Shown: positions 1 to 51,599 of the stretch, one piece after another
Layout: every line of letters starts with the position of its first letter
Position numbering within the stretch: position 1 is the first letter of the stretch
Assembly: GCA_030041985.1 (NCBI GenBank)
Contig: JASIAM010000277.1
Span: forward strand, 1 to 51,599
Reading direction: 5' to 3'
DNA length: 51,599 bases
Origin: Bryobacteraceae bacterium
Lineage (GTDB): Bacteria > Acidobacteriota > Terriglobia > Bryobacterales > Bryobacteraceae
The notes under the pieces: generated by a model
The model's database searches: none
The model's input: the letters and a program-made list of their open reading frames with translations, nothing else
Told to the model about the DNA's origin: nothing
Position numbers and translations under genes: made by a program

Positions 1-44
1 AGACTCGCCCTTACGGACTTCATTCGACTAACCCCCCGAGGCAT
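1..44 (-). CDS. Possible 5' end of a gene running off the left edge
   Basis: Reading the minus strand from 44 gives an open frame with no stop up to the window edge. It begins Met-Pro-Arg-Gly and has a second in-frame Met at position 23, followed by Lys-Ser-Val-Arg-Ala-Ser, which could open a signal peptide. An AGGG lies a few bases before the ATG at 44, and a perfect GTTTGCATGCAAAC palindrome lies about 14 bases upstream, where an operator would be expected. Only 15 codons are visible, so neither function nor reality can be settled. Confidence 0.25.
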   Translation of the reverse strand, partial: MPRGVSRMKSVRAS

Positions 45-57
45 GGCATCCCTGCTG

Positions 58-71
58 GTTTGCATGCAAAC
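58..71. promoter_or_regulatory. 14-bp perfect palindrome GTTTGCATGCAAAC, putative operator
   Basis: The sequence is identical to its own reverse complement over 14 bases. Its 10-base core TTGCATGCAA recurs at 157-166 and 1212-1221, so three copies lie within 1.2 kb. This is the kind of two-fold symmetric site bound by dimeric repressors such as LacI or GntR family proteins. No regulator gene is in view, so the binding protein is unknown. Confidence 0.45.
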
Positions 72-154
72 TAAAAACGTGGGGCGATTATATCCCGCTG
101 AAAAGTCGAGTGTCAATAGTCAATAGTAGTTAAGCCAGAATCTTACTACGGTTA

Positions 155-168
155 GTTTGCATGCAATT
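155..168. promoter_or_regulatory. Second copy of the TTGCATGCAA palindrome
   Basis: TTAGTTTGCATGCAA here is the reverse complement of the 60-74 copy over 15 bases, so the two sites form an inverted pair about 97 bases apart. The outermost two bases of the 14-base palindrome are not conserved on the right side. The site lies downstream of the exported protein gene ending at 293 and upstream of the possible gene at the left edge. Confidence 0.4.
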
Positions 169-219
169 CGACAGATCACAAGAATCCACACGATGGAAAC
201 AAAGGGGTCTGAAAACAAG

Positions 220-264
220 AATTCCTTCCGCACTCGCCACTGTGTGGCGCCGCGGAAGGAAATT
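220..264 (-). terminator. Hairpin terminator after the exported protein gene
   Basis: A 10-base perfect stem (222-231 TTCCTTCCGC with 252-261) encloses an apical stem GCCAC/GTGGC with a three-base loop. On the minus strand it lies about 30 bases past the stop of the gene ending at 293 and is followed by a moderately T-rich stretch (TTCTTGTTTTC). This fits a rho-independent terminator, although there is no long pure T tract. Confidence 0.5.
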
Positions 265-292
265 ATGAGGAGTTACCGGTGAACTCTAACTC

Positions 293-1144
293 TTACTTCT
301 GGGTCTTGCCAACCAGGTGTTCCACATCCCGGTTGTTTTCCTGGCAGATGTACTCCATCAATTCGCCCCGCAACATTTGTGGGTGAGTCGTAAACTTCCA
401 GGGTTTGGTATAAGCCTTCGGATCATCCACCGTATGCTCGATTTCCATGTGGCCCAGATCGATGCGATGAAATCTTTCAATCACGTGGAGGGACTCGGTC
501 GTCGGCAGGCCCGATTCATCAATCCAGGACTTGCCGTTGAAGCCGATGGTGTCTACAACGAAAGTATCGTCTTCCCAATGGCCGATGGATTCCCCCAACC
601 AGGAAGGATTCGGATCCTTGGAATGGGGGCGTCCGTCGGTAAAAATCTGACGCCATATGTGTGCGCCGCCTTCATAAACAATCAGGGTCAGCGTGGGGGT
701 TTGCATGATCCGGAAAGGATAGGGCGTGGTACTCATGCGCGGAACACCAGGGGGCAGGCAACGCGCTTCCGGATCTTCCTTGGAAATACTATCCTTACGT
801 TGTTTGTAAAGTTCCGCAGCCCATGGCTGAAACGGAATCTCTACGCCGGTTGCCGGAAGGTCCACATTCTGGCGGATCGCATTCGGCTCCCAGGCACCGG
901 AAATGTCCGGTTTGCCTTCCGCGTTTTTTGGCGCTGGTCCCTCGGGAGGCCAATCCCGCTGTCCTCTCCCGCGCCCTTGGCCACGGCCTCGTCCTTGAAA
1001 TTGGCCTTGGCCTGGAGTCTGTGCGGGAGGCTGGGCCGGCTCTTGCGCCAGCACGAGAGCGGGAACCACCAGTAATCCCGCCAGCGCACCCCACTGGCCA
1101 GTTCTTATCAGCTTGCGTCGAGAACGCGCGTCAAACTCGGACAT
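293..1144 (-). CDS. Exported protein of the PDLxGxW type, with RG-rich linker
   Basis: The 283-residue protein starts at ATG 1144, which has AGGAG seven bases upstream; the upstream in-frame GTG at 1198 lacks such a site. An Arg-rich N-terminus and a hydrophobic stretch ending VLAQ form a signal peptide. An RG-rich low-complexity linker (QGRGRGQGRGRGQR) follows, then the conserved part opening with GKPDISGAW. It is clearly paralogous to the protein at 43011: both share CLPPGVPR/CFLPGVPR, IMQTP/IVQTP, TFVVDTIGFN/TLVVDVTGFN and a C-terminal TKPW motif. The family is abundant in Solibacter-like genomes and, as far as I know, functionally unassigned. A periplasmic or outer-membrane-associated role is inferred from the signal peptide. 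TTGCATGCAA sites flank the gene. Confidence 0.75.
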   Translation of the reverse strand: MSEFDARSRRKLIRTGQWGALAGLLVVPALVLAQEPAQPPAQTPGQGQFQGRGRGQGRGRGQRDWPPEGPAPKNAEGKPDISGAWEPNAIRQNVDLPATGVEIPFQPWAAELYKQRKDSISKEDPEARCLPPGVPRMSTTPYPFRIMQTPTLTLIVYEGGAHIWRQIFTDGRPHSKDPNPSWLGESIGHWEDDTFVVDTIGFNGKSWIDESGLPTTESLHVIERFHRIDLGHMEIEHTVDDPKAYTKPWKFTTHPQMLRGELMEYICQENNRDVEHLVGKTQK

Positions 1145-1211
1145 TCGGTAACTCCTGATCACCACGGGCGTCGCGCCATCCGAATATGTTCGAACCACAG
1201 ACGCACCAATA

Positions 1212-1221
1212 TTGCATGCAA
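1212..1221. promoter_or_regulatory. Third TTGCATGCAA palindrome, upstream of exported protein gene
   Basis: The 10-base core of the left-edge palindrome recurs here, 68 bases upstream of the ATG at 1144 (minus strand). That is a normal distance for an operator overlapping a promoter. It supports a shared regulator for this gene and whatever lies at the left edge. Confidence 0.4.
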
Positions 1222-1321
1222 GTGAAAACCAATGTTGAGTATATAGCCCCGTAAGATAGCTGTCAAATTCCCGTCAAAGGCCTCGCAGGTTATGTTTCTC
1301 TGCGGCGCAGTGTGGTCTCTT

Positions 1322-2290
1322 TCATGAATGCTTGGCCACCCAAATCAGCAGGGCGAAGACGACAATCGGAATCAGAGCTAGCATCACATAAAACGCCACC
1401 CGGCGCGGCCACTGCGACTGGCGCTTTTTCCAGTCCGTTAATTCAGGCCGTTCGCCCACACCTACCTGATCCTGGTGCTCCAGGTCCCACGCCATCTCGC
1501 GCGCAGTGGCATAGCGATTCTTGGGGTCGCGTTCCAGGGCGCGATAAATGATTTCCTGAAGCTGCGGTGAGATTTTGGGATCGAGTTCCCGCGGGGGGAT
1601 CGGATTGTTCAGCAGGCGCTCGTTCATGATGGCGAACGCATTGGGTCCTTGGAAGGGCACCTTGCCAGTGAGCATTTCGTAGAGCATCACACCCAGCGCG
1701 TAGACATCGCTCCGGCCATCCCCGCGCTTCCCCTTCACCTGCTCGGGAGAAATGTAATCGGGCGTGCCCATCAATTGGGAGAGCTTGGCGAACGTCAGGC
1801 GCCGCGAGCCTTCGTTGCCGGCGATGCCGAAATCGATCAGCTTGATTTCATCGTCGCCACTGACCATGATGTTTTCCGGTTTCAGATCGCGGTGAACCAC
1901 ACCGTGCTGGTGGATGTAATCGAGAGCTTGGGCGATCTTCACGGTCAGGCGGACGGCGCGGTCAACGGGCAGTTTCCCCTGCTCGCGCAGGATCAGCCGC
2001 AGCAGGCGCCCCTCCACCCATTCCATGACCATGTAGACTTCGGTGCGGCCGTCATTGGGGAAAACCTTCATGACATAAGGGTGGTCGAGCTTGCGGCCGA
2101 TATCCTGCTCGCGCTGGAAGCGGTCGTATAGCACGACGTCGGCCTCCATCTCGGGATGGGGAATCTTGAGGGCTACAATTTTGCCATCGCGCACATCGGT
2201 AGCGCGAAAAATGGAAGCCATGCCGCTGCGCGCTACCAGGTTTTCGATGCGGTAATGATCCAGCGTTTCGCCCGGGTGCGGTGCAGCCAT
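1322..2290 (-). CDS. Membrane-anchored Ser/Thr protein kinase (Hanks type)
   Basis: This 322-residue bacterial Ser/Thr kinase has the ATP-binding lysine K42 (VALK), the catalytic loop HRDLKPEN at 133-140 (Asp135), the DFG metal-binding motif at 153-155, and the GTPDYISPEQ activation/P+1 segment. One hydrophobic helix near residues 300-318 ends the protein, so the kinase domain faces the cytoplasm with a C-terminal anchor and essentially no extracellular sensor. The glycine-rich loop is unusual: ARSGMAS replaces the normal GxGGMGxV, although kinases can tolerate this. It starts 63 bases after the PP2C phosphatase stop on the same strand. The pair probably forms a reversible phosphorylation switch. 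The ATG is preceded by AAGG eight bases away. Confidence 0.92.
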   Translation of the reverse strand: MAAPHPGETLDHYRIENLVARSGMASIFRATDVRDGKIVALKIPHPEMEADVVLYDRFQREQDIGRKLDHPYVMKVFPNDGRTEVYMVMEWVEGRLLRLILREQGKLPVDRAVRLTVKIAQALDYIHQHGVVHRDLKPENIMVSGDDEIKLIDFGIAGNEGSRRLTFAKLSQLMGTPDYISPEQVKGKRGDGRSDVYALGVMLYEMLTGKVPFQGPNAFAIMNERLLNNPIPPRELDPKISPQLQEIIYRALERDPKNRYATAREMAWDLEHQDQVGVGERPELTDWKKRQSQWPRRVAFYVMLALIPIVVFALLIWVAKHS

Positions 2291-2353
2291 ACTAGACGCC
2301 TTGCGTGAGGAGTAGTGTGATCATCTTGGCTCTACGGGTTTGTCCAGTGCCGA

Positions 2354-3238
2354 TTATCGCAGCCGATAAGGCCGTCCGCGATACATACCGACACGTTCCA
2401 CTCCGCAGACACGGATAAGCTGGACACTGATATTGTCGCTGCCATCGCGCTCGTTGGCAAGCGCCACCAGAGAGGCCGCGGTCTGGTTTAAGTCCGGTGT
2501 GCGGCTCACCAGTTCGCCGAGCTCGGCAGTTTCTATGGAGCCGTGCAGGCCATCGCAGCAAAGCAGGAACATATCGCCGGGGAAGATCTGGGATTCGCTG
2601 GTTTCCACACCGACAAACAGATCGCTACCCAGAGAACGGCTCAGCACATGCTTGGCTTCGGACTGCGCCGCTTCCCGCGCGGAGAGGACCCCCAGGCGGA
2701 CTTGGTCACTGACCACAGTGTGGTCGCGGGTGAGGAGACTGGCGCGGCCTTGCCGGACCAGGTAACAGCGCGAATCGCCCACGTGCGCGATGCCCACGCG
2801 GTCATAGCGGAAGGCACACGCCACGATGGTGGTGGCCATGGCCAGACCTCCGGGGCTGGCAGCGCGGCCCGCCTCGTAGACCTGAATATTGGCGGCCTGC
2901 ACCAAGCGTTGCAACAGCGCTGGATGCGCCTCGCCGGCTACCGCCGCGCGAAATCCCGCGGTAATCGTTTCGACGGCGATGCGGGAGGCTACTTCGCCTT
3001 GATCGTGTCCGCCAACGCCATCCGCCAGCGCAAATAACCAACCATGAGTGTGCGCGCGGGCTGGTGTGTCAGCTAAGACGTGGCCCAGGTAGTCTTCATT
3101 GTTGCCGCGAACACGCCCGGGGTCCGAGAGTTGCGCGTATTCGATTTCTAGCCCGGCGCCTTGTGGCTGGCCGGGTGACCGGTTGGCATTGCCGGACCCG
3201 CTACCCACGGCACGGTCCGGCAGTCTTCGGGGACTCAT
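2354..3238 (-). CDS. PP2C-family serine/threonine phosphatase
   Basis: The protein (294 residues from ATG 3238; an in-frame GTG at 3247 is possible) carries the PP2C metal-ligand motifs in order: RGNNEDYLG, ADGVGGHDQGE, GDSRCYLVRQG, CCDGLHGSIE and GSDNISVQL. These Asp residues bind the Mn/Mg pair that hydrolyses phospho-Ser/Thr. There is no membrane segment, so it is cytoplasmic. It is followed on the same strand by the Ser/Thr kinase, the usual kinase/phosphatase arrangement. The first ~35 residues are Pro/Gly/Arg rich and probably disordered. Confidence 0.93.
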   Translation of the reverse strand: MSPRRLPDRAVGSGSGNANRSPGQPQGAGLEIEYAQLSDPGRVRGNNEDYLGHVLADTPARAHTHGWLFALADGVGGHDQGEVASRIAVETITAGFRAAVAGEAHPALLQRLVQAANIQVYEAGRAASPGGLAMATTIVACAFRYDRVGIAHVGDSRCYLVRQGRASLLTRDHTVVSDQVRLGVLSAREAAQSEAKHVLSRSLGSDLFVGVETSESQIFPGDMFLLCCDGLHGSIETAELGELVSRTPDLNQTAASLVALANERDGSDNISVQLIRVCGVERVGMYRGRPYRLR

Positions 3239-3310
3239 ACTTTCCACGCAAAAATAGGGCCGGCCGTGCCTTGCTGATACAGCCAGCCCGGAACACTATG
3301 CCCAAGAACT

Positions 3311-5128
3311 CTAACCCAGGGCTTGCCGTGCGCGGCCCGCCGGCCGCTCCACCAGCGTGGTTCGCCCGGTTACCTTGCTCGAACGCAGGAAGTAAATGGC
3401 GCCGTAAATGAGCCAGACGACGGCCACACCCAGTGCCGTGAATGGTTCGAGCTTAGTGCCGATGCCCATGAAGGGCAGGACGATATAGGCGAGCAGGCAG
3501 GCCAGATTGGCCAGCAATCCGAACAGCGGAATGAACAAGTGGCGAACCGCAGTGAACTTCGGATGATTGTGATACGCCACGATGCAGATGATGCAGCTCA
3601 ACATATAGAGCAGGAATGTGCCGAAGTTGGAAGCCAAACTTACGGCAATGAACGAATTGGGCAAGGCGGCCATCGCGTCATGCGACAAGTAGCCGACACT
3701 TGACCAAAAACCCTGCGGCAGTGCTTTGAGAGTCGCGTCCGAAATGGCGGTGGCATCGCCGAAAAGGTTCGAAACCGTCAGGCAGCCGATAATGGCCGAA
3801 AGCGTAGCCAGAGTCCAGATCGCCCGGTGCGGTGTCAGGTTTGTCTCGTGCAGTTTGCCCAAGGCGTCCGGCATTTCCTGATCTTTCCCCATCGCATAGG
3901 TGACGCGCGCACCCGTGCTCAGGCAGGATAACGTGGTGCCGATAATGGCAAGGAACACCGTGAACGCTTCGATCAACATGAATATCTTGCCATTGCCAGC
4001 ACCAAACAGCGCATCGCCCACCATGATCATCATGTCCCCGATAGGCGCCGCTGACCCGGTTGCCGTAGTCATGGGGTATCCGTTATTGAGAAAGTAATTG
4101 GCCGCGAAATACTCGATCAGATAACAGAAGACGCCCTGAATGAGAAGCGACGCAATGACCGCTATGGGTATATCCCGTTTGGCGTTCTTGGCCTCGCCCC
4201 CCATTGCAGTCACCGATTCGAATCCCACAAGGATGAGAATGGCGATGGTTGCCTGAACGAACATCCAGCCGAAGTTATGGATACTCACGACGGAACCTGC
4301 CGTTGGGTGCGAGAGGAAGTTGCCCTTTTCATCATGTTCCGGGTAAGCGATCGTGAAAGTCACGGGCTTGCCGCTGGCATCGAGTAAAGGCTTCGGATTG
4401 CCCATGGCATCCCGCGATACAACGTCGGTTTGCTGGCCGTTCACAGTCTGTTTTTCGGTGGCGAACTGGTAAGGATAAGCTGCGGTCGTCTGTGCGTCGT
4501 AGTTCAGGGCAGGAGTCCCGGGCTGATGATTGATGCGATAGCTCAGGGCCATCACCGAGAACACCAGCAGCGCGCTGATCTGAATTACGTTGATCGCGAT
4601 ATTCACCGACGTAGCGCCTGTGACACCGCGGTAGGCAATGTAAGCAACGCCAAACGCTGTAACGATGGCGACGGCCATCATAAACATTGGCCCCGGGTTG
4701 GAGGCGCTCATGAAGTTCGGCCAAAGGGTTCCGGCGAGATACCCGCAGAGCACTCCCATGACACCACACATGATGCCGGGATAGATCCAGTAATAAAGAT
4801 GCGATCCCCACCCGACAATGAACTTCGAAATGCGCGCATAGGGCCAGGCTTTTTCGTGATTGAGGAACGACTGTTCGGCGAAATAATACGAACTGCCCGT
4901 TCCGGGATACAGCTTTGCCAGCTCCGCGTAGCACACTGCAGTAGCGAGGCAGAGCAGCACCGCGAAGAGGATGCCCGCCCACATGGAGGGCGCGGTGTTG
5001 CCTTCCCCACCTTGCGCTACAAAGGTGAGCCAGAGAAAGGCGCCCGGCGCGATCAGCGCCATGGCATTCATAGTCAAACCAGTCAAACCCAAAGTGGGTT
5101 TCATTTCAGGAGCGGTGTTGTCCGCCAT
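3311..5128 (-). CDS. APC-superfamily amino acid permease with large hydrophilic insert
   Basis: A 605-residue polytopic protein with about 12 predicted helices. The first helix carries LTMNAMALIAPGAFLWLTF, and the Glu/Asn-bearing FESVTAMGGEAKNAKRDIP loop follows the sixth helix, both typical of APC transporters that couple amino acid or polyamine uptake to protons or exchange. Between helices 5 and 6 (about residues 200-282) lies an ~80-residue soluble insert rich in Asp, Gln, Pro and Thr that ordinary members of ~450-500 residues lack. AGGAG lies seven bases before the ATG. Nothing nearby fixes the substrate. It follows no obvious operon partner; the phosphatase begins about 70 bases downstream. 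Confidence 0.85.
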   Translation of the reverse strand: MADNTAPEMKPTLGLTGLTMNAMALIAPGAFLWLTFVAQGGEGNTAPSMWAGILFAVLLCLATAVCYAELAKLYPGTGSSYYFAEQSFLNHEKAWPYARISKFIVGWGSHLYYWIYPGIMCGVMGVLCGYLAGTLWPNFMSASNPGPMFMMAVAIVTAFGVAYIAYRGVTGATSVNIAINVIQISALLVFSVMALSYRINHQPGTPALNYDAQTTAAYPYQFATEKQTVNGQQTDVVSRDAMGNPKPLLDASGKPVTFTIAYPEHDEKGNFLSHPTAGSVVSIHNFGWMFVQATIAILILVGFESVTAMGGEAKNAKRDIPIAVIASLLIQGVFCYLIEYFAANYFLNNGYPMTTATGSAAPIGDMMIMVGDALFGAGNGKIFMLIEAFTVFLAIIGTTLSCLSTGARVTYAMGKDQEMPDALGKLHETNLTPHRAIWTLATLSAIIGCLTVSNLFGDATAISDATLKALPQGFWSSVGYLSHDAMAALPNSFIAVSLASNFGTFLLYMLSCIICIVAYHNHPKFTAVRHLFIPLFGLLANLACLLAYIVLPFMGIGTKLEPFTALGVAVVWLIYGAIYFLRSSKVTGRTTLVERPAGRARQALG

Positions 5129-5325
5129 CGAATTCTCCTTCTAAACGTGGGCGGCTATGACGGGGGCCGTGAGCGGGACAGGTCGGGGTCCAGCTTCCCT
5201 ATATGCTGCCAGCAACTTTAGAGGAAGGGAAACGGAAATTTCTTATCGTGAAAATAAGTGTTTTGTATGTGAAGCCGTGAATCAGTATGTGATAAGGTGG
5301 GTGCGCGGAAGCGCATTCCAAGCTC

Positions 5326-5505
5326 ATGAGAATAGCGGGATTCCTGTTGCTGATTGCGGGATGGTTTCTGGTGCTGTCCGCGCTGGTGCTGCTGCGCGCA
5401 GCCTGGCCCCAGGCGGCGTTCGTATTGGCTGGTATGGCGGTCGAAGCCCTGGGTCTGGGAATGGTATTGCGATCGCACGTGACGCCTCACGGGAGGCACG
5501 GATGA
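5326..5505 (+). CDS. Small two-helix membrane protein coupled to the Amt transporter
   Basis: ATG 5326 opens a 59-codon frame whose TGA overlaps the ATG of the Amt gene (ATGA at 5502-5505), the classic sign of translational coupling. The product starts MRIAGFLLLIAGWFLVL, runs into a second hydrophobic segment around FVLAGMAVEALGLGMVL, and ends in a short basic/His tail (RSHVTPHGRHG). It is therefore a predicted hairpin of two membrane helices with GxxxG-like spacing. I do not recognise the family. By position it could be an assembly or regulatory subunit of the Amt protein. Confidence 0.6.
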   Translation: MRIAGFLLLIAGWFLVLSALVLLRAAWPQAAFVLAGMAVEALGLGMVLRSHVTPHGRHG

Positions 5506-6800
5506 GCGCGGCGCTCGCGGCCGCCGCGGTTCTGCTGATCCCACTAACGATTGCGGGACTCGCCGTCATCAACGCGGGTCTGGTGCGCTCACGCAACGCC
5601 GCTCACCTGATGATGGCTTCGCTGTGTGCCGTGGGAGTAGGGGCAGCCGCATATATCATCTGCGGATTCTCGTGGCAGGGCCTTGCCGGAGGGCCAGCCA
5701 GCGTGATTTCCGTAGCCGGCAGGGATTGGAACTGGGCGGCGCGGCAACCATTGTTTCTAAGCGGCGTGAATGTAACCGGCTTTGCGCAAGGGCTGGCGGT
5801 GTGGATGCAGATTCTCTGCGTGGCGCTGGCCACCATGATCCCTTTGGGCGGAGGAGCGGAACGCTGGCGGCTGAGCGCAATGTGCGCGTCCACGGCCCTT
5901 CTGGCCGGGATCACGTATCCTTTATTCGCACACTGGGCCTGGGGCGGCGGGTGGCTCGCCCAGCTCGGAGTCAACTACGGCTTGGGCTACGGATTTGTAG
6001 ATGTGGGCGGCTCGGGGACCATCCATTGCGTGGGAGGGCTGACGGCGCTGGCAATGGTTTGGATTCTCGGGCCGCGGCGCGGCAAATATTCGGCGGACGG
6101 CCTGCCGATGGCGATGCCCGCGCACCACGCGGTGTTTGCGTTGTTCGGTTGCCTGCTGACGTGGGCCGGGTGGGTGGGGCTGAATACCGCGGGCGCGCTG
6201 CTCATTGGCGCGATCGATCCGGGCCGTCTGGGCCTGGTAGGAATCAATACGACATTGGCCGCGGGATCGGCCGCTTTGATGACGGCCATTGTGACGCGCA
6301 TCCGATTTGGCCGGCCCGATGCCTCGCTCACCGCTAACGGCTGGGTGGCAGGGTTAGTAGCGGGCAGCGCCGGCTGCGCGCTCGTGCCACCCGCGGCCGC
6401 GATTGTGATCGGCCTGATCGCGGGTCTTCTTGCGCCGCTGGCGATCGAGAACCTCGAATCGCGGCTTTCGATTGACGATCCCGGCGGTGCAGTCTCGGTG
6501 CATGCCATTGGCGGCATCTGGGGGCTGATCGCGACAGGCATGTTCGCGCGGTTTCCCATGGAGAGCTTTGGCGCTCGCGGCCGCAGTGACGTGGGCCAAT
6601 GGGTGGCACAGCTCGTCGGCGTGGCCACGCTTTTGGGATTTGTGCTGCCACTTTCGTATGGCTTGAACCGGCTGCTCGATCGCTTCCTGCCGCAGCGCGC
6701 GACGCCAGAGGGCGAGCGGCAGGGCCTGGACTTGCATGAACTCGGCGCGCCGGCCTATCCGGAGTTTTTGACGCACTCGGACGAGTTTTTGCAGCGATGA
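5502..6800 (+). CDS. amt: Ammonium transporter (Amt/Mep/Rh family), divergent gate
   Basis: The 432-residue protein starts at ATG 5502, which overlaps the stop of the small membrane protein; the frame is open further upstream but has no better start. It has about 11 helices with Amt landmarks: FAHWAWGGGW (Trp of the periplasmic site), FVDVGGSGTIH (Asp167 and pore His175), and GGAVSVHAIGGIWG (second pore His334). A GLDLHELGAPAYPEF tail matches the C-terminal segment of Amt proteins. By alignment to E. coli AmtB, the Phe-gate positions appear substituted: GWFGFNAGS reads GWVGLNTAG here, and the Phe107 region has no Phe before GGGAER. It is an Amt homologue, but substrate and rate may differ from AmtB. 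No glnK lies adjacent. Confidence 0.88.
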   Translation: MSAALAAAAVLLIPLTIAGLAVINAGLVRSRNAAHLMMASLCAVGVGAAAYIICGFSWQGLAGGPASVISVAGRDWNWAARQPLFLSGVNVTGFAQGLAVWMQILCVALATMIPLGGGAERWRLSAMCASTALLAGITYPLFAHWAWGGGWLAQLGVNYGLGYGFVDVGGSGTIHCVGGLTALAMVWILGPRRGKYSADGLPMAMPAHHAVFALFGCLLTWAGWVGLNTAGALLIGAIDPGRLGLVGINTTLAAGSAALMTAIVTRIRFGRPDASLTANGWVAGLVAGSAGCALVPPAAAIVIGLIAGLLAPLAIENLESRLSIDDPGGAVSVHAIGGIWGLIATGMFARFPMESFGARGRSDVGQWVAQLVGVATLLGFVLPLSYGLNRLLDRFLPQRATPEGERQGLDLHELGAPAYPEFLTHSDEFLQR

Positions 6801-6807
6801 TGGGAGT

Positions 6808-7104
6808 ATGGGCAAACGAATCGGACTAATGATGTTGGCGTTATTGCTGGCAGCCTGCGCGGCTAAGCCGGAAGGAAAGCGCTATTCGATGCAGGGAGAG
6901 ATCCGCAGTATCGATCCGACGTCGAAAAGCGCTACTATCAGCGCGGGCAAGATCGGCGATTGGATGGAAGCGATGACCATGCAGTACCCTGTCAAGCCGG
7001 ACGCGGATTTTCAGAAGCTCCACGTTGGCGACCACATCCAGGCGACAGTCGTCGTGAACGATCTGAAGTTCTACGTTACCGGAGTTACCGTTGTCCCGAA
7101 GTAG
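6808..7104 (+). CDS. CusF-like copper-binding lipoprotein
   Basis: 98 residues. A short signal peptide ends in the lipobox LAAC (about residues 14-17), so the mature protein is a lipid-anchored periplasmic protein. The rest is one small beta-barrel-type domain with GEIRSIDPTSKSATISAG, then MEAMTMQYPV and VGDHIQATVVV, the pattern of CusF-like domains, where Met and Trp residues of the MEAMTM region contribute to Cu(I) binding. It starts eight bases after the amt stop, so it is probably co-transcribed. The link between ammonium transport and copper is not obvious; co-transcription could be incidental. Confidence 0.75.
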   Translation: MGKRIGLMMLALLLAACAAKPEGKRYSMQGEIRSIDPTSKSATISAGKIGDWMEAMTMQYPVKPDADFQKLHVGDHIQATVVVNDLKFYVTGVTVVPK

Positions 7105-7106
7105 GT

Positions 7107-7676
7107 TTACGGGCCTACGCTACCCTTCGATTTCTTGGGAGCGGACGACGACACGGTGACGCCACTCTTGAGTAACCGGTCGATTTCCATGGGAATGTTG
7201 GTGTCCGGATGCGACATGAATTCGCTCTCTCCCAGATAATCCCCACGAACGATCCCGCTCCGGTCCAGAAAAACCATGTGGGGCACGTACAGAGGTTGCA
7301 ACACCGGATAAGTCAAGTAGTTGAGAACTACCTCGCGGGTGCAGTAGCCCACCGGGAACTTCGGCTGGAAGTCGAGCATGAACTTGGGCAAGAGGGCCTG
7401 CGCGCCATCATTAAAGGCGCAGGCCAAGAACTGCACGGGCTTATTCGCAAATTGTTTGGAAAAATCGTTCAACAGACCGGTGAGGCGCTGGCAGTGCGGG
7501 CAAGTGGTGTCGATGAAAGCTAAAGCGACGACCTTGCCCTTGAACTGATTGATATTGATCGCGGCTCCGTGCAATTGAGGGATCACGAGTGGCGGAGAGG
7601 GTTTGCCTACATCCATGCCGGCCACGGCGCCCGAGGCCATAAACATGCAGATCGCGGTGATGGGAATCAAACGCAT
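7107..7676 (-). CDS. Exported thioredoxin-fold protein (TlpA/AhpC-TSA type)
   Basis: About 189 residues from ATG 7676; an in-frame GTG at 7685 would add three. A signal peptide (MRLIPITAIC..ASGAVAG) is followed by a thioredoxin fold: FKGKVVALAFIDTTCPHC carries the CPHC redox pair, and VPHMVFLDRSG is the cis-Pro region. It is expected to act in the periplasm as a thiol reductant or peroxiredoxin-like protein. The last 25 residues are a Ser/Lys-rich tail. It converges on the CusF-like gene with only two bases between stops. It diverges from the O-antigen-ligase-like gene with essentially no intergenic space. Confidence 0.8.
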   Translation of the reverse strand: MRLIPITAICMFMASGAVAGMDVGKPSPPLVIPQLHGAAININQFKGKVVALAFIDTTCPHCQRLTGLLNDFSKQFANKPVQFLACAFNDGAQALLPKFMLDFQPKFPVGYCTREVVLNYLTYPVLQPLYVPHMVFLDRSGIVRGDYLGESEFMSHPDTNIPMEIDRLLKSGVTVSSSAPKKSKGSVGP

Positions 7677-7701
7677 AGCAGACACTATTCTATACTACGG
7701 T

Positions 7702-8964
7702 TTGGTATCCCAAGGCTACTCTGGAACACGGGTAGATCCGGCGCAGAACCGGCCCGAATCCTTCCTGTTGGCAAGCGCACGCTGGCTGACCTTCGGGTCG
7801 GCCGTAACGATTCTGTTTTCGATAGCGATTTCGCAGACGCTGCTGGCCCTGGCTTTGGCGGCTCTGCTGGTGTCGGGCGAAAAGCTGCGCTTGCCGCCGA
7901 TCAAACTGCCTTTGGGATTGTTCCTGCTGGGGACCGTGATCTCGCTGGCTTTTTCCGGGGAGCCGGCCGCGGGCCTGCCGCAGATACGGAAGTTCTACGT
8001 CTTTCTGGAGCTGCTGGTAGTCTATTCCTCGTTGCGCGATGTGGTGTGGATCCGCCGGCTGGTGCTTTGCTGGGCGGGGATTGGCGGGCTGATCGCCCTG
8101 CGGGGTTTTGTGCAGTTCGCGCAGAGATGGAAAGAAGCGCAGGAGCTGCACCGGAATTTCTACGACTATTACGCTCCGGCCGAACGAATGACGGGCTTTA
8201 TGAGCCACTGGATGACGTTCTCGGGCCAGGAGATGTTCGTGCTGCTGATGCTGGGCGCGTTTCTCTTCTTTGCTCCGGGCGCGCTGAAGCGGGGCGGGCT
8301 GTGGATCGCGTGCGGCGGGCTGATGTCGCTGGCGCTGCTGCTGGGCTTTACGCGCAGCATCTGGCTGGCAACCGCGGTAGCGGGAGCGTACCTTCTGTGG
8401 TTCGTGCGCCGTTGGTTGGTAGCGGCGGTTCCGGTGGCGGCGGCACTGGTATTTCTGCTCTCGCCGGCGGCTGTAAAGGAGCGATTCACTTCGATTTTTC
8501 ACCCAAAAGAAGGCGTGGACTCCAACGAGTTTCGGGTTGTGACCAGACGCGTCGGCATGCGCATGATCGAACGGCATCCACTACTGGGTTTGGGCCCGGA
8601 AGGTGTGAAGCTGCATTTCACCGAGTACGTGCCGGCCGATATTCAGCGGCTGCCACCCGGCTGGTATGGCCACCTGCACAATATTTACCTGCATTATGCG
8701 GCAGAGCGGGGCGTGCCTACCATGCTGATGCTGATGTGGCTGCTACTGAAAATTCTGTATGACTTTTATAGAGGCTTGCGGGGATTGCCCGCAGAACGCA
8801 GCAACCGCAAGTTTCTGCTGCACGGAGGGATTGCCGTGGTGCTGGCCACCATGGTCGCGGGGTTCTACGAATTGAATCTCGGCGATACGGAAGTGCTGAC
8901 GGTGTTCCTTACGGTGGTGGCTTGTGGGTACCTGGCGCTGGAGAAAGAGGTAGTGGGGGCTTAA
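7702..8964 (+). CDS. O-antigen ligase/polymerase-like membrane protein
   Basis: The frame is open from 7603, but its upstream ATGs lie inside the divergent thioredoxin-like gene. TTG 7702 or TTG 7768 would avoid that overlap, so the start is uncertain. The product has about ten or more hydrophobic segments and one long soluble loop. Within the C-terminal half, PGWYGHLHNIYLHYAAERG matches the conserved Wzy_C/WaaL motif, in which the His/Asn region is important for glycan transfer to an undecaprenyl- or lipid-A-linked acceptor. RHPLLGLGPEG precedes it, as in that family. It is likely a surface polysaccharide ligase or polymerase of the inner membrane. No other glycan gene is adjacent except rfaE2, 20 kb away. 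Its TAA overlaps the TAA of the convergent MetE-like gene (TTAA at 8961-8964). Confidence 0.78.
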   Translation: MVSQGYSGTRVDPAQNRPESFLLASARWLTFGSAVTILFSIAISQTLLALALAALLVSGEKLRLPPIKLPLGLFLLGTVISLAFSGEPAAGLPQIRKFYVFLELLVVYSSLRDVVWIRRLVLCWAGIGGLIALRGFVQFAQRWKEAQELHRNFYDYYAPAERMTGFMSHWMTFSGQEMFVLLMLGAFLFFAPGALKRGGLWIACGGLMSLALLLGFTRSIWLATAVAGAYLLWFVRRWLVAAVPVAAALVFLLSPAAVKERFTSIFHPKEGVDSNEFRVVTRRVGMRMIERHPLLGLGPEGVKLHFTEYVPADIQRLPPGWYGHLHNIYLHYAAERGVPTMLMLMWLLLKILYDFYRGLRGLPAERSNRKFLLHGGIAVVLATMVAGFYELNLGDTEVLTVFLTVVACGYLALEKEVVGA

Positions 8965-10115
8965 TTCCACAATTGTTTACTCGCCAGGCGCGCGCCTTCA
9001 GCGAGAGCGTGGAATTTGGCCCAGATCACGGTGGGGTGGATTTCGGTGTGGTAGCTGGCTTGGGAAGAGAAGCCGCAATCGGCGCCGGCGATTACGTTTT
9101 CCCGGCCTACCAGACGAGCGAAGCGGAGAATGCGCTCCGCAATCAACTCGGGGTGCTCCACGATATTGGAAGCATGTGTGATCACACCCGGAATGAGAAC
9201 CTTGCCTGCGGGCAGCTTGAGCGATTCCCAGACGTGGTATTCGTGCTCATGCCGCGCATTGGCGTTTTCGAACGAATAAGCTCCGGCGTTGATTTTGATC
9301 ATTACTTCGGCGACATCGCGCAACGGCGCATCGTGGACGCGCGGCCCTTCATTGATGCCATAGCAGGTGTGGAAACGGATCTTCTCCGGTGGGATGCCCC
9401 TAATGCTGTGATTGAGAGTTTCCACCCACATCTCCGCGGTTTTTTTTCTCTCTGCCGCGCTCATCGAGGGACGGCCGAAGATTTCGGTTAGAAACGGATC
9501 GTCGAGTTGCAGAAGAAAGCCTGCCTCGACGATGGCCAGATATTCGTGGCGCATCGCTTCGCCAACGGCTTGGAAGTATTGTTCCTCGGTTGGGTAGTAT
9601 TGGTTGAATCCCACGCCGCCCGGCGCAACGGAAGGGAGGAACACGTCGGCAACCTCCAGGCCTTGGAGGGCGGTTTTTAAATTAGCGATGTCGCGCTGGA
9701 CAAACTCGAGCGTTCGATAGCTGACGGGGCCTGTACAAACCAGCGGCGCAATCGGAGCTACTGCGCCACCGAGCATGGCTTGCTGCATGTAGATGGCGTA
9801 ATACTCGGGGAAAGCTTCGGTCTCGGCGGCGAAGCGGGGGAAGTGAAAGTCGGGCCGCGGTTCAAAGCCATCGAGGCGCTCGCGCACATACGCGAAAAAG
9901 CCGGGCTTGGCCATCTCTCCATCGGTGGGGACATCGATGCCACAGGCGGCCTGCCGGCGCACAATGTCACCTACGGCGCTGCGGATTCGGTCCGTGTAAG
10001 CGCCGTGATCATAGGAGAGGCCGCTCAGTTTGGCCTTCATTATATCGAGCAGATCGTGGGGACGCGGAAGGCTGCCGCAGTGGGTGGTGAGGATGCGATC
10101 GGTGCTTCTTGTCAT
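8961..10115 (-). CDS. MetE-like zinc methyltransferase (core domain only), paralog A
   Basis: 384 residues, about half of full-length MetE, so it has only the catalytic barrel. It opens with ILTTHCGSLPRP, the usual start of the short MetE-like/UROD-like group. The zinc ligands are all present: His and Cys in RFHTCYG, Glu in SFENANARHEHE, and Cys in GADCGF. Known members of this superfamily use Zn to activate a thiolate (homocysteine or coenzyme M) for methyl or alkyl transfer. The true acceptor here is unknown. The ATG directly follows the TAA of the preceding exported-protein gene with no spacer, so the two are co-translated. A second paralog lies at 44362 in a similar gene set, hence a dedicated pathway role rather than methionine supply is plausible. 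Confidence 0.85.
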   Translation of the reverse strand: MTRSTDRILTTHCGSLPRPHDLLDIMKAKLSGLSYDHGAYTDRIRSAVGDIVRRQAACGIDVPTDGEMAKPGFFAYVRERLDGFEPRPDFHFPRFAAETEAFPEYYAIYMQQAMLGGAVAPIAPLVCTGPVSYRTLEFVQRDIANLKTALQGLEVADVFLPSVAPGGVGFNQYYPTEEQYFQAVGEAMRHEYLAIVEAGFLLQLDDPFLTEIFGRPSMSAAERKKTAEMWVETLNHSIRGIPPEKIRFHTCYGINEGPRVHDAPLRDVAEVMIKINAGAYSFENANARHEHEYHVWESLKLPAGKVLIPGVITHASNIVEHPELIAERILRFARLVGRENVIAGADCGFSSQASYHTEIHPTVIWAKFHALAEGARLASKQLWN

Positions 10116-10952
10116 TTACTTGGCAGAACAGGGCTGCGGGTCCCATCCGGAGGCATCGGGCAGTTTTTTGAAGTGGGTGCTGGTGATGAACGGCATGGTG
10201 AGGTATTGGGGGTCGCGGACTTCGCTAGACACTACCAGCCAGGTGTCACCATTGGGCGCGGCGATCCGGTCGTACCATTCGGTGAGCACGGCGTTGCCGC
10301 TATACGGAACGCCATTCTTGCGCAGGTAGCCGGGGAGCATGAGAGTGGTGGTCACTTTCAGATCGCCGGTGCGGTTGGGGCCGCGCCCGTTGCCGGCGTA
10401 TTCCCACTCGGCTAGGGACACACCTTGCCAACTGGCTGCCTTCTCAAATATCAGGCTGCCGAAGTGAAAGAGACGCGTTTGGGTGCCAGCGTCGGTATCG
10501 ATGCGCAGGGTCGTATCGTTTTCCCAGGTGATGTGCAAACGGCCAGGCACGCGCATCAGCCCGGCAGCACCGTAGGATTTGCACTGCTGCCCATCAGCTT
10601 GGTCCTTATCGGGGTCCCACGCGTTGGCGACGCGGCGGCCTTCGGGATTGAGCGGGACTCCGCCGAATTTGCCCTTGGGGGGCGTGACCATGCGGTAGCG
10701 CCAATCCTCAGTGACCACAGATACCCAGTAACCGGTCATATCGATGGCCGCGCCCGCTTTGGGAGTAAGAGGAGGGCCGCCGCGGCCACCACGTCCGCCG
10801 CGGCCGGCGGGCGGTTGGGCAAAGGCGGAGAGGCAGAGGACAAGTAGGAGCGCGGCGGTAAGCGCTCGGTTGGGAAACGGAGGCTGGGGAGTGGGGAGTG
10901 GGGGCTCGACCGCTGGCTTACGCCCGCGGGTCGGTTTTGCATGGATAGTCAT
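10116..10952 (-). CDS. Exported GxW-domain protein with RGG-rich linker
   Basis: 278 residues. A long basic/Pro-rich N-terminus precedes a hydrophobic segment (LTAALLLVLCLSAFAQ), then an RGGRGGRGG linker. The conserved domain begins IDMTGYWVSVVTEDW. It shares GVPLNPEGRR, LPGYLRKNG and MPFITSTHF with the N-terminal domain of the neighbour at 11465 (GIPLNDAGR, AYLRRNG, EPFIQTTNY), so the two are sister domains. It is predicted to be periplasmic or secreted. The function is unknown. It sits between DUF6152-like and MetE-like genes, an order that is partly repeated at 43011-45558. Confidence 0.7.
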   Translation of the reverse strand: MTIHAKPTRGRKPAVEPPLPTPQPPFPNRALTAALLLVLCLSAFAQPPAGRGGRGGRGGPPLTPKAGAAIDMTGYWVSVVTEDWRYRMVTPPKGKFGGVPLNPEGRRVANAWDPDKDQADGQQCKSYGAAGLMRVPGRLHITWENDTTLRIDTDAGTQTRLFHFGSLIFEKAASWQGVSLAEWEYAGNGRGPNRTGDLKVTTTLMLPGYLRKNGVPYSGNAVLTEWYDRIAAPNGDTWLVVSSEVRDPQYLTMPFITSTHFKKLPDASGWDPQPCSAK

Positions 10953-11072
10953 GAGTTTCTAAGTTTCGGCGCGGTTGTTGCAGGATGGGCCCGAGTGCGC
11001 CGGGCAGAAGCCCGGCGGCAGCCCGGAAGGGCTGGCCCCACGTTCGGATCCGGTGCTCCGCACCCGGTTTGC

Positions 11073-11468
11073 TTATTCGATGGTCTCACCGGGATTATTG
11101 CCCCATCCGAAGCCGTCAGACTTGCGGTGCAAGGTTTTGAGCGCGCCGCGGTGATCGCCCGCCGTGCGCGATGGATTGATCGTGACGATGACTTCGTCGC
11201 CCACTTTGAGCGTGTCGCGCTTGATGCCCTGGGCCCCAAGCTGACCGGAAGAGCGCCATTCGAGCGACCAGCGCTGCATCACGCCATTTTCGTCGGGCGC
11301 TTCGATTTGCAGGAAGGAGTGTGGGTTGCGCAGCAGCAGATCGAGGATCTTGCCTTCGAGCTTCACCTCTTTATCGAGGTACGTGGCCGCAAGTGAGTGG
11401 TGGGCGAAGGCTTGCGTCACCAAAAGTAAGGCGCCGGTGAGAAGCGTGGCAGATAGTTTGCGTTTCAT
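11073..11468 (-). CDS. Exported DUF6152-like protein, paralog A
   Basis: 131 residues. The signal peptide ends QAFA and the mature chain would begin HHSLAATYLD. The body is a small beta-rich domain with VKLEGKILDLLLRNPHSFLQIEAP and LKVGDEVIVTINPSR, the pattern I associate with DUF6152. The paralog at 43899 has the same architecture, and its mature chain would begin HHSFAAEYDS. Its ATG overlaps the stop of the upstream fusion gene (11465-11468), so translation is coupled. The function is unknown. The conserved His-His at the predicted mature N-terminus could bind metal. Confidence 0.75.
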   Translation of the reverse strand: MKRKLSATLLTGALLLVTQAFAHHSLAATYLDKEVKLEGKILDLLLRNPHSFLQIEAPDENGVMQRWSLEWRSSGQLGAQGIKRDTLKVGDEVIVTINPSRTAGDHRGALKTLHRKSDGFGWGNNPGETIE

Positions 11469-13336
11469 TGGTTTCCTCCCGTTGGTTTCGCTTTCAAACT
11501 TTTGTAGGCGGCCTCTATGAAGCTGCCGGGCGAGCCATAGAGGCCATCGTAATCAAAGGTAGGCTTCGCAGCCTTCACCTGCTCGAGCGTCAGACCCCTC
11601 TCGATCATATCGCGAATGCGATCACGCATGATCGAAACCATGTTCCGGTAGTTGGCCACGTCGCCGATATCGCACAAACGTCCGTGGGCGGGAACCACCC
11701 ATGTGCCGCCCTGGGAGCGAAACTCGGGAATCATCAGATCGAGAATGGCATTGAGCGCATTGACTTCGCCATCGATGGTGCCGCCCTTGTCAACATCGAT
11801 CATCGGATAGCGGTCGGTAGAAAGAATGTCGCCGGCTGCGATGACGTCGGAGTAGCGGAAGTAGACGATGCTGTCGCCATCGGAGTGGGCGGCGGGCTCG
11901 TGATAGATTTTGATGCCTTCGCCATTGAAAAATTCGCTGAGTTTATAGGAGGCCACGTGATAGGTATCGGTGGGCAGCGCGTCGGAGGCGGCTTTGGCGG
12001 CGGTCATGCGATCGAGAACTTTTTCGTAAGCGATGATGGTGGCGGAGGGCGCTACGCCGACGGGCGGAAAGGTCACACCGACGATTTTGGCATCGGCGGG
12101 GAGGGCAGACAGTTTTTCATTACCGCCCGTGGCCTCGGGATCGCCGCTGGTATTGATGATGTAACGGATGGGCTTGGGAGGGGCGGGCGAAGCGATGATG
12201 GCATCCATGGAAGGGCTGGTCCAGCCGAATGGAGATTGCGGGCAATGGAGGCCCACACAGCGGTTCGGATTGGGCGAGGCGGTGATGGCAGTAGCGAGTT
12301 CGAGCACCTTGGAAAGGATCTTAGCGGTCATTTCCTTGCGGCCCGAATCAACCAGCAGAATGCCATCGCGCCCGATGGAGGCGGTGATGTTGGCGCCGCC
12401 GCCGACCAGCATATAAATGTTGCCCTGTACGGGCAGGACGTGAATTTCGCCATCCGTGGGTTCGGCCGGCACGCTTTGGATTTTGATGGGAGTGGAAGGG
12501 ACCTTCAGCGCGAGGTTGGGCTGGCGCAATTTGGCGCGGTACTCGGGATAGATGCTTTGGGCGCCTCCGCGGGCAGCTCGCGGTGGAATATCGTCGGCGC
12601 CCAGGTTCGGATTCTTGCCCGGTAAAAAGTGAGGAACCGCGGTTGAGATGTTCTCCTCGCTGACGGTGCACGGGTAGTAGGGGATTTGCGTGGCGGGGTC
12701 CAGCTCGTAATTGGTGGTTTGAATGAACGGCTCCTCGAGCCACACGGGGTCCGTGATGATCATGGTGACCAGCAAGTAATTGCCGTGGCGGGTGAGGTAC
12801 TCCATCATGGTGGATTTGTCGCTGAAGCTCGCGCCATTGCGGCGGAGGTAGGCGCCCTTGAGGTGAGTTGTGGTGACCACTAGCATGTTGCCTTCCCACT
12901 TACCGGTGGAGAAGCCGGACCAGCTATGCGGCGCCCACTCGGGTGGATGCGGGCGGCCATCCAGAAAGATAACGCGGTCCATGGAGCGGAGATATTCAAG
13001 GTGAAGGGCGGTGATCTCGCGCGATACCGGATCGACTTCCTGGGAGATGCGCACTGCGCCGAGCGCGCGCCACTGATAAGGTCCGGGATGGGGCCGGCAT
13101 TGAAATTCTGGCAGACTCCACTCGGAGTGGTCGTGGCTGTCGGCCTTCATGCGGCCGGCATCATTGAGCGGGATGCCCTGATAATCGCCGAGCGGAGGGC
13201 CGCCGGAGCGCTCGTAGGAATCTTCGGTGATCCGGTCGGCCCAAACGCCGGAGAGGTCAATCTGGGCGGAGAGAGGGACGGCGGCGAGAAGGGCCGCTAT
13301 GAAGAGGCTGGGACGGACAGGCTTTGGCCGTTGCAT
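11465..13336 (-). CDS. Exported two-domain protein: GxW domain plus degenerate metallo-beta-lactamase domain
   Basis: 623 residues with a signal peptide ending PLSAQ. Residues ~26-225 form a GVWADRITEDS-type domain like the neighbour at 10116. Residues ~295-600 have a metallo-beta-lactamase fold: GNIYMLVGGGANITASIGRDG opening strands, INTSGDPEATGGN (395-406) where the HxHxDH motif should be, AHSDGD (His484, Asp488), AGD (502-503) and VVPAHG (His551). The first metal site has thus lost its histidines and Asp, while the distal ligands remain. Either metal binding is altered or it is a pseudoenzyme. It is followed by the DUF6152-like gene with a four-base overlap. The exported location suggests action on an extracellular or periplasmic substrate. 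Confidence 0.75.
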   Translation of the reverse strand: MQRPKPVRPSLFIAALLAAVPLSAQIDLSGVWADRITEDSYERSGGPPLGDYQGIPLNDAGRMKADSHDHSEWSLPEFQCRPHPGPYQWRALGAVRISQEVDPVSREITALHLEYLRSMDRVIFLDGRPHPPEWAPHSWSGFSTGKWEGNMLVVTTTHLKGAYLRRNGASFSDKSTMMEYLTRHGNYLLVTMIITDPVWLEEPFIQTTNYELDPATQIPYYPCTVSEENISTAVPHFLPGKNPNLGADDIPPRAARGGAQSIYPEYRAKLRQPNLALKVPSTPIKIQSVPAEPTDGEIHVLPVQGNIYMLVGGGANITASIGRDGILLVDSGRKEMTAKILSKVLELATAITASPNPNRCVGLHCPQSPFGWTSPSMDAIIASPAPPKPIRYIINTSGDPEATGGNEKLSALPADAKIVGVTFPPVGVAPSATIIAYEKVLDRMTAAKAASDALPTDTYHVASYKLSEFFNGEGIKIYHEPAAHSDGDSIVYFRYSDVIAAGDILSTDRYPMIDVDKGGTIDGEVNALNAILDLMIPEFRSQGGTWVVPAHGRLCDIGDVANYRNMVSIMRDRIRDMIERGLTLEQVKAAKPTFDYDGLYGSPGSFIEAAYKSLKAKPTGGNQ

Positions 13337-13415
13337 CGTAGATATGGTATCGCTAGTTGCGGAGTGGGGTTCGGGCCAGCAAGGTTCAGGTTAGCAGTTG
13401 CCGCCGGCGGCAATG

Positions 13416-14300
13416 TCATCTTGTCACTACCTGACTCACTTCCCCATCCGCCAATGCCAGTTCCGTAATGCGCAACCCCTCCTTAGTGATCCGCGAAGGG
13501 TACAGGTCCTTCAGCCGCTCTTCGTGGACGGGAATCACCCGGTAACAGTTGCCATCCACCGCTTTCACCATCGCGTCTGTAGTCATCACCAGGTTGAACT
13601 GGCTGCCGGTCGCGAGGCCCACGGGAATATATTGCGGGTCGGAAGTGTCGGTGCCGCGCAGGTTCTCATGGGTGTAGACGAGGTCTCCGGCAAATACCCA
13701 AGTATTCGCGGAGTTGCGGGCCAGGTCGTTGCGAACCCGCACGTACATCGACCCCCAGGTGTGCGTATCGAACGCGGCATGCAGGTCGATTCCGGGTAGA
13801 ACGTCTTCCCGGTCGCCGTTCACCGCCACCAGGCGCCCCTGGCGCGCCAGATCTACCGCCCGCATAATATCCGCCGGGTCGATTCCCCCCAAAAACCAGC
13901 GGAAACGGCGGTCAAGTGACAGTGTCCAGACCCACTTCTCCAGTTCGCGCTCCTGTAGATGAAACGTGGCGTTGGGAAAATCTTCCATGTTGCCCATGTG
14001 GTCAAAGTGGGCGTGTGTGATGAACACCGTGGAGACATCTTCCGGGCGAACGCCAACCTCCGCCATCACGGTGCGCGGCGGGCGCCAGTTCTCCACGCCA
14101 TACGTGGCAGCCAGCACCTCGCCGTAGGCTTTGTGGTTGTAGCCAACGTCCACCAATGCGATCTGCCCCTTGCCCTTGATGAGAACGTAGCCGTAGGGCA
14201 GCTTGCAATGGCCCTGGTTGTGAGCGCCGTAAATCAATCCGCTCAGATGGTAGTTGGGGACCCAAGCATACTCGAGAACCCAAATGGAATAGTTATTCAT
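13416..14300 (-). CDS. Lactonase-like metallo-beta-lactamase hydrolase
   Basis: 294 residues with no signal peptide, so cytoplasmic. ITHAHFDHMGN carries the intact HxHxDH dinuclear metal motif. Later ligands are visible at DTHTWGSMYV, FAGDLVYT (bridging Asp) and IPVHEERL. The order and spacing resemble N-acyl-homoserine lactonase/carbolactone hydrolase members of the MBL superfamily. It overlaps the upstream unknown gene by eight bases and follows aldehyde dehydrogenase, so a lactone intermediate in a catabolic route is more likely than quorum quenching. The substrate is not deducible from sequence. Confidence 0.85.
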   Translation of the reverse strand: MNNYSIWVLEYAWVPNYHLSGLIYGAHNQGHCKLPYGYVLIKGKGQIALVDVGYNHKAYGEVLAATYGVENWRPPRTVMAEVGVRPEDVSTVFITHAHFDHMGNMEDFPNATFHLQERELEKWVWTLSLDRRFRWFLGGIDPADIMRAVDLARQGRLVAVNGDREDVLPGIDLHAAFDTHTWGSMYVRVRNDLARNSANTWVFAGDLVYTHENLRGTDTSDPQYIPVGLATGSQFNLVMTTDAMVKAVDGNCYRVIPVHEERLKDLYPSRITKEGLRITELALADGEVSQVVTR

Positions 14301-14754
14301 GATTTCCTTGCACTACTTTGCTCCGGGATGCCGCCCCACAACAACCCAGCTCGAAGGTTACCATCGAAAATCCGGGAAGGCCCGCAGCCGCCTTTTGCAA
14401 ATGGTCATAGGCGGCGCGCAGCGGGATGAGCACAGGGTCGATGGCGATGCCGCTCCCGGCGGCTCGGAGCGCGCAATGCAAAAACTCGGCGGCTTCTAAT
14501 AAGTGCTGATGGCGCGAGCGGGCGCCCGGTGGAACTCGCACGTGCCGCACGGCATCCATCGCCTCGAGGTAGAGTTGCGCAGCGGAAGTGAGCATGGGAT
14601 GGTGCGGCCCCGCGCATTGCGACCCCGAAGCAGCCAGCACCAGCAGCCCGGCCAATTGCGCGGCCACTTGCCGGAGATCTTCAAACGCGCGGCGCGTTTC
14701 GAGGACATATTCCGTGGTGGGCTGGTCGATGCCCTTCCCGGCATTCTGCGTCAT
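14293..14754 (-). CDS. Uncharacterised helical protein between ALDH and lactonase-like genes
   Basis: The frame opens at 14802, but ATG 14754 overlaps the ALDH stop by one base (TAATG) and is the better start, giving 153 residues. The chain is mostly amphipathic helices with LRQVAAQLAGLLVL, YLEAMDAVRHVRV and a His-containing HQHLLEAAEFLHCAL segment, ending in a Cys-Cys pair (LGCCGAAS). I do not recognise the family. Tight overlaps on both sides (one base upstream, eight downstream) show it belongs to the same operon and probably to the same pathway or complex. Confidence 0.65.
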   Translation of the reverse strand: MTQNAGKGIDQPTTEYVLETRRAFEDLRQVAAQLAGLLVLAASGSQCAGPHHPMLTSAAQLYLEAMDAVRHVRVPPGARSRHQHLLEAAEFLHCALRAAGSGIAIDPVLIPLRAAYDHLQKAAAGLPGFSMVTFELGCCGAASRSKVVQGNHE

Positions 14755-16238
14755 TAGCGCATCACAAATGGGTTCGGCGTGTTGCCCGAAATATCGATCC
14801 ATACGCTTTTCGTCTGTAAATATTCGCTGATCGCGTCCATACCGCTCTCGCGCCCTATGCCCGAGCGCTTGTAGCCGCCGAAGGGCGACATATAACTGAC
14901 GGCGCGATATGTATTCACCCAGACAGTCCCGGCCTCAAGCCTCTCGGACATCACCAACGCGCGCCGCATGCTGGTGGTCCATACGCCCGCAGCCAACCCG
15001 TAGACGGTGCCATTGGCAATGCGAATCGCTTCCTCCTCATCCGCAAACGGAATCACGGAAAGCACCGGGCCGAATACTTCCTCGTTGGCGATGCGCATGT
15101 CCGGCCGCACGCCGGTGAAGATGGTCGGTTCGATGAACCATCCGGAACCGCACTCCGGCCGCGTCGCCGGGCTGCCACCCAACTGGCAGACAGCGCCTTC
15201 TTCTTTCGCGATTCGCAGGTAGTCCAGCACTTTTTCGTACTGCGGCCGGGTGGTGATTGGCCCCACCTGCGTAGTCAATTCGAGCGGATTACCCATGCGG
15301 GCCGTGCGCGCCAACGCCAGCAGGCGATCGACGAATTTCTCGTGAATCGGCCGATGGATCAGCGCGCGCGAGCCGGCAATGCAAGTCTGGCCGGTCGCGG
15401 CAAAGATACCTGAGATTACGCCATTCACGGCCGCATCCAGATCGGCATCGTCGAACACGATATTCGCGGACTTGCCTCCCAGCTCGAGCGTGACGTGCTT
15501 CAAGCCGCGCGCCGCCTGTTGGTAAACGTACTCACCCGTGCGGTCACCGCCCGTGAAGGCAATCTTCGCTACATCCGGATGTGTGACCAGCGGCTCTCCT
15601 ACTTCATTGCCGAAGCCCGTCACGATATTCACGACTCCCGGAGGGAAGCCCGCCTTTTCGAAAAGCTCGCCAAATTCCAGCGCGGAAACCGAGGAAAATT
15701 CCGAGGGTTTCCACACCACGGTGTTCCCCGCGGCCAAGGCTGGCGCAAGTTTCCACGCGGCCAGCAGCAGCGGCGAATTCCACGGCGTGATGGCGGCAAT
15801 GACCCCCAGCGGCTCTTCGCGCGTGAAGTTGAACACCCCCGGCTTGTCAATGGGGATCACGCGGCCTTCGATTTTGTCTGCCAATCCGCCGAAATAGTAA
15901 AACCACTGCGGAATGTAATTGAGCTGCCCGCGCATTTCGGCCAGCAGCTTGCCGTTGTCGCGGGTTTCGATCTCGGCCAGGCGCGCGGCGTCGGCTGCAA
16001 TGAGGTCGGCGAGGCGCCGCAACAGAGCGCCGCGCGCGCTGGCGGTCATACTGCGCCACGAGCCGCAATAGAAAGCCGACCGTGCGGCGGCCACTGCACG
16101 ATCGACATCCGCCTTGCTCCCGCGCGGGACCATCGCCCAGGGCGCAGCCGTGAACGGGTTGACGGATTCGAACCATTCGCAGGAAGCCGGCGCGGCCGGA
16201 GCGCCGCCAATCAGCATCTCGTATTTCTTCATAGTCAT
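14754..16238 (-). CDS. NAD(P)-dependent aldehyde dehydrogenase
   Basis: 494 residues, the normal size for the ALDH superfamily. Landmarks in order are TPWNSPLLLAAWKLAPALAAGN (Asn169 region), WKPSEFSS, FTGGDRTGEY (cofactor loop), LELGGKSANIVF (general-base Glu), GQTCIAGSR (catalytic Cys), EEVFGPVL and FGGYKRSGIGRE near the C-terminus. It oxidises an aldehyde to the acid with NAD(P)+. The overall pattern resembles betaine/hydroxymuconic-semialdehyde-type members, but substrate assignment from motifs alone is unsafe. It is the first gene of the seven-gene cluster running to 8961. Confidence 0.93.
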   Translation of the reverse strand: MTMKKYEMLIGGAPAAPASCEWFESVNPFTAAPWAMVPRGSKADVDRAVAAARSAFYCGSWRSMTASARGALLRRLADLIAADAARLAEIETRDNGKLLAEMRGQLNYIPQWFYYFGGLADKIEGRVIPIDKPGVFNFTREEPLGVIAAITPWNSPLLLAAWKLAPALAAGNTVVWKPSEFSSVSALEFGELFEKAGFPPGVVNIVTGFGNEVGEPLVTHPDVAKIAFTGGDRTGEYVYQQAARGLKHVTLELGGKSANIVFDDADLDAAVNGVISGIFAATGQTCIAGSRALIHRPIHEKFVDRLLALARTARMGNPLELTTQVGPITTRPQYEKVLDYLRIAKEEGAVCQLGGSPATRPECGSGWFIEPTIFTGVRPDMRIANEEVFGPVLSVIPFADEEEAIRIANGTVYGLAAGVWTTSMRRALVMSERLEAGTVWVNTYRAVSYMSPFGGYKRSGIGRESGMDAISEYLQTKSVWIDISGNTPNPFVMR

Positions 16239-16423
16239 TTCGCGTAATCCAATCCGTCAATATCGCATAAAAAGTTGTCAGTTATCATGACTGCGGCGGG
16301 CAGCCGCTTCAATGCTCTCGGCACCCACCGCGCCGCGGTCGTAGGCTGTGTGCAACAAATCTTCTCTTCCATAAACAGACACCTTTCTCTTGTTTGCTTT
16401 CTGTTCGGTCCGTTCGATTTCTG

Positions 16424-16453
16424 TTGACAAGTATCCCGAATCGGGCATATACT
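16424..16453 (+). promoter_or_regulatory. Sigma-70-type promoter for the riboswitch leader
   Basis: A perfect -35 box TTGACA (16424-16429) is followed after 18 bases by TATACT (16448-16453), one mismatch from the -10 consensus. Transcription would start near 16460, about ten bases before the first stem of the riboswitch. The spacing makes this the strongest promoter-like sequence I saw in the window. Confidence 0.7.
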
Positions 16454-16470
16454 GCCCTCGAAGCGATCAA

Positions 16471-16568
16471 GTGCGAGGGAGAGACTTACCGCGCTTGCGG
16501 TGAGCACCGAAGGGGCAACCGGCGATCTCGTCAACGCCGTGAAGCTCTCAGGTAAATGAACTTCGCAC
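16471..16568 (+). ncRNA. Glycine riboswitch aptamer
   Basis: The order of conserved elements matches the glycine aptamer. P1 is GTGCGA (16471-16476) pairing with TCGCAC (16563-16568). Then GGGAGAGAC, a P3a-type hairpin (CCGCGCTTGCGG), GCACCGAAGGGGCAA, a CCGGCG/CGCCG stem, and GTGAAGCTCTCAGGTAAA follow, with the GAGAG/CTCTC pairing of P2 intact. It resembles the first aptamer of the B. subtilis gcvT leader element for element. It lies in the sense orientation directly downstream of a consensus promoter. The next gene, 152 bases on, is an ABC exporter ATPase rather than a glycine-metabolism gene. Confidence 0.85.
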
Positions 16569-16574
16569 CTGTAA

Positions 16575-16652
16575 TCCTCTGGTGTAGTCCACACCGTTAG
16601 TGGTTCGCTGGCCTAGCCGCCTTGGCAAATCCCTAGATTCTTCGACAGAGGA
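16575..16652 (+). promoter_or_regulatory. Eroded second aptamer (ghost aptamer) of the glycine riboswitch
   Basis: TCCTCTG (16575-16581) pairs perfectly with CAGAGGA (16646-16652), and the closing bases read CTCTGG...GACAGAG, as in P1 of the second gcvT aptamer. The interior has a GGTGT/ACACC hairpin and other short stems but lacks the CCGAAGG and CTCTCAGG core. This fits singlet glycine riboswitches in which a partner domain keeps only its outer helix for tertiary support. A further hairpin at 16667-16689 (CTTAACGGAG/CTTCGCTAAG with one mismatch and one wobble) may be part of the expression platform. No U tract follows it, so a simple terminator is not evident. Confidence 0.5.
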
Positions 16653-16720
16653 CCTCCCAAGAGACGCTTAACGGAGTTTCTTCGCTAAGTGAAAAACTGT
16701 TGAATGCCAGGAGCCACTGA

Positions 16721-17494
16721 ATGGGCCAAAACGGTATCAGTCCGCTTATCTCTGTTCGTAATCTCGCCAAAGCCTATCGTGTGGGAGAGATTGCCGTGGA
16801 AGCTCTGCGCGGCATCACACTCGATATCGAGCCGGGCGAGTTTGTAACGGTCGTCGGTCCCTCCGGTTCCGGTAAATCGACACTGATGCACATTTTGGGT
16901 TGCCTCGATCAACCGACCAGCGGAGATTACTTTCTCGATGGAAAGAATGTTTCCCGGCTGAACGATGACGAATTATCGGGCATTCGAAACCAGAAAATCG
17001 GTTTCGTGTTTCAGGGGTTCAACCTGCTCGCACGCACTTCGGCGCTCGAAAACGTGGAACTGCCGCTGTTGTATGTGCGCACTGGCGTCTCTGCATCGGA
17101 GCGGCGGCGGCGCGCCATGGAGTCGCTTGCCACTGTACGGTTGGCGGACCGGGCGGATCACAGCCCGAACCAACTCTCCGGCGGCCAGCAACAGCGTGTG
17201 GCCATCGCGCGCGCACTTCTCAACCACCCGTCCATCCTGCTTGCGGATGAGCCGACAGGAAATCTGGACAGCCGGACGAGTATCGAAGTAATGGAGATCT
17301 TTCAATCGCTCAAAGAGACACAGGGAATCACGATCGTGCTCATCACACACGAACAGGAGGTCGCCGAATACGGCTCCCGCACGATCACCATCAAGGACGG
17401 CAATATCGTATCCGATTACGCCAATACTGCGCGGCGCGTGGCGCGGCTGGCTTTGGAAGAAACGGCCGTGACGGGTGGCGCGGCGGCATCGTAA
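16721..17494 (+). CDS. ABC exporter ATPase, MacB/LolD type
   Basis: 257 residues with a complete nucleotide-binding domain: Walker [10 protein letters not shown] (46-54), Q-loop FVFQGFNLL, signature LSGGQQQR (152-159), Walker B SILLADEP (171-178) and switch His in [23 protein letters not shown] is characteristic of the MacB/LolD/FtsE-type group that drives type VII (mechanotransmission) exporters. AGGAG lies about eight bases before the ATG. The gene is the first of the operon behind the glycine-type leader, and two FtsX/MacB-type permeases follow. The usual MacA-like membrane-fusion partner is missing here. Confidence 0.93.
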
Positions 17495-17515
17495 ACGAAC
17501 GGGAAGGAAGGCTCT

Positions 17516-19009
17516 ATGACTTTGCAATTATGCTTTCGGGTAGCCGCAAAAGCTCTCGCCAGAAATAAGCTCCGGTCGGTCTTGACGACCACCGGCATGA
17601 CCATCGGGGTAGCCACGGTACTGACTATGATCGCGCTGGGGAGTGGCGCGGAATCAGCGATTAAGGATCAGGTGAAGGCGGCCGGCATGAACCTGATTTT
17701 TGTCACGGCGGGCAACTACCAAGTGAAAACCGAGGACGCCGGAGAAGCTATTGAAGAGAACGGCGCCCTGATCCTGCCAGACGGCGAGAAACCAGCCTTT
17801 GAGCCGGCTACGTGGCATCCGGGCGACGGTTTGCAATTCATTCTGACTCACGCCGAAGATGACCCGATGGTGAAACATGATCATCCGACCGCCGCCCAGA
17901 GGCTGGGAGACAGCGAGGCCGGGCTGGGTTCCGCGGCAACTCTGCTCTCTAGCGATGCCGAAGCGATTCGCAAGCTGAAGGGAGTGCAGTATGTATCCGA
18001 GGGAGTGCACGAAAATGCACATGTAGCGCTCGATTCGAAGCGCTGGTTCACTCGTCTGCATGGCGATGACGTCTCTCTGCTGGATATCCGGCGCGCCTGG
18101 AAATTCTCGTATGGCCGTTTTTATACGCGCCGGGAGGAGAAAAAAGCCGAGCAGGTGATCGTTCTCGGCTCGGTGGTCAGTGAGAAGCTGTTCGGCACAA
18201 AGAACCCCGTAGGCGAGACAGTCAAACTCTGGAAACAGCCGTTCCAAGTAGTCGGCGTAGTTACGAGCGGAAGCTGGCTCACACCGCCGGCTCCTGGTGA
18301 CGATCAGTTTGATGCGATCTACGTTCCATTTACGACGGTTCACCGATTGTTGAACCTTACGAAACTCAACGATATTACGGTCACTGCGGCGTCGGCCGGC
18401 GATGTGACTCGTTTGTCAAAGGCGATCACGGGGCTGTTGCGGACACGTCATAAAATCACGGCCAACAAGGCCGATGATTTTACTGTGAACACGCAGGCAC
18501 GCCAGGCGCTGGCGCGAGGCGGGATGCGGCCGGAAGTGGCGCACGCGGTGGTCGGTAACGTAGCGGGGCTGGAGAGGGTAACTCTCGAACAACTGGGTAA
18601 GACGCTGGACCGGGCCAGCCGCACGATGACCGCGTTGCTGGGTAGCATTGCCGCGATCTCACTACTAGTGGGCGGCATCGGGATCATGAACATCATGCTA
18701 CTCTCGGTGACCGAGCGCACCAAGGAGATCGGCCTGCGGAGAGCGGTGGGCGCTCGCGCCCGAGACGTGCTGCTGCAATTTCTAGCGGAATCCGCAAGCT
18801 TGAGCCTGGCTGGGGGCATTCTTGGCATTCTAATCGGCGCCGTTGCCTCGGTAATGATCTCGCACTGGGCAGGGTGGTCAGCGGCAATTTCACCATTGGC
18901 GGTGATTGTTTCTTTCGGCGTTGCCGCGGGCGTCGGAGTGTTCTTTGGCTACTACCCGGCGCGTCAGGCCTCGGAAGTGCCACCCATAGAGTCTCTCAGG
19001 TACGAGTGA
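17516..19009 (+). CDS. MacB-type ABC permease with His-rich periplasmic insert
   Basis: 497 residues. One N-terminal helix follows the elbow motif ARNKLRSVLTTTGMTIGVA. A periplasmic MacB_PCD-like domain (about residues 45-370) comes next, then three C-terminal FtsX helices with GGIGIMNIMLLSVTERTKEIGLR, RRAVGARARDVLLQFLAES and FGYYPARQAS. The periplasmic domain has an extra acidic/His stretch (FILTHAEDDPMVKHDHP) that its sister permease lacks, a possible metal-binding patch. Its TGA overlaps the ATG of the second permease by one base, so the two are probably made in equal amounts as a heterodimer with the ATPase. Confidence 0.92.
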   Translation: MTLQLCFRVAAKALARNKLRSVLTTTGMTIGVATVLTMIALGSGAESAIKDQVKAAGMNLIFVTAGNYQVKTEDAGEAIEENGALILPDGEKPAFEPATWHPGDGLQFILTHAEDDPMVKHDHPTAAQRLGDSEAGLGSAATLLSSDAEAIRKLKGVQYVSEGVHENAHVALDSKRWFTRLHGDDVSLLDIRRAWKFSYGRFYTRREEKKAEQVIVLGSVVSEKLFGTKNPVGETVKLWKQPFQVVGVVTSGSWLTPPAPGDDQFDAIYVPFTTVHRLLNLTKLNDITVTAASAGDVTRLSKAITGLLRTRHKITANKADDFTVNTQARQALARGGMRPEVAHAVVGNVAGLERVTLEQLGKTLDRASRTMTALLGSIAAISLLVGGIGIMNIMLLSVTERTKEIGLRRAVGARARDVLLQFLAESASLSLAGGILGILIGAVASVMISHWAGWSAAISPLAVIVSFGVAAGVGVFFGYYPARQASEVPPIESLRYE

Positions 19010-20376
19010 TGCTAGTTACCAGCTTTCGTATAGCTCTTAGGGCACTGGGCCGCAATAAACTGCGCACCGCACTGACAATGCTCGGTATGACGATCGGGGT
19101 AGCTGCGGTGCTTGCCATGGTCGCTCTGGGGACTGGAGCGCAACAGACCGTGTCCAGCGACCTAGAGACCGCTGGAACAACGCTTATCAATGTCAATGCC
19201 GGGAATTATACGCGCGGGGGTTCCGAGTCCAACATAGCGAGCGGCCTCGGAGCGGCGAATACACTGACCCCGGACGACGCAGATCAGATTGGCAAGATTG
19301 CCGGCGTGAAGTACTATTCAGCCGTAGTCAGGTTACGCGGTTGGGCTAGCGCCGGCAGCGAGCGGACTTATACGCAGATCTTTGGCGCCAGCGCGACATA
19401 CCCGAAGATTCAAGGTTGGCCGCTACTCAAGGGAAAGTATTTCAAGGATTCCGACGTTGCGGGCGCTACGCGGGTAGCGATCCTGGGGCGGGTAGCTCGC
19501 GACCGACTGTTCGGCGAAGACACCAATCCAGTTGGAAAAGAAATTGTCATTCATAACCAGACCTTCCGCGTGATCGGAGTCTCCGGAACCAATGACGATA
19601 ACCAGATTGAAGCAGTTTTTGTTCCGTACACAACGCTGCAGAAACTGCTGGGCATCGGTTACCTACATTCGGTTGCGGTATTTGCCGCGCACGCGGGAGA
19701 AGCGACTCCGATTTCCACCGAAATCCGCAAACTATTGCGGAAGCGGCACCATTTAGACACCGGCGAGGCGTTCGAGCGCGCTCTCAGAACCGGGTTGCCG
19801 GGCAATCAAATGCCTGGCGGGTCTGGCCGTTGGGCAGCGCCGGATGATTTCACGGTCAAAACGCAAGCCGCGGAAGCGTTGACGAAAGGACTATACACCT
19901 CCGTAGCTGCATTTATTTTGGCCAACATGCCCAAAGTGGATCAGATCAACATGCAGGAAATGGCGGGAACGTTGAATCGCGCGGGGGCCACCATGACGGC
20001 TCTACTCGCCGCGATTGCCACGATCTCACTGGTGGTGGGCGGAATCGGGATTATGAACATCATGCTGGTCTCGGTTACGGAGAGAACGCGCGAAATCGGC
20101 ATCCGGCGCGCGATCGGAGCGCGGGCGCGCGATGTGCTGATTCAATTCCTGGCCGAAGCAGCGACCTTGGGCATGTGCGGGGGCGTGGCGGGTATTGCGC
20201 TAGGGTTCCTGGCGGCGTTTGCGATCACGGAACTGCTTGACTGGCCGGCTGCGGTTTCGCCCGGCTCCGTGGCGCTGGCTTTTGGTATTGCGGGTGCGAT
20301 TGGAATCTTTTTCGGCTTTTACCCGGCGAGCAGGGCGGCACGATTGAATCCCATCAATGCGCTGCGTTACGAGTGA
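19009..20376 (+). CDS. Second MacB-type ABC permease
   Basis: 455 residues from ATG 19009 (TGATG overlap with the first permease); the frame runs open from 18874, but that part lies inside the upstream gene. Same plan as its partner: GRNKLRTALTMLGMTIGVAAV elbow and helix, periplasmic domain with PVGKEIVIHNQTFRVIGV, then GGIGIMNIMLVSVTERTREIG, IRRAIGARARDVLIQFLAEA and FGFYPASRAARLNPINALRYE at the end. The two permeases probably arose by duplication. Together with the ATPase they form a mechanotransmission-type exporter that acts on periplasmic substrates such as lipoproteins, peptides or siderophore-like molecules. Confidence 0.92.
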   Translation: MLVTSFRIALRALGRNKLRTALTMLGMTIGVAAVLAMVALGTGAQQTVSSDLETAGTTLINVNAGNYTRGGSESNIASGLGAANTLTPDDADQIGKIAGVKYYSAVVRLRGWASAGSERTYTQIFGASATYPKIQGWPLLKGKYFKDSDVAGATRVAILGRVARDRLFGEDTNPVGKEIVIHNQTFRVIGVSGTNDDNQIEAVFVPYTTLQKLLGIGYLHSVAVFAAHAGEATPISTEIRKLLRKRHHLDTGEAFERALRTGLPGNQMPGGSGRWAAPDDFTVKTQAAEALTKGLYTSVAAFILANMPKVDQINMQEMAGTLNRAGATMTALLAAIATISLVVGGIGIMNIMLVSVTERTREIGIRRAIGARARDVLIQFLAEAATLGMCGGVAGIALGFLAAFAITELLDWPAAVSPGSVALAFGIAGAIGIFFGFYPASRAARLNPINALRYE

Positions 20377-20383
20377 GTGCGTT

Positions 20384-21790
20384 ATGCGCTTTGCGACCTT
20401 AGTAACAATAGGAGCGATTGCCGCAGGACCGGCACTCAGTCACGGCGAACATACGCCGCTCTATGGGGGTGTCGTTCTCTCTTTGGCTGATCACCATGTG
20501 GAAGCGGTCTTCAAGCCGGATGGTAAGTATGGCTTGTATTTTACGGATGCCACTGGAACAGCGATTCCGGCTACCGACGCGAGCAAAGTCAGCCTGACCA
20601 TTCTCCGCCCGCACCGGAAAGCCGAGATGATCCCCATGCGGCTTGGAGACAGCGGAGATGGTTGGGATGGCACAGGAACACCGGTTGCAGACCGCAAAAC
20701 CACAGTAAAGATCAGTTATTTCCTCGGGGGCAAACCGTATACAAGTGAAATTCTGTTCTTCTCATCATCTACCAATCCTCTATTTCATATCGATCTGCAC
20801 ACTTATCCCGAGAAGGTAGAGGCGAACCAGCCGGTAAGGCTGTCGCTGGCGATTCAGAATTCGGACGGAAAGAGCGTAACGTCGCTCGATATCGTGCATG
20901 AAAAGCCGATTCACCTGCTCGTGGTTTCACGCGATCTGGCGGAGTTCTATCACATCCACCCGCAACTTACAAAAGCCGGCGCCTGGGACGTGACACACAC
21001 ATTTCCTTGGGGCGGATCGTATCGATTGTATGCGGATTACACTCCTCACGATTCCGGAGGCGTTGTAGAGTGGATGGACTTGGAAGTGGAAGGCCCGCGG
21101 CGGCCTTCGATCAAGCTTACACCCGATACGCAGCTCACAAAGGCTGTGGGATCTCTGCGAGTGACATTCTCCTGCGACACTCCGCTCGTAGCCGGGAACG
21201 ACCTTCAGTTGAAATTTCGTGTGCTGGACGCGAAGACGGGCGCGCCCGTGCGGGATCTGCAACGTTATCTGGGAGCCTGGGGTCACATCGCGATTGTAAG
21301 CGACGATCTTCAGGAGTTCATTCACGCGCATCCTTTCGACCCCGAGGAATCGCCGGAGCATCCTTCTTTGCACAACCCTCCGGTGATCGAGGTGCCAACC
21401 GGATTCCGGCGTCCGGGTCTGTATAAACTCTGGATCCAGTTTCAAAGGAACTCAGTAGTCATTCCTGTGCCCTTCGTGCTTCGCGTTGCCGGCAAAACCG
21501 AAGCTCCAGAAGCTCCTAATGCTCCCCGGGATGCCATTCTGGTTACGGTAAGCAGCGCGGGTTATGACCCGGCCCATATCGAGGCCAAGCTCGGCCAACC
21601 ATTGAAGCTTGCCTTTTACCGGCCTGATGCCCAGAACTGCGGCAGCGTAGTGAACTTCCCCGATCTGCATGTGAGCCGGGAGCTGCCTCCCGGAAAAACA
21701 ACCATTGTGACCATAGTGCCACGGCAGACCGGCCCGCTTTCCTTCGCCTGCAAGATGGGAATGCTAAAAGGCCAATTGATTGTGAGATAG
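20384..21790 (+). CDS. Exported metal-binding protein with C-terminal cupredoxin domain
   Basis: 468 residues from ATG 20384 (signal peptide ending GPALS; mature start HGEHTPLYGG). The N-terminal and middle parts are beta-rich with recurring His motifs (YHIHPQL, HAHPFDPEE) and AWGHIAIVSDD/LQEF, as seen in periplasmic proteins found with copper or heavy-metal genes. The last ~90 residues resemble a cupredoxin-like domain: GYDPAHIEAKLGQPLKLAFY, a Cys in AQNCGSVVNF, and SFACKMGML, where Cys and Met would be copper ligands. It begins only seven bases after the second permease stop, so it is part of the operon. It may be the periplasmic partner that replaces a MacA-like adaptor or delivers a metal-bound substrate. 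Confidence 0.75.
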   Translation: MRFATLVTIGAIAAGPALSHGEHTPLYGGVVLSLADHHVEAVFKPDGKYGLYFTDATGTAIPATDASKVSLTILRPHRKAEMIPMRLGDSGDGWDGTGTPVADRKTTVKISYFLGGKPYTSEILFFSSSTNPLFHIDLHTYPEKVEANQPVRLSLAIQNSDGKSVTSLDIVHEKPIHLLVVSRDLAEFYHIHPQLTKAGAWDVTHTFPWGGSYRLYADYTPHDSGGVVEWMDLEVEGPRRPSIKLTPDTQLTKAVGSLRVTFSCDTPLVAGNDLQLKFRVLDAKTGAPVRDLQRYLGAWGHIAIVSDDLQEFIHAHPFDPEESPEHPSLHNPPVIEVPTGFRRPGLYKLWIQFQRNSVVIPVPFVLRVAGKTEAPEAPNAPRDAILVTVSSAGYDPAHIEAKLGQPLKLAFYRPDAQNCGSVVNFPDLHVSRELPPGKTTIVTIVPRQTGPLSFACKMGMLKGQLIVR

Positions 21791-21823
21791 AGCCAAGAAT
21801 TTCTTAGGAAAAAGGAGAGATGT

Positions 21824-23446
21824 ATGCGTCTGATATTGGTTTCACTAGCGGCCTGCGCTGTTATACTCGTGTCGGCCGGATGTTCCCGAAAAGCGTCGGC
21901 GACAGGCACTGAGACCTCCGCCAAGAAACTCACTCACCAGTATCGTCCCAACGGCGACACAAAGGCACAGATCGATATGACGAAGATCAGAAGTGAGGAG
22001 CTCAAGAAGGTTTATTCCTATATTGACGATCATTTCGACGAGCACGTGGAGCGTTTGCAAAAGTGGATCCGCCAGCCGAGTATTTCCAATAGCGGCGAAG
22101 GTATTCCGGAAACTGCCGAGATGGTCAAAGGCTTCTTTGATGAACTGGGCTGCCAGCAGTCTCGCGTGTATGACACCGGCGTGACGGAATGGGGCCTTCC
22201 CGGCAACCCGGTGGTTTATGCAAAATGTGACGAGGGCGCGCCGAAAACCATAGTGATCTACTGGCAATATGACACCATGCCAGTGACTCAGCCGGAGAAC
22301 TGGCGGGTGCCTCCGTTTGATGGCGCGATTGTGCAGCAGGGTGACTTCAAAAAAGTTCTGGTCGCACGCGGAGCCACTAACTCCAAGGGACCGGAGATGT
22401 CGGAATACAACGCGCTGATGTCGATCCGCGCGGTCAGAGGTAAGTTGCCGGTGAATGTGATCTTTGTGGCGGAGGGCGATGAAGAGCGCATGGATATCGG
22501 ACTGCGCAACTTTGTTCGCGATCATCCGGATCTCTTCAAGGGCGCGGATATCATGATGGGCGGCGGAAGCTCGGAGGGATGTGTCTATATTCAACTGACT
22601 ACCAGCGGCAAGAGCTGGGGCCGAGGCCCGGTGGAATCGGATATTCATGGTTCCAACAAGCGCTCCGTAGACAGCCCGGCGTGGCGTCACATCAAAATGC
22701 TGGCCTCGCTGGTTTCCGACGACGGCAACACGCCCCTGATACAGGGCTGGAACGAGAACAAAGTTCCGCCCACGCCGGAGCAGCTCGAGCGCCTCAGAAA
22801 ACGCACTGCTAACGCGGATCTCAAGACCATGGAGACGAACCTGGGTGTGGCGCGGTACATCGCCGACGATCCTTTCGACGTGATGCGCATGCAGAATTTT
22901 GAAACGTCCTTCAACCTAGACGGGATTTGGGGCGGGAATATGTATGCCGACGCCGCGGGCGCGATTCTGCCGAACAAGATTACCTCCAAGCACAATATCC
23001 GCTACGTGCCCAATATGAACGGCATGGACCTGGTGAAAAAGATCCGCGCGCAACTGGACCGCAATGGCTATAAGGATGTGGAGTTGAAAGTCATCGGCGA
23101 TGTGCCCTGGTCAACAGTAGATCCTAAAAATGACATGAACAGCGCAGCGGCGCGGATGTATGACGCCTTCGGAGTGACTTCACGGCGTATTCAGGCGGAC
23201 AACCATGTGCCTGACTCCTCCGAGATGGGTGGCTACTGGCCGTCGTATCTCTTCAATAACGGCAAAGTGGGCCAGAGGGTATCGCCAGTTGGTATGCCGA
23301 TCGGCGGCGGTAACGTTGGGATGGGTGGACGCGCGCACGCGGCTAACGAGTTCTACGTGATTGAAGGCGCCGGCAATACGTATGGAATGGCGGGAGCGGA
23401 GAAATCCATCGCGACCGATATCTATAATTACGCGGGCCTGAACTGA
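21824..23446 (+). CDS. M20-family peptidase-like lipoprotein with altered metal ligands
   Basis: 540 residues. The signal peptide ends in lipobox LVSAGC (Cys20), so the protein is lipid-anchored. The body is an M20/ArgE-DapE-type hydrolase: YWQYDTMPV (147-154), GATNSKGP (183-190), AEGDEERMD (216-224), and a late GGRAHAANEF motif carrying the final His. In catalytic M20 enzymes the first motif is HxD and the second is GAxDxKG. Here the first His is Gln148 and the bridging Asp is Asn186, while the catalytic pair Glu220-Glu221 is kept. A strong AAAGGAGAG precedes the ATG. It closes the riboswitch-led operon. It may cleave peptides with altered metal use, or bind them without cleavage. Confidence 0.82.
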   Translation: MRLILVSLAACAVILVSAGCSRKASATGTETSAKKLTHQYRPNGDTKAQIDMTKIRSEELKKVYSYIDDHFDEHVERLQKWIRQPSISNSGEGIPETAEMVKGFFDELGCQQSRVYDTGVTEWGLPGNPVVYAKCDEGAPKTIVIYWQYDTMPVTQPENWRVPPFDGAIVQQGDFKKVLVARGATNSKGPEMSEYNALMSIRAVRGKLPVNVIFVAEGDEERMDIGLRNFVRDHPDLFKGADIMMGGGSSEGCVYIQLTTSGKSWGRGPVESDIHGSNKRSVDSPAWRHIKMLASLVSDDGNTPLIQGWNENKVPPTPEQLERLRKRTANADLKTMETNLGVARYIADDPFDVMRMQNFETSFNLDGIWGGNMYADAAGAILPNKITSKHNIRYVPNMNGMDLVKKIRAQLDRNGYKDVELKVIGDVPWSTVDPKNDMNSAAARMYDAFGVTSRRIQADNHVPDSSEMGGYWPSYLFNNGKVGQRVSPVGMPIGGGNVGMGGRAHAANEFYVIEGAGNTYGMAGAEKSIATDIYNYAGLN

Positions 23447-23453
23447 TCACGGT

Positions 23454-23535
23454 GGACAGCGGTGCGCAAGCAGATGCATCGCATGAAGAAGCAGGCGCCA
23501 AGACAAGTAAGACAAGCTGCTAACGGCCGCTGTCC
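23454..23535. repeat. Inverted repeat between convergent genes
   Basis: GGACAGCGG (23454-23462) and CCGCTGTCC (23527-23535) are perfectly complementary and separated by 64 bases. The right arm lies in the last codons of the minus-strand HExxH gene. It could help bidirectional termination, but the long loop makes this weak. Confidence 0.3.
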
Positions 23536-24119
23536 AAGGGTTGTTCGAGGTTATCGGAGGTATCCGGCTCTGACAGTAAGTCGGCACTTCTCAGGTTCGG
23601 GCGAGTGAAGCCCTCTTGTGTATGAGCGGTTGTGCGGAGCATGATGTGGTAGAGTTCGTGGGCGACTACGCGGCCCAGTGCGCGGCCCAGCAATTCATCC
23701 CGGTCGCGCGCGGCTGCACCGCGAATATCCGGACCGACGAGATCCCAAACGGTGTCGCACAGGATATCTGCGATGGGGAGGACATGCCCATCGGAAATGT
23801 GAGTCTGGCCCATAGGTTTGCCATCGGCAATCGAGGGCGGAGACCACGATTGCAGACCACCCCTCGGATGGCACTCGCCGCGCAAACGAATGATCGCGAC
23901 GTCGGCACTGACCGCGGTGCCTTCGAGCTCCGAGCTTGTTTTCCAGGTTACAGAAATGCCAGGCGCGAGGGCGGCTTGGGCGGTCCGCTCGATGGCTTCG
24001 AGCACCGCCGGCGTTGCATGATCGCTACCCACCAGAACCGCTACGAGGCCGCTTGCCGGGGCGCTTTTGGCAAATAGAGCCACAACCAGTACTGACAGCA
24101 ACAGAGCTGATCTCGACAT
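23520..24119 (-). CDS. Exported HExxH-containing protein, metallopeptidase-like
   Basis: 199 residues from ATG 24119 (GAGGT upstream; an in-frame GTG lies at 24137). A signal peptide runs to about ASG. The conserved C-terminal block RVVAHELYHIMLRTTAHTQEG contains a zincin HExxH motif, followed by a possible third His and a conserved SADLL. The N-terminal half, with LVAVLVGSDHATPAVLEAIER and RLRGEC, does not match a peptidase family I know. Similar short HELYH proteins occur in Solibacter-like genomes, in my recollection. Peptidase activity is possible but unproven. It follows the ECF sigma/membrane-protein pair on the same strand. Confidence 0.65.
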   Translation of the reverse strand: MSRSALLLSVLVVALFAKSAPASGLVAVLVGSDHATPAVLEAIERTAQAALAPGISVTWKTSSELEGTAVSADVAIIRLRGECHPRGGLQSWSPPSIADGKPMGQTHISDGHVLPIADILCDTVWDLVGPDIRGAAARDRDELLGRALGRVVAHELYHIMLRTTAHTQEGFTRPNLRSADLLSEPDTSDNLEQPLDSGR

Positions 24120-24215
24120 GGGCGCAATACCTCGCACGCAGAGGCGGGACTCAGCATATCACAAGATGGGGCGATTGAGCGCTGGGGACTGAGTCTTTAA
24201 TCCGGAATCTCACCA

Positions 24216-24815
24216 TCAGGATCGCTGCCATCGCTCGAGGGCGTCCAATTCCTCCAGTTCGAGTTTGAGCTGATGGACTTGATAACGGACGATGCGAAAC
24301 GCAAATATTGCCCAGACGGCTAGGAGCACCAGGAAGGGCAGCATGTTGACAGATAACTTGGGATTTCGCAGGACGGCGGCGACTGCGGGCGCAAGTAATC
24401 CGGCGAGTGCAAGAAAAATCGGCCCAACCAATGTCAGCCATGGCTGGCGGAATTGAGTCAGCCGGCACTCGATCTGCCTGCGGTAGAATTCGAGGCCGCT
24501 GAGCAACGCCGCATCACCGGCCGGCGTACGAGACCAGATTCGCCGGACAGAGGGGAGATTGACAATCAAGGTCCAAACGATGGCCAGGGAGCTTGTGACG
24601 AGTTGAAATGGGCCGTGCACGATAAACAACACGAAGCCGCTAAAAACGATTGGCACAAGCAGGTTTCCAAGCGAACCCCAACGCGTCTTGGTGCGCAGGG
24701 CTATGGCCTTTTGACGGTGAATTTCTTCCAGTTGCTGCAAAGGCATCTTAGGTATCTCCGATGGCTGGTTTTGCCAGATGTGGAGGGGGTCGTCCGGCCG
24801 CAGTTCATTTGCCAT
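24216..24815 (-). CDS. Four-helix membrane protein partner of the ECF sigma factor
   Basis: 199 residues. The N-terminal soluble part opens with DDPLHIWQNQPSEIPKMPLQQL and leads into two pairs of hydrophobic helices (about residues 50-90 and 120-175). A charged C-terminal tail (LKLELEELDALERWQRS) ends it. The start overlaps the sigma-factor gene by 11 bases, the usual layout for a sigma/anti-sigma or sigma-regulator pair. There is no zinc-binding anti-sigma motif. A membrane-held sigma regulator is inferred from position only. Confidence 0.65.
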   Translation of the reverse strand: MANELRPDDPLHIWQNQPSEIPKMPLQQLEEIHRQKAIALRTKTRWGSLGNLLVPIVFSGFVLFIVHGPFQLVTSSLAIVWTLIVNLPSVRRIWSRTPAGDAALLSGLEFYRRQIECRLTQFRQPWLTLVGPIFLALAGLLAPAVAAVLRNPKLSVNMLPFLVLLAVWAIFAFRIVRYQVHQLKLELEELDALERWQRS

Positions 24816-25353
24816 GGCTTCCTCCTTGGTGAAAACGCCGGGCCAGCACGTTTTTGATACGGTGAATCTTCATCGCTACGTTTCCCGCCGACAATCCCGT
24901 AATTTCTCCGATCGAAGCTGCATCCATCCCCTCGAGATACGAGACCATGATTTGCCGGTCGAGCGGCTTCAATTTGCGGATCAGGAGCGACAATCGCTCG
25001 AGCGCGGTGTTCTTTTCCACGGCGGCGTCATGTGGCTCTCCGCCGGGAATGGTATCCAGATCTTCGAGCCGGACCAGCGCCCGATAAATCCGCCGCTCCT
25101 TCATAACGTGAGAGGTGGCCGTATGATGGGCCACCCGATACAGCCACGTCCGGATCGAGCACTGGCGGTTAAAATACTCCAGACTGCGCCACACCTGAAA
25201 ATGGATTTCTTGCAGCAGGTCCCGGCGTTTTTCGGGATCTGCTTCGTAGGCGCGGGCCACGCGCTCCAGCGCGGCGGAGTATGTGTCCGCAATTTCGCGA
25301 TATAAGTCGTCCTGATTACTTTTTTCGGATGGGATGGAATCAACTCCCTCCAC
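24805..25353 (-). CDS. ECF-type RNA polymerase sigma factor
   Basis: 182 residues starting at GTG. Region 2 is seen as RRDLLQEIHFQVWRSLEYFN and SIRTWLYRVAHHTATSH; region 4 is LERLSLLIRKLKPLDRQIMVSYLEGMDAASIGEITGLS followed by the recognition helix (GNVAMKIHRIKNVL). It directs RNA polymerase to an alternative promoter set. It is co-transcribed with the four-helix protein, with which it overlaps by 11 bases. The GTG start lies within the 3' arm of a perfect 10-base hairpin, which may affect its translation. Confidence 0.9.
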   Translation of the reverse strand: MEGVDSIPSEKSNQDDLYREIADTYSAALERVARAYEADPEKRRDLLQEIHFQVWRSLEYFNRQCSIRTWLYRVAHHTATSHVMKERRIYRALVRLEDLDTIPGGEPHDAAVEKNTALERLSLLIRKLKPLDRQIMVSYLEGMDAASIGEITGLSAGNVAMKIHRIKNVLARRFHQGGSHGK

Positions 25354-25379
25354 ACTTACGGTAGTCGCGGTGTGGAGGG
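25346..25379 (-). promoter_or_regulatory. Hairpin overlapping the ECF sigma start codon
   Basis: CCCTCCACAC (25346-25355) and GTGTGGAGGG (25370-25379) pair perfectly across a 14-base loop. On the minus strand the second arm contains the GTG start codon of the sigma factor and the following GGAGGG. It may terminate the mfd operon upstream, or hide the start site; both readings are inference. Confidence 0.45.
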
Positions 25380-25408
25380 TGTTCTAACAGTTTCTTTGGG
25401 CTTAGTGT

Positions 25409-25747
25409 TTACGGTTTCGTCTGCTTGGCAAGGAACTCGCCCATGGCGATGACGAGGGCTTCGATGCGCTCGCCGAGCCGCTTGTCCCGCTCCTGTGATT
25501 CACGATCGCGAGCTGCTGATTCTTGGGCCAATTGTTCCATACGCTCGGTTAGCTGGTCGATACGCTTTCCTAGCCGCTCGTCCACTTCGCTGATGCGAAT
25601 CGCCAGTTCATTAAACTGCCGCTGCGTATCCCGCCAGAGTTGGCGGTTCTCTTCGCGCTCTTTCTTCCACTGCTCTGCCAACCCGGCCGTAACGTGCTCG
25701 ATTCGTTCGAAACGTTCTTCAACGGTCATGTCCGGTTTCCCCGTCAT
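25409..25747 (-). CDS. Small coiled-coil protein overlapping mfd
   Basis: 112 residues with no signal or membrane segment. After MTGKPDMTVEERFERIEH it is almost entirely charged heptad-type coiled coil (FNELAIRISEVDERLGKRI, LTERMEQLAQESAARD), ending VIAMGEFLAKQTKP. Its ATG overlaps the mfd stop by four bases (ATGA), so it is translationally coupled to Mfd. Similar short coiled-coil proteins are common in acidobacterial and cyanobacterial genomes, but I cannot name the family. A scaffold or dimerisation role is inferred from the coiled coil only. Confidence 0.65.
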   Translation of the reverse strand: MTGKPDMTVEERFERIEHVTAGLAEQWKKEREENRQLWRDTQRQFNELAIRISEVDERLGKRIDQLTERMEQLAQESAARDRESQERDKRLGERIEALVIAMGEFLAKQTKP

Positions 25748-28700
25748 TTTCGAGTGTACACCTCGCCCGGGCTCTCCACCCGCCGCAAATCCTCCAGCTT
25801 TTCCGCGAGAAAACGCAGAATAGCGCCAGCATCGGAGAGGCCATTGAGCGGCAGCATCAGCACGCCGGCGGGCGTGAACTGCGCGCCGGTGGTAGTGCCT
25901 ACCATATTCATGAGGCGCGCCGGGTCCACGCGTGTCTTTTCGTGAAACTTGATGTTGAGAATCTGGTGGCGGCGGTCAATCACCTCGATTCCGATTTGCT
26001 CGGCCAAGGTTTTGAGGGCTGAATACTCGATCAGGTTGCGCACGGCTTCCGGCACTTTGCCGTAGCGATCCTCGAGTTCTTTTTCAGCACGCTCGCGGGC
26101 GGCGGCATCAGAAGCGCTGGCGATCTGGCGGTAAGCGCGCAGGCGCTGATTTTCATCGGCAATATAATCGACTGGAATGCGGATGTCCAAACCGAGGTTG
26201 AGAGCGGAATGAATCTCGGGCACTACCTCTTCGCCTTTCAGTTCGCGCACGGTTTCCTCCAGCAGGCGGACGTAAGTGTCGAAGCCTACGGTATTGATAT
26301 GGCCGTGCTGCTCGCCGCCCAGCAGGTTGCCCGCGCCGCGCAATTCCAGATCGAGCGCGGCAATCTTGAAACCGGAGCCCAGATCACTGAACTCTTTGAG
26401 GGCCGCCAGCCGTTTGCGCGCCACCTCGCTCAATTCGGTATCGGGCGGCACGAGCAGATAGGCGTAGGCCCTCCGGTTCGACCGCCCGACGCGCCCGCGC
26501 AACTGGTATAGCTCGGAGAGACCATAGCGCTCGGCATTCTCCACGAGCATCGTATTGGCCAGAGGAATGTCAAGGCCATTTTCGATGATCGTGGTGCACA
26601 CAAAGATGTCGAATTCATGCCGCATGAACTGCAGCATGGTTTTTTCCAGCTCGGCTTCTCCCATTTGCCCGTGGCCCACGCCGATGCGGGCTTCCGGGGC
26701 GAGTTCCCGGATCATGGCGGCGCGCTGCCAGATGGAGTCCACGCGATTATGCAGAAAATAGACTTGCCCGCCGCGGCCTAACTCCTGCTCGATGGCCGAG
26801 CGAATCAGCCTCTGATCGAAAGGCGCCACGACGGTGTGAATGGCAAGCCGGTCTTTTGGAGGCGTCTCGATCACGGACATATCGCGCATGCCAAGAAGAG
26901 ACATATGCAGGGTGCGCGGGATTGGCGTGGCGCTCATGCTGATCACGTCTACCGTCTGCTTCAGATGCTTCAGGCGCTCTTTGTGTTTTACGCCAAAGCG
27001 CTGCTCTTCATCTACGATTACCAGTCCGAGATCGCGAAAAGTTATGTCTTGCGAGAGCAGGCGGTGCGTGCCGATGACCACATCCACTTTGCCTTCACTC
27101 AAGTCGGTGAGACCTGCTTTCAGTTCTTTGGGGGAGCGGAAGCGGCTGAACATTTCCACGCGCACCGGGAAGGGCTGAAAACGGCGTTTGAAAGTTTCGT
27201 AATGCTGGAAGGCGAGCACGGTGGTGGGCGCGAGCACGGCTACCTGTTTGCCATCCCCCAGCGCTTTAAAAGCGGCGCGCATCACGACTTCGGTTTTGCC
27301 GAAGCCCACGTCGCCACACAGGAGGCGGTCCATGGGCTGGGGACTCTCCATGTCGCGCTTGATGTCCTTAATGGCGGTGAGCTGGTCGCGTGTCTCGCTG
27401 AACTCAAAGGCATCTTCGAATTCGCGCTGCCAGTTGCTGTCGGGCGAAAAGGAGAAGCCTTCGGCCATTTTGCGCGCGGCGTAGAGTTTTAGCAGCTCAT
27501 CGGCCATGTCGCGCATTTTAGCTTTGACGCGGGTTTTGGTGCGGGACCAGGTGGCGCCGCCCATGCGGTCAAGCGTGGGCTTGGCCTCGCCTCCGCCGCG
27601 GAAACGTTCTACCAGGTCCATGCGCGCCAGCGGCACGTAGAGCCGTGCGCCGCCAGCGTACTCGAGCAGCATGTAATCGCCCTTGGCATCTCCCTGGGCG
27701 ATCTCGCGCAGGCCGAGGTACTGGGCAATCCCATGTTCATTGTGCACGACGTAATCGCCGGGCTTGAGATCCACCAGGTCCGCGGAAAATGCGGCCAGCG
27801 CGGGCTTCGAAGAAGGGGCGCGGGCCACCATCTCGGAGGCGTCGAAGAGGTCTTCGGAGCCGAACACCACCAGTCCGGCATCGAGCGCGGTATCCAGAAA
27901 AGCCGCGCCGTGCCGCACCAGGCCCTTGATCAGGTAGACGCTCGCTACGGCGCCTGCCATATAGGCCCGCTCGGCCAAGTAGGCGGGTGTAGAGTCCCCC
28001 TGCTCGATCCCGAGTTGGTAGGGGAGTCCGTATTCGTTGAGGATGTCAGCCACACGTTCCACTTCGCCCGTGGTGGATCCGAAAAACGCCACTCTTTGCC
28101 CGGCTTCCACCAGATTGCGCGCTTCGGCTGTGGCCATTTGCATGTTGCCGTGGAATTTCATCGCGGGGCGGGTCGCGATGTGCAGGGCGGCGTTTTGTGT
28201 CGCGTTGGGCAATCCGGGGCCGCCATCCCAGGCAATATCGATTTCTTTCAGTTCCAGTTGGGACACGCGAGCCGCCTGGCTTTCGAATTCTTCCCAGCGG
28301 AAATAGAGCTTTTGGGGATCGTAGGCCGGCGACGGTTCTATTTGTTCGAGGCGCTTCCAGAATCGCTCGGCCGCGCCGCGCACCTGGTCGCGCTCGTCCC
28401 AGAGCAGGATGGAATCGGGGAGCAGCGCCAATACGGACGAGTTGCGGAGGCGTGCCATACCCTCGAGCAGTTCCCATCCGGGGAAAGGCTCGCCGCTACT
28501 TTCGGGCCGGCCGGCAAGCTCAGCGAGTTCTGCCAGCAGGGCGCGCGATTTCTGAAATTCAGTGAGAGGCAGCAGCGTGCATTCCTCGATCTTCAGAACC
28601 GACCGCTGCGACTCAACATCGAAACGGCGGATGGATTCGACCAGGTCGCCAAACAGATCGACGCGCACCGGCCGTGGCGCTTCCGGCGAGTAAACATCCA

Positions 28701-29277
28701 GGATGCCGCCGCGCACCGAGTATTCCCCTACCATCTCGACCGGCTCGCGCCGCTCATAGCCGATGCTTTCGAGATGCGCCAAAACATCTTCGAGCGGCAG
28801 TTCGTCGCCCGTGCGCAAGCGGAGCGCCAACTGGCGGTAATATTCCCCCGGCGCGATGCGCAGCAGGGCGGCGGGAACCGGCACGATGGTGATGGGCACA
28901 CGCTCGGTGGCCAGCCGCCACAAGCCGATGGCCCGTTGTTCCAGAATCTCGGCATGGGGCGAGAGATTCTGCAGGGGCAGCACATCCAAAGCGGGGAGAA
29001 GCTGTGGGCCATTGCGTTCCTCTCCGCCGAGCAGTGAAAAGAAGGCGCCGACGGTCTCCGCAAGCGCCTCGGCCTGCTTGTTCCCATCGGCCATCACCAC
29101 CACGGGCCGGCCCGTCTGACGCCAGAAAAGCACTGTATAGAGCGCCTTTGCGGTGGTGGTGAGGCCGGAGAGTGAGACGGAGCCGCCGCCGGGCGCCGCC
29201 AAACGGCGTAACGCGTCCTGAAATGCGGGATGCTTGGCCAGCTCCAGAAACAGATCGCGAACTGCGGGATGAATCAA
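25744..29277 (-). CDS. mfd: Transcription-repair coupling factor Mfd
   Basis: 1177 residues, the standard length. The N-terminal UvrB-homology region is present but, as usual in Mfd, lacks a working helicase. The RNA-polymerase-interacting domain is at LKPGDYVVHNEHGIAQYLG. The RecG-like translocase motor carries GDVGFGKTEVVMRAAF (Walker A), VIVDEEQRFG (DEEQ box), SMSATPIPRTLHMSL, GLDIPLANTMLVENAE and QLRGRVGRSNRRAYAYLL. A TRCF-type C-terminal domain ends it. Mfd pushes stalled RNA polymerase off lesions and recruits UvrA. Four-base overlaps link it to rfaE2 upstream and the coiled-coil gene downstream, an unusual set of partners. Confidence 0.97.
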   Translation of the reverse strand: MIHPAVRDLFLELAKHPAFQDALRRLAAPGGGSVSLSGLTTTAKALYTVLFWRQTGRPVVVMADGNKQAEALAETVGAFFSLLGGEERNGPQLLPALDVLPLQNLSPHAEILEQRAIGLWRLATERVPITIVPVPAALLRIAPGEYYRQLALRLRTGDELPLEDVLAHLESIGYERREPVEMVGEYSVRGGILDVYSPEAPRPVRVDLFGDLVESIRRFDVESQRSVLKIEECTLLPLTEFQKSRALLAELAELAGRPESSGEPFPGWELLEGMARLRNSSVLALLPDSILLWDERDQVRGAAERFWKRLEQIEPSPAYDPQKLYFRWEEFESQAARVSQLELKEIDIAWDGGPGLPNATQNAALHIATRPAMKFHGNMQMATAEARNLVEAGQRVAFFGSTTGEVERVADILNEYGLPYQLGIEQGDSTPAYLAERAYMAGAVASVYLIKGLVRHGAAFLDTALDAGLVVFGSEDLFDASEMVARAPSSKPALAAFSADLVDLKPGDYVVHNEHGIAQYLGLREIAQGDAKGDYMLLEYAGGARLYVPLARMDLVERFRGGGEAKPTLDRMGGATWSRTKTRVKAKMRDMADELLKLYAARKMAEGFSFSPDSNWQREFEDAFEFSETRDQLTAIKDIKRDMESPQPMDRLLCGDVGFGKTEVVMRAAFKALGDGKQVAVLAPTTVLAFQHYETFKRRFQPFPVRVEMFSRFRSPKELKAGLTDLSEGKVDVVIGTHRLLSQDITFRDLGLVIVDEEQRFGVKHKERLKHLKQTVDVISMSATPIPRTLHMSLLGMRDMSVIETPPKDRLAIHTVVAPFDQRLIRSAIEQELGRGGQVYFLHNRVDSIWQRAAMIRELAPEARIGVGHGQMGEAELEKTMLQFMRHEFDIFVCTTIIENGLDIPLANTMLVENAERYGLSELYQLRGRVGRSNRRAYAYLLVPPDTELSEVARKRLAALKEFSDLGSGFKIAALDLELRGAGNLLGGEQHGHINTVGFDTYVRLLEETVRELKGEEVVPEIHSALNLGLDIRIPVDYIADENQRLRAYRQIASASDAAARERAEKELEDRYGKVPEAVRNLIEYSALKTLAEQIGIEVIDRRHQILNIKFHEKTRVDPARLMNMVGTTTGAQFTPAGVLMLPLNGLSDAGAILRFLAEKLEDLRRVESPGEVYTRK

Positions 29278-29747
29278 GGTTGTTGGGTGAGTATCTTCTC
29301 TATTATCGCAGTGGTCGAGTAGCCCGGTTCCAGGCTGATGGTCATGACCCGGCCGCCGGCTGCCTCCACCTCTTCCTTGCCCGCGATGAAATGGTCCCAG
29401 TCAGCGCCTTTGATGAGCACGTCCGGCAGAAGGCAGGCGATCAACTCGCGCGGCGTTTCTTCGTCAAACAGCACCACGGCGTCCACTGCTTCGAGCGCTA
29501 GAAGCAATTCCGCGCGTTCCCGTTCGGGAGTCAGCGGGCGCCGCGGACCTTTGGCGCGGGCTACGCTCGCATCGGTGTTCAATCCAACAATGAGTATGTC
29601 TCCGGCCGAGCGGGCCTTCTCCAGCAGCCGGATATGCCCAGGATGCAGCAGGTCGTAACAGCCGTTGGTAAAGACAACCGTCTTGCCTTCCTGCTTCCAA
29701 CGAGCGCGCTGCTCCAGGATTTCCGCGCGGGTAGCGGGGCGTGTCAC
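29274..29747 (-). CDS. rfaE2: D-glycero-beta-D-manno-heptose 1-phosphate adenylyltransferase
   Basis: 157 residues, equivalent to the C-terminal half of E. coli HldE. FTNGCYDLLHPGHIRLLEKA carries the HxGH nucleotidyltransferase motif; GLNTDASVARAKGPRRPLTPERERAELL and DVLIKGADW are typical of RfaE2. It forms ADP-heptose from ATP and heptose-1-phosphate for lipopolysaccharide inner core synthesis, which points to a diderm outer membrane with heptose. The kinase half (RfaE1) is not in this window. It starts an operon with mfd (ATGA overlap) and diverges from thrS across about 60 bases. Confidence 0.9.
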   Translation of the reverse strand: MTRPATRAEILEQRARWKQEGKTVVFTNGCYDLLHPGHIRLLEKARSAGDILIVGLNTDASVARAKGPRRPLTPERERAELLLALEAVDAVVLFDEETPRELIACLLPDVLIKGADWDHFIAGKEEVEAAGGRVMTISLEPGYSTTAIIEKILTQQP

Positions 29748-29808
29748 ACGTCCAGTCTACCAGCGGGCCACTTGCCGGAAAGCACCGTGATACGCTGAAA
29801 TTTCCTTT

Positions 29809-31743
29809 ATGAGCCAGATTGACGTTACGCTGCCCGATGGGAGCAAACAGTCGGTGCCTGCGGGCACACGGCCGATCGACATCGCTCAATCCATCAGCCC
29901 CCGGTTGGCCGACGCGGCCATAGTGGCTAAGGTGAATGGGCAACTCTATGATCTCACCCGCCCGCTCGAAAGCAATGCAGACTTGCAGATCCTGACCCCC
30001 AAAGATCCGGAGTCGCTCGAAGTGTATCGGCACTCTACCGCGCACCTGCTGGCTGCGGCCGTGCTCGAGTTGTACCCGGAAACGAAACTCGGCATTGGGC
30101 CGCCCATCGATAGCGGCTTCTATTACGATTTCGACCGTGCTGTCCCGTTTACTCCCGAGGACCTGGAAAAAATCGAGAAGAAGATGTGGGAGATCCAGGC
30201 CCGCCACCTGCCTTACGACCGCGTGTATACGCGTAAAGAAGACGGCCTCAAAAAATACGCCGATGCCTGGATGAAATGTGAGCTCATCAGCGAGCGCGCC
30301 GGCGATGTTTTTACCGAGTACACGCTAGGCCCCGATTTCATCGATTTCTGCCGCGGCCCGCATCTGACCGATACCTCGAAGATCAAGGCCTTCCACCTGC
30401 TTTCGATCGCCGGCGCCTACTGGAAAGGTAACGAGCACAATAAGCAGTTGCAGCGCATCTACGGCACGGCGTTCTTTACACGGAAGGATCTGGACGATTA
30501 CCTCCATCGCCTGGAAGAAGCCAAGCGCAGAGACCACCGCCGCCTGGGAAAGGAACTGGAGCTGTTCACTGTCAATGAGACGGTCGGCGCGGGTCTGCCT
30601 TTATGGCTGCCCAAAGGCGCTACGGTGCGGCGGGTGCTCGAAGACTACATTCTGGAGCGGGAACGCGCCGCCGGATACCAGCATGTCTACACGCCGGATT
30701 TAGCCAAGATCGAACTCTACGAACGCTCCGGGCATTGGGAGCACTATCACGACTCCATGTTCCCGCCGATGGACCTCGAAACCGAAAAAATGGTCCTTCG
30801 TCCGATGAATTGCCCGCACCACATCCTGGTGTTCGAATCGCGGCAGCACAGCTACCGCGATCTGCCGGCGCGGATTGCCGAACTGGGAACCATGTACCGC
30901 TACGAGCGCTCGGGAGTGCTCAGCGGCTTGAGCCGCGTGCGCATGATGACGCTTAACGATGCGCACATCTTTTGTACGCCCGACCAGATCAAGGAAGAAT
31001 TCGCCGGGGTGATGAAACTGGTCGAGCAGGCGTATAAGGATCTCGGCATCACCCAATACCGCTACCGGCTTTCGCTGCGCGACAAGGCGGATAAGGAAAA
31101 ATACGTCGATAACGATGCCATGTGGGAGCTGGGCGAGCGCGTGCTGCGCGAGGCCCTCAATTCGCTCGGCCTGCCCTATTTCGAAGCCACGGGCGAAGCC
31201 GCCTTCTACGGTCCCAAGCTCGATATTCAGTTTGCCGACGTGATGGGCCACGAAGAGACTTATTCCACCATCCAGGTCGATTTCCACCTTCCGAACCGTT
31301 TCGGTCTCAAGTACGTGGGTCCGGACGGCAAGGAGCATCCGCCGGTAATTATTCACCGAGCCATTGTCAGCACCATGGAACGGATGATCTCGTATCTGAT
31401 CGAGTTGTATGCCGGCGCGTTTCCGGTATGGTTAGCTCCGGTGCAGGCCATCGTCCTGCCCATTACGGATCGACAGCTCGAATACGCCCGGTCGGTGAAA
31501 TGCCAACTCGAAAAGGCCGGCATTCGCGCTGCCACCGATGACCGCAACGAGAAAATCAACCTGAAGATTCGCGAGGCACAGCTTCAAAAGATTCCGTACA
31601 TGCTAGTGGCCGGCGACCGCGAGCAACAGAGCGGTGAGGTCGCCGTGCGCCACCGCAAACGCGGTGACCAGGGAGCCAGGCCTCTTGCCGCCGTTATCGC
31701 AGAGTTGCGTGGATTGATCGATACGAAAGCCGTTGCGGACTAA
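29809..31743 (+). CDS. thrS: Threonyl-tRNA synthetase
   Basis: 644 residues, full length. A TGS domain starts the protein (ITLPDG-type opening, residues 1-62). The editing domain has HSTAHLLAAAV and the SAD region with GPHLTDTSKIKAFHLL. The class II catalytic core has MNCPHHILVFESRQHSYRDL, RYERSGVLSGLSRVRMMTLND and HRAIVSTMERMISYLIE (motif 3). The C-terminal anticodon-binding domain starts near PVWLAPVQAIVLPITDRQ. It charges tRNA-Thr and edits Ser-tRNA-Thr. It converges on tam with one base between stops. Confidence 0.97.
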   Translation: MSQIDVTLPDGSKQSVPAGTRPIDIAQSISPRLADAAIVAKVNGQLYDLTRPLESNADLQILTPKDPESLEVYRHSTAHLLAAAVLELYPETKLGIGPPIDSGFYYDFDRAVPFTPEDLEKIEKKMWEIQARHLPYDRVYTRKEDGLKKYADAWMKCELISERAGDVFTEYTLGPDFIDFCRGPHLTDTSKIKAFHLLSIAGAYWKGNEHNKQLQRIYGTAFFTRKDLDDYLHRLEEAKRRDHRRLGKELELFTVNETVGAGLPLWLPKGATVRRVLEDYILERERAAGYQHVYTPDLAKIELYERSGHWEHYHDSMFPPMDLETEKMVLRPMNCPHHILVFESRQHSYRDLPARIAELGTMYRYERSGVLSGLSRVRMMTLNDAHIFCTPDQIKEEFAGVMKLVEQAYKDLGITQYRYRLSLRDKADKEKYVDNDAMWELGERVLREALNSLGLPYFEATGEAAFYGPKLDIQFADVMGHEETYSTIQVDFHLPNRFGLKYVGPDGKEHPPVIIHRAIVSTMERMISYLIELYAGAFPVWLAPVQAIVLPITDRQLEYARSVKCQLEKAGIRAATDDRNEKINLKIREAQLQKIPYMLVAGDREQQSGEVAVRHRKRGDQGARPLAAVIAELRGLIDTKAVAD

Positions 31744-31744
31744 C

Positions 31745-32515
31745 TCATCGGTACGCCACAAAAAACAACCGGCGGAAAGGAAATAGGATCTGCCCGTCTG
31801 CGCGGCGGGGATAGGTTTTCTGGTACCGCTCCATGAGCTTGGTTTCGAGCGAGCGCCGCTCGCTGTCATCCCGGAGGGCCTCGAGAAACGGCCGCAGTCC
31901 TGACCCGCGAAACCATTCCAGAACTGACTCCGGCCCGGCTAGCTGATGGTAATACGTGGTTTCCCACAGATCGATATCCGCAGCCAGTGGCTTCAGCAGG
32001 TCGTAGTAGAAGCCGGGCGGGTGGTTGGTCAGAGCGCTCCGTGCCGCGGCCATCCGGTCCGTCCAGGCCGGTTCCCGCGAAACTTCCAGAATTTCGCGGT
32101 GCAGCGGCGAGTCGTAATGAGCCGGAACCTGTATGGCCAGCGCGCCGCCGGGAGCGACCTGGTCCAGCAGGCGGGGACAAACGCGCTCATGATCGGGAAC
32201 CCAGTGCAACATGGCGTTCGAGAAAACCAGCTCAAACGGATCTGCCGCCAACCAGCACGCGGCATCCCCCACCAGCCATTCGCCCTGCGGGTACTTCGCC
32301 TGCGCGCTGCGAATCATTTCCGGGGAACTATCCAGCCCGACTATGGCACTGGCGCGCCAGCGGTTCCTCAGTGCCTCGGTGCTGTTACCGGGACCGCATC
32401 CCAGATCGATTATGCACCGCGGGTTTTCCAGGCGTATCCGGCTGATTAGATCGCGTACCGGCTGGGTCCGCTCGTCGCCGAACTTTAGATACTGCCGGGC
32501 ATCCCAGGTGGGCAT
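31745..32515 (-). CDS. tam: Trans-aconitate 2-methyltransferase-like SAM methyltransferase
   Basis: 256 residues. The SAM-binding motif I is IIDLGCGPGNSTEALRNRW, then VGLDSSPEMIRSA (acidic loop end) and FELVFSNAMLHWVPDHERV, which is typical of Tam. The C-terminal part has YYHQLAGPESVLEWFRGSGLRPFL and the closing ILFPFRRLFFVAYR seen in Tam proteins. The enzyme methylates trans-aconitate, a spontaneous isomerisation product that inhibits aconitase. Family length and the motif order fit; activity on trans-aconitate is inferred from family. Confidence 0.85.
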   Translation of the reverse strand: MPTWDARQYLKFGDERTQPVRDLISRIRLENPRCIIDLGCGPGNSTEALRNRWRASAIVGLDSSPEMIRSAQAKYPQGEWLVGDAACWLAADPFELVFSNAMLHWVPDHERVCPRLLDQVAPGGALAIQVPAHYDSPLHREILEVSREPAWTDRMAAARSALTNHPPGFYYDLLKPLAADIDLWETTYYHQLAGPESVLEWFRGSGLRPFLEALRDDSERRSLETKLMERYQKTYPRRADGQILFPFRRLFFVAYR

Positions 32516-32599
32516 GGAAAGTTCGATTGTATCGGAATCAGTCAGGCCCCACCCGTTATACTAAAAGGTTGCTTCGGAATTTACAGGAGTTCCTTTCAC

Positions 32600-34531
32600 A
32601 TGTTTGATCTGTTTCGCAGCCGGGATAAGGCCATACGCATCCTGCTCGGAGCCATGCTCGTGCTGGTAGCGCTATCGATGCTCACCTATCTGGTGCCCAA
32701 CTACGGTACCGGCAATTCCACTTCGGACCAGGTGGTCGCCCAGGTGGGGAAAGAGGATATCACCACCACCGACGTGGAAAAGCTAATCCAGGCCAGACAG
32801 CGCGGCAACCAGTTGCCGGCAGAGATCATTCCCACTTTCGTGCCCCAGATGGTCGAAGACATGGTCACGGAGCGCGCTCTGGCCTATGAAGCGCAGCGGC
32901 TTGGCTTCCAGGTGACCGACCAGGAGGTGCGCGATGCGATTCGCCAGATGGCCCCGAACCTTTTTCCCAATGGCACGTTCGTAGGCAAGGATGCCTATGC
33001 CGCCATGCTCGCGCAGCAGGGCGTCAGCATTCAAGATTTCGAATCCGACCTTCGCCGCCAGATCCTGATCACGCGCTTGCGCGACATCGCTGTGGAAGGC
33101 ACCGTGGTTTCTCCCGCGGAAATTGAACAGGAGTACAAGAAGAAGTACGAAAAAATAAAAGTCGAATGGGTCGAGATGAAGCCCGAAATGTACACCAAGG
33201 ATTCTCAACCCACTGACCAGGAAGTAAGAACCTACTACGACGCCAACAAGGCCAGTTATCAAGTGCCCGAAGAGAGGAACCTGGTGGTGCTGATTGCGGA
33301 CCAGACGAAACTGGAAGCGGCCATTATGCCCACCGATGCCGATCTCCAGACGCTCTACAACCAGAACAAGGATCAATACCGCACTCCGGAAACGGTCGAC
33401 GTGCAGCAGATTCTGCTGATGACGCAAGGAAAGCCGGCCAGCGAAGAGCCGGCCATAAAGGCTAAGGCCGAAGACGTGTTGAAACAGGCCAAGGCCGGCG
33501 CGGATTTCGCGGAACTGGCAAAGAAGTATTCCGATGACCCCGGTTCCAAGGACAAGGGCGGTTTATATGCGGGAGTGACGCGAGGGCAAATGGTGCCGGA
33601 GTTCGAACAAGCGGCCTTCTCGTTAAAACCCGGCCAGATCAGCGACTTGGTGAAGACCCAATACGGGTACCATATCGTGAAAGTGCTGAAGCACGACCAG
33701 CCCCGTCTGAAGCCATTCGACGAAGTGAAGGCGCAGATTACCGATCAGTTCAAAAAGCAGCGCGCCGCCGACGAAATGCAGCAGATCGCCGATAAGGCAA
33801 AGGCCGATTTACAAAAGGACCCGGCGCATCCGGAAAAAGTGGCAGCCGAATTCGACATGCAACTGGTAAACGCAGATGGCCTCCAGGCAGGCAAGCCTGT
33901 TCCGGAAATCGGAACCAATGCCGATTTCGATCAATCGATCGCCGGCCTCAAAAAGGGTGACGTCTCGGATCCTGTGGCATTGGCCAACAATCGGATCGCG
34001 CTGGCGGTGGTCACCGACGTGATTCCTTCGCGGCCGTCCACTTTCGAAGAAGTCGAGGGCCAGATCAAGACGCTGATCGCCGGGAACCGCTCGCGGCAAG
34101 CTGTGCAGAAGCATGCCCAGGAGTTGCTGGATGCCACAAAAGCGAATGGCGGCGATTTCGATAAGGCAGCCAAGGCACAGGGGCTTAAAGTCGAGACATC
34201 GCCGGAAGTGGATCGTACGGGAACGGTGGAGGGCTTAGGTTCCGCCCAATATCTTACTGATGCGTTCGCTAAGCCGGATGGGGCGACGTTTGGGCCGGTT
34301 AACACTCCCACGGGAACAGTAGTGGGCAAGGTGGTGGGACACGTAGCTCCCGATATGTCCAAATTCGCCGACCAGCGCTCGGCCATCCGCGATCAGATCA
34401 AGAGTGACAAGGCGCGCGACCGCAACACATTGTTTGAAGCCGGCCTGCGCGAGGATCTTACGCGGCGCGGCGTGATCAAAATACACCAAAACGTGATTTC
34501 TAACCTGATTGCCCAGTACCGCCAAAGCTGA
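32600..34531 (+). CDS. PpiD-like periplasmic foldase (SurA_N + parvulin PPIase)
   Basis: 643 residues. MFDLFRSRDKAIRILLGAML and the following hydrophobic run form a single N-terminal anchor, with the rest in the periplasm. A SurA_N-type chaperone region (VVAQVGKEDITTTDVEKLI) follows, then a parvulin domain around residues 270-370 (VDVQQILLM..GADFAELAKKYSDDP..GGLYAGVTRGQMVPEF..QYGYHIVKVL), then a long helical C-terminal part. AGGAG lies 10 bases upstream of ATG. The plan is that of PpiD/SurA-type folding helpers for outer-membrane and exported proteins. A TATACT about 45 bases upstream may be its -10 box, but no good -35 sits at the right distance. Confidence 0.9.
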   Translation: MFDLFRSRDKAIRILLGAMLVLVALSMLTYLVPNYGTGNSTSDQVVAQVGKEDITTTDVEKLIQARQRGNQLPAEIIPTFVPQMVEDMVTERALAYEAQRLGFQVTDQEVRDAIRQMAPNLFPNGTFVGKDAYAAMLAQQGVSIQDFESDLRRQILITRLRDIAVEGTVVSPAEIEQEYKKKYEKIKVEWVEMKPEMYTKDSQPTDQEVRTYYDANKASYQVPEERNLVVLIADQTKLEAAIMPTDADLQTLYNQNKDQYRTPETVDVQQILLMTQGKPASEEPAIKAKAEDVLKQAKAGADFAELAKKYSDDPGSKDKGGLYAGVTRGQMVPEFEQAAFSLKPGQISDLVKTQYGYHIVKVLKHDQPRLKPFDEVKAQITDQFKKQRAADEMQQIADKAKADLQKDPAHPEKVAAEFDMQLVNADGLQAGKPVPEIGTNADFDQSIAGLKKGDVSDPVALANNRIALAVVTDVIPSRPSTFEEVEGQIKTLIAGNRSRQAVQKHAQELLDATKANGGDFDKAAKAQGLKVETSPEVDRTGTVEGLGSAQYLTDAFAKPDGATFGPVNTPTGTVVGKVVGHVAPDMSKFADQRSAIRDQIKSDKARDRNTLFEAGLREDLTRRGVIKIHQNVISNLIAQYRQS

Positions 34532-34537
34532 GACCGC

Positions 34538-35230
34538 ATGCTGGCCAATCTCGTGGAGTTTCTCCGCTCGCTGACCAACCCTGAGCGGCTCATTCAGTTG
34601 CTGAGCACGCTGCTGGCCGGGTGGATTGGCTACACGGCGCTTTCCGGCGTGGTGTTTGCCGAAACCGGGCTTCTGTTGGGCTTCTTTCTTCCCGGCGATT
34701 CGCTGCTTTTCACGGTCGGTGTGGTCTCGGGAGCCGGGCAGTTGGATATCGTGTGGATCAATGCGGCGCTGATGACGGCAGCCCTGGTTGGCGATTCCAC
34801 AGGATTTTTTCTCGGGCGGAATACGGGGCCTCGGATCTTCACCCGGCAGGACTCCCGTTTTTTCAAACAGGAATACGTCCGGCGGACGCGAGAGTTCTAC
34901 GAGCGCTATGGCGGCAAGACGATTATCCTCGCCCGGTTTGTCCCGGTGATCCGCACATTTGCACCCTTCATGGCCGGTGTTTCCGGGATGCGTTACCGGC
35001 GCTTCCTTTCCTTTAGTGTGTTCGGCAGTATCGGTTGGGTTTTCCTGATGACGGTCCTGGGCTACAAATTGGGCCGAATCCCAATCGTGCGGACGCATTT
35101 CGACCAGGTGGTGCTGTTGATCGTGTTCCTTTCTGTGCTGCCGACACTGAAGCAGGTGTGGAAGGCCTGGAGCGGGCAGCGCGGAGCAGGCAAGTCTGCC
35201 GCTATCGCCGCTGTGGATCGCGGGGAGTAG
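34538..35230 (+). CDS. DedA-family membrane protein
   Basis: 230 residues with about five hydrophobic segments. VFAETGLLLGFFLPGDSLLF and ALVGDSTGFFLGRNTG are the conserved DedA/SNARE-associated motifs, and RFVPVIRTFAPFMAGVSGM carries the R-P-x-R-T-F motif thought to matter for function. Members move or flip undecaprenyl phosphate or phospholipids and support proton-motive-force homeostasis. It starts six bases after the ppiD-like stop, so they are co-transcribed; both serve the envelope. Confidence 0.92.
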   Translation: MLANLVEFLRSLTNPERLIQLLSTLLAGWIGYTALSGVVFAETGLLLGFFLPGDSLLFTVGVVSGAGQLDIVWINAALMTAALVGDSTGFFLGRNTGPRIFTRQDSRFFKQEYVRRTREFYERYGGKTIILARFVPVIRTFAPFMAGVSGMRYRRFLSFSVFGSIGWVFLMTVLGYKLGRIPIVRTHFDQVVLLIVFLSVLPTLKQVWKAWSGQRGAGKSAAIAAVDRGE

Positions 35231-35258
35231 AGAAGCGCGGGCCGCGGAACGGAAGCGC

Positions 35259-35288
35259 GGGGTGGCAGACGGAAACGCCTGCCACCCC
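35259..35288. terminator. Hairpin between convergent dedA and chemoreceptor genes
   Basis: GGGGTGGCAG (35259-35268) pairs perfectly with CTGCCACCCC (35279-35288) across a 10-base loop. It lies 29 bases after the dedA stop and 15 before the chemoreceptor stop, where a bidirectional terminator is expected. On the plus strand it is followed by CTCAAATTTT, a modest T tract. Confidence 0.55.
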
Positions 35289-35302
35289 GGGGTCTCAAAT
35301 TT

Positions 35303-36730
35303 TCAGCTTTCGGCGCCGACCATCTCGCGAATCTGGCGGACCAGATCTTTGAGGCTATTGGCGTAATTGGTGAGTTGGATTCCGGCGCTGGCGCCCAGGT
35401 CCGCATTGGCCGCCGTCTTTTGCGTGAGCGTTTGCATACGGAGGATGGTGTGCGAAATCTGCTCAACGCCCTGGGCCTGTTGCTGGCTTCCTGTACTGAC
35501 GGCTTCTACCAGGGTTTTCACACGCGCTGCATTTTCGGTCAATCCCCGAATCGCGACGGCCATATTGTCCAGACGCTCGTTGCCATCGTGGGTGCTTTGG
35601 ATGGATTCTTCGATCAGTTCGGTGGTGTCTTTGGCGGCCTGTTTGCAGCGCTGCGCCAGGTTTCGCACCTCATCGGCAACCACCGCGAATCCCAGACCGG
35701 CTTCTCCCGCGCGGGCCGCTTCCACAGCCGCATTCAGAGCCAGGATATTGGTTTGAAATGCAATGTTGTCAATTACTTTGATAATGCCCGCGACCTTGTT
35801 GCTGGAGGTATGAATTTCCCGCATCTGCGTCACCATACGATCGAGGGATTGATCGACACGGCCGATACCCTGCTCGGTTTCGACCATTAAGGCGGCAACC
35901 TGCGAGGCGTGCTCGGCGTTTTTGCGAGTAATACTGGTGATTTCTTCGGTGGAGGCGGAAGTCTCCTCAAGCGAGGCGGCCTGTTGCGAAGACTCTCTGG
36001 CCAGCGATTGACTGGAGCCGGAAACATCGCCCGCCGCCGTTGAGACCAGATCGGCATCTTTGGCCAGACGCGCGGCTGCCCTTCGGAAGGCCGTGTTGGC
36101 CTGGCGAACAATCCACAGCACCCCTGCTCCGGTGATCAGAGCCAACAGCGCCAATCCCATGGTGATGCCATCGGTGCGAGCCGACTTGGTATGCGCCGAT
36201 TCGGAGGCTTTCGCTAACTCGCTGCTTTGTTGCTTGACCACGGAGGAAGCCTGCTGACCGATCTCGCCCAGGCGGGGCTCGAGTTTCTCCCCGAAAATTT
36301 TGAGCGCGACGTCCATATGCTGGCTGCCCATTTCAGCGCTCATCTGATTCCCGGAATCCCGAATGTCGGCAGCCTGGCGCTTCAGGCCCTCGAGCAAAGC
36401 AGCATCCTGCCTGGCATCGCTGAGTTTGCCTAATTCCGTCACTGCCTGGTCGAGTTCCGCTGAAAGCGCGTGAAAACGCGCGAGGTGCTCTTGCGATTGC
36501 TGCTGATTACCGAGCACCGCGGAAAGAACGCTTCCACGCGCCGAGTTCGCCAGTCCGGAGGCTGCGGCGTTGATTTCTCCTGCCAGAAACTGCTGTCGCG
36601 CGGTCACATTAGCCGCGCGATCCAGATCGGCATTCAAACCCCGCACGACCACGGAGGCAACAATACTAAGCAGAACGAGCAGGGCCAGCATCACGCCAAA
36701 CCCGCCGTATAGTTTCTTGCTGAAGCTCAT
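35303..36730 (-). CDS. Methyl-accepting chemotaxis protein
   Basis: 475 residues from ATG 36730 (GGGAG five bases upstream); the frame is open to 36793 but without a site. The first helix (GFGVMLALLVLLSIVASVVV) and the second (GITMGLALLALITGAGVLWIV) bracket a ~150-residue helical periplasmic sensor, four-helix-bundle-like. A recognisable HAMP is weak. The cytoplasmic coiled coil ends in the conserved hairpin tip with AGEAGLGFAVVADEVRNLAQRC. No CheR/CheB-tethering pentapeptide is visible at the end (REMVGAES). No other che gene is near, so it is an orphan receptor. Confidence 0.9.
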   Translation of the reverse strand: MSFSKKLYGGFGVMLALLVLLSIVASVVVRGLNADLDRAANVTARQQFLAGEINAAASGLANSARGSVLSAVLGNQQQSQEHLARFHALSAELDQAVTELGKLSDARQDAALLEGLKRQAADIRDSGNQMSAEMGSQHMDVALKIFGEKLEPRLGEIGQQASSVVKQQSSELAKASESAHTKSARTDGITMGLALLALITGAGVLWIVRQANTAFRRAAARLAKDADLVSTAAGDVSGSSQSLARESSQQAASLEETSASTEEITSITRKNAEHASQVAALMVETEQGIGRVDQSLDRMVTQMREIHTSSNKVAGIIKVIDNIAFQTNILALNAAVEAARAGEAGLGFAVVADEVRNLAQRCKQAAKDTTELIEESIQSTHDGNERLDNMAVAIRGLTENAARVKTLVEAVSTGSQQQAQGVEQISHTILRMQTLTQKTAANADLGASAGIQLTNYANSLKDLVRQIREMVGAES

Positions 36731-36761
36731 ATTTCTCCCTTTGCCAACGTGCATTTTGCGC

Positions 36762-37112
36762 TTACAGCTTGAAATCAAAGTCGAACGAGGCAATAACCTT
36801 CACCGGCTTATCACCATCCAGAAACGGCTTGAAGTGCCATTTCTTGAGAGCCTCGGCAGCAGGCTTCGTCAGTACCGGATTTCCACTGACAATGTCCACC
36901 TTTTCGACGGACCCATCCTCAGAGATGACGGCATCTAATTCCACCGAGCCTTGAATCTTCAATTGCTTGGCAATCGGGCTGTATTCCGGCGTAACCTTAC
37001 TGGTGGCCAATTGGACCGCCGCGGTGTGCGACACCCTTCTGGGGCTATCTTCAGCCAATCCAATCGCGGAAACCATCATGAAAACTTCCAATAGCAGTAC
37101 CAATCCCTTCAT
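36762..37112 (-). CDS. Small exported TonB C-terminal-domain protein
   Basis: 116 residues with a signal peptide (about residues 1-21). The remainder is a single TonB_C domain: YSPIAKQLKIQGSVELDAVI, EDGSVEKVDIVSGNPVL and AAEALKKWHFKPFLDGDKPV, the beta-alpha-beta pattern that contacts TonB boxes. Unlike true TonB it has no proline-rich spanning region and no ExbB/D neighbour. It may be a periplasmic binder rather than an energy transducer. GGAGG lies close before the ATG. It lies 31 bases upstream of the chemoreceptor on the same strand. Confidence 0.82.
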   Translation of the reverse strand: MKGLVLLLEVFMMVSAIGLAEDSPRRVSHTAAVQLATSKVTPEYSPIAKQLKIQGSVELDAVISEDGSVEKVDIVSGNPVLTKPAAEALKKWHFKPFLDGDKPVKVIASFDFDFKL

Positions 37113-37188
37113 GGGACCTCCTTTTTCCAGACGCTAACTTTATCGTCCGGAAATGAGGAAAGCTTTATGTGGAAACGGCGAACGGCGC

Positions 37189-39491
<2,303 letters not shown>

Positions 39492-39569
39492 CTAACAGCC
39501 TAAGGGACAGAGCATTCCACCCCTGCTTGTGCAAGGTGGGATACTAGCCAAGCTGTGAGCCTGCCGGGG

Positions 39570-39710
39570 CTATTCTTCTTCTTCTTCCACCACTACCGGC
39601 TCAAGGTCCTCGGCTTCAAAAATCTGTCGGCAATCGAGACATTCGACGTAGTCTACGCCATCGCGGCGGGCGATGATCTGGGTGCGATTGTGATCACAGG
39701 CGGCTAGCAT
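39570..39710 (-). CDS. Small acidic zinc-ribbon-like protein
   Basis: A 46-residue frame from ATG 39710 to TAG 39570. It begins MLAACDHNRTQIIARRDGVD, followed by YVECLDCRQIFEAEDLEP, and ends in a run of five Glu. Cys5/His7 and Cys24/Cys27 have the spacing of a zinc knuckle pair, and EVxCLxCxxxFEAE resembles the second half of short zinc ribbons. It is too small for routine gene callers. The family is unknown to me. A Fur-like inverted repeat sits upstream at 39726-39740. The rest of the 320-base gap between serS and the DUF2103-like gene shows nothing else I can support. Confidence 0.6.
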   Translation of the reverse strand: MLAACDHNRTQIIARRDGVDYVECLDCRQIFEAEDLEPVVVEEEEE

Positions 39711-39802
39711 AAAACAGCACTTTAATGAGAATTATTCTAACTGTGTGAAATTCCCTGTCAAGCCCCAGATGCAAGTTTCGGTCCTATTCCGGTACCGCCG
39801 TA

Positions 39803-40117
39803 TCACTCCACCACGGCTCCGGCCGCCTGGAAGGCCTGTTCCAATTCCTTTTGTCCCAAGGCGGTGCTGATGAACAACTCCTGGCGGGCACCGGCGCTCA
39901 GCGCAATGGCCTTCCAGCCGTTCTGCACGGGGACGGTCACCCGCACCCGCACTTTACCTTTGGCATCCCGCACGGGGCGAATCACCCCGGGAATGACGGA
40001 ACGAACTTCGGGAGTAGCTTCGAGGAGCGCTTCGAGGAGCGCTTCGAGGACCTCGCGGAGGCCTCCGATGATGCTGTGCTCGACTTTGAGCCGGTTTTTG
40101 GCGGTGCGCAAACGCAT
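39803..40117 (-). CDS. DUF2103-like protein
   Basis: 104 residues. LKVEHSIIGGLREVLEALLE, RSVIPGVIRPVRDAKGKVRVRV and GWKAIALSAGARQELFI match my memory of DUF2103, a small predicted metal-binding family of unknown role. The LREVLEALLEALLEA segment is encoded by an almost perfect 12-base tandem repeat (40017-40050), so the helix may have been lengthened by slippage. The gene starts six bases after the cupin stop and is thus in one operon with it. Confidence 0.6.
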   Translation of the reverse strand: MRLRTAKNRLKVEHSIIGGLREVLEALLEALLEATPEVRSVIPGVIRPVRDAKGKVRVRVTVPVQNGWKAIALSAGARQELFISTALGQKELEQAFQAAGAVVE

Positions 40118-40123
40118 GTACGG

Positions 40124-40465
40124 CTAACCTGCGATGTCTGGCCGCCCGTCGATTCCCCAATAGAAGACCTGGTGGGGCGGCGATGTCACACGCAAGTTGT
40201 GGCTGACGCCGGGAGGGACAAAGAAAAAATCATCGGGACCCACGTCAAACGCCGCCTCTCCGATCCGATAGGTAGCGCGCCCACGGAGCACGAAAAAAGC
40301 TTCGTACATGGTGGCATGGCTATGCAGTTCGATCTCCCCACACTCCGGAAATGTGGCTACTGCCACCTGGGTGACGCCGGGCAGAATGCCACTGCGCAGG
40401 AGCACCTGCTTAGGAGGTCCATGGCGCGATGGCTCCGGCGGGCAGGCGGCAAGGTGGACGATCAT
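40124..40465 (-). CDS. Single-domain cupin protein
   Basis: 113 residues from ATG 40465, chosen because the upstream frame (to 40609) enters the divergent gene and repeats. Cupin motif 1 is ELHSHATMYEAFFVLRGRATY (His-x-His, Glu), and motif 2 is DFFFVPPGVSHNL (final His), so a 3-His/1-Glu metal site is intact. Such small cupins serve as metal-dependent isomerases, dioxygenases or sensors; which one cannot be told. It is co-transcribed with the DUF2103-like gene. Confidence 0.8.
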   Translation of the reverse strand: MIVHLAACPPEPSRHGPPKQVLLRSGILPGVTQVAVATFPECGEIELHSHATMYEAFFVLRGRATYRIGEAAFDVGPDDFFFVPPGVSHNLRVTSPPHQVFYWGIDGRPDIAG

Positions 40466-40490
40466 GTTTTCAGGGTACACTCCCCCGCTG

Positions 40491-40544
40491 GGCTGTAGTT
40501 GAATGCGGGTCTGTAGTTTAAAGCGGGGCTGTAGTTTAATGATG
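40491..40544 (+). repeat. Three tandem 18-bp repeats
   Basis: GGCTGTAGTTGAATGCGG, GTCTGTAGTTTAAAGCGG and GGCTGTAGTTTAATGATG lie head to tail with exact 18-base spacing (CTGTAGTT at 40493, 40511 and 40529). They sit between the divergent cupin and protease-like genes and run into the start codons of the latter. They could be binding sites or a slippage product. Confidence 0.6.
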
Positions 40545-41162
40545 GGGATGTTTCGTTTTGTCGTTGCCGGACTGGCGCTCCTGGTTGCGCTTGACCTGCC
40601 CGGCGCCACGGGCGCACAGGTGGTATGCGCCCTGGGAGGCGACGTTTCGTCTTACAGGCCCGCTGATGACCAGCGGCCGACAGCCGACGCCATGGAATTG
40701 GCGAACCGGGTAAATGCGGCGGTACGGTCGGTCTGCGGCACCAACTGTCCCAGCATCGAAGTCTTCCGGAATTCCACGGCGCCCAATGTCCTGCTGATCG
40801 CGAATGCGGGCCAGGCGAAGCTGGTATATGCGCCGCAGTTTTTCAGCGCAGCTTACGATAGCTTTGGGGATGGCGGAATCGTGGGCCTGATCGCGCACAT
40901 TCTGGGTCATGCCCTGGACGACACGTTGGGGGCGGCGTGGATCAAGCCTGGCTGGACACCGGAATTGCGCGCGGATGCCTGGGCGGGTTGCGCACTCGCG
41001 CGTGCGGGCTTGCGATCGGACGAAGTGGAGGCGGCGGCCGGAGCGCTGGCGAAGTATCCCTCTCCGGCTCACCCAGGCTGGAACGTTCGGCTTCCGGTGC
41101 TCCGCACAGGGTATGCGCAATGTGGCGGGGACGCGGGGAAGTTCGTGACTGGGGCGCGCTGA
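40539..41162 (+). CDS. Exported protein resembling a metallopeptidase but lacking the catalytic Glu
   Basis: 207 residues from ATG 40539; ATGs at 40542 and 40548 are equally possible. The signal peptide ends around ATGAQ. IGLIAHILGHALDDTLG-like context (GIVGLIAHILGHALDD) has the position and surroundings of an HExxH zinc helix in secreted M48-like proteins, but the Glu is replaced (HILGH). Metal binding by the two His could persist without proteolysis. The second half is Cys-containing (WAGCALARAGL, GYAQCGGD), possibly one or two disulfides. Function unknown. Confidence 0.65.
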   Translation: MMGMFRFVVAGLALLVALDLPGATGAQVVCALGGDVSSYRPADDQRPTADAMELANRVNAAVRSVCGTNCPSIEVFRNSTAPNVLLIANAGQAKLVYAPQFFSAAYDSFGDGGIVGLIAHILGHALDDTLGAAWIKPGWTPELRADAWAGCALARAGLRSDEVEAAAGALAKYPSPAHPGWNVRLPVLRTGYAQCGGDAGKFVTGAR

Positions 41163-41177
41163 TATACTAGCGGCCTG

Positions 41178-42548
41178 ATGCAAGGCGCAGCGCCAGTCAA
41201 CGTCTCGGATGTAATCGCTACCAGCAGGATCGGTCCCTTTCAAATCGGCTTGTTCGCTCTTTGCGGCCTGTGCCTGATCATGGATGGTTTCGATGTGCAG
41301 GCGATTGGTTTTGTCGCGCCGCGGCTGGCGGCGGAATGGGGAATCTCCGGCGCGCTGCTGGGTTCGGTGTTGAGCGCGGCGCTGGTGGGCGTGCTCTTCG
41401 GCTCCCTTCTGCTGAGCATGCTGGCGGACCGCATTGGCCGGCGGCCAGTGCTGATCGGGGCTTGCTTGTTCTTCTCACTGGTCACGCTGCTCACCGCGCG
41501 GGTTCACTCGGTGCGGGAGTTGCTGGCCATTCGCTTCATCGCAGGAGTGGGCTTGGGCAGCATTATGCCCAATGCCATGGCGTTGGTGGGCGAATACTGT
41601 CCGCCGCGGGTGCGCGTGGCCGCCATCGTCATTGTGGGCACCGGGTTTACAGCCGGAGCGATGGTAGCAGGCTTCGTATCGTTCTGGCTGATCCCGCGCT
41701 TTGGATGGCGCTCGGTGTTTTATTTTGGCGGCACCGTCCCGCTGGTAATCGGGTTGCTGATGCTGTTTTGGCTGCCGGAGTCATTGCAGTTTCTCGCGCT
41801 CTACGGGAAGGACCCGGAAAAGCTCGCTCGCTGGCTCAAGCGCGTGAATCCCGCAGTGGCCGTTACACGCCACACGCAATTCACCGTACGCGAGGGAAGG
41901 CAGAAAGGCGTTCCGATCATCAAGCTGTTTGAGCAGGGCAGGGCGGGGAGCACGATCCTCCTCTGGACCGTTTATTTCATGAACCTGCTCAATCTGTATT
42001 TTCTTTCGAGCTGGCTTCCCACAGTGGCAACACCACTCGTGAAGGCCGCGGGCGTTGCCGCTTCCTATGCCTCGCTGGTGGGCTCAACGTTGCAGGTGGG
42101 GGGCGTGTTGGGGGCGGTCGTGCTGGGGCCGCTAATTAACCGGTTCGGCTTTGTGAAGGTGCTGACCACCTGCTTTGCGCTGGCCTCGATCGCGATCGGA
42201 ACGATTGGCCAGCCCGGCCTGCCATTAGGGTTGCTGTTTCTGGTGGTCTTCATTGCGGGGTTGGGCATTGTGGGCAGCCAGTCGGGTCTGAACGCTCTGG
42301 CCGCAACACTGTATCCCACCGATTTACGCTCCACCGGCATTGGCTCCGGCTTAGGTGTGGGCCGACTGGGTTCGATTGTGGGACCGGTTCTGGCGGGGGA
42401 ACTGATCAGCGCTCACTGGACGGCCCATAGTCTCTTCCTGGCTGCCGCAGTGCCAGCTCTGATTTCTGCGCTGGTGATGATCGCCATGCAGTGGGCCGCC
42501 CGGCCGCAGGAACTGGCGGCGGTGGCAAGTGAAGTGATGGTGCACTAG
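41178..42548 (+). CDS. MFS transporter, aromatic acid:H+ symporter type
   Basis: 456 residues with 12 predicted helices. LCLIMDGFDVQAIGFVAP is the DGxD signature in helix 1 of the AAHS group (PcaK, BenK, MhpT type). The loop 2-3 motif is SMLADRIGRRPVLIGA, and RFIAGVGLGSIMPNAMAL lies in helix 4. The central loop and the loop 8-9 repeat are normal. These proteins take up benzoate-, 4-hydroxybenzoate- or phenylpropionate-like acids with protons. It starts 15 bases after the protease-like gene. Aromatic-acid uptake fits loosely with the catabolic-looking clusters on either side. Confidence 0.88.
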   Translation: MQGAAPVNVSDVIATSRIGPFQIGLFALCGLCLIMDGFDVQAIGFVAPRLAAEWGISGALLGSVLSAALVGVLFGSLLLSMLADRIGRRPVLIGACLFFSLVTLLTARVHSVRELLAIRFIAGVGLGSIMPNAMALVGEYCPPRVRVAAIVIVGTGFTAGAMVAGFVSFWLIPRFGWRSVFYFGGTVPLVIGLLMLFWLPESLQFLALYGKDPEKLARWLKRVNPAVAVTRHTQFTVREGRQKGVPIIKLFEQGRAGSTILLWTVYFMNLLNLYFLSSWLPTVATPLVKAAGVAASYASLVGSTLQVGGVLGAVVLGPLINRFGFVKVLTTCFALASIAIGTIGQPGLPLGLLFLVVFIAGLGIVGSQSGLNALAATLYPTDLRSTGIGSGLGVGRLGSIVGPVLAGELISAHWTAHSLFLAAAVPALISALVMIAMQWAARPQELAAVASEVMVH

Positions 42549-42549
42549 G

Positions 42550-42663
42550 AGCTATCAGCGGTCAGCTTTGGATCTACGTGACAGCGGGCCGGCGGAGTTA
42601 GAAACGTATGCCGAAGGCACTCCTTAAAAAGCTGAAAGCTGATAGCTGACCGCTGACAGCTTT
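42550..42663. repeat. Intergenic AGCTGTCAGC-type inverted repeat
   Basis: AGCTATCAGCGGTCAGCTTT (42550-42569) is matched by an inverted copy, AAGCTGAAAGCTGATAGC then TGACCGCTGACAGCT (about 42629-42663), which extends it with more copies of the same AGCTxTCAGC unit. The block lies just after the MFS stop. Strings of this self-complementary unit are found between genes in various large soil-bacterial genomes. Here it can fold into a large hairpin that could end MFS transcription. Confidence 0.6.
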
Positions 42664-42667
42664 GCAT

Positions 42668-42976
42668 CTAATTCGCGCTGGCGTTTTGTTGGCTTGATCA
42701 ACGACGATCACATCGAGAGGCTCTTTGCGCGCGTCCAGCCGCAGGCCCGGTAACCTGCGCGTACTTCACCCGGTAGGCGATTCCCAGGTACTCCTTCAAC
42801 GTGAGCGCCGCGATGTGCACCTGCGCCCCGTCGATATGCACGCCAGCGGCGACCTGACCCTGCGGACCAGCGGCCGATGGACGAATGGAAGCTACTTCAA
42901 ATTGGGGCGGCGGCGTTTGGGCAAAAACGATTGATAGAGCGGCGAGCGAAAGAAAGATGCCTTTCGAAATGCTCAT
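42668..42976 (-). pseudogene. Remnant of a TIGR03435-family protein with internal deletion
   Basis: From ATG 42976 the frame reads a signal peptide (MSISKGIFLSLAALSIVFAQ), then PPPQFEVASIRPSAAGPQGQ and LTLKEYLGIAYRVKYAQVTGP, the N-terminal third of the Solibacter-expanded TIGR03435 family. At about 42738 the family-typical continuation is gone, and in the next frame (+1) the family C-terminus appears directly: PGLRLDARKEPLDVIVVDQ followed by ANKTPA. Roughly 150 residues are missing and the frame is broken at the junction, so the current ORF ends in unrelated residues. The downstream TAG at 42668 closes the remnant after a further 2-base offset. The gene is dead or very recently truncated. Confidence 0.75.
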
Positions 42977-43010
42977 ACTTTCAGCATACGGCGCCCGCGG
43001 ATAACTCCGC

Positions 43011-43871
43011 TCACTTGGCTTCTTTCTGCTTCTCCAACTGCATGGCCTTTTGGATGTGCTCGTTATCGGGATTATTTTCGATGCACTCGTACTCCTCGAC
43101 ATGCACATCGATGGGACGGCGCAGAACCGAATTGGTAACCCACGGCTTGGTGAGCGAGCCTGGATCCTCTACCGTGGCCTCGTAGAGAAGGGTGTCGTAG
43201 TTAATGGGCTTATAGCGTTCCACGACGTGCAATTTTTCGGTGTGGATGGTGCCCAGCCCGCTCAGCCATGTCTTATCGTTGAAACCGGTCACATCGACCA
43301 CGAGTGTGTCGCCATCCCAACGGCCCACGGAGTCACCCATCCAGGCGGGCGTGAGATCGTCGGAATGCTCCAGTTTGTCATTGAGCGGAATCCGCCGCCA
43401 CGCGCGGAACGATTCGTAGAGGATCACGACTTCTTTGGGCGTTTGCACAATTTCAAGCGGCATGGGCATACCAGTGATGCGCGGAACGCCGGGGAGGAAG
43501 CACTTGGAGGTAGGGTCGTCGAGCACGGTAAAGGTTTTGCGCTTGGCCTCCGCCCATTCCTGGTACGGAATCGGCTGGCGGGCCGGGGGACGTATGGGCG
43601 AGGAGGGCAAAGGATGCAGCGGCGGCGCGCCGGGTTCACCATTGATGCTGACGCCGCCGGCTTGCCAGGTGCCGGTCAAGTCAGGTTTGCCATCGGCCGT
43701 CCGCGGCATGGGGTTGGGATTCGGCGGCAACTTGCTGGCTGCGGCGCCGGCCCGTCCCTGCTGAGCAGCCGCGGGAACGGAAGCCATCGCCAGAATAGTA
43801 GCGCTCGCCAGCAAAGCCGCAGCACCGTTTCTCTTCCAATTAATCATCGAACCTGCTACCGAAATTCTCAT
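43011..43871 (-). CDS. Exported PDLxGxW-type protein, paralog of the gene at 293
   Basis: 286 residues from ATG 43871 (GAGAGG eight bases upstream; a TTG two codons earlier is less likely). A signal peptide ends PAAAQQ; a short Arg/Ala linker precedes GKPDLTGTWQAGGVS. Motifs shared with the 293-1144 product include CFLPGVPR, EIVQTPKEVVILYE, AWMGDSVGRWDGDTLVVDV and GSLTKPWV. It closes a four-gene set with VOC, MetE-like and DUF6152-like genes, matching the other cluster at 8961-11468. Location periplasmic or secreted; function unknown. Confidence 0.78.
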   Translation of the reverse strand: MRISVAGSMINWKRNGAAALLASATILAMASVPAAAQQGRAGAAASKLPPNPNPMPRTADGKPDLTGTWQAGGVSINGEPGAPPLHPLPSSPIRPPARQPIPYQEWAEAKRKTFTVLDDPTSKCFLPGVPRITGMPMPLEIVQTPKEVVILYESFRAWRRIPLNDKLEHSDDLTPAWMGDSVGRWDGDTLVVDVTGFNDKTWLSGLGTIHTEKLHVVERYKPINYDTLLYEATVEDPGSLTKPWVTNSVLRRPIDVHVEEYECIENNPDNEHIQKAMQLEKQKEAK

Positions 43872-43898
43872 CGCCAAACCTCTCTGCTTCCCGCTCGC

Positions 43899-44288
43899 TC
43901 ACTGGCCGGCGGGACCGGCAAACTTTTGGGTGCCATCGGCGAAGGTGATTTGCCGTCCCGCGCCGGTGAAGCTTGCGTCCTTGGCTTTATAGGCTGTGAT
44001 CGTGATCTCGTCGCCAATCTTCAGAAGGTCCCGGGAAAAGCCGGTGCGTTTCAGTGTATTGGGTGGATATCCTTCCAGCGACCAGGTGGTCACATGGCCA
44101 TCGGCATCTTTGACATCAACGTAAATATAGATATGCGGATTGGTCCATTCCACCTTGCTGATCACGCCTTTCAAGGTGATTTCCTGCTTGCTATCGTACT
44201 CAGCAGCGAAAGAATGGTGTGCCCAGACAGGCGCAACGGTGACGAACATGCTCGAAAGCGCCCAAAGTGCGAGGAATCGGGGTCTCAT
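43899..44288 (-). CDS. Exported DUF6152-like protein, paralog B
   Basis: 129 residues from ATG 44288 (GGAG eight bases upstream); the frame runs open to 44402, but the extra N-terminus does not look like coding sequence. Signal peptide ends APVWA and the mature chain would start HHSFAAEYDS. Then come EITLKGVISKVEWTNPHIYI, WSLEGYPPNTLKRTGFSRD and LKIGDEITITAYKAK. It has the same plan as paralog A at 11073, although the shared identity is modest and concentrated in HHS, NPH, WSLE, LK.GDE. Lies between the MetE-like and PDLxGxW genes. Confidence 0.78.
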   Translation of the reverse strand: MRPRFLALWALSSMFVTVAPVWAHHSFAAEYDSKQEITLKGVISKVEWTNPHIYIYVDVKDADGHVTTWSLEGYPPNTLKRTGFSRDLLKIGDEITITAYKAKDASFTGAGRQITFADGTQKFAGPAGQ

Positions 44289-44361
44289 CCGGTGAACTCC
44301 AAGAGGTGAAATGACGCCTAAACAGCGTCGCCGGTATAATATCGCGCTGCTATTTGGGAAG

Positions 44362-45558
44362 TCAAACTGCCGGAGACACGGAAGACGCGGAAACCGCGCC
44401 ACGGCCCCACAAGCGCCCCGAAGCGATATGGGCGCCTTCGCCGAGCGATTTGAGTTTCAGCCAGACGGCCGGCTCGATCACCCACTCCCGGTTGGTGAAG
44501 GTTCCGAAACCGCAATCGGCGCCGCCGATGACGCGCTCGCGATCGCCCACCGCGGCCACCGCCTGCTCGATGCGCCGCGCCACCACTTCAGGATGCTCCA
44601 CGATGTTGGTGGTGGTATCGATCACACCCGGGATCAACACCTTATCGTGCGGCAAGGGCAAGCGCCGGAAGACCTCGATTTCGTGCTGGTGCCGCGGGTT
44701 CGCCATCTCGATGCTCATCGCGCCCACCTTGGCCTGATAGAGTACCGGCAGGATCAGTTGCAGGGGCACGTCGAAGACATGCGGGCCATCCCAATTGCCC
44801 CAGCAGCAGTGCAGCCGCACGCGCTCCGGCGGAATCCCGGAAATCGCCTGGTTAATGGCCTCCACATGCCGCTCGCAGGCCTTTACGAACTCACCATCAG
44901 AGAGGTCGCGGTAAAACATCGCGCGGTCCATGGCGAGATCGGGGGCGTCGATTTGCAGCAGCAATCCCGCACGGTGGATCGCCAGGTACTCGTGGTGCAT
45001 TTCGCGGGCCAGCGCGGTGAGATAAGCATCGTGCGAATCGTACCAAGCGTTGAGCATGGTGGTTGAGATGATGCCCGGAGAAGGCGCGGTCATAAAGCAG
45101 CCGGTGAACGTGCCCACGGACCTGGCTGCTGTTTTGAGGCGCTCGATTTCGCGCTCTAACGGCGCGGTATCGAGATAGCGGACTTCCGCCTGGGCCTCCG
45201 GGGCATTCTGCATGCGGCTGCGCTTCGGGAATCGCAGCTTGAGGACTTCCACCAATTCCGGAAAGCTTTCGTAATCCCGCCCGCGGCGCCGCTTGGATTG
45301 CCCCGCAAACCCTGACATGCGCTGTGGCACGTAAGTCTGAAAACCGACCCGCTGCTGCTCCCCGTCATTGGCGATATCGATGCCGGCTTCCGCCTGTTTT
45401 TCGATAACGTGTTCGACGGCGCGATCCATTTCGCGAGCGAGTTGCCCGGGATCAATCGCGGCCCCCTCCTCACGCGCAATGAGCAGCTCCGACAATGTTT
45501 CGTTGCGCGGCAAGCTGCCAACGTGCGTGGTGAGAATACGATCACGACTGAGGATCAT
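44362..45558 (-). CDS. MetE-like zinc methyltransferase (core domain only), paralog B
   Basis: 398 residues. ILTTHVGSLPRN opens it as in paralog A. Zinc ligands: His and Cys in RLHCCWGNWDG, Glu in SIEMANPRHQHE, Cys in GADCGFGTF. VLIPGVIDTTTNIVEHPEVVARRI mirrors paralog A closely (VLIPGVITHASNIVEHPE). An insert with FPKRSRMQN and TAARSVGTFTG differs from paralog A, and the substrate pocket residues are probably not the same. The C-terminus carries a short Ser/Ala tail. It is the second gene of a four-gene minus-strand set. Enzyme class is secure; methyl or alkyl donor and acceptor are unknown. Confidence 0.85.
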   Translation of the reverse strand: MILSRDRILTTHVGSLPRNETLSELLIAREEGAAIDPGQLAREMDRAVEHVIEKQAEAGIDIANDGEQQRVGFQTYVPQRMSGFAGQSKRRRGRDYESFPELVEVLKLRFPKRSRMQNAPEAQAEVRYLDTAPLEREIERLKTAARSVGTFTGCFMTAPSPGIISTTMLNAWYDSHDAYLTALAREMHHEYLAIHRAGLLLQIDAPDLAMDRAMFYRDLSDGEFVKACERHVEAINQAISGIPPERVRLHCCWGNWDGPHVFDVPLQLILPVLYQAKVGAMSIEMANPRHQHEIEVFRRLPLPHDKVLIPGVIDTTTNIVEHPEVVARRIEQAVAAVGDRERVIGGADCGFGTFTNREWVIEPAVWLKLKSLGEGAHIASGRLWGRGAVSASSVSPAV

Positions 45559-45624
45559 TATGGTCCCCCCGGGCGATATTATCGGTGCAGTACCAGTATA
45601 GGTCGCGCCGTGAAGGGGTGGCGA

Positions 45625-46491
45625 TCAAGCGTTCGTTCTGGGGGCAGTAAACTCCATGAGCAGGCCGTTTGGATCGGCGAAACGCAGGAGGTTTTCGTCA
45701 CTTGAAGGAGCTGGCTCCGCTCCCAACTTTTTCAGCTTTTCGGTGGCCGCGCGGCGGTCGAATCCGGATACCCGGAAGCACACGTGATGGACGCCCGGCA
45801 TTTTTCCGGGAGCAACTGTCTCCAAGCCGAGCCTGGTTTGGGCGGCGGCAAACCACACCCGTTGCGGCTTGCGGGTTTTCAAAACTTCCATGCCGAAGAA
45901 TTTGCGGTAATACGCGGCCGATTTTTCGAGATCGGATACGGCCAACATGATGTGGTCGAAGCCGATCGCCTGGACGGCGGGATCATCCTGCGAGATGCGG
46001 GACGAAGGGATGATGGTGCGGGCCAATCCACCGGGCACTCCCAATAGTTGCAGGCGGATCGCGTCGGGATCAGCGGCCATTCCGAGCGCGCCGCGCCCGG
46101 TTACCGGGATGCCTGCTTCGTCCAAAGCTTTGCGCATTTCCTGCGGCTGGTAATCTTCCACCAGCGCGCAGAAGTGGTCAATGTGGGGCGGCATATTGGT
46201 GGCCGCGCCGCCACCAAACGCTATATAAGAGATGCCGGTGCGCACGTAAAAGCGGGGCGGCGGATCGCGCTCCTGGAAGAGTTGGGGGTCGAAGATGCGG
46301 CCGTAGAACTTGGCAGAGGCCTCCGGGTCGGGAACAGTCATACCGATATGCTCGAGGCCGCTGGTGCGCAGGGGCAGAGTGGCGGCTAAGGCAGTGCCGC
46401 GGGCCAACAGAGCGGCACTCGAAGCGCCGGCCAGTTGCAGAAAATGGCGGCGGGTGGGTGAAGGATCCGGCTGGGAAGATGGTGGAATCAT
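45625..46491 (-). CDS. Exported (Tat-type signal) two-domain VOC/glyoxalase protein
   Basis: 288 residues from ATG 46491 (the frame starts at 46536 but the shorter form gives a clean signal). TRRHFLQLAGASSAALLARG is a twin-arginine-type signal, so a folded, perhaps metal-loaded protein may be exported. Two VOC modules follow: LEHIGMTVPDPEASAKFYGRI and FDHIMLAVSDLEKSAAYYRKF, with metal-ligand-like His in each, plus HHVCFRV and LLRFADPNGLLMEF at the end. Family members are dioxygenases, epimerases or lyases. It lies 66 bases upstream of the MetE-like paralog B on the same strand. Confidence 0.82.
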   Translation of the reverse strand: MIPPSSQPDPSPTRRHFLQLAGASSAALLARGTALAATLPLRTSGLEHIGMTVPDPEASAKFYGRIFDPQLFQERDPPPRFYVRTGISYIAFGGGAATNMPPHIDHFCALVEDYQPQEMRKALDEAGIPVTGRGALGMAADPDAIRLQLLGVPGGLARTIIPSSRISQDDPAVQAIGFDHIMLAVSDLEKSAAYYRKFFGMEVLKTRKPQRVWFAAAQTRLGLETVAPGKMPGVHHVCFRVSGFDRRAATEKLKKLGAEPAPSSDENLLRFADPNGLLMEFTAPRTNA

Positions 46492-46629
46492 AAAGCAGGT
46501 CCTGACAATCGGCAATGTGCCCCACGATGGTATCATTCCCTCAGCCAGGCATGGGACGAAGAACGGGGCCGCGGCCAGGAGCCAGGGGCCGGGGAATGGC
46601 AGGCGCGCTCATACGGTGACTGACGGCAC

Positions 46630-47145
46630 ATGGGACTAGCGCCGCGGGAAGAACTGCTGGAGAAGCTGCGTGAAAGGATTGTGCGCTTCGCGGCATCTCG
46701 ATTGGAGAGGGACGCCGCCGAGGATTTGGCACAGGAGGTGTTGATGCTCCTCCATGAAAAATACAGCCACCTAGAGCGCCTCGAAGACCTCCTGCCGCTA
46801 TCGCTGCGCATTGTGCGGTTCAAGATGTTTGCGGTGCGCCGCAAGGCTGCGCGCCGCGGAGAGTACTCTCAGGTTTCGATTGAAGATATTCCACTGCCCG
46901 ATCCGGACTGGACTCCTTTGGACTATGTGGAGCATCAGGAACTGGTAGAGCGGCTGGCGCGCGCCATGGGCCAATTGGGAGAACGCTGCCGCCGCCTGAT
47001 GCGGCTCAAACTGGAGGGCAGAACGTTTGCGGAGATTCAGAAGATCATGGGGGCAGGGACGATCAACACGATCTATACATGGGATCATCGCTGCCGCCAG
47101 CGCCTGCTCGAGCTGATGGGCGGGGATTGGAGACGCCCGCAATGA
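46630..47145 (+). CDS. ECF-like RNA polymerase sigma factor
   Basis: 171 residues. Region 2 is seen as ERDAAEDLAQEVLMLLHEKYSHLER, with SLRIVRFKMFAVRRKAARRG after it; region 4 as ERLARAMGQLGERCRRLMRLKLEGRTFAEIQKIMG and a helix NTIYTWDHRCRQRLLELM. The stop overlaps the ATG of the next gene (ATGA at 47142-47145), so the sigma factor and its likely anti-sigma partner are coupled. Confidence 0.88.
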   Translation: MGLAPREELLEKLRERIVRFAASRLERDAAEDLAQEVLMLLHEKYSHLERLEDLLPLSLRIVRFKMFAVRRKAARRGEYSQVSIEDIPLPDPDWTPLDYVEHQELVERLARAMGQLGERCRRLMRLKLEGRTFAEIQKIMGAGTINTIYTWDHRCRQRLLELMGGDWRRPQ

Positions 47146-48200
47146 AAGGGGACGAGATCCGGAAATTGCTGGGCGGATACGCCACCGGAACGCTGACGCC
47201 GGAGGAGCGGGCGGCGCTGTTTGCGGCGGCGCTGGAAGATCAGCAGGTGTTCGAAGCGTTGCTGGAGGAAGAGCCTCTGCGGGAAGCACTGGAAGATCCA
47301 GGCGCGCGGGCCCGTTTACTGGCCGCTTTGGAGGACCCTGCGGACAAACCGGCAGCGCCGCAGGCTTGGTATTACCGCGATGTGCACCCGGGCATTATCG
47401 CGGGAGCGGCGGCGGCAGTGATCCTCATTACGCTCGTGGTTACGTACCGGCCGGTAAGAACGGCTCCGCCGGTCAATGTAGTAGCGCAAACGGAGCTGCC
47501 GCAGCCATGGAAATCGGTTTTGCCCGGCGAACTGCCGCCGCTGGCTCCGTTCGGCGCAAGGGCCGTGCCCAAACTGCCGGATGCGCCGAAGCTACCGGTG
47601 CCCGGCGGAGCAGGCACGCCGCAGGAGGTGCGGGACACGATTGACAAGCTGGTGGCGCAAAACTCCGCCGATGGGCCGGGGCCGGTGGTGGCGGGACCAG
47701 CGGGCGCGGTGGAGATGGCGCGCGCGGCGGTTCGCCCGGGAGCTTTGCCGTTTGCGCCAAGCCTGCCGGTGTCTGCGCCCCCTGCTCCGCCAGCGCTACG
47801 CTATACCATTCTGCGGAAATTGCCCAGCGGCGAAATGGCGTCCGTCGATTCGCGGCAGCCGCTAGGTCCCAGCGATGAGACCGTGATCCGCTTCGAGGCG
47901 GTGGAGGCGGGCTATTTGTACGTGCTTGAGCGCTCGGCGGACGGACTGCGGCGGATCGCGACTGAACAGGTGGAACCTTCAGTAGCCTACACGGTTCCGC
48001 GAGAGGGCACGTTTCACAATGAAGGAAACGGACCGCGGGAATTTCAGGTGATGTTTTCGCGCGAGCCGCAGAACGTGCCGGACCGCGTCTTGGGGGTAGT
48101 GGCGATCGCCGGGCAACCGGCGCCTGCGCGGCCGGTTTCCGGCTCGCCACCAGCCGTGCCCACGTTGCTGTTCATCACGCTGCGATACCCGGCGCGGTAA
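47142..48200 (+). CDS. Putative anti-sigma factor with one helix and DUF4384-like domain
   Basis: 352 residues from ATG 47142. EIRKLLGGYATGTLTPEERAALFAAAL is the usual opening of zinc-less anti-sigma-type regions; a single helix (IIAGAAAAVILITLVV, about residues 87-103) puts the rest in the periplasm. A Pro/Ala-rich stretch leads to a C-terminal beta domain (ETVIRFEAVEAGYLYVLERS, FQVMFSREPQNVPDRVLG) that resembles DUF4384. Anti-sigma role is inferred from overlap with the sigma gene. Confidence 0.72.
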   Translation: MKGDEIRKLLGGYATGTLTPEERAALFAAALEDQQVFEALLEEEPLREALEDPGARARLLAALEDPADKPAAPQAWYYRDVHPGIIAGAAAAVILITLVVTYRPVRTAPPVNVVAQTELPQPWKSVLPGELPPLAPFGARAVPKLPDAPKLPVPGGAGTPQEVRDTIDKLVAQNSADGPGPVVAGPAGAVEMARAAVRPGALPFAPSLPVSAPPAPPALRYTILRKLPSGEMASVDSRQPLGPSDETVIRFEAVEAGYLYVLERSADGLRRIATEQVEPSVAYTVPREGTFHNEGNGPREFQVMFSREPQNVPDRVLGVVAIAGQPAPARPVSGSPPAVPTLLFITLRYPAR

Positions 48201-48270
48201 GATGCCGCAGCAACTTCTTTTGGCGGCGTGCAAACAGGCGCACCTCGAACGGCACGCGAAGGCGCCCCAC

Positions 48271-49719
48271 TCAGGCGCTGCCGGCTGCGGGGAAATATAA
48301 GATGAAGGTGGAACCGCGGCCGGGTGCGCTGATCACTTCGAGCGCGCCGCCATGCCCTCGAACGATTCCGACCACCGCGGAAAGCCCCAGTCCTCTACCG
48401 AGGAATTTAGTGGTGAAGAATGGATCGAAGATGCGGGCCTGGGTGGCGGCATCCATACCACAGCCTGTGTCTTGGACTTTGACCGTCACCGAGCGCCCTG
48501 GCGAAATGGGGAAGTCGCTCAGGCGCAGGGCACGATAGGATTCATCGAGATCCAAAATGCCGGTTGTGACGAAGACCGTTCCCGACTCGACGCCAATAGC
48601 TTCGGCAGCATTGATCACCAGGTTGGCGACCACCTGCTGCATCTGCGCCAGATCGGCCTGAACGGGCGGAACCGGCGGCAAGACAAACTCGAGGTAGACA
48701 TTCTTGGGGATAGCCGCCTGGAGCAGTTCCGCCTGCTCCTGAATGATGGCCGAGAGATTTACGAGACTGATGACGAACCGGCCCTTGCCGGCATAGGCGA
48801 GCAGTTCGCGGGTTAAGTAGGCCATTCGCTCGGCGGAGCGGAGCAGTTGCTGGAGCAAGGGGCGTTCGGAATGGCCGGGGCCCAGGTGGTCGAGGGCAAG
48901 AGAAGCATTGCCGATCACGCCCACCAAAAGGTTATTGAAATCGTGTGCGATGCCGCCCGCCATCAGGCCCAGGCTTTCTATTCTGGCGGTTTCGCGCAAT
49001 TGCTCCTCAAGGCGTTTGCGCTCGGTGATGTCGCGCGCGATTTCGAGAAAGCCGGGCGAGCCATTTCCGGCGCCTTGCGGGCCTGGCTCCACACCTTGCT
49101 TGAGGGCCCAACGGCTGGACACGACGATCTTGACGCCATCTTTGCGGGTCTGGATGAGTTCGCCCTGCCATGCGCCCTTTTGGAGCAAGGCGCTGCGAAT
49201 CTCCGGAAATGAGGGGCCGGACTCGGTGCGGAACAGATCATGGGGGGACCTTCCGAGCGCCTCGGCGGCACTCCAGCCGTACATGGACTCTGCTCCCTTG
49301 TTCCAGAAGTCGATAGCGCCCCGGACGTCCAGGGAAATGATGGCGTCCTGGGCGAGATCGAGCAGGTCGCCGCGCTTAGCGGTTTCGGCCCTGGCTTTGG
49401 CCAGGTGGTCGATTTGTGCTTCCAGACGGGAGCGGGCGCTGCGCAGCCTGTCGAAGAGCACGATCAAGACGCTGCTGATGAGGAGGTAAAAGAATAGCCC
49501 GACGATGTCTCCGCCGGTGAATATAGAACGCGAGCCCGGACCAGTGAGAAAATGCCGGGCGATGATGGCGCCGAGGACGACCGAGGTCAGGCCTGGGCCC
49601 AACCCGGCCCACCAGCCGCAAATCAGTGCTGCGACGAAGAACGTGCCGTAGGGGAAATTGATACCGGCTAAGGGGTTGAGAGCTGCACCGGAAGCGTAGG
49701 CGAGTGCTACCGCGCCCAC
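48271..49719 (-). CDS. Orphan PAS-domain sensor histidine kinase
   Basis: 482 residues from GTG 49719. The frame is open upstream for 18 codons, but those contain no normal start codon. The N-terminus has about three to four helices of a DUF4118-like module (FPYGTFFVAALICGWWAGLGP..). A PAS domain follows (LDLAQDAIISLDVRGAIDFWNKGAESMYGWSAAEALG). HisKA has phosphoacceptor His259 in AGGIAHDFNNLLVGVIGN, then an ATPase domain with NLVINAAEA (N box) and DTGCGMDAATQARIFDPFFTTK (G1/F boxes) and GLGLSAVVGIV. No response regulator is adjacent. Confidence 0.88.
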   Translation of the reverse strand: MGAVALAYASGAALNPLAGINFPYGTFFVAALICGWWAGLGPGLTSVVLGAIIARHFLTGPGSRSIFTGGDIVGLFFYLLISSVLIVLFDRLRSARSRLEAQIDHLAKARAETAKRGDLLDLAQDAIISLDVRGAIDFWNKGAESMYGWSAAEALGRSPHDLFRTESGPSFPEIRSALLQKGAWQGELIQTRKDGVKIVVSSRWALKQGVEPGPQGAGNGSPGFLEIARDITERKRLEEQLRETARIESLGLMAGGIAHDFNNLLVGVIGNASLALDHLGPGHSERPLLQQLLRSAERMAYLTRELLAYAGKGRFVISLVNLSAIIQEQAELLQAAIPKNVYLEFVLPPVPPVQADLAQMQQVVANLVINAAEAIGVESGTVFVTTGILDLDESYRALRLSDFPISPGRSVTVKVQDTGCGMDAATQARIFDPFFTTKFLGRGLGLSAVVGIVRGHGGALEVISAPGRGSTFILYFPAAGSA

Positions 49720-49834
49720 CGCAGCGCCATACCTGATAAGGACCGATCTGCTGAGAAGGGAGGTGAGAATGGCTTATTTTCGCACGCCCGGGCGGGTTCC
49801 GCAGCAATGCCACCGGCCCGCCCCGGATGAAGCC

Positions 49835-50953
49835 TTACGCCAACGAAACCACGCTAGCGCTTACGGGTTTATCGCCTACCGGAAGCATGGCAAACAGTGG
49901 TGCAGACTTGTAGCGGCGCGTAGCCAGCGAGGCGATGCGGATCACGGCGAGATCGCCCGATTTTTCGTTGAGCACGAGGGCGTACTGGCGGTCAGGCGTG
50001 ATGAGAATGTGGCGCGGCTCGCGGCCCACAGCCACCACCGCAGCCAGCCGGCGAGTTTCGATATCCAGGGCGGTGACCGTTCCGGTTTCCGGATTGGTGA
50101 CCAGGAGGTATGGCCCCGTGACGGCCATGGCCGCCGGCGCGCGGCCAGCCAGAATGGTCTCGCCGATTTCGGTTTGATAGGGGTAGACGATCACCACGGC
50201 ATCCATGCCCGGACCAGAGACAAAGAGCTGTCCGCCATCCGCGGTGGAACAAAAGTGGTGGGGTTCAATGGGTAGAGGCAAGCGGACAAGGAGCGCCGCG
50301 GTGGCGGTATCGATGATGGACAGGCTGCGGTCCGCCCAGCTTCCCGCGATGACCTGTGCACCATTTTGCTGAAAGCGGACCACGGCGGTATCCCGGGAGA
50401 GAGCGGCGGTGCGCTCAATGGCGCTGCCATCCAGCCGCGCAAACATAAGGGCGGCGGCGGCGCGCGAGACAATCGCCGCGTGGTTGCCGCTCACATCGAA
50501 ATCATCCGGTGTGAGCGGCAAATGGATACGGCGCCGGGGCTGGAGCGAATCGAGAGGGAGTTCGACCAGGGCGGCGGGGGAGCGTGCCAGCAGCCAGAGC
50601 GCGGCGTTTGCACCGGTTCCGCCCGCCAGAACCATGCTGACAGACTGGGCGGCAACTCGCACGCGGCGGATTACGCGGCGCGAAGCCGCATCGATTTCGT
50701 ACACCGTGCCGGTGTCGGCCGACAACACCAACACTCGCGGAAGCCGCGGATGCGGAAGGATAGCGGAAGGCGCGGCGTCCAGGCGGACCGGCCGGGCGGT
50801 GCGAAAGGTCAGCAGATCGATTACGCCCAACGAGTGGGATTGCTGGGCGGCCACAAAGCAGTACCCTGGATACCCGGTGGCTCTGCGGCGCCGGCAACCC
50901 GGCAGGAGGACCGGAGCTAAAAGCAGGGCGCGGCGGGAGAGATGGAACGGCAC
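49835..50953 (-). CDS. Lipoprotein with a YncE-like beta-propeller
   Basis: 372 residues. The N-terminus SRRALLLAPVLLPGC combines a twin-arginine-like pair with a lipobox (Cys20), so it is a lipoprotein. The rest is seven or so short repeats with HSLGVIDLLT, GTVYEIDAASRRVIR, RSLSIIDTATAALLVRLPLP, GTVTALDIETRRLAAVV and PRHILITPDRQYALVLNEKSGDLAVI, typical of cytochrome-d1-like/YncE propellers. No haem ligand stands out. Function not assigned. It ends 115 bases past the histidine kinase start on the same strand. Confidence 0.8.
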   Translation of the reverse strand: MPFHLSRRALLLAPVLLPGCRRRRATGYPGYCFVAAQQSHSLGVIDLLTFRTARPVRLDAAPSAILPHPRLPRVLVLSADTGTVYEIDAASRRVIRRVRVAAQSVSMVLAGGTGANAALWLLARSPAALVELPLDSLQPRRRIHLPLTPDDFDVSGNHAAIVSRAAAALMFARLDGSAIERTAALSRDTAVVRFQQNGAQVIAGSWADRSLSIIDTATAALLVRLPLPIEPHHFCSTADGGQLFVSGPGMDAVVIVYPYQTEIGETILAGRAPAAMAVTGPYLLVTNPETGTVTALDIETRRLAAVVAVGREPRHILITPDRQYALVLNEKSGDLAVIRIASLATRRYKSAPLFAMLPVGDKPVSASVVSLA

Positions 50954-51038
50954 TACTGCCCATTGTAGCTGTGCAAAGGAGAGTATCTGAAGCCGGCTCT
51001 ACGTCGTCACCAATAACCACAACCTTGGAAAGGCCGCG

Positions 51039-51215
51039 ATGAACGGGCTGAAGGTGGCGGCGCTTCTGACCGGCCGGCCGATCCGTCCACCGCCCGAGCT
51101 GGTGGCGCGGTATCCCGAGTTGCGCGAAACCCGAGTTGCGCGAAATAAGCTGAGAGCGGGCTGCTTGCGGCTGGACTGCTCCTTTACCTTCTTCCAGCTA
51201 CAATGGGGAATTCTC
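51039..51215 (+). other. Short ORF with 16-bp tandem duplication, possible truncated gene
   Basis: ATG 51039 opens a frame (MNGLKVAALLTGRPIRPPPE, then LVARYPELRE) that looks like the N-terminus of a real protein rather than noise. A perfect 16-base duplication CCCGAGTTGCGCGAAA (51114-51129 and 51130-51145) then shifts the frame. As it stands the frame runs without a stop into the lipoprotein gene at 51216. With one copy only, it would stop shortly after ELRE-IS. Either way there is no full-length gene, so it is probably a remnant. The lipoprotein ATG at 51216 happens to be in the same frame. Confidence 0.35.
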
Positions 51216-51599
51216 ATGAAGTACTGTGTGTTCCCGCTCGTAGCGGCTCTGGGCACGGTTGCTCTGGTTTCCTGCAGGAGATCGGCCCCGCCCAACGTCG
51301 CCGCGGAAGTCAATAATCACCCGATTACTTACGCCGAACTGGAAAAGACCTATCAATCCCAGCCGCAAACCACCGAAGGTTCCAGCCAGGACCAGGTGCT
51401 TTCGGACAAACTGAATGTTTTAAGCAACCTGATCATTAGCGAGATTCTGCTGGAGCGCGCCGAGAAGCTCGGCCTGATGGCGGTTGATGCGGATGTCGAT
51501 GCCGAATTCAACAAGATGAAAGCGCCGTACACCAAGGAGGAGTTCGAGCGGCAATTGGCGGCGCGCAAGATGGACGTGGCCGATCTGAAATCGCAGCTC
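51216..51599 (+). CDS. SurA-like peptidyl-prolyl isomerase lipoprotein (3' end outside window)
   Basis: 128 codons are visible. MKYCVFPLVAALGTVALVSC is a lipoprotein signal with Cys20. Then VAAEVNNHPITYAELEKTYQ and LNVLSNLIISEILLERAEKLG match the SurA_N chaperone region, and FNKMKAPYTKEEFERQLAAR is the next conserved segment. The parvulin domain would lie to the right. It is the second SurA/PpiD-type gene of the window. Start ATG 51216 is chosen because it gives the signal; the frame is open further upstream. Confidence 0.85.
   Translation, partial: MKYCVFPLVAALGTVALVSCRRSAPPNVAAEVNNHPITYAELEKTYQSQPQTTEGSSQDQVLSDKLNVLSNLIISEILLERAEKLGLMAVDADVDAEFNKMKAPYTKEEFERQLAARKMDVADLKSQL

Follow-up and report, generated by a model that had tools for sequence, protein, structure and literature searches.

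A single intact glycine riboswitch aptamer, followed on its 3′ side by a degenerate (ghost) aptamer, forms the leader of a five-gene envelope operon in a Bryobacteraceae bacterium (contig JASIAM010000277.1). The whole stretch of DNA that was analysed, 51,599 nt in length, is termed the window. The reading that we favour, and regard as reasonably probable, is that this type-1 singlet riboswitch turns on translation of the operon as cytoplasmic glycine rises. The riboswitch is of a known kind, while the set of genes that it precedes looks new.

The aptamer occupies nucleotides 16466–16573 of the (+) strand. It matches the Rfam glycine riboswitch model RF00504 over its full length (model positions 1–94 of 94) with 57.4 bits and E = 2.5e-9 in the window, against a gathering score of 32 bits. 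No other Rfam match in the whole window reaches its gathering score, and this is the only intact glycine aptamer. By this match the leader is a glycine riboswitch, with glycine as its predicted ligand, and the assignment of the aptamer is well supported. The fold of the whole leader is more stable than those of shuffled sequences (z = −2.59; 2 of 200 shuffles as good). The aptamer had been proposed in the first-pass annotation, and its sense orientation is correct, with the match on the (+) strand ahead of the ATPase open reading frame at 16721. No intrinsic-terminator-like site that would end the transcript before 16721 was found in 16200–16900. The accompanying statement that all conserved elements are present is slightly overstated. 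The match is full-length, but J3/1 departs from the common segment at two positions; the segment following CUCUCAGG(U) is AAAUGAAC, where 30 of the 42 riboswitches compared have AAAAGGAC.

Upstream of the aptamer is a sigma-70-type promoter (TTGACA-18-TATACT, 16424–16453, +) with 11 of 12 consensus bases, as had been reported. Taken alone it is weak evidence, because sites passing the looser limit of the promoter scan are expected 0.5 times in shuffled sequences; TTGACA-17/18-TANACT is also found upstream in six of seven homologous leaders. Transcription would begin just downstream of 16453.

The ghost aptamer (about 16575–16652, +) was absent from the earlier description. It comprises 78 bases from 16575, starting with UCCUCUG and ending with CAGAGGA. 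Two stems are retained, P1 (16575–16581 with 16646–16652) and P2 (16589–16592 with 16600–16603). No second RF00504 match was found in the window leader up to E = 10, ruling out a second scoring aptamer there. The other singlet leaders have a similar domain downstream of their aptamer, and seven leaders were aligned, a small set drawn from three genomes. The fraction of paired cells in this alignment is 85.7% for ghost P1, 81.8% for ghost P2 and 90.7% for the whole named structure; slid versions of that structure reach 38–48%. Double-sided changes occur at six of the 33 pairs, a number reached by 7 of 500 shuffles. The ghost contributes one such change among its 12 pairs, and none is in ghost P1. 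The covariation of the named structure (0.165) is nearly equalled by that of a version slid by +2 (0.147), and the number of pair types is not above that of shuffles (270 of 500). RNAalifold applied to the ghost alone recovers P1 as well as P2; its covariation term (+2.36) is unfavourable. In alignment A3 the P2 of the window is, by eye, one base out of register. The case for the ghost is mainly its position, the kept stems and the likeness between leaders, the covariation being thin.

The arrangement corresponds to that termed a type-1 singleton by Crum et al. (PMC6944388), in which the ghost is on the 3′ side of the glycine aptamer. Like the known examples the window leader has one intact aptamer with a full-model Rfam match, and 3′ of it a degenerate aptamer keeping P1; the assignment to type 1 is by arrangement and pairing and not by the published type-1/type-2 covariance models. 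In most of the seven leaders studied here the ghost additionally retains, by eye, a P2 hairpin with a similar loop, and the majority of these loops are approximately A-N-Y-G-U. Ghost aptamers lend support to the intact aptamer, according to two further papers (PMC5666159, PMC9481103).

The ghost of the window leader competes in computed folds with a helix that hides the ribosome-binding site. The Shine–Dalgarno sequence AGGAG (16709–16713) and its flanks (16706–16718, +) are the core of the 3′ arm of this sequestering helix, which has about 18 bp. The core of the anti-Shine–Dalgarno arm in the minimum free energy folds (16599–16612, +) overlaps ghost P2 and the sequence after it, so that the sequestering strand is inside the ghost. 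The best duplex has a free energy of −27.4 kcal/mol, compared with −15.6 ± 2.4 kcal/mol in shuffles, none of 500 of which is as stable. The unpaired fraction of the site is 0.00 (0 of 150 shuffles as low), and rises to 0.53 when aptamer P1 and ghost P1 are forced to form. The sequestering fold is 12–13 kcal/mol better than the ghost-forced folds, and switching would therefore need to take place while the RNA is being transcribed. Glycine bound by the intact aptamer would cause it to dock on the ghost and hold the ghost stems together. With 16599–16612 kept in the ghost fold, 16709–16713 would be free and the operon translated. When glycine is lacking the ghost would open and 16599–16612 would pair with the ribosome-binding site, blocking translation. 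From these folds we infer, with moderate confidence, a translational ON switch for the window leader.

The other leaders back an ON switch weakly or not at all. Forcing the ghost raises the unpaired fraction of the site from 0.29 to 0.55 before the ATPase gene of genome G465, from 0.33 to 0.39 before that of G599, and from 0.48 to 0.55 before the M20 gene of G465. For the two ATPase leaders among these, many shuffles equal the stability of the best duplex (222 and 149 of 500), and what is low is the accessibility of the site (6 and 8 of 150 shuffles). Accessibility is not low in the M20 leader and two leaders of outer-membrane protein (OMP) genes, where 90, 99 and 114 of 150 shuffles are as low. 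These comparisons with shuffles rule out one site-sequestering mechanism shared by all the leaders.

The sign of the switch might be the reverse, with the leader repressing a scavenging regulon when glycine is plentiful. OFF action is ascribed to riboswitches that precede glycine transporters, and a regulon with a TonB-type OMP and a met-zincin would suit scavenging; moreover, sequestration of the site is not out of the ordinary in the OMP and M20 leaders tested. Yet formation of the ghost fold exposes the site in the window, and the ghost is on the side associated with breakdown. According to Crum et al., 93% of type-1 singletons, with the ghost 3′, regulate glycine cleavage, and 90% of type-2 singletons regulate transport (PMC6944388). 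An OFF switch is on this evidence possible, though less likely than an ON switch. In another paper, glycine is stated to turn gcvT on in Bacillus subtilis (PMC5666159); this and the link of type 1 to glycine cleavage fit the ON reading. What sets the window genome apart from the known type-1 singletons is the nature of the genes, an ABC transporter operon and a separate OMP operon.

The five genes of the operon are close-set, and their Pfam matches agree with the MacB-type exporter, cupredoxin-like and M20-family genes that had been named before. The first encodes a MacB/LolD-like ABC ATPase (16721–17494, +; ABC_tran 1.1e-33), which shares 74–75% identity with the ATPases that this kind of leader precedes in G465 and G599. 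Two permeases follow, each with MacB_PCD and FtsX domains (17516–19009 and 19003–20376, +; the start of the second was chosen inside a longer open reading frame, 18874–20376). The fourth gene encodes a protein with a C-terminal cupredoxin domain (20384–21790, +; Cupredoxin_1 5.7e-17; start chosen inside the longer frame 20357–21790), and the fifth an M20-fold protein (21824–23446, +). None of the five has a Pfam match of MacA-like or TolC-like type. An aldehyde dehydrogenase gene (14754–16238, −) is divergent from the operon.

The transporter resembles MacB/LolCDE-type systems in having a LolD/MacB-like ATPase and two MacB_PCD+FtsX permeases. It differs from them in that the ATPase and permeases are split, and in falling below the NCBIfam cut-offs among the matches listed. 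The ATPase is below the cut-off of the best 25 of 190 NCBIfam models, and the permeases are below that of every match (6 of 6 and 9 of 9). For NF007826, the MacB macrolide exporter, the ATPase scores 262 bits and the permeases 191 and 236 bits against a cut-off of 966 bits, but this model describes a fused protein and is out of reach for split subunits, which may work in a similar way all the same.

The M20-like protein has the fold of its family (Peptidase_M20 4.8e-10; AlphaFold model with pLDDT 79.5). The best Foldseek matches are the dipeptidases DUG1 (4g1p, E = 3.8e-29) and carnosinase CN2 (2zof_A, E = 1.7e-28). In an alignment with solved M20 peptidases the residues that we take to be the usual metal ligands are in part replaced. 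The histidine of the HxD motif is glutamine, the bridging aspartate is asparagine, and the third metal aspartate of carnosinase aligns with glycine, this last site being in a gapped, glycine-rich stretch and counted for the window protein only. The Glu-Glu pair and the last histidine are retained. Thirty-seven related sequences were taken from the loci (33 at 52–83% identity and 4 distant at 30–32%), and 34 of these have letters at the first two sites. In contrast to the dipeptidases, all 34 lack the HxD histidine and the bridging aspartate, having glutamine or methionine at the first site and asparagine at the second. Asn186, Glu220, Glu221 and His505 are invariant in an alignment of 21 rows. 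The loss of usual metal-ligand residues led us to reject an ordinary M20 peptidase as the likely identity, and the alignments indicate a conserved protein that is probably no normal peptidase; it may have a binding role. Of the earlier designation as an M20-family lipoprotein, the fold stands and the N-terminus is lipoprotein-like by eye, but ordinary peptidase activity is doubtful. Metal-less M20 genes are found in tandem, in two or three copies, in Granulicella and other acidobacterial records (L063 8268–13403, L067–L070 and L076), and they lie before MacB genes where MacB genes were called.

Across the order, 40 of 257 genomes have RF00504 matches. Grouping of matches within 60 nt gave 44 riboswitches (41 examined together, two in the window genome and one in G008). 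Thirty-seven are ahead of glycine-cleavage genes. Behind 32 of the 41, including two with one scoring aptamer, gcvP comes first, as it does in G008, where it was read from the open reading frame; the gcvP behind the L111 riboswitch rests on 69 aligned residues at 43% identity. Two riboswitches are followed by sdaA and then gcvP, and two by gcvT (by eye). The seven that do not serve glycine cleavage precede the ATPase gene in the window genome (G000), G465 and G599, the OMP gene in G000 and G599, the M20 gene in G465 and an OMP gene in G618. The first six are singlets and come from three genera of one family. A search for the same leader before macB-like genes of other Acidobacteriota had been suggested earlier, and the same kind of leader was found at orthologous operons in two further genera. 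In the phylum sample RF00504 matches occur in 6 of 396 genomes, and in two among 61 relatives; the genome scans (60 to 400 genomes) scored the best first-look candidates, so weak riboswitches may be lost from these counts.

One P3 base pair separates the singlets from the tandem riboswitches of the same family, with which they share the aptamer family. It is A-U in the six intact singlets (from the alignment in four; read from the sequences for the window and contig C62). In the tandems, which have two scoring aptamers and glycine-cleavage genes downstream in 34 of 35 cases, it is G-C in 33 of 35 and G-U in two. G501 and G532 have one scoring aptamer before gcvP and a G-C pair at this position; a second aptamer is still present by eye, and they were left out of the six singlets. 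A tandem gcvP riboswitch is possibly the ancestor of the singlets.

The predominance of glycine cleavage in the order, and a decayed sister copy of the leader before the OMP gene of G465 (19.8 bits), would both suit a relic of a lost glycine-cleavage operon that now regulates nothing. This we consider quite improbable, given six intact copies before the same gene set in three genera, the promoter kept in all but one of the seven leaders, and a window helix that sequesters the site more stably than any shuffle. A variant class sensing another small molecule handled by the operon would suit the existence of glycine-rejecting variants (PMC9481103), the unusual gene context and the two J3/1 changes of the window. 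It is nevertheless very improbable, since all six intact singlets, which score 50.5–65.5 bits, keep the CCGAAGG and CUCUCAGG segments intact.

Regulation by glycine through an intact riboswitch is the preferred reading, and it would extend to a second operon. The window genome has two RF00504 matches, the window leader and C62:5217–5322 (65.5 bits). The latter leads into genes for a CarboxypepD_reg/OMP_b-brl_4 outer-membrane protein, a DUF5117/met-zincin protein and a beta-lactamase–NamZ fusion. With this second copy of the leader on another contig, the two operons would form one glycine regulon. The C62 operon (L005:5217–13536) ends in the fusion of a beta-lactamase-like domain to the muramidase NamZ, which may connect it with turnover of the cell wall. 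A single gene separates the two switches of G599, with the OMP gene on one side (−) and the genes from ATPase to M20 on the other (+). At L058 (3858–5680) one gene is likewise between two glycine riboswitches, each facing away. A protein with a HEAYPGHH motif beside the OMP has no Pfam match at E = 0.001 (DUF885 at E = 0.18); we take the motif to be typical of DUF885 proteins. The G618 riboswitch before an OMP gene is a tandem (G618:C2:205990–206172, L146), and is perhaps a separate recruitment to such a gene; its CarboxypepD_reg OMP is followed by cytochrome c and a PQQ dehydrogenase domain protein. Glycine cleavage in the window genome itself is encoded by split gcvPA/gcvPB with gcvT and gcvH on C70 (names by eye), a contig on which no RF00504 match was found.

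A scan of named genomes for the M20-like protein yielded 22 loci, of which 21 have 58–83% identity and one is distant at 24%; L077, among the 21, is a record titled Rhodanobacteraceae. At least 15 of the 21 have the ATPase and at least 18 have the ATPase or a permease, these counts being lower bounds since overlapping open reading frames were dropped and many contigs are short. RF00504 is matched in three of the 21, L058 (twice), L059 and L069, with L079 lying outside the scan. In at least four (L063, L067, L068 and L069) gcvP is downstream of the MacB genes on the opposite strand. In L069, and in L042, taken as the same contig as L063, this gcvP is behind sdaA and a glycine riboswitch. With the riboswitch at the operon and gcvP as a neighbour, there are therefore two kinds of link between the operon and glycine metabolism, found in two lineages. 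Within the order, M20 matches at E = 1e-100 occur in six of 257 genomes. Three of these six, G600, G603 and G604, have more distant M20 orthologues at 63–67% identity and no riboswitch above the cut-off, which counts against a fixed link of operon and riboswitch. The operon is not a property of the genus, as four genus-mates have neither an M20 match at E = 1e-100 nor RF00504 above the cut-off. The absence of the module from genus-mates would suit its horizontal spread, but DNA of the gcvP region is also just 70% identical between G000 and G599. A plasmid copy of the leader was ruled out, there being no PLSDB match.

In PMC3766115 the targets of glycine riboswitches are glycine metabolism, glycine transporters and serine metabolism, and phosphoserine aminotransferase and malate synthase are also mentioned from metagenomes; the gene classes of Crum et al. 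include one termed ‘Other’ (PMC6944388). The genes downstream of the window leader (ABC_tran, MacB_PCD/FtsX, Cupredoxin_1 and M20) belong to none of the three classes glycine metabolism, glycine transport and serine metabolism. No such glycine-riboswitch regulon is described in the literature searched, which takes in few subscription papers and not the individual members of ‘Other’; the Acidobacteria riboswitch papers found, in their accessible parts, concern NAD and lysine riboswitches. A regulon outside glycine cleavage and glycine transport is credible from the genomic comparison, because the same kind of leader precedes orthologues of the operon in two further genera. That recurrence lends credence to the earlier proposal of a new regulon class; its restriction to an exporter operon was too narrow, as a TonB-type outer-membrane protein, with a met-zincin after it, also belongs to the regulon. 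The accompanying idea that export relieves glycine stress is speculative.

A fuller picture can be drawn tentatively, although we think it unlikely to hold in every part. The glycine riboswitch would be the inducer sensor of a two-operon envelope system (OMP/met-zincin and MacB/cupredoxin/M20). In it the M20 protein, a peptidase that has lost its activity, would bind peptides or amino acids as a lipoprotein partner of the MacB machine, and glycine from peptides would switch on its own supply or clearance route. Should glycine indeed switch the operon, the roles of this riboswitch class would no longer be limited to the breakdown and uptake of glycine. A MacB-type operon with no assigned substrate would gain a candidate signal, and with it a direct handle on what the machine moves; genes for outer-membrane proteins and exporters would have come, in several genera, under the control of a metabolite riboswitch. 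Elsewhere in the window, at 8961–10115 and 44362–45558 (−), are the genes of two proteins starting with a TTH(C/V)GSLPR motif, which by eye resemble, presumably, the cobalamin-independent methionine synthase superfamily.
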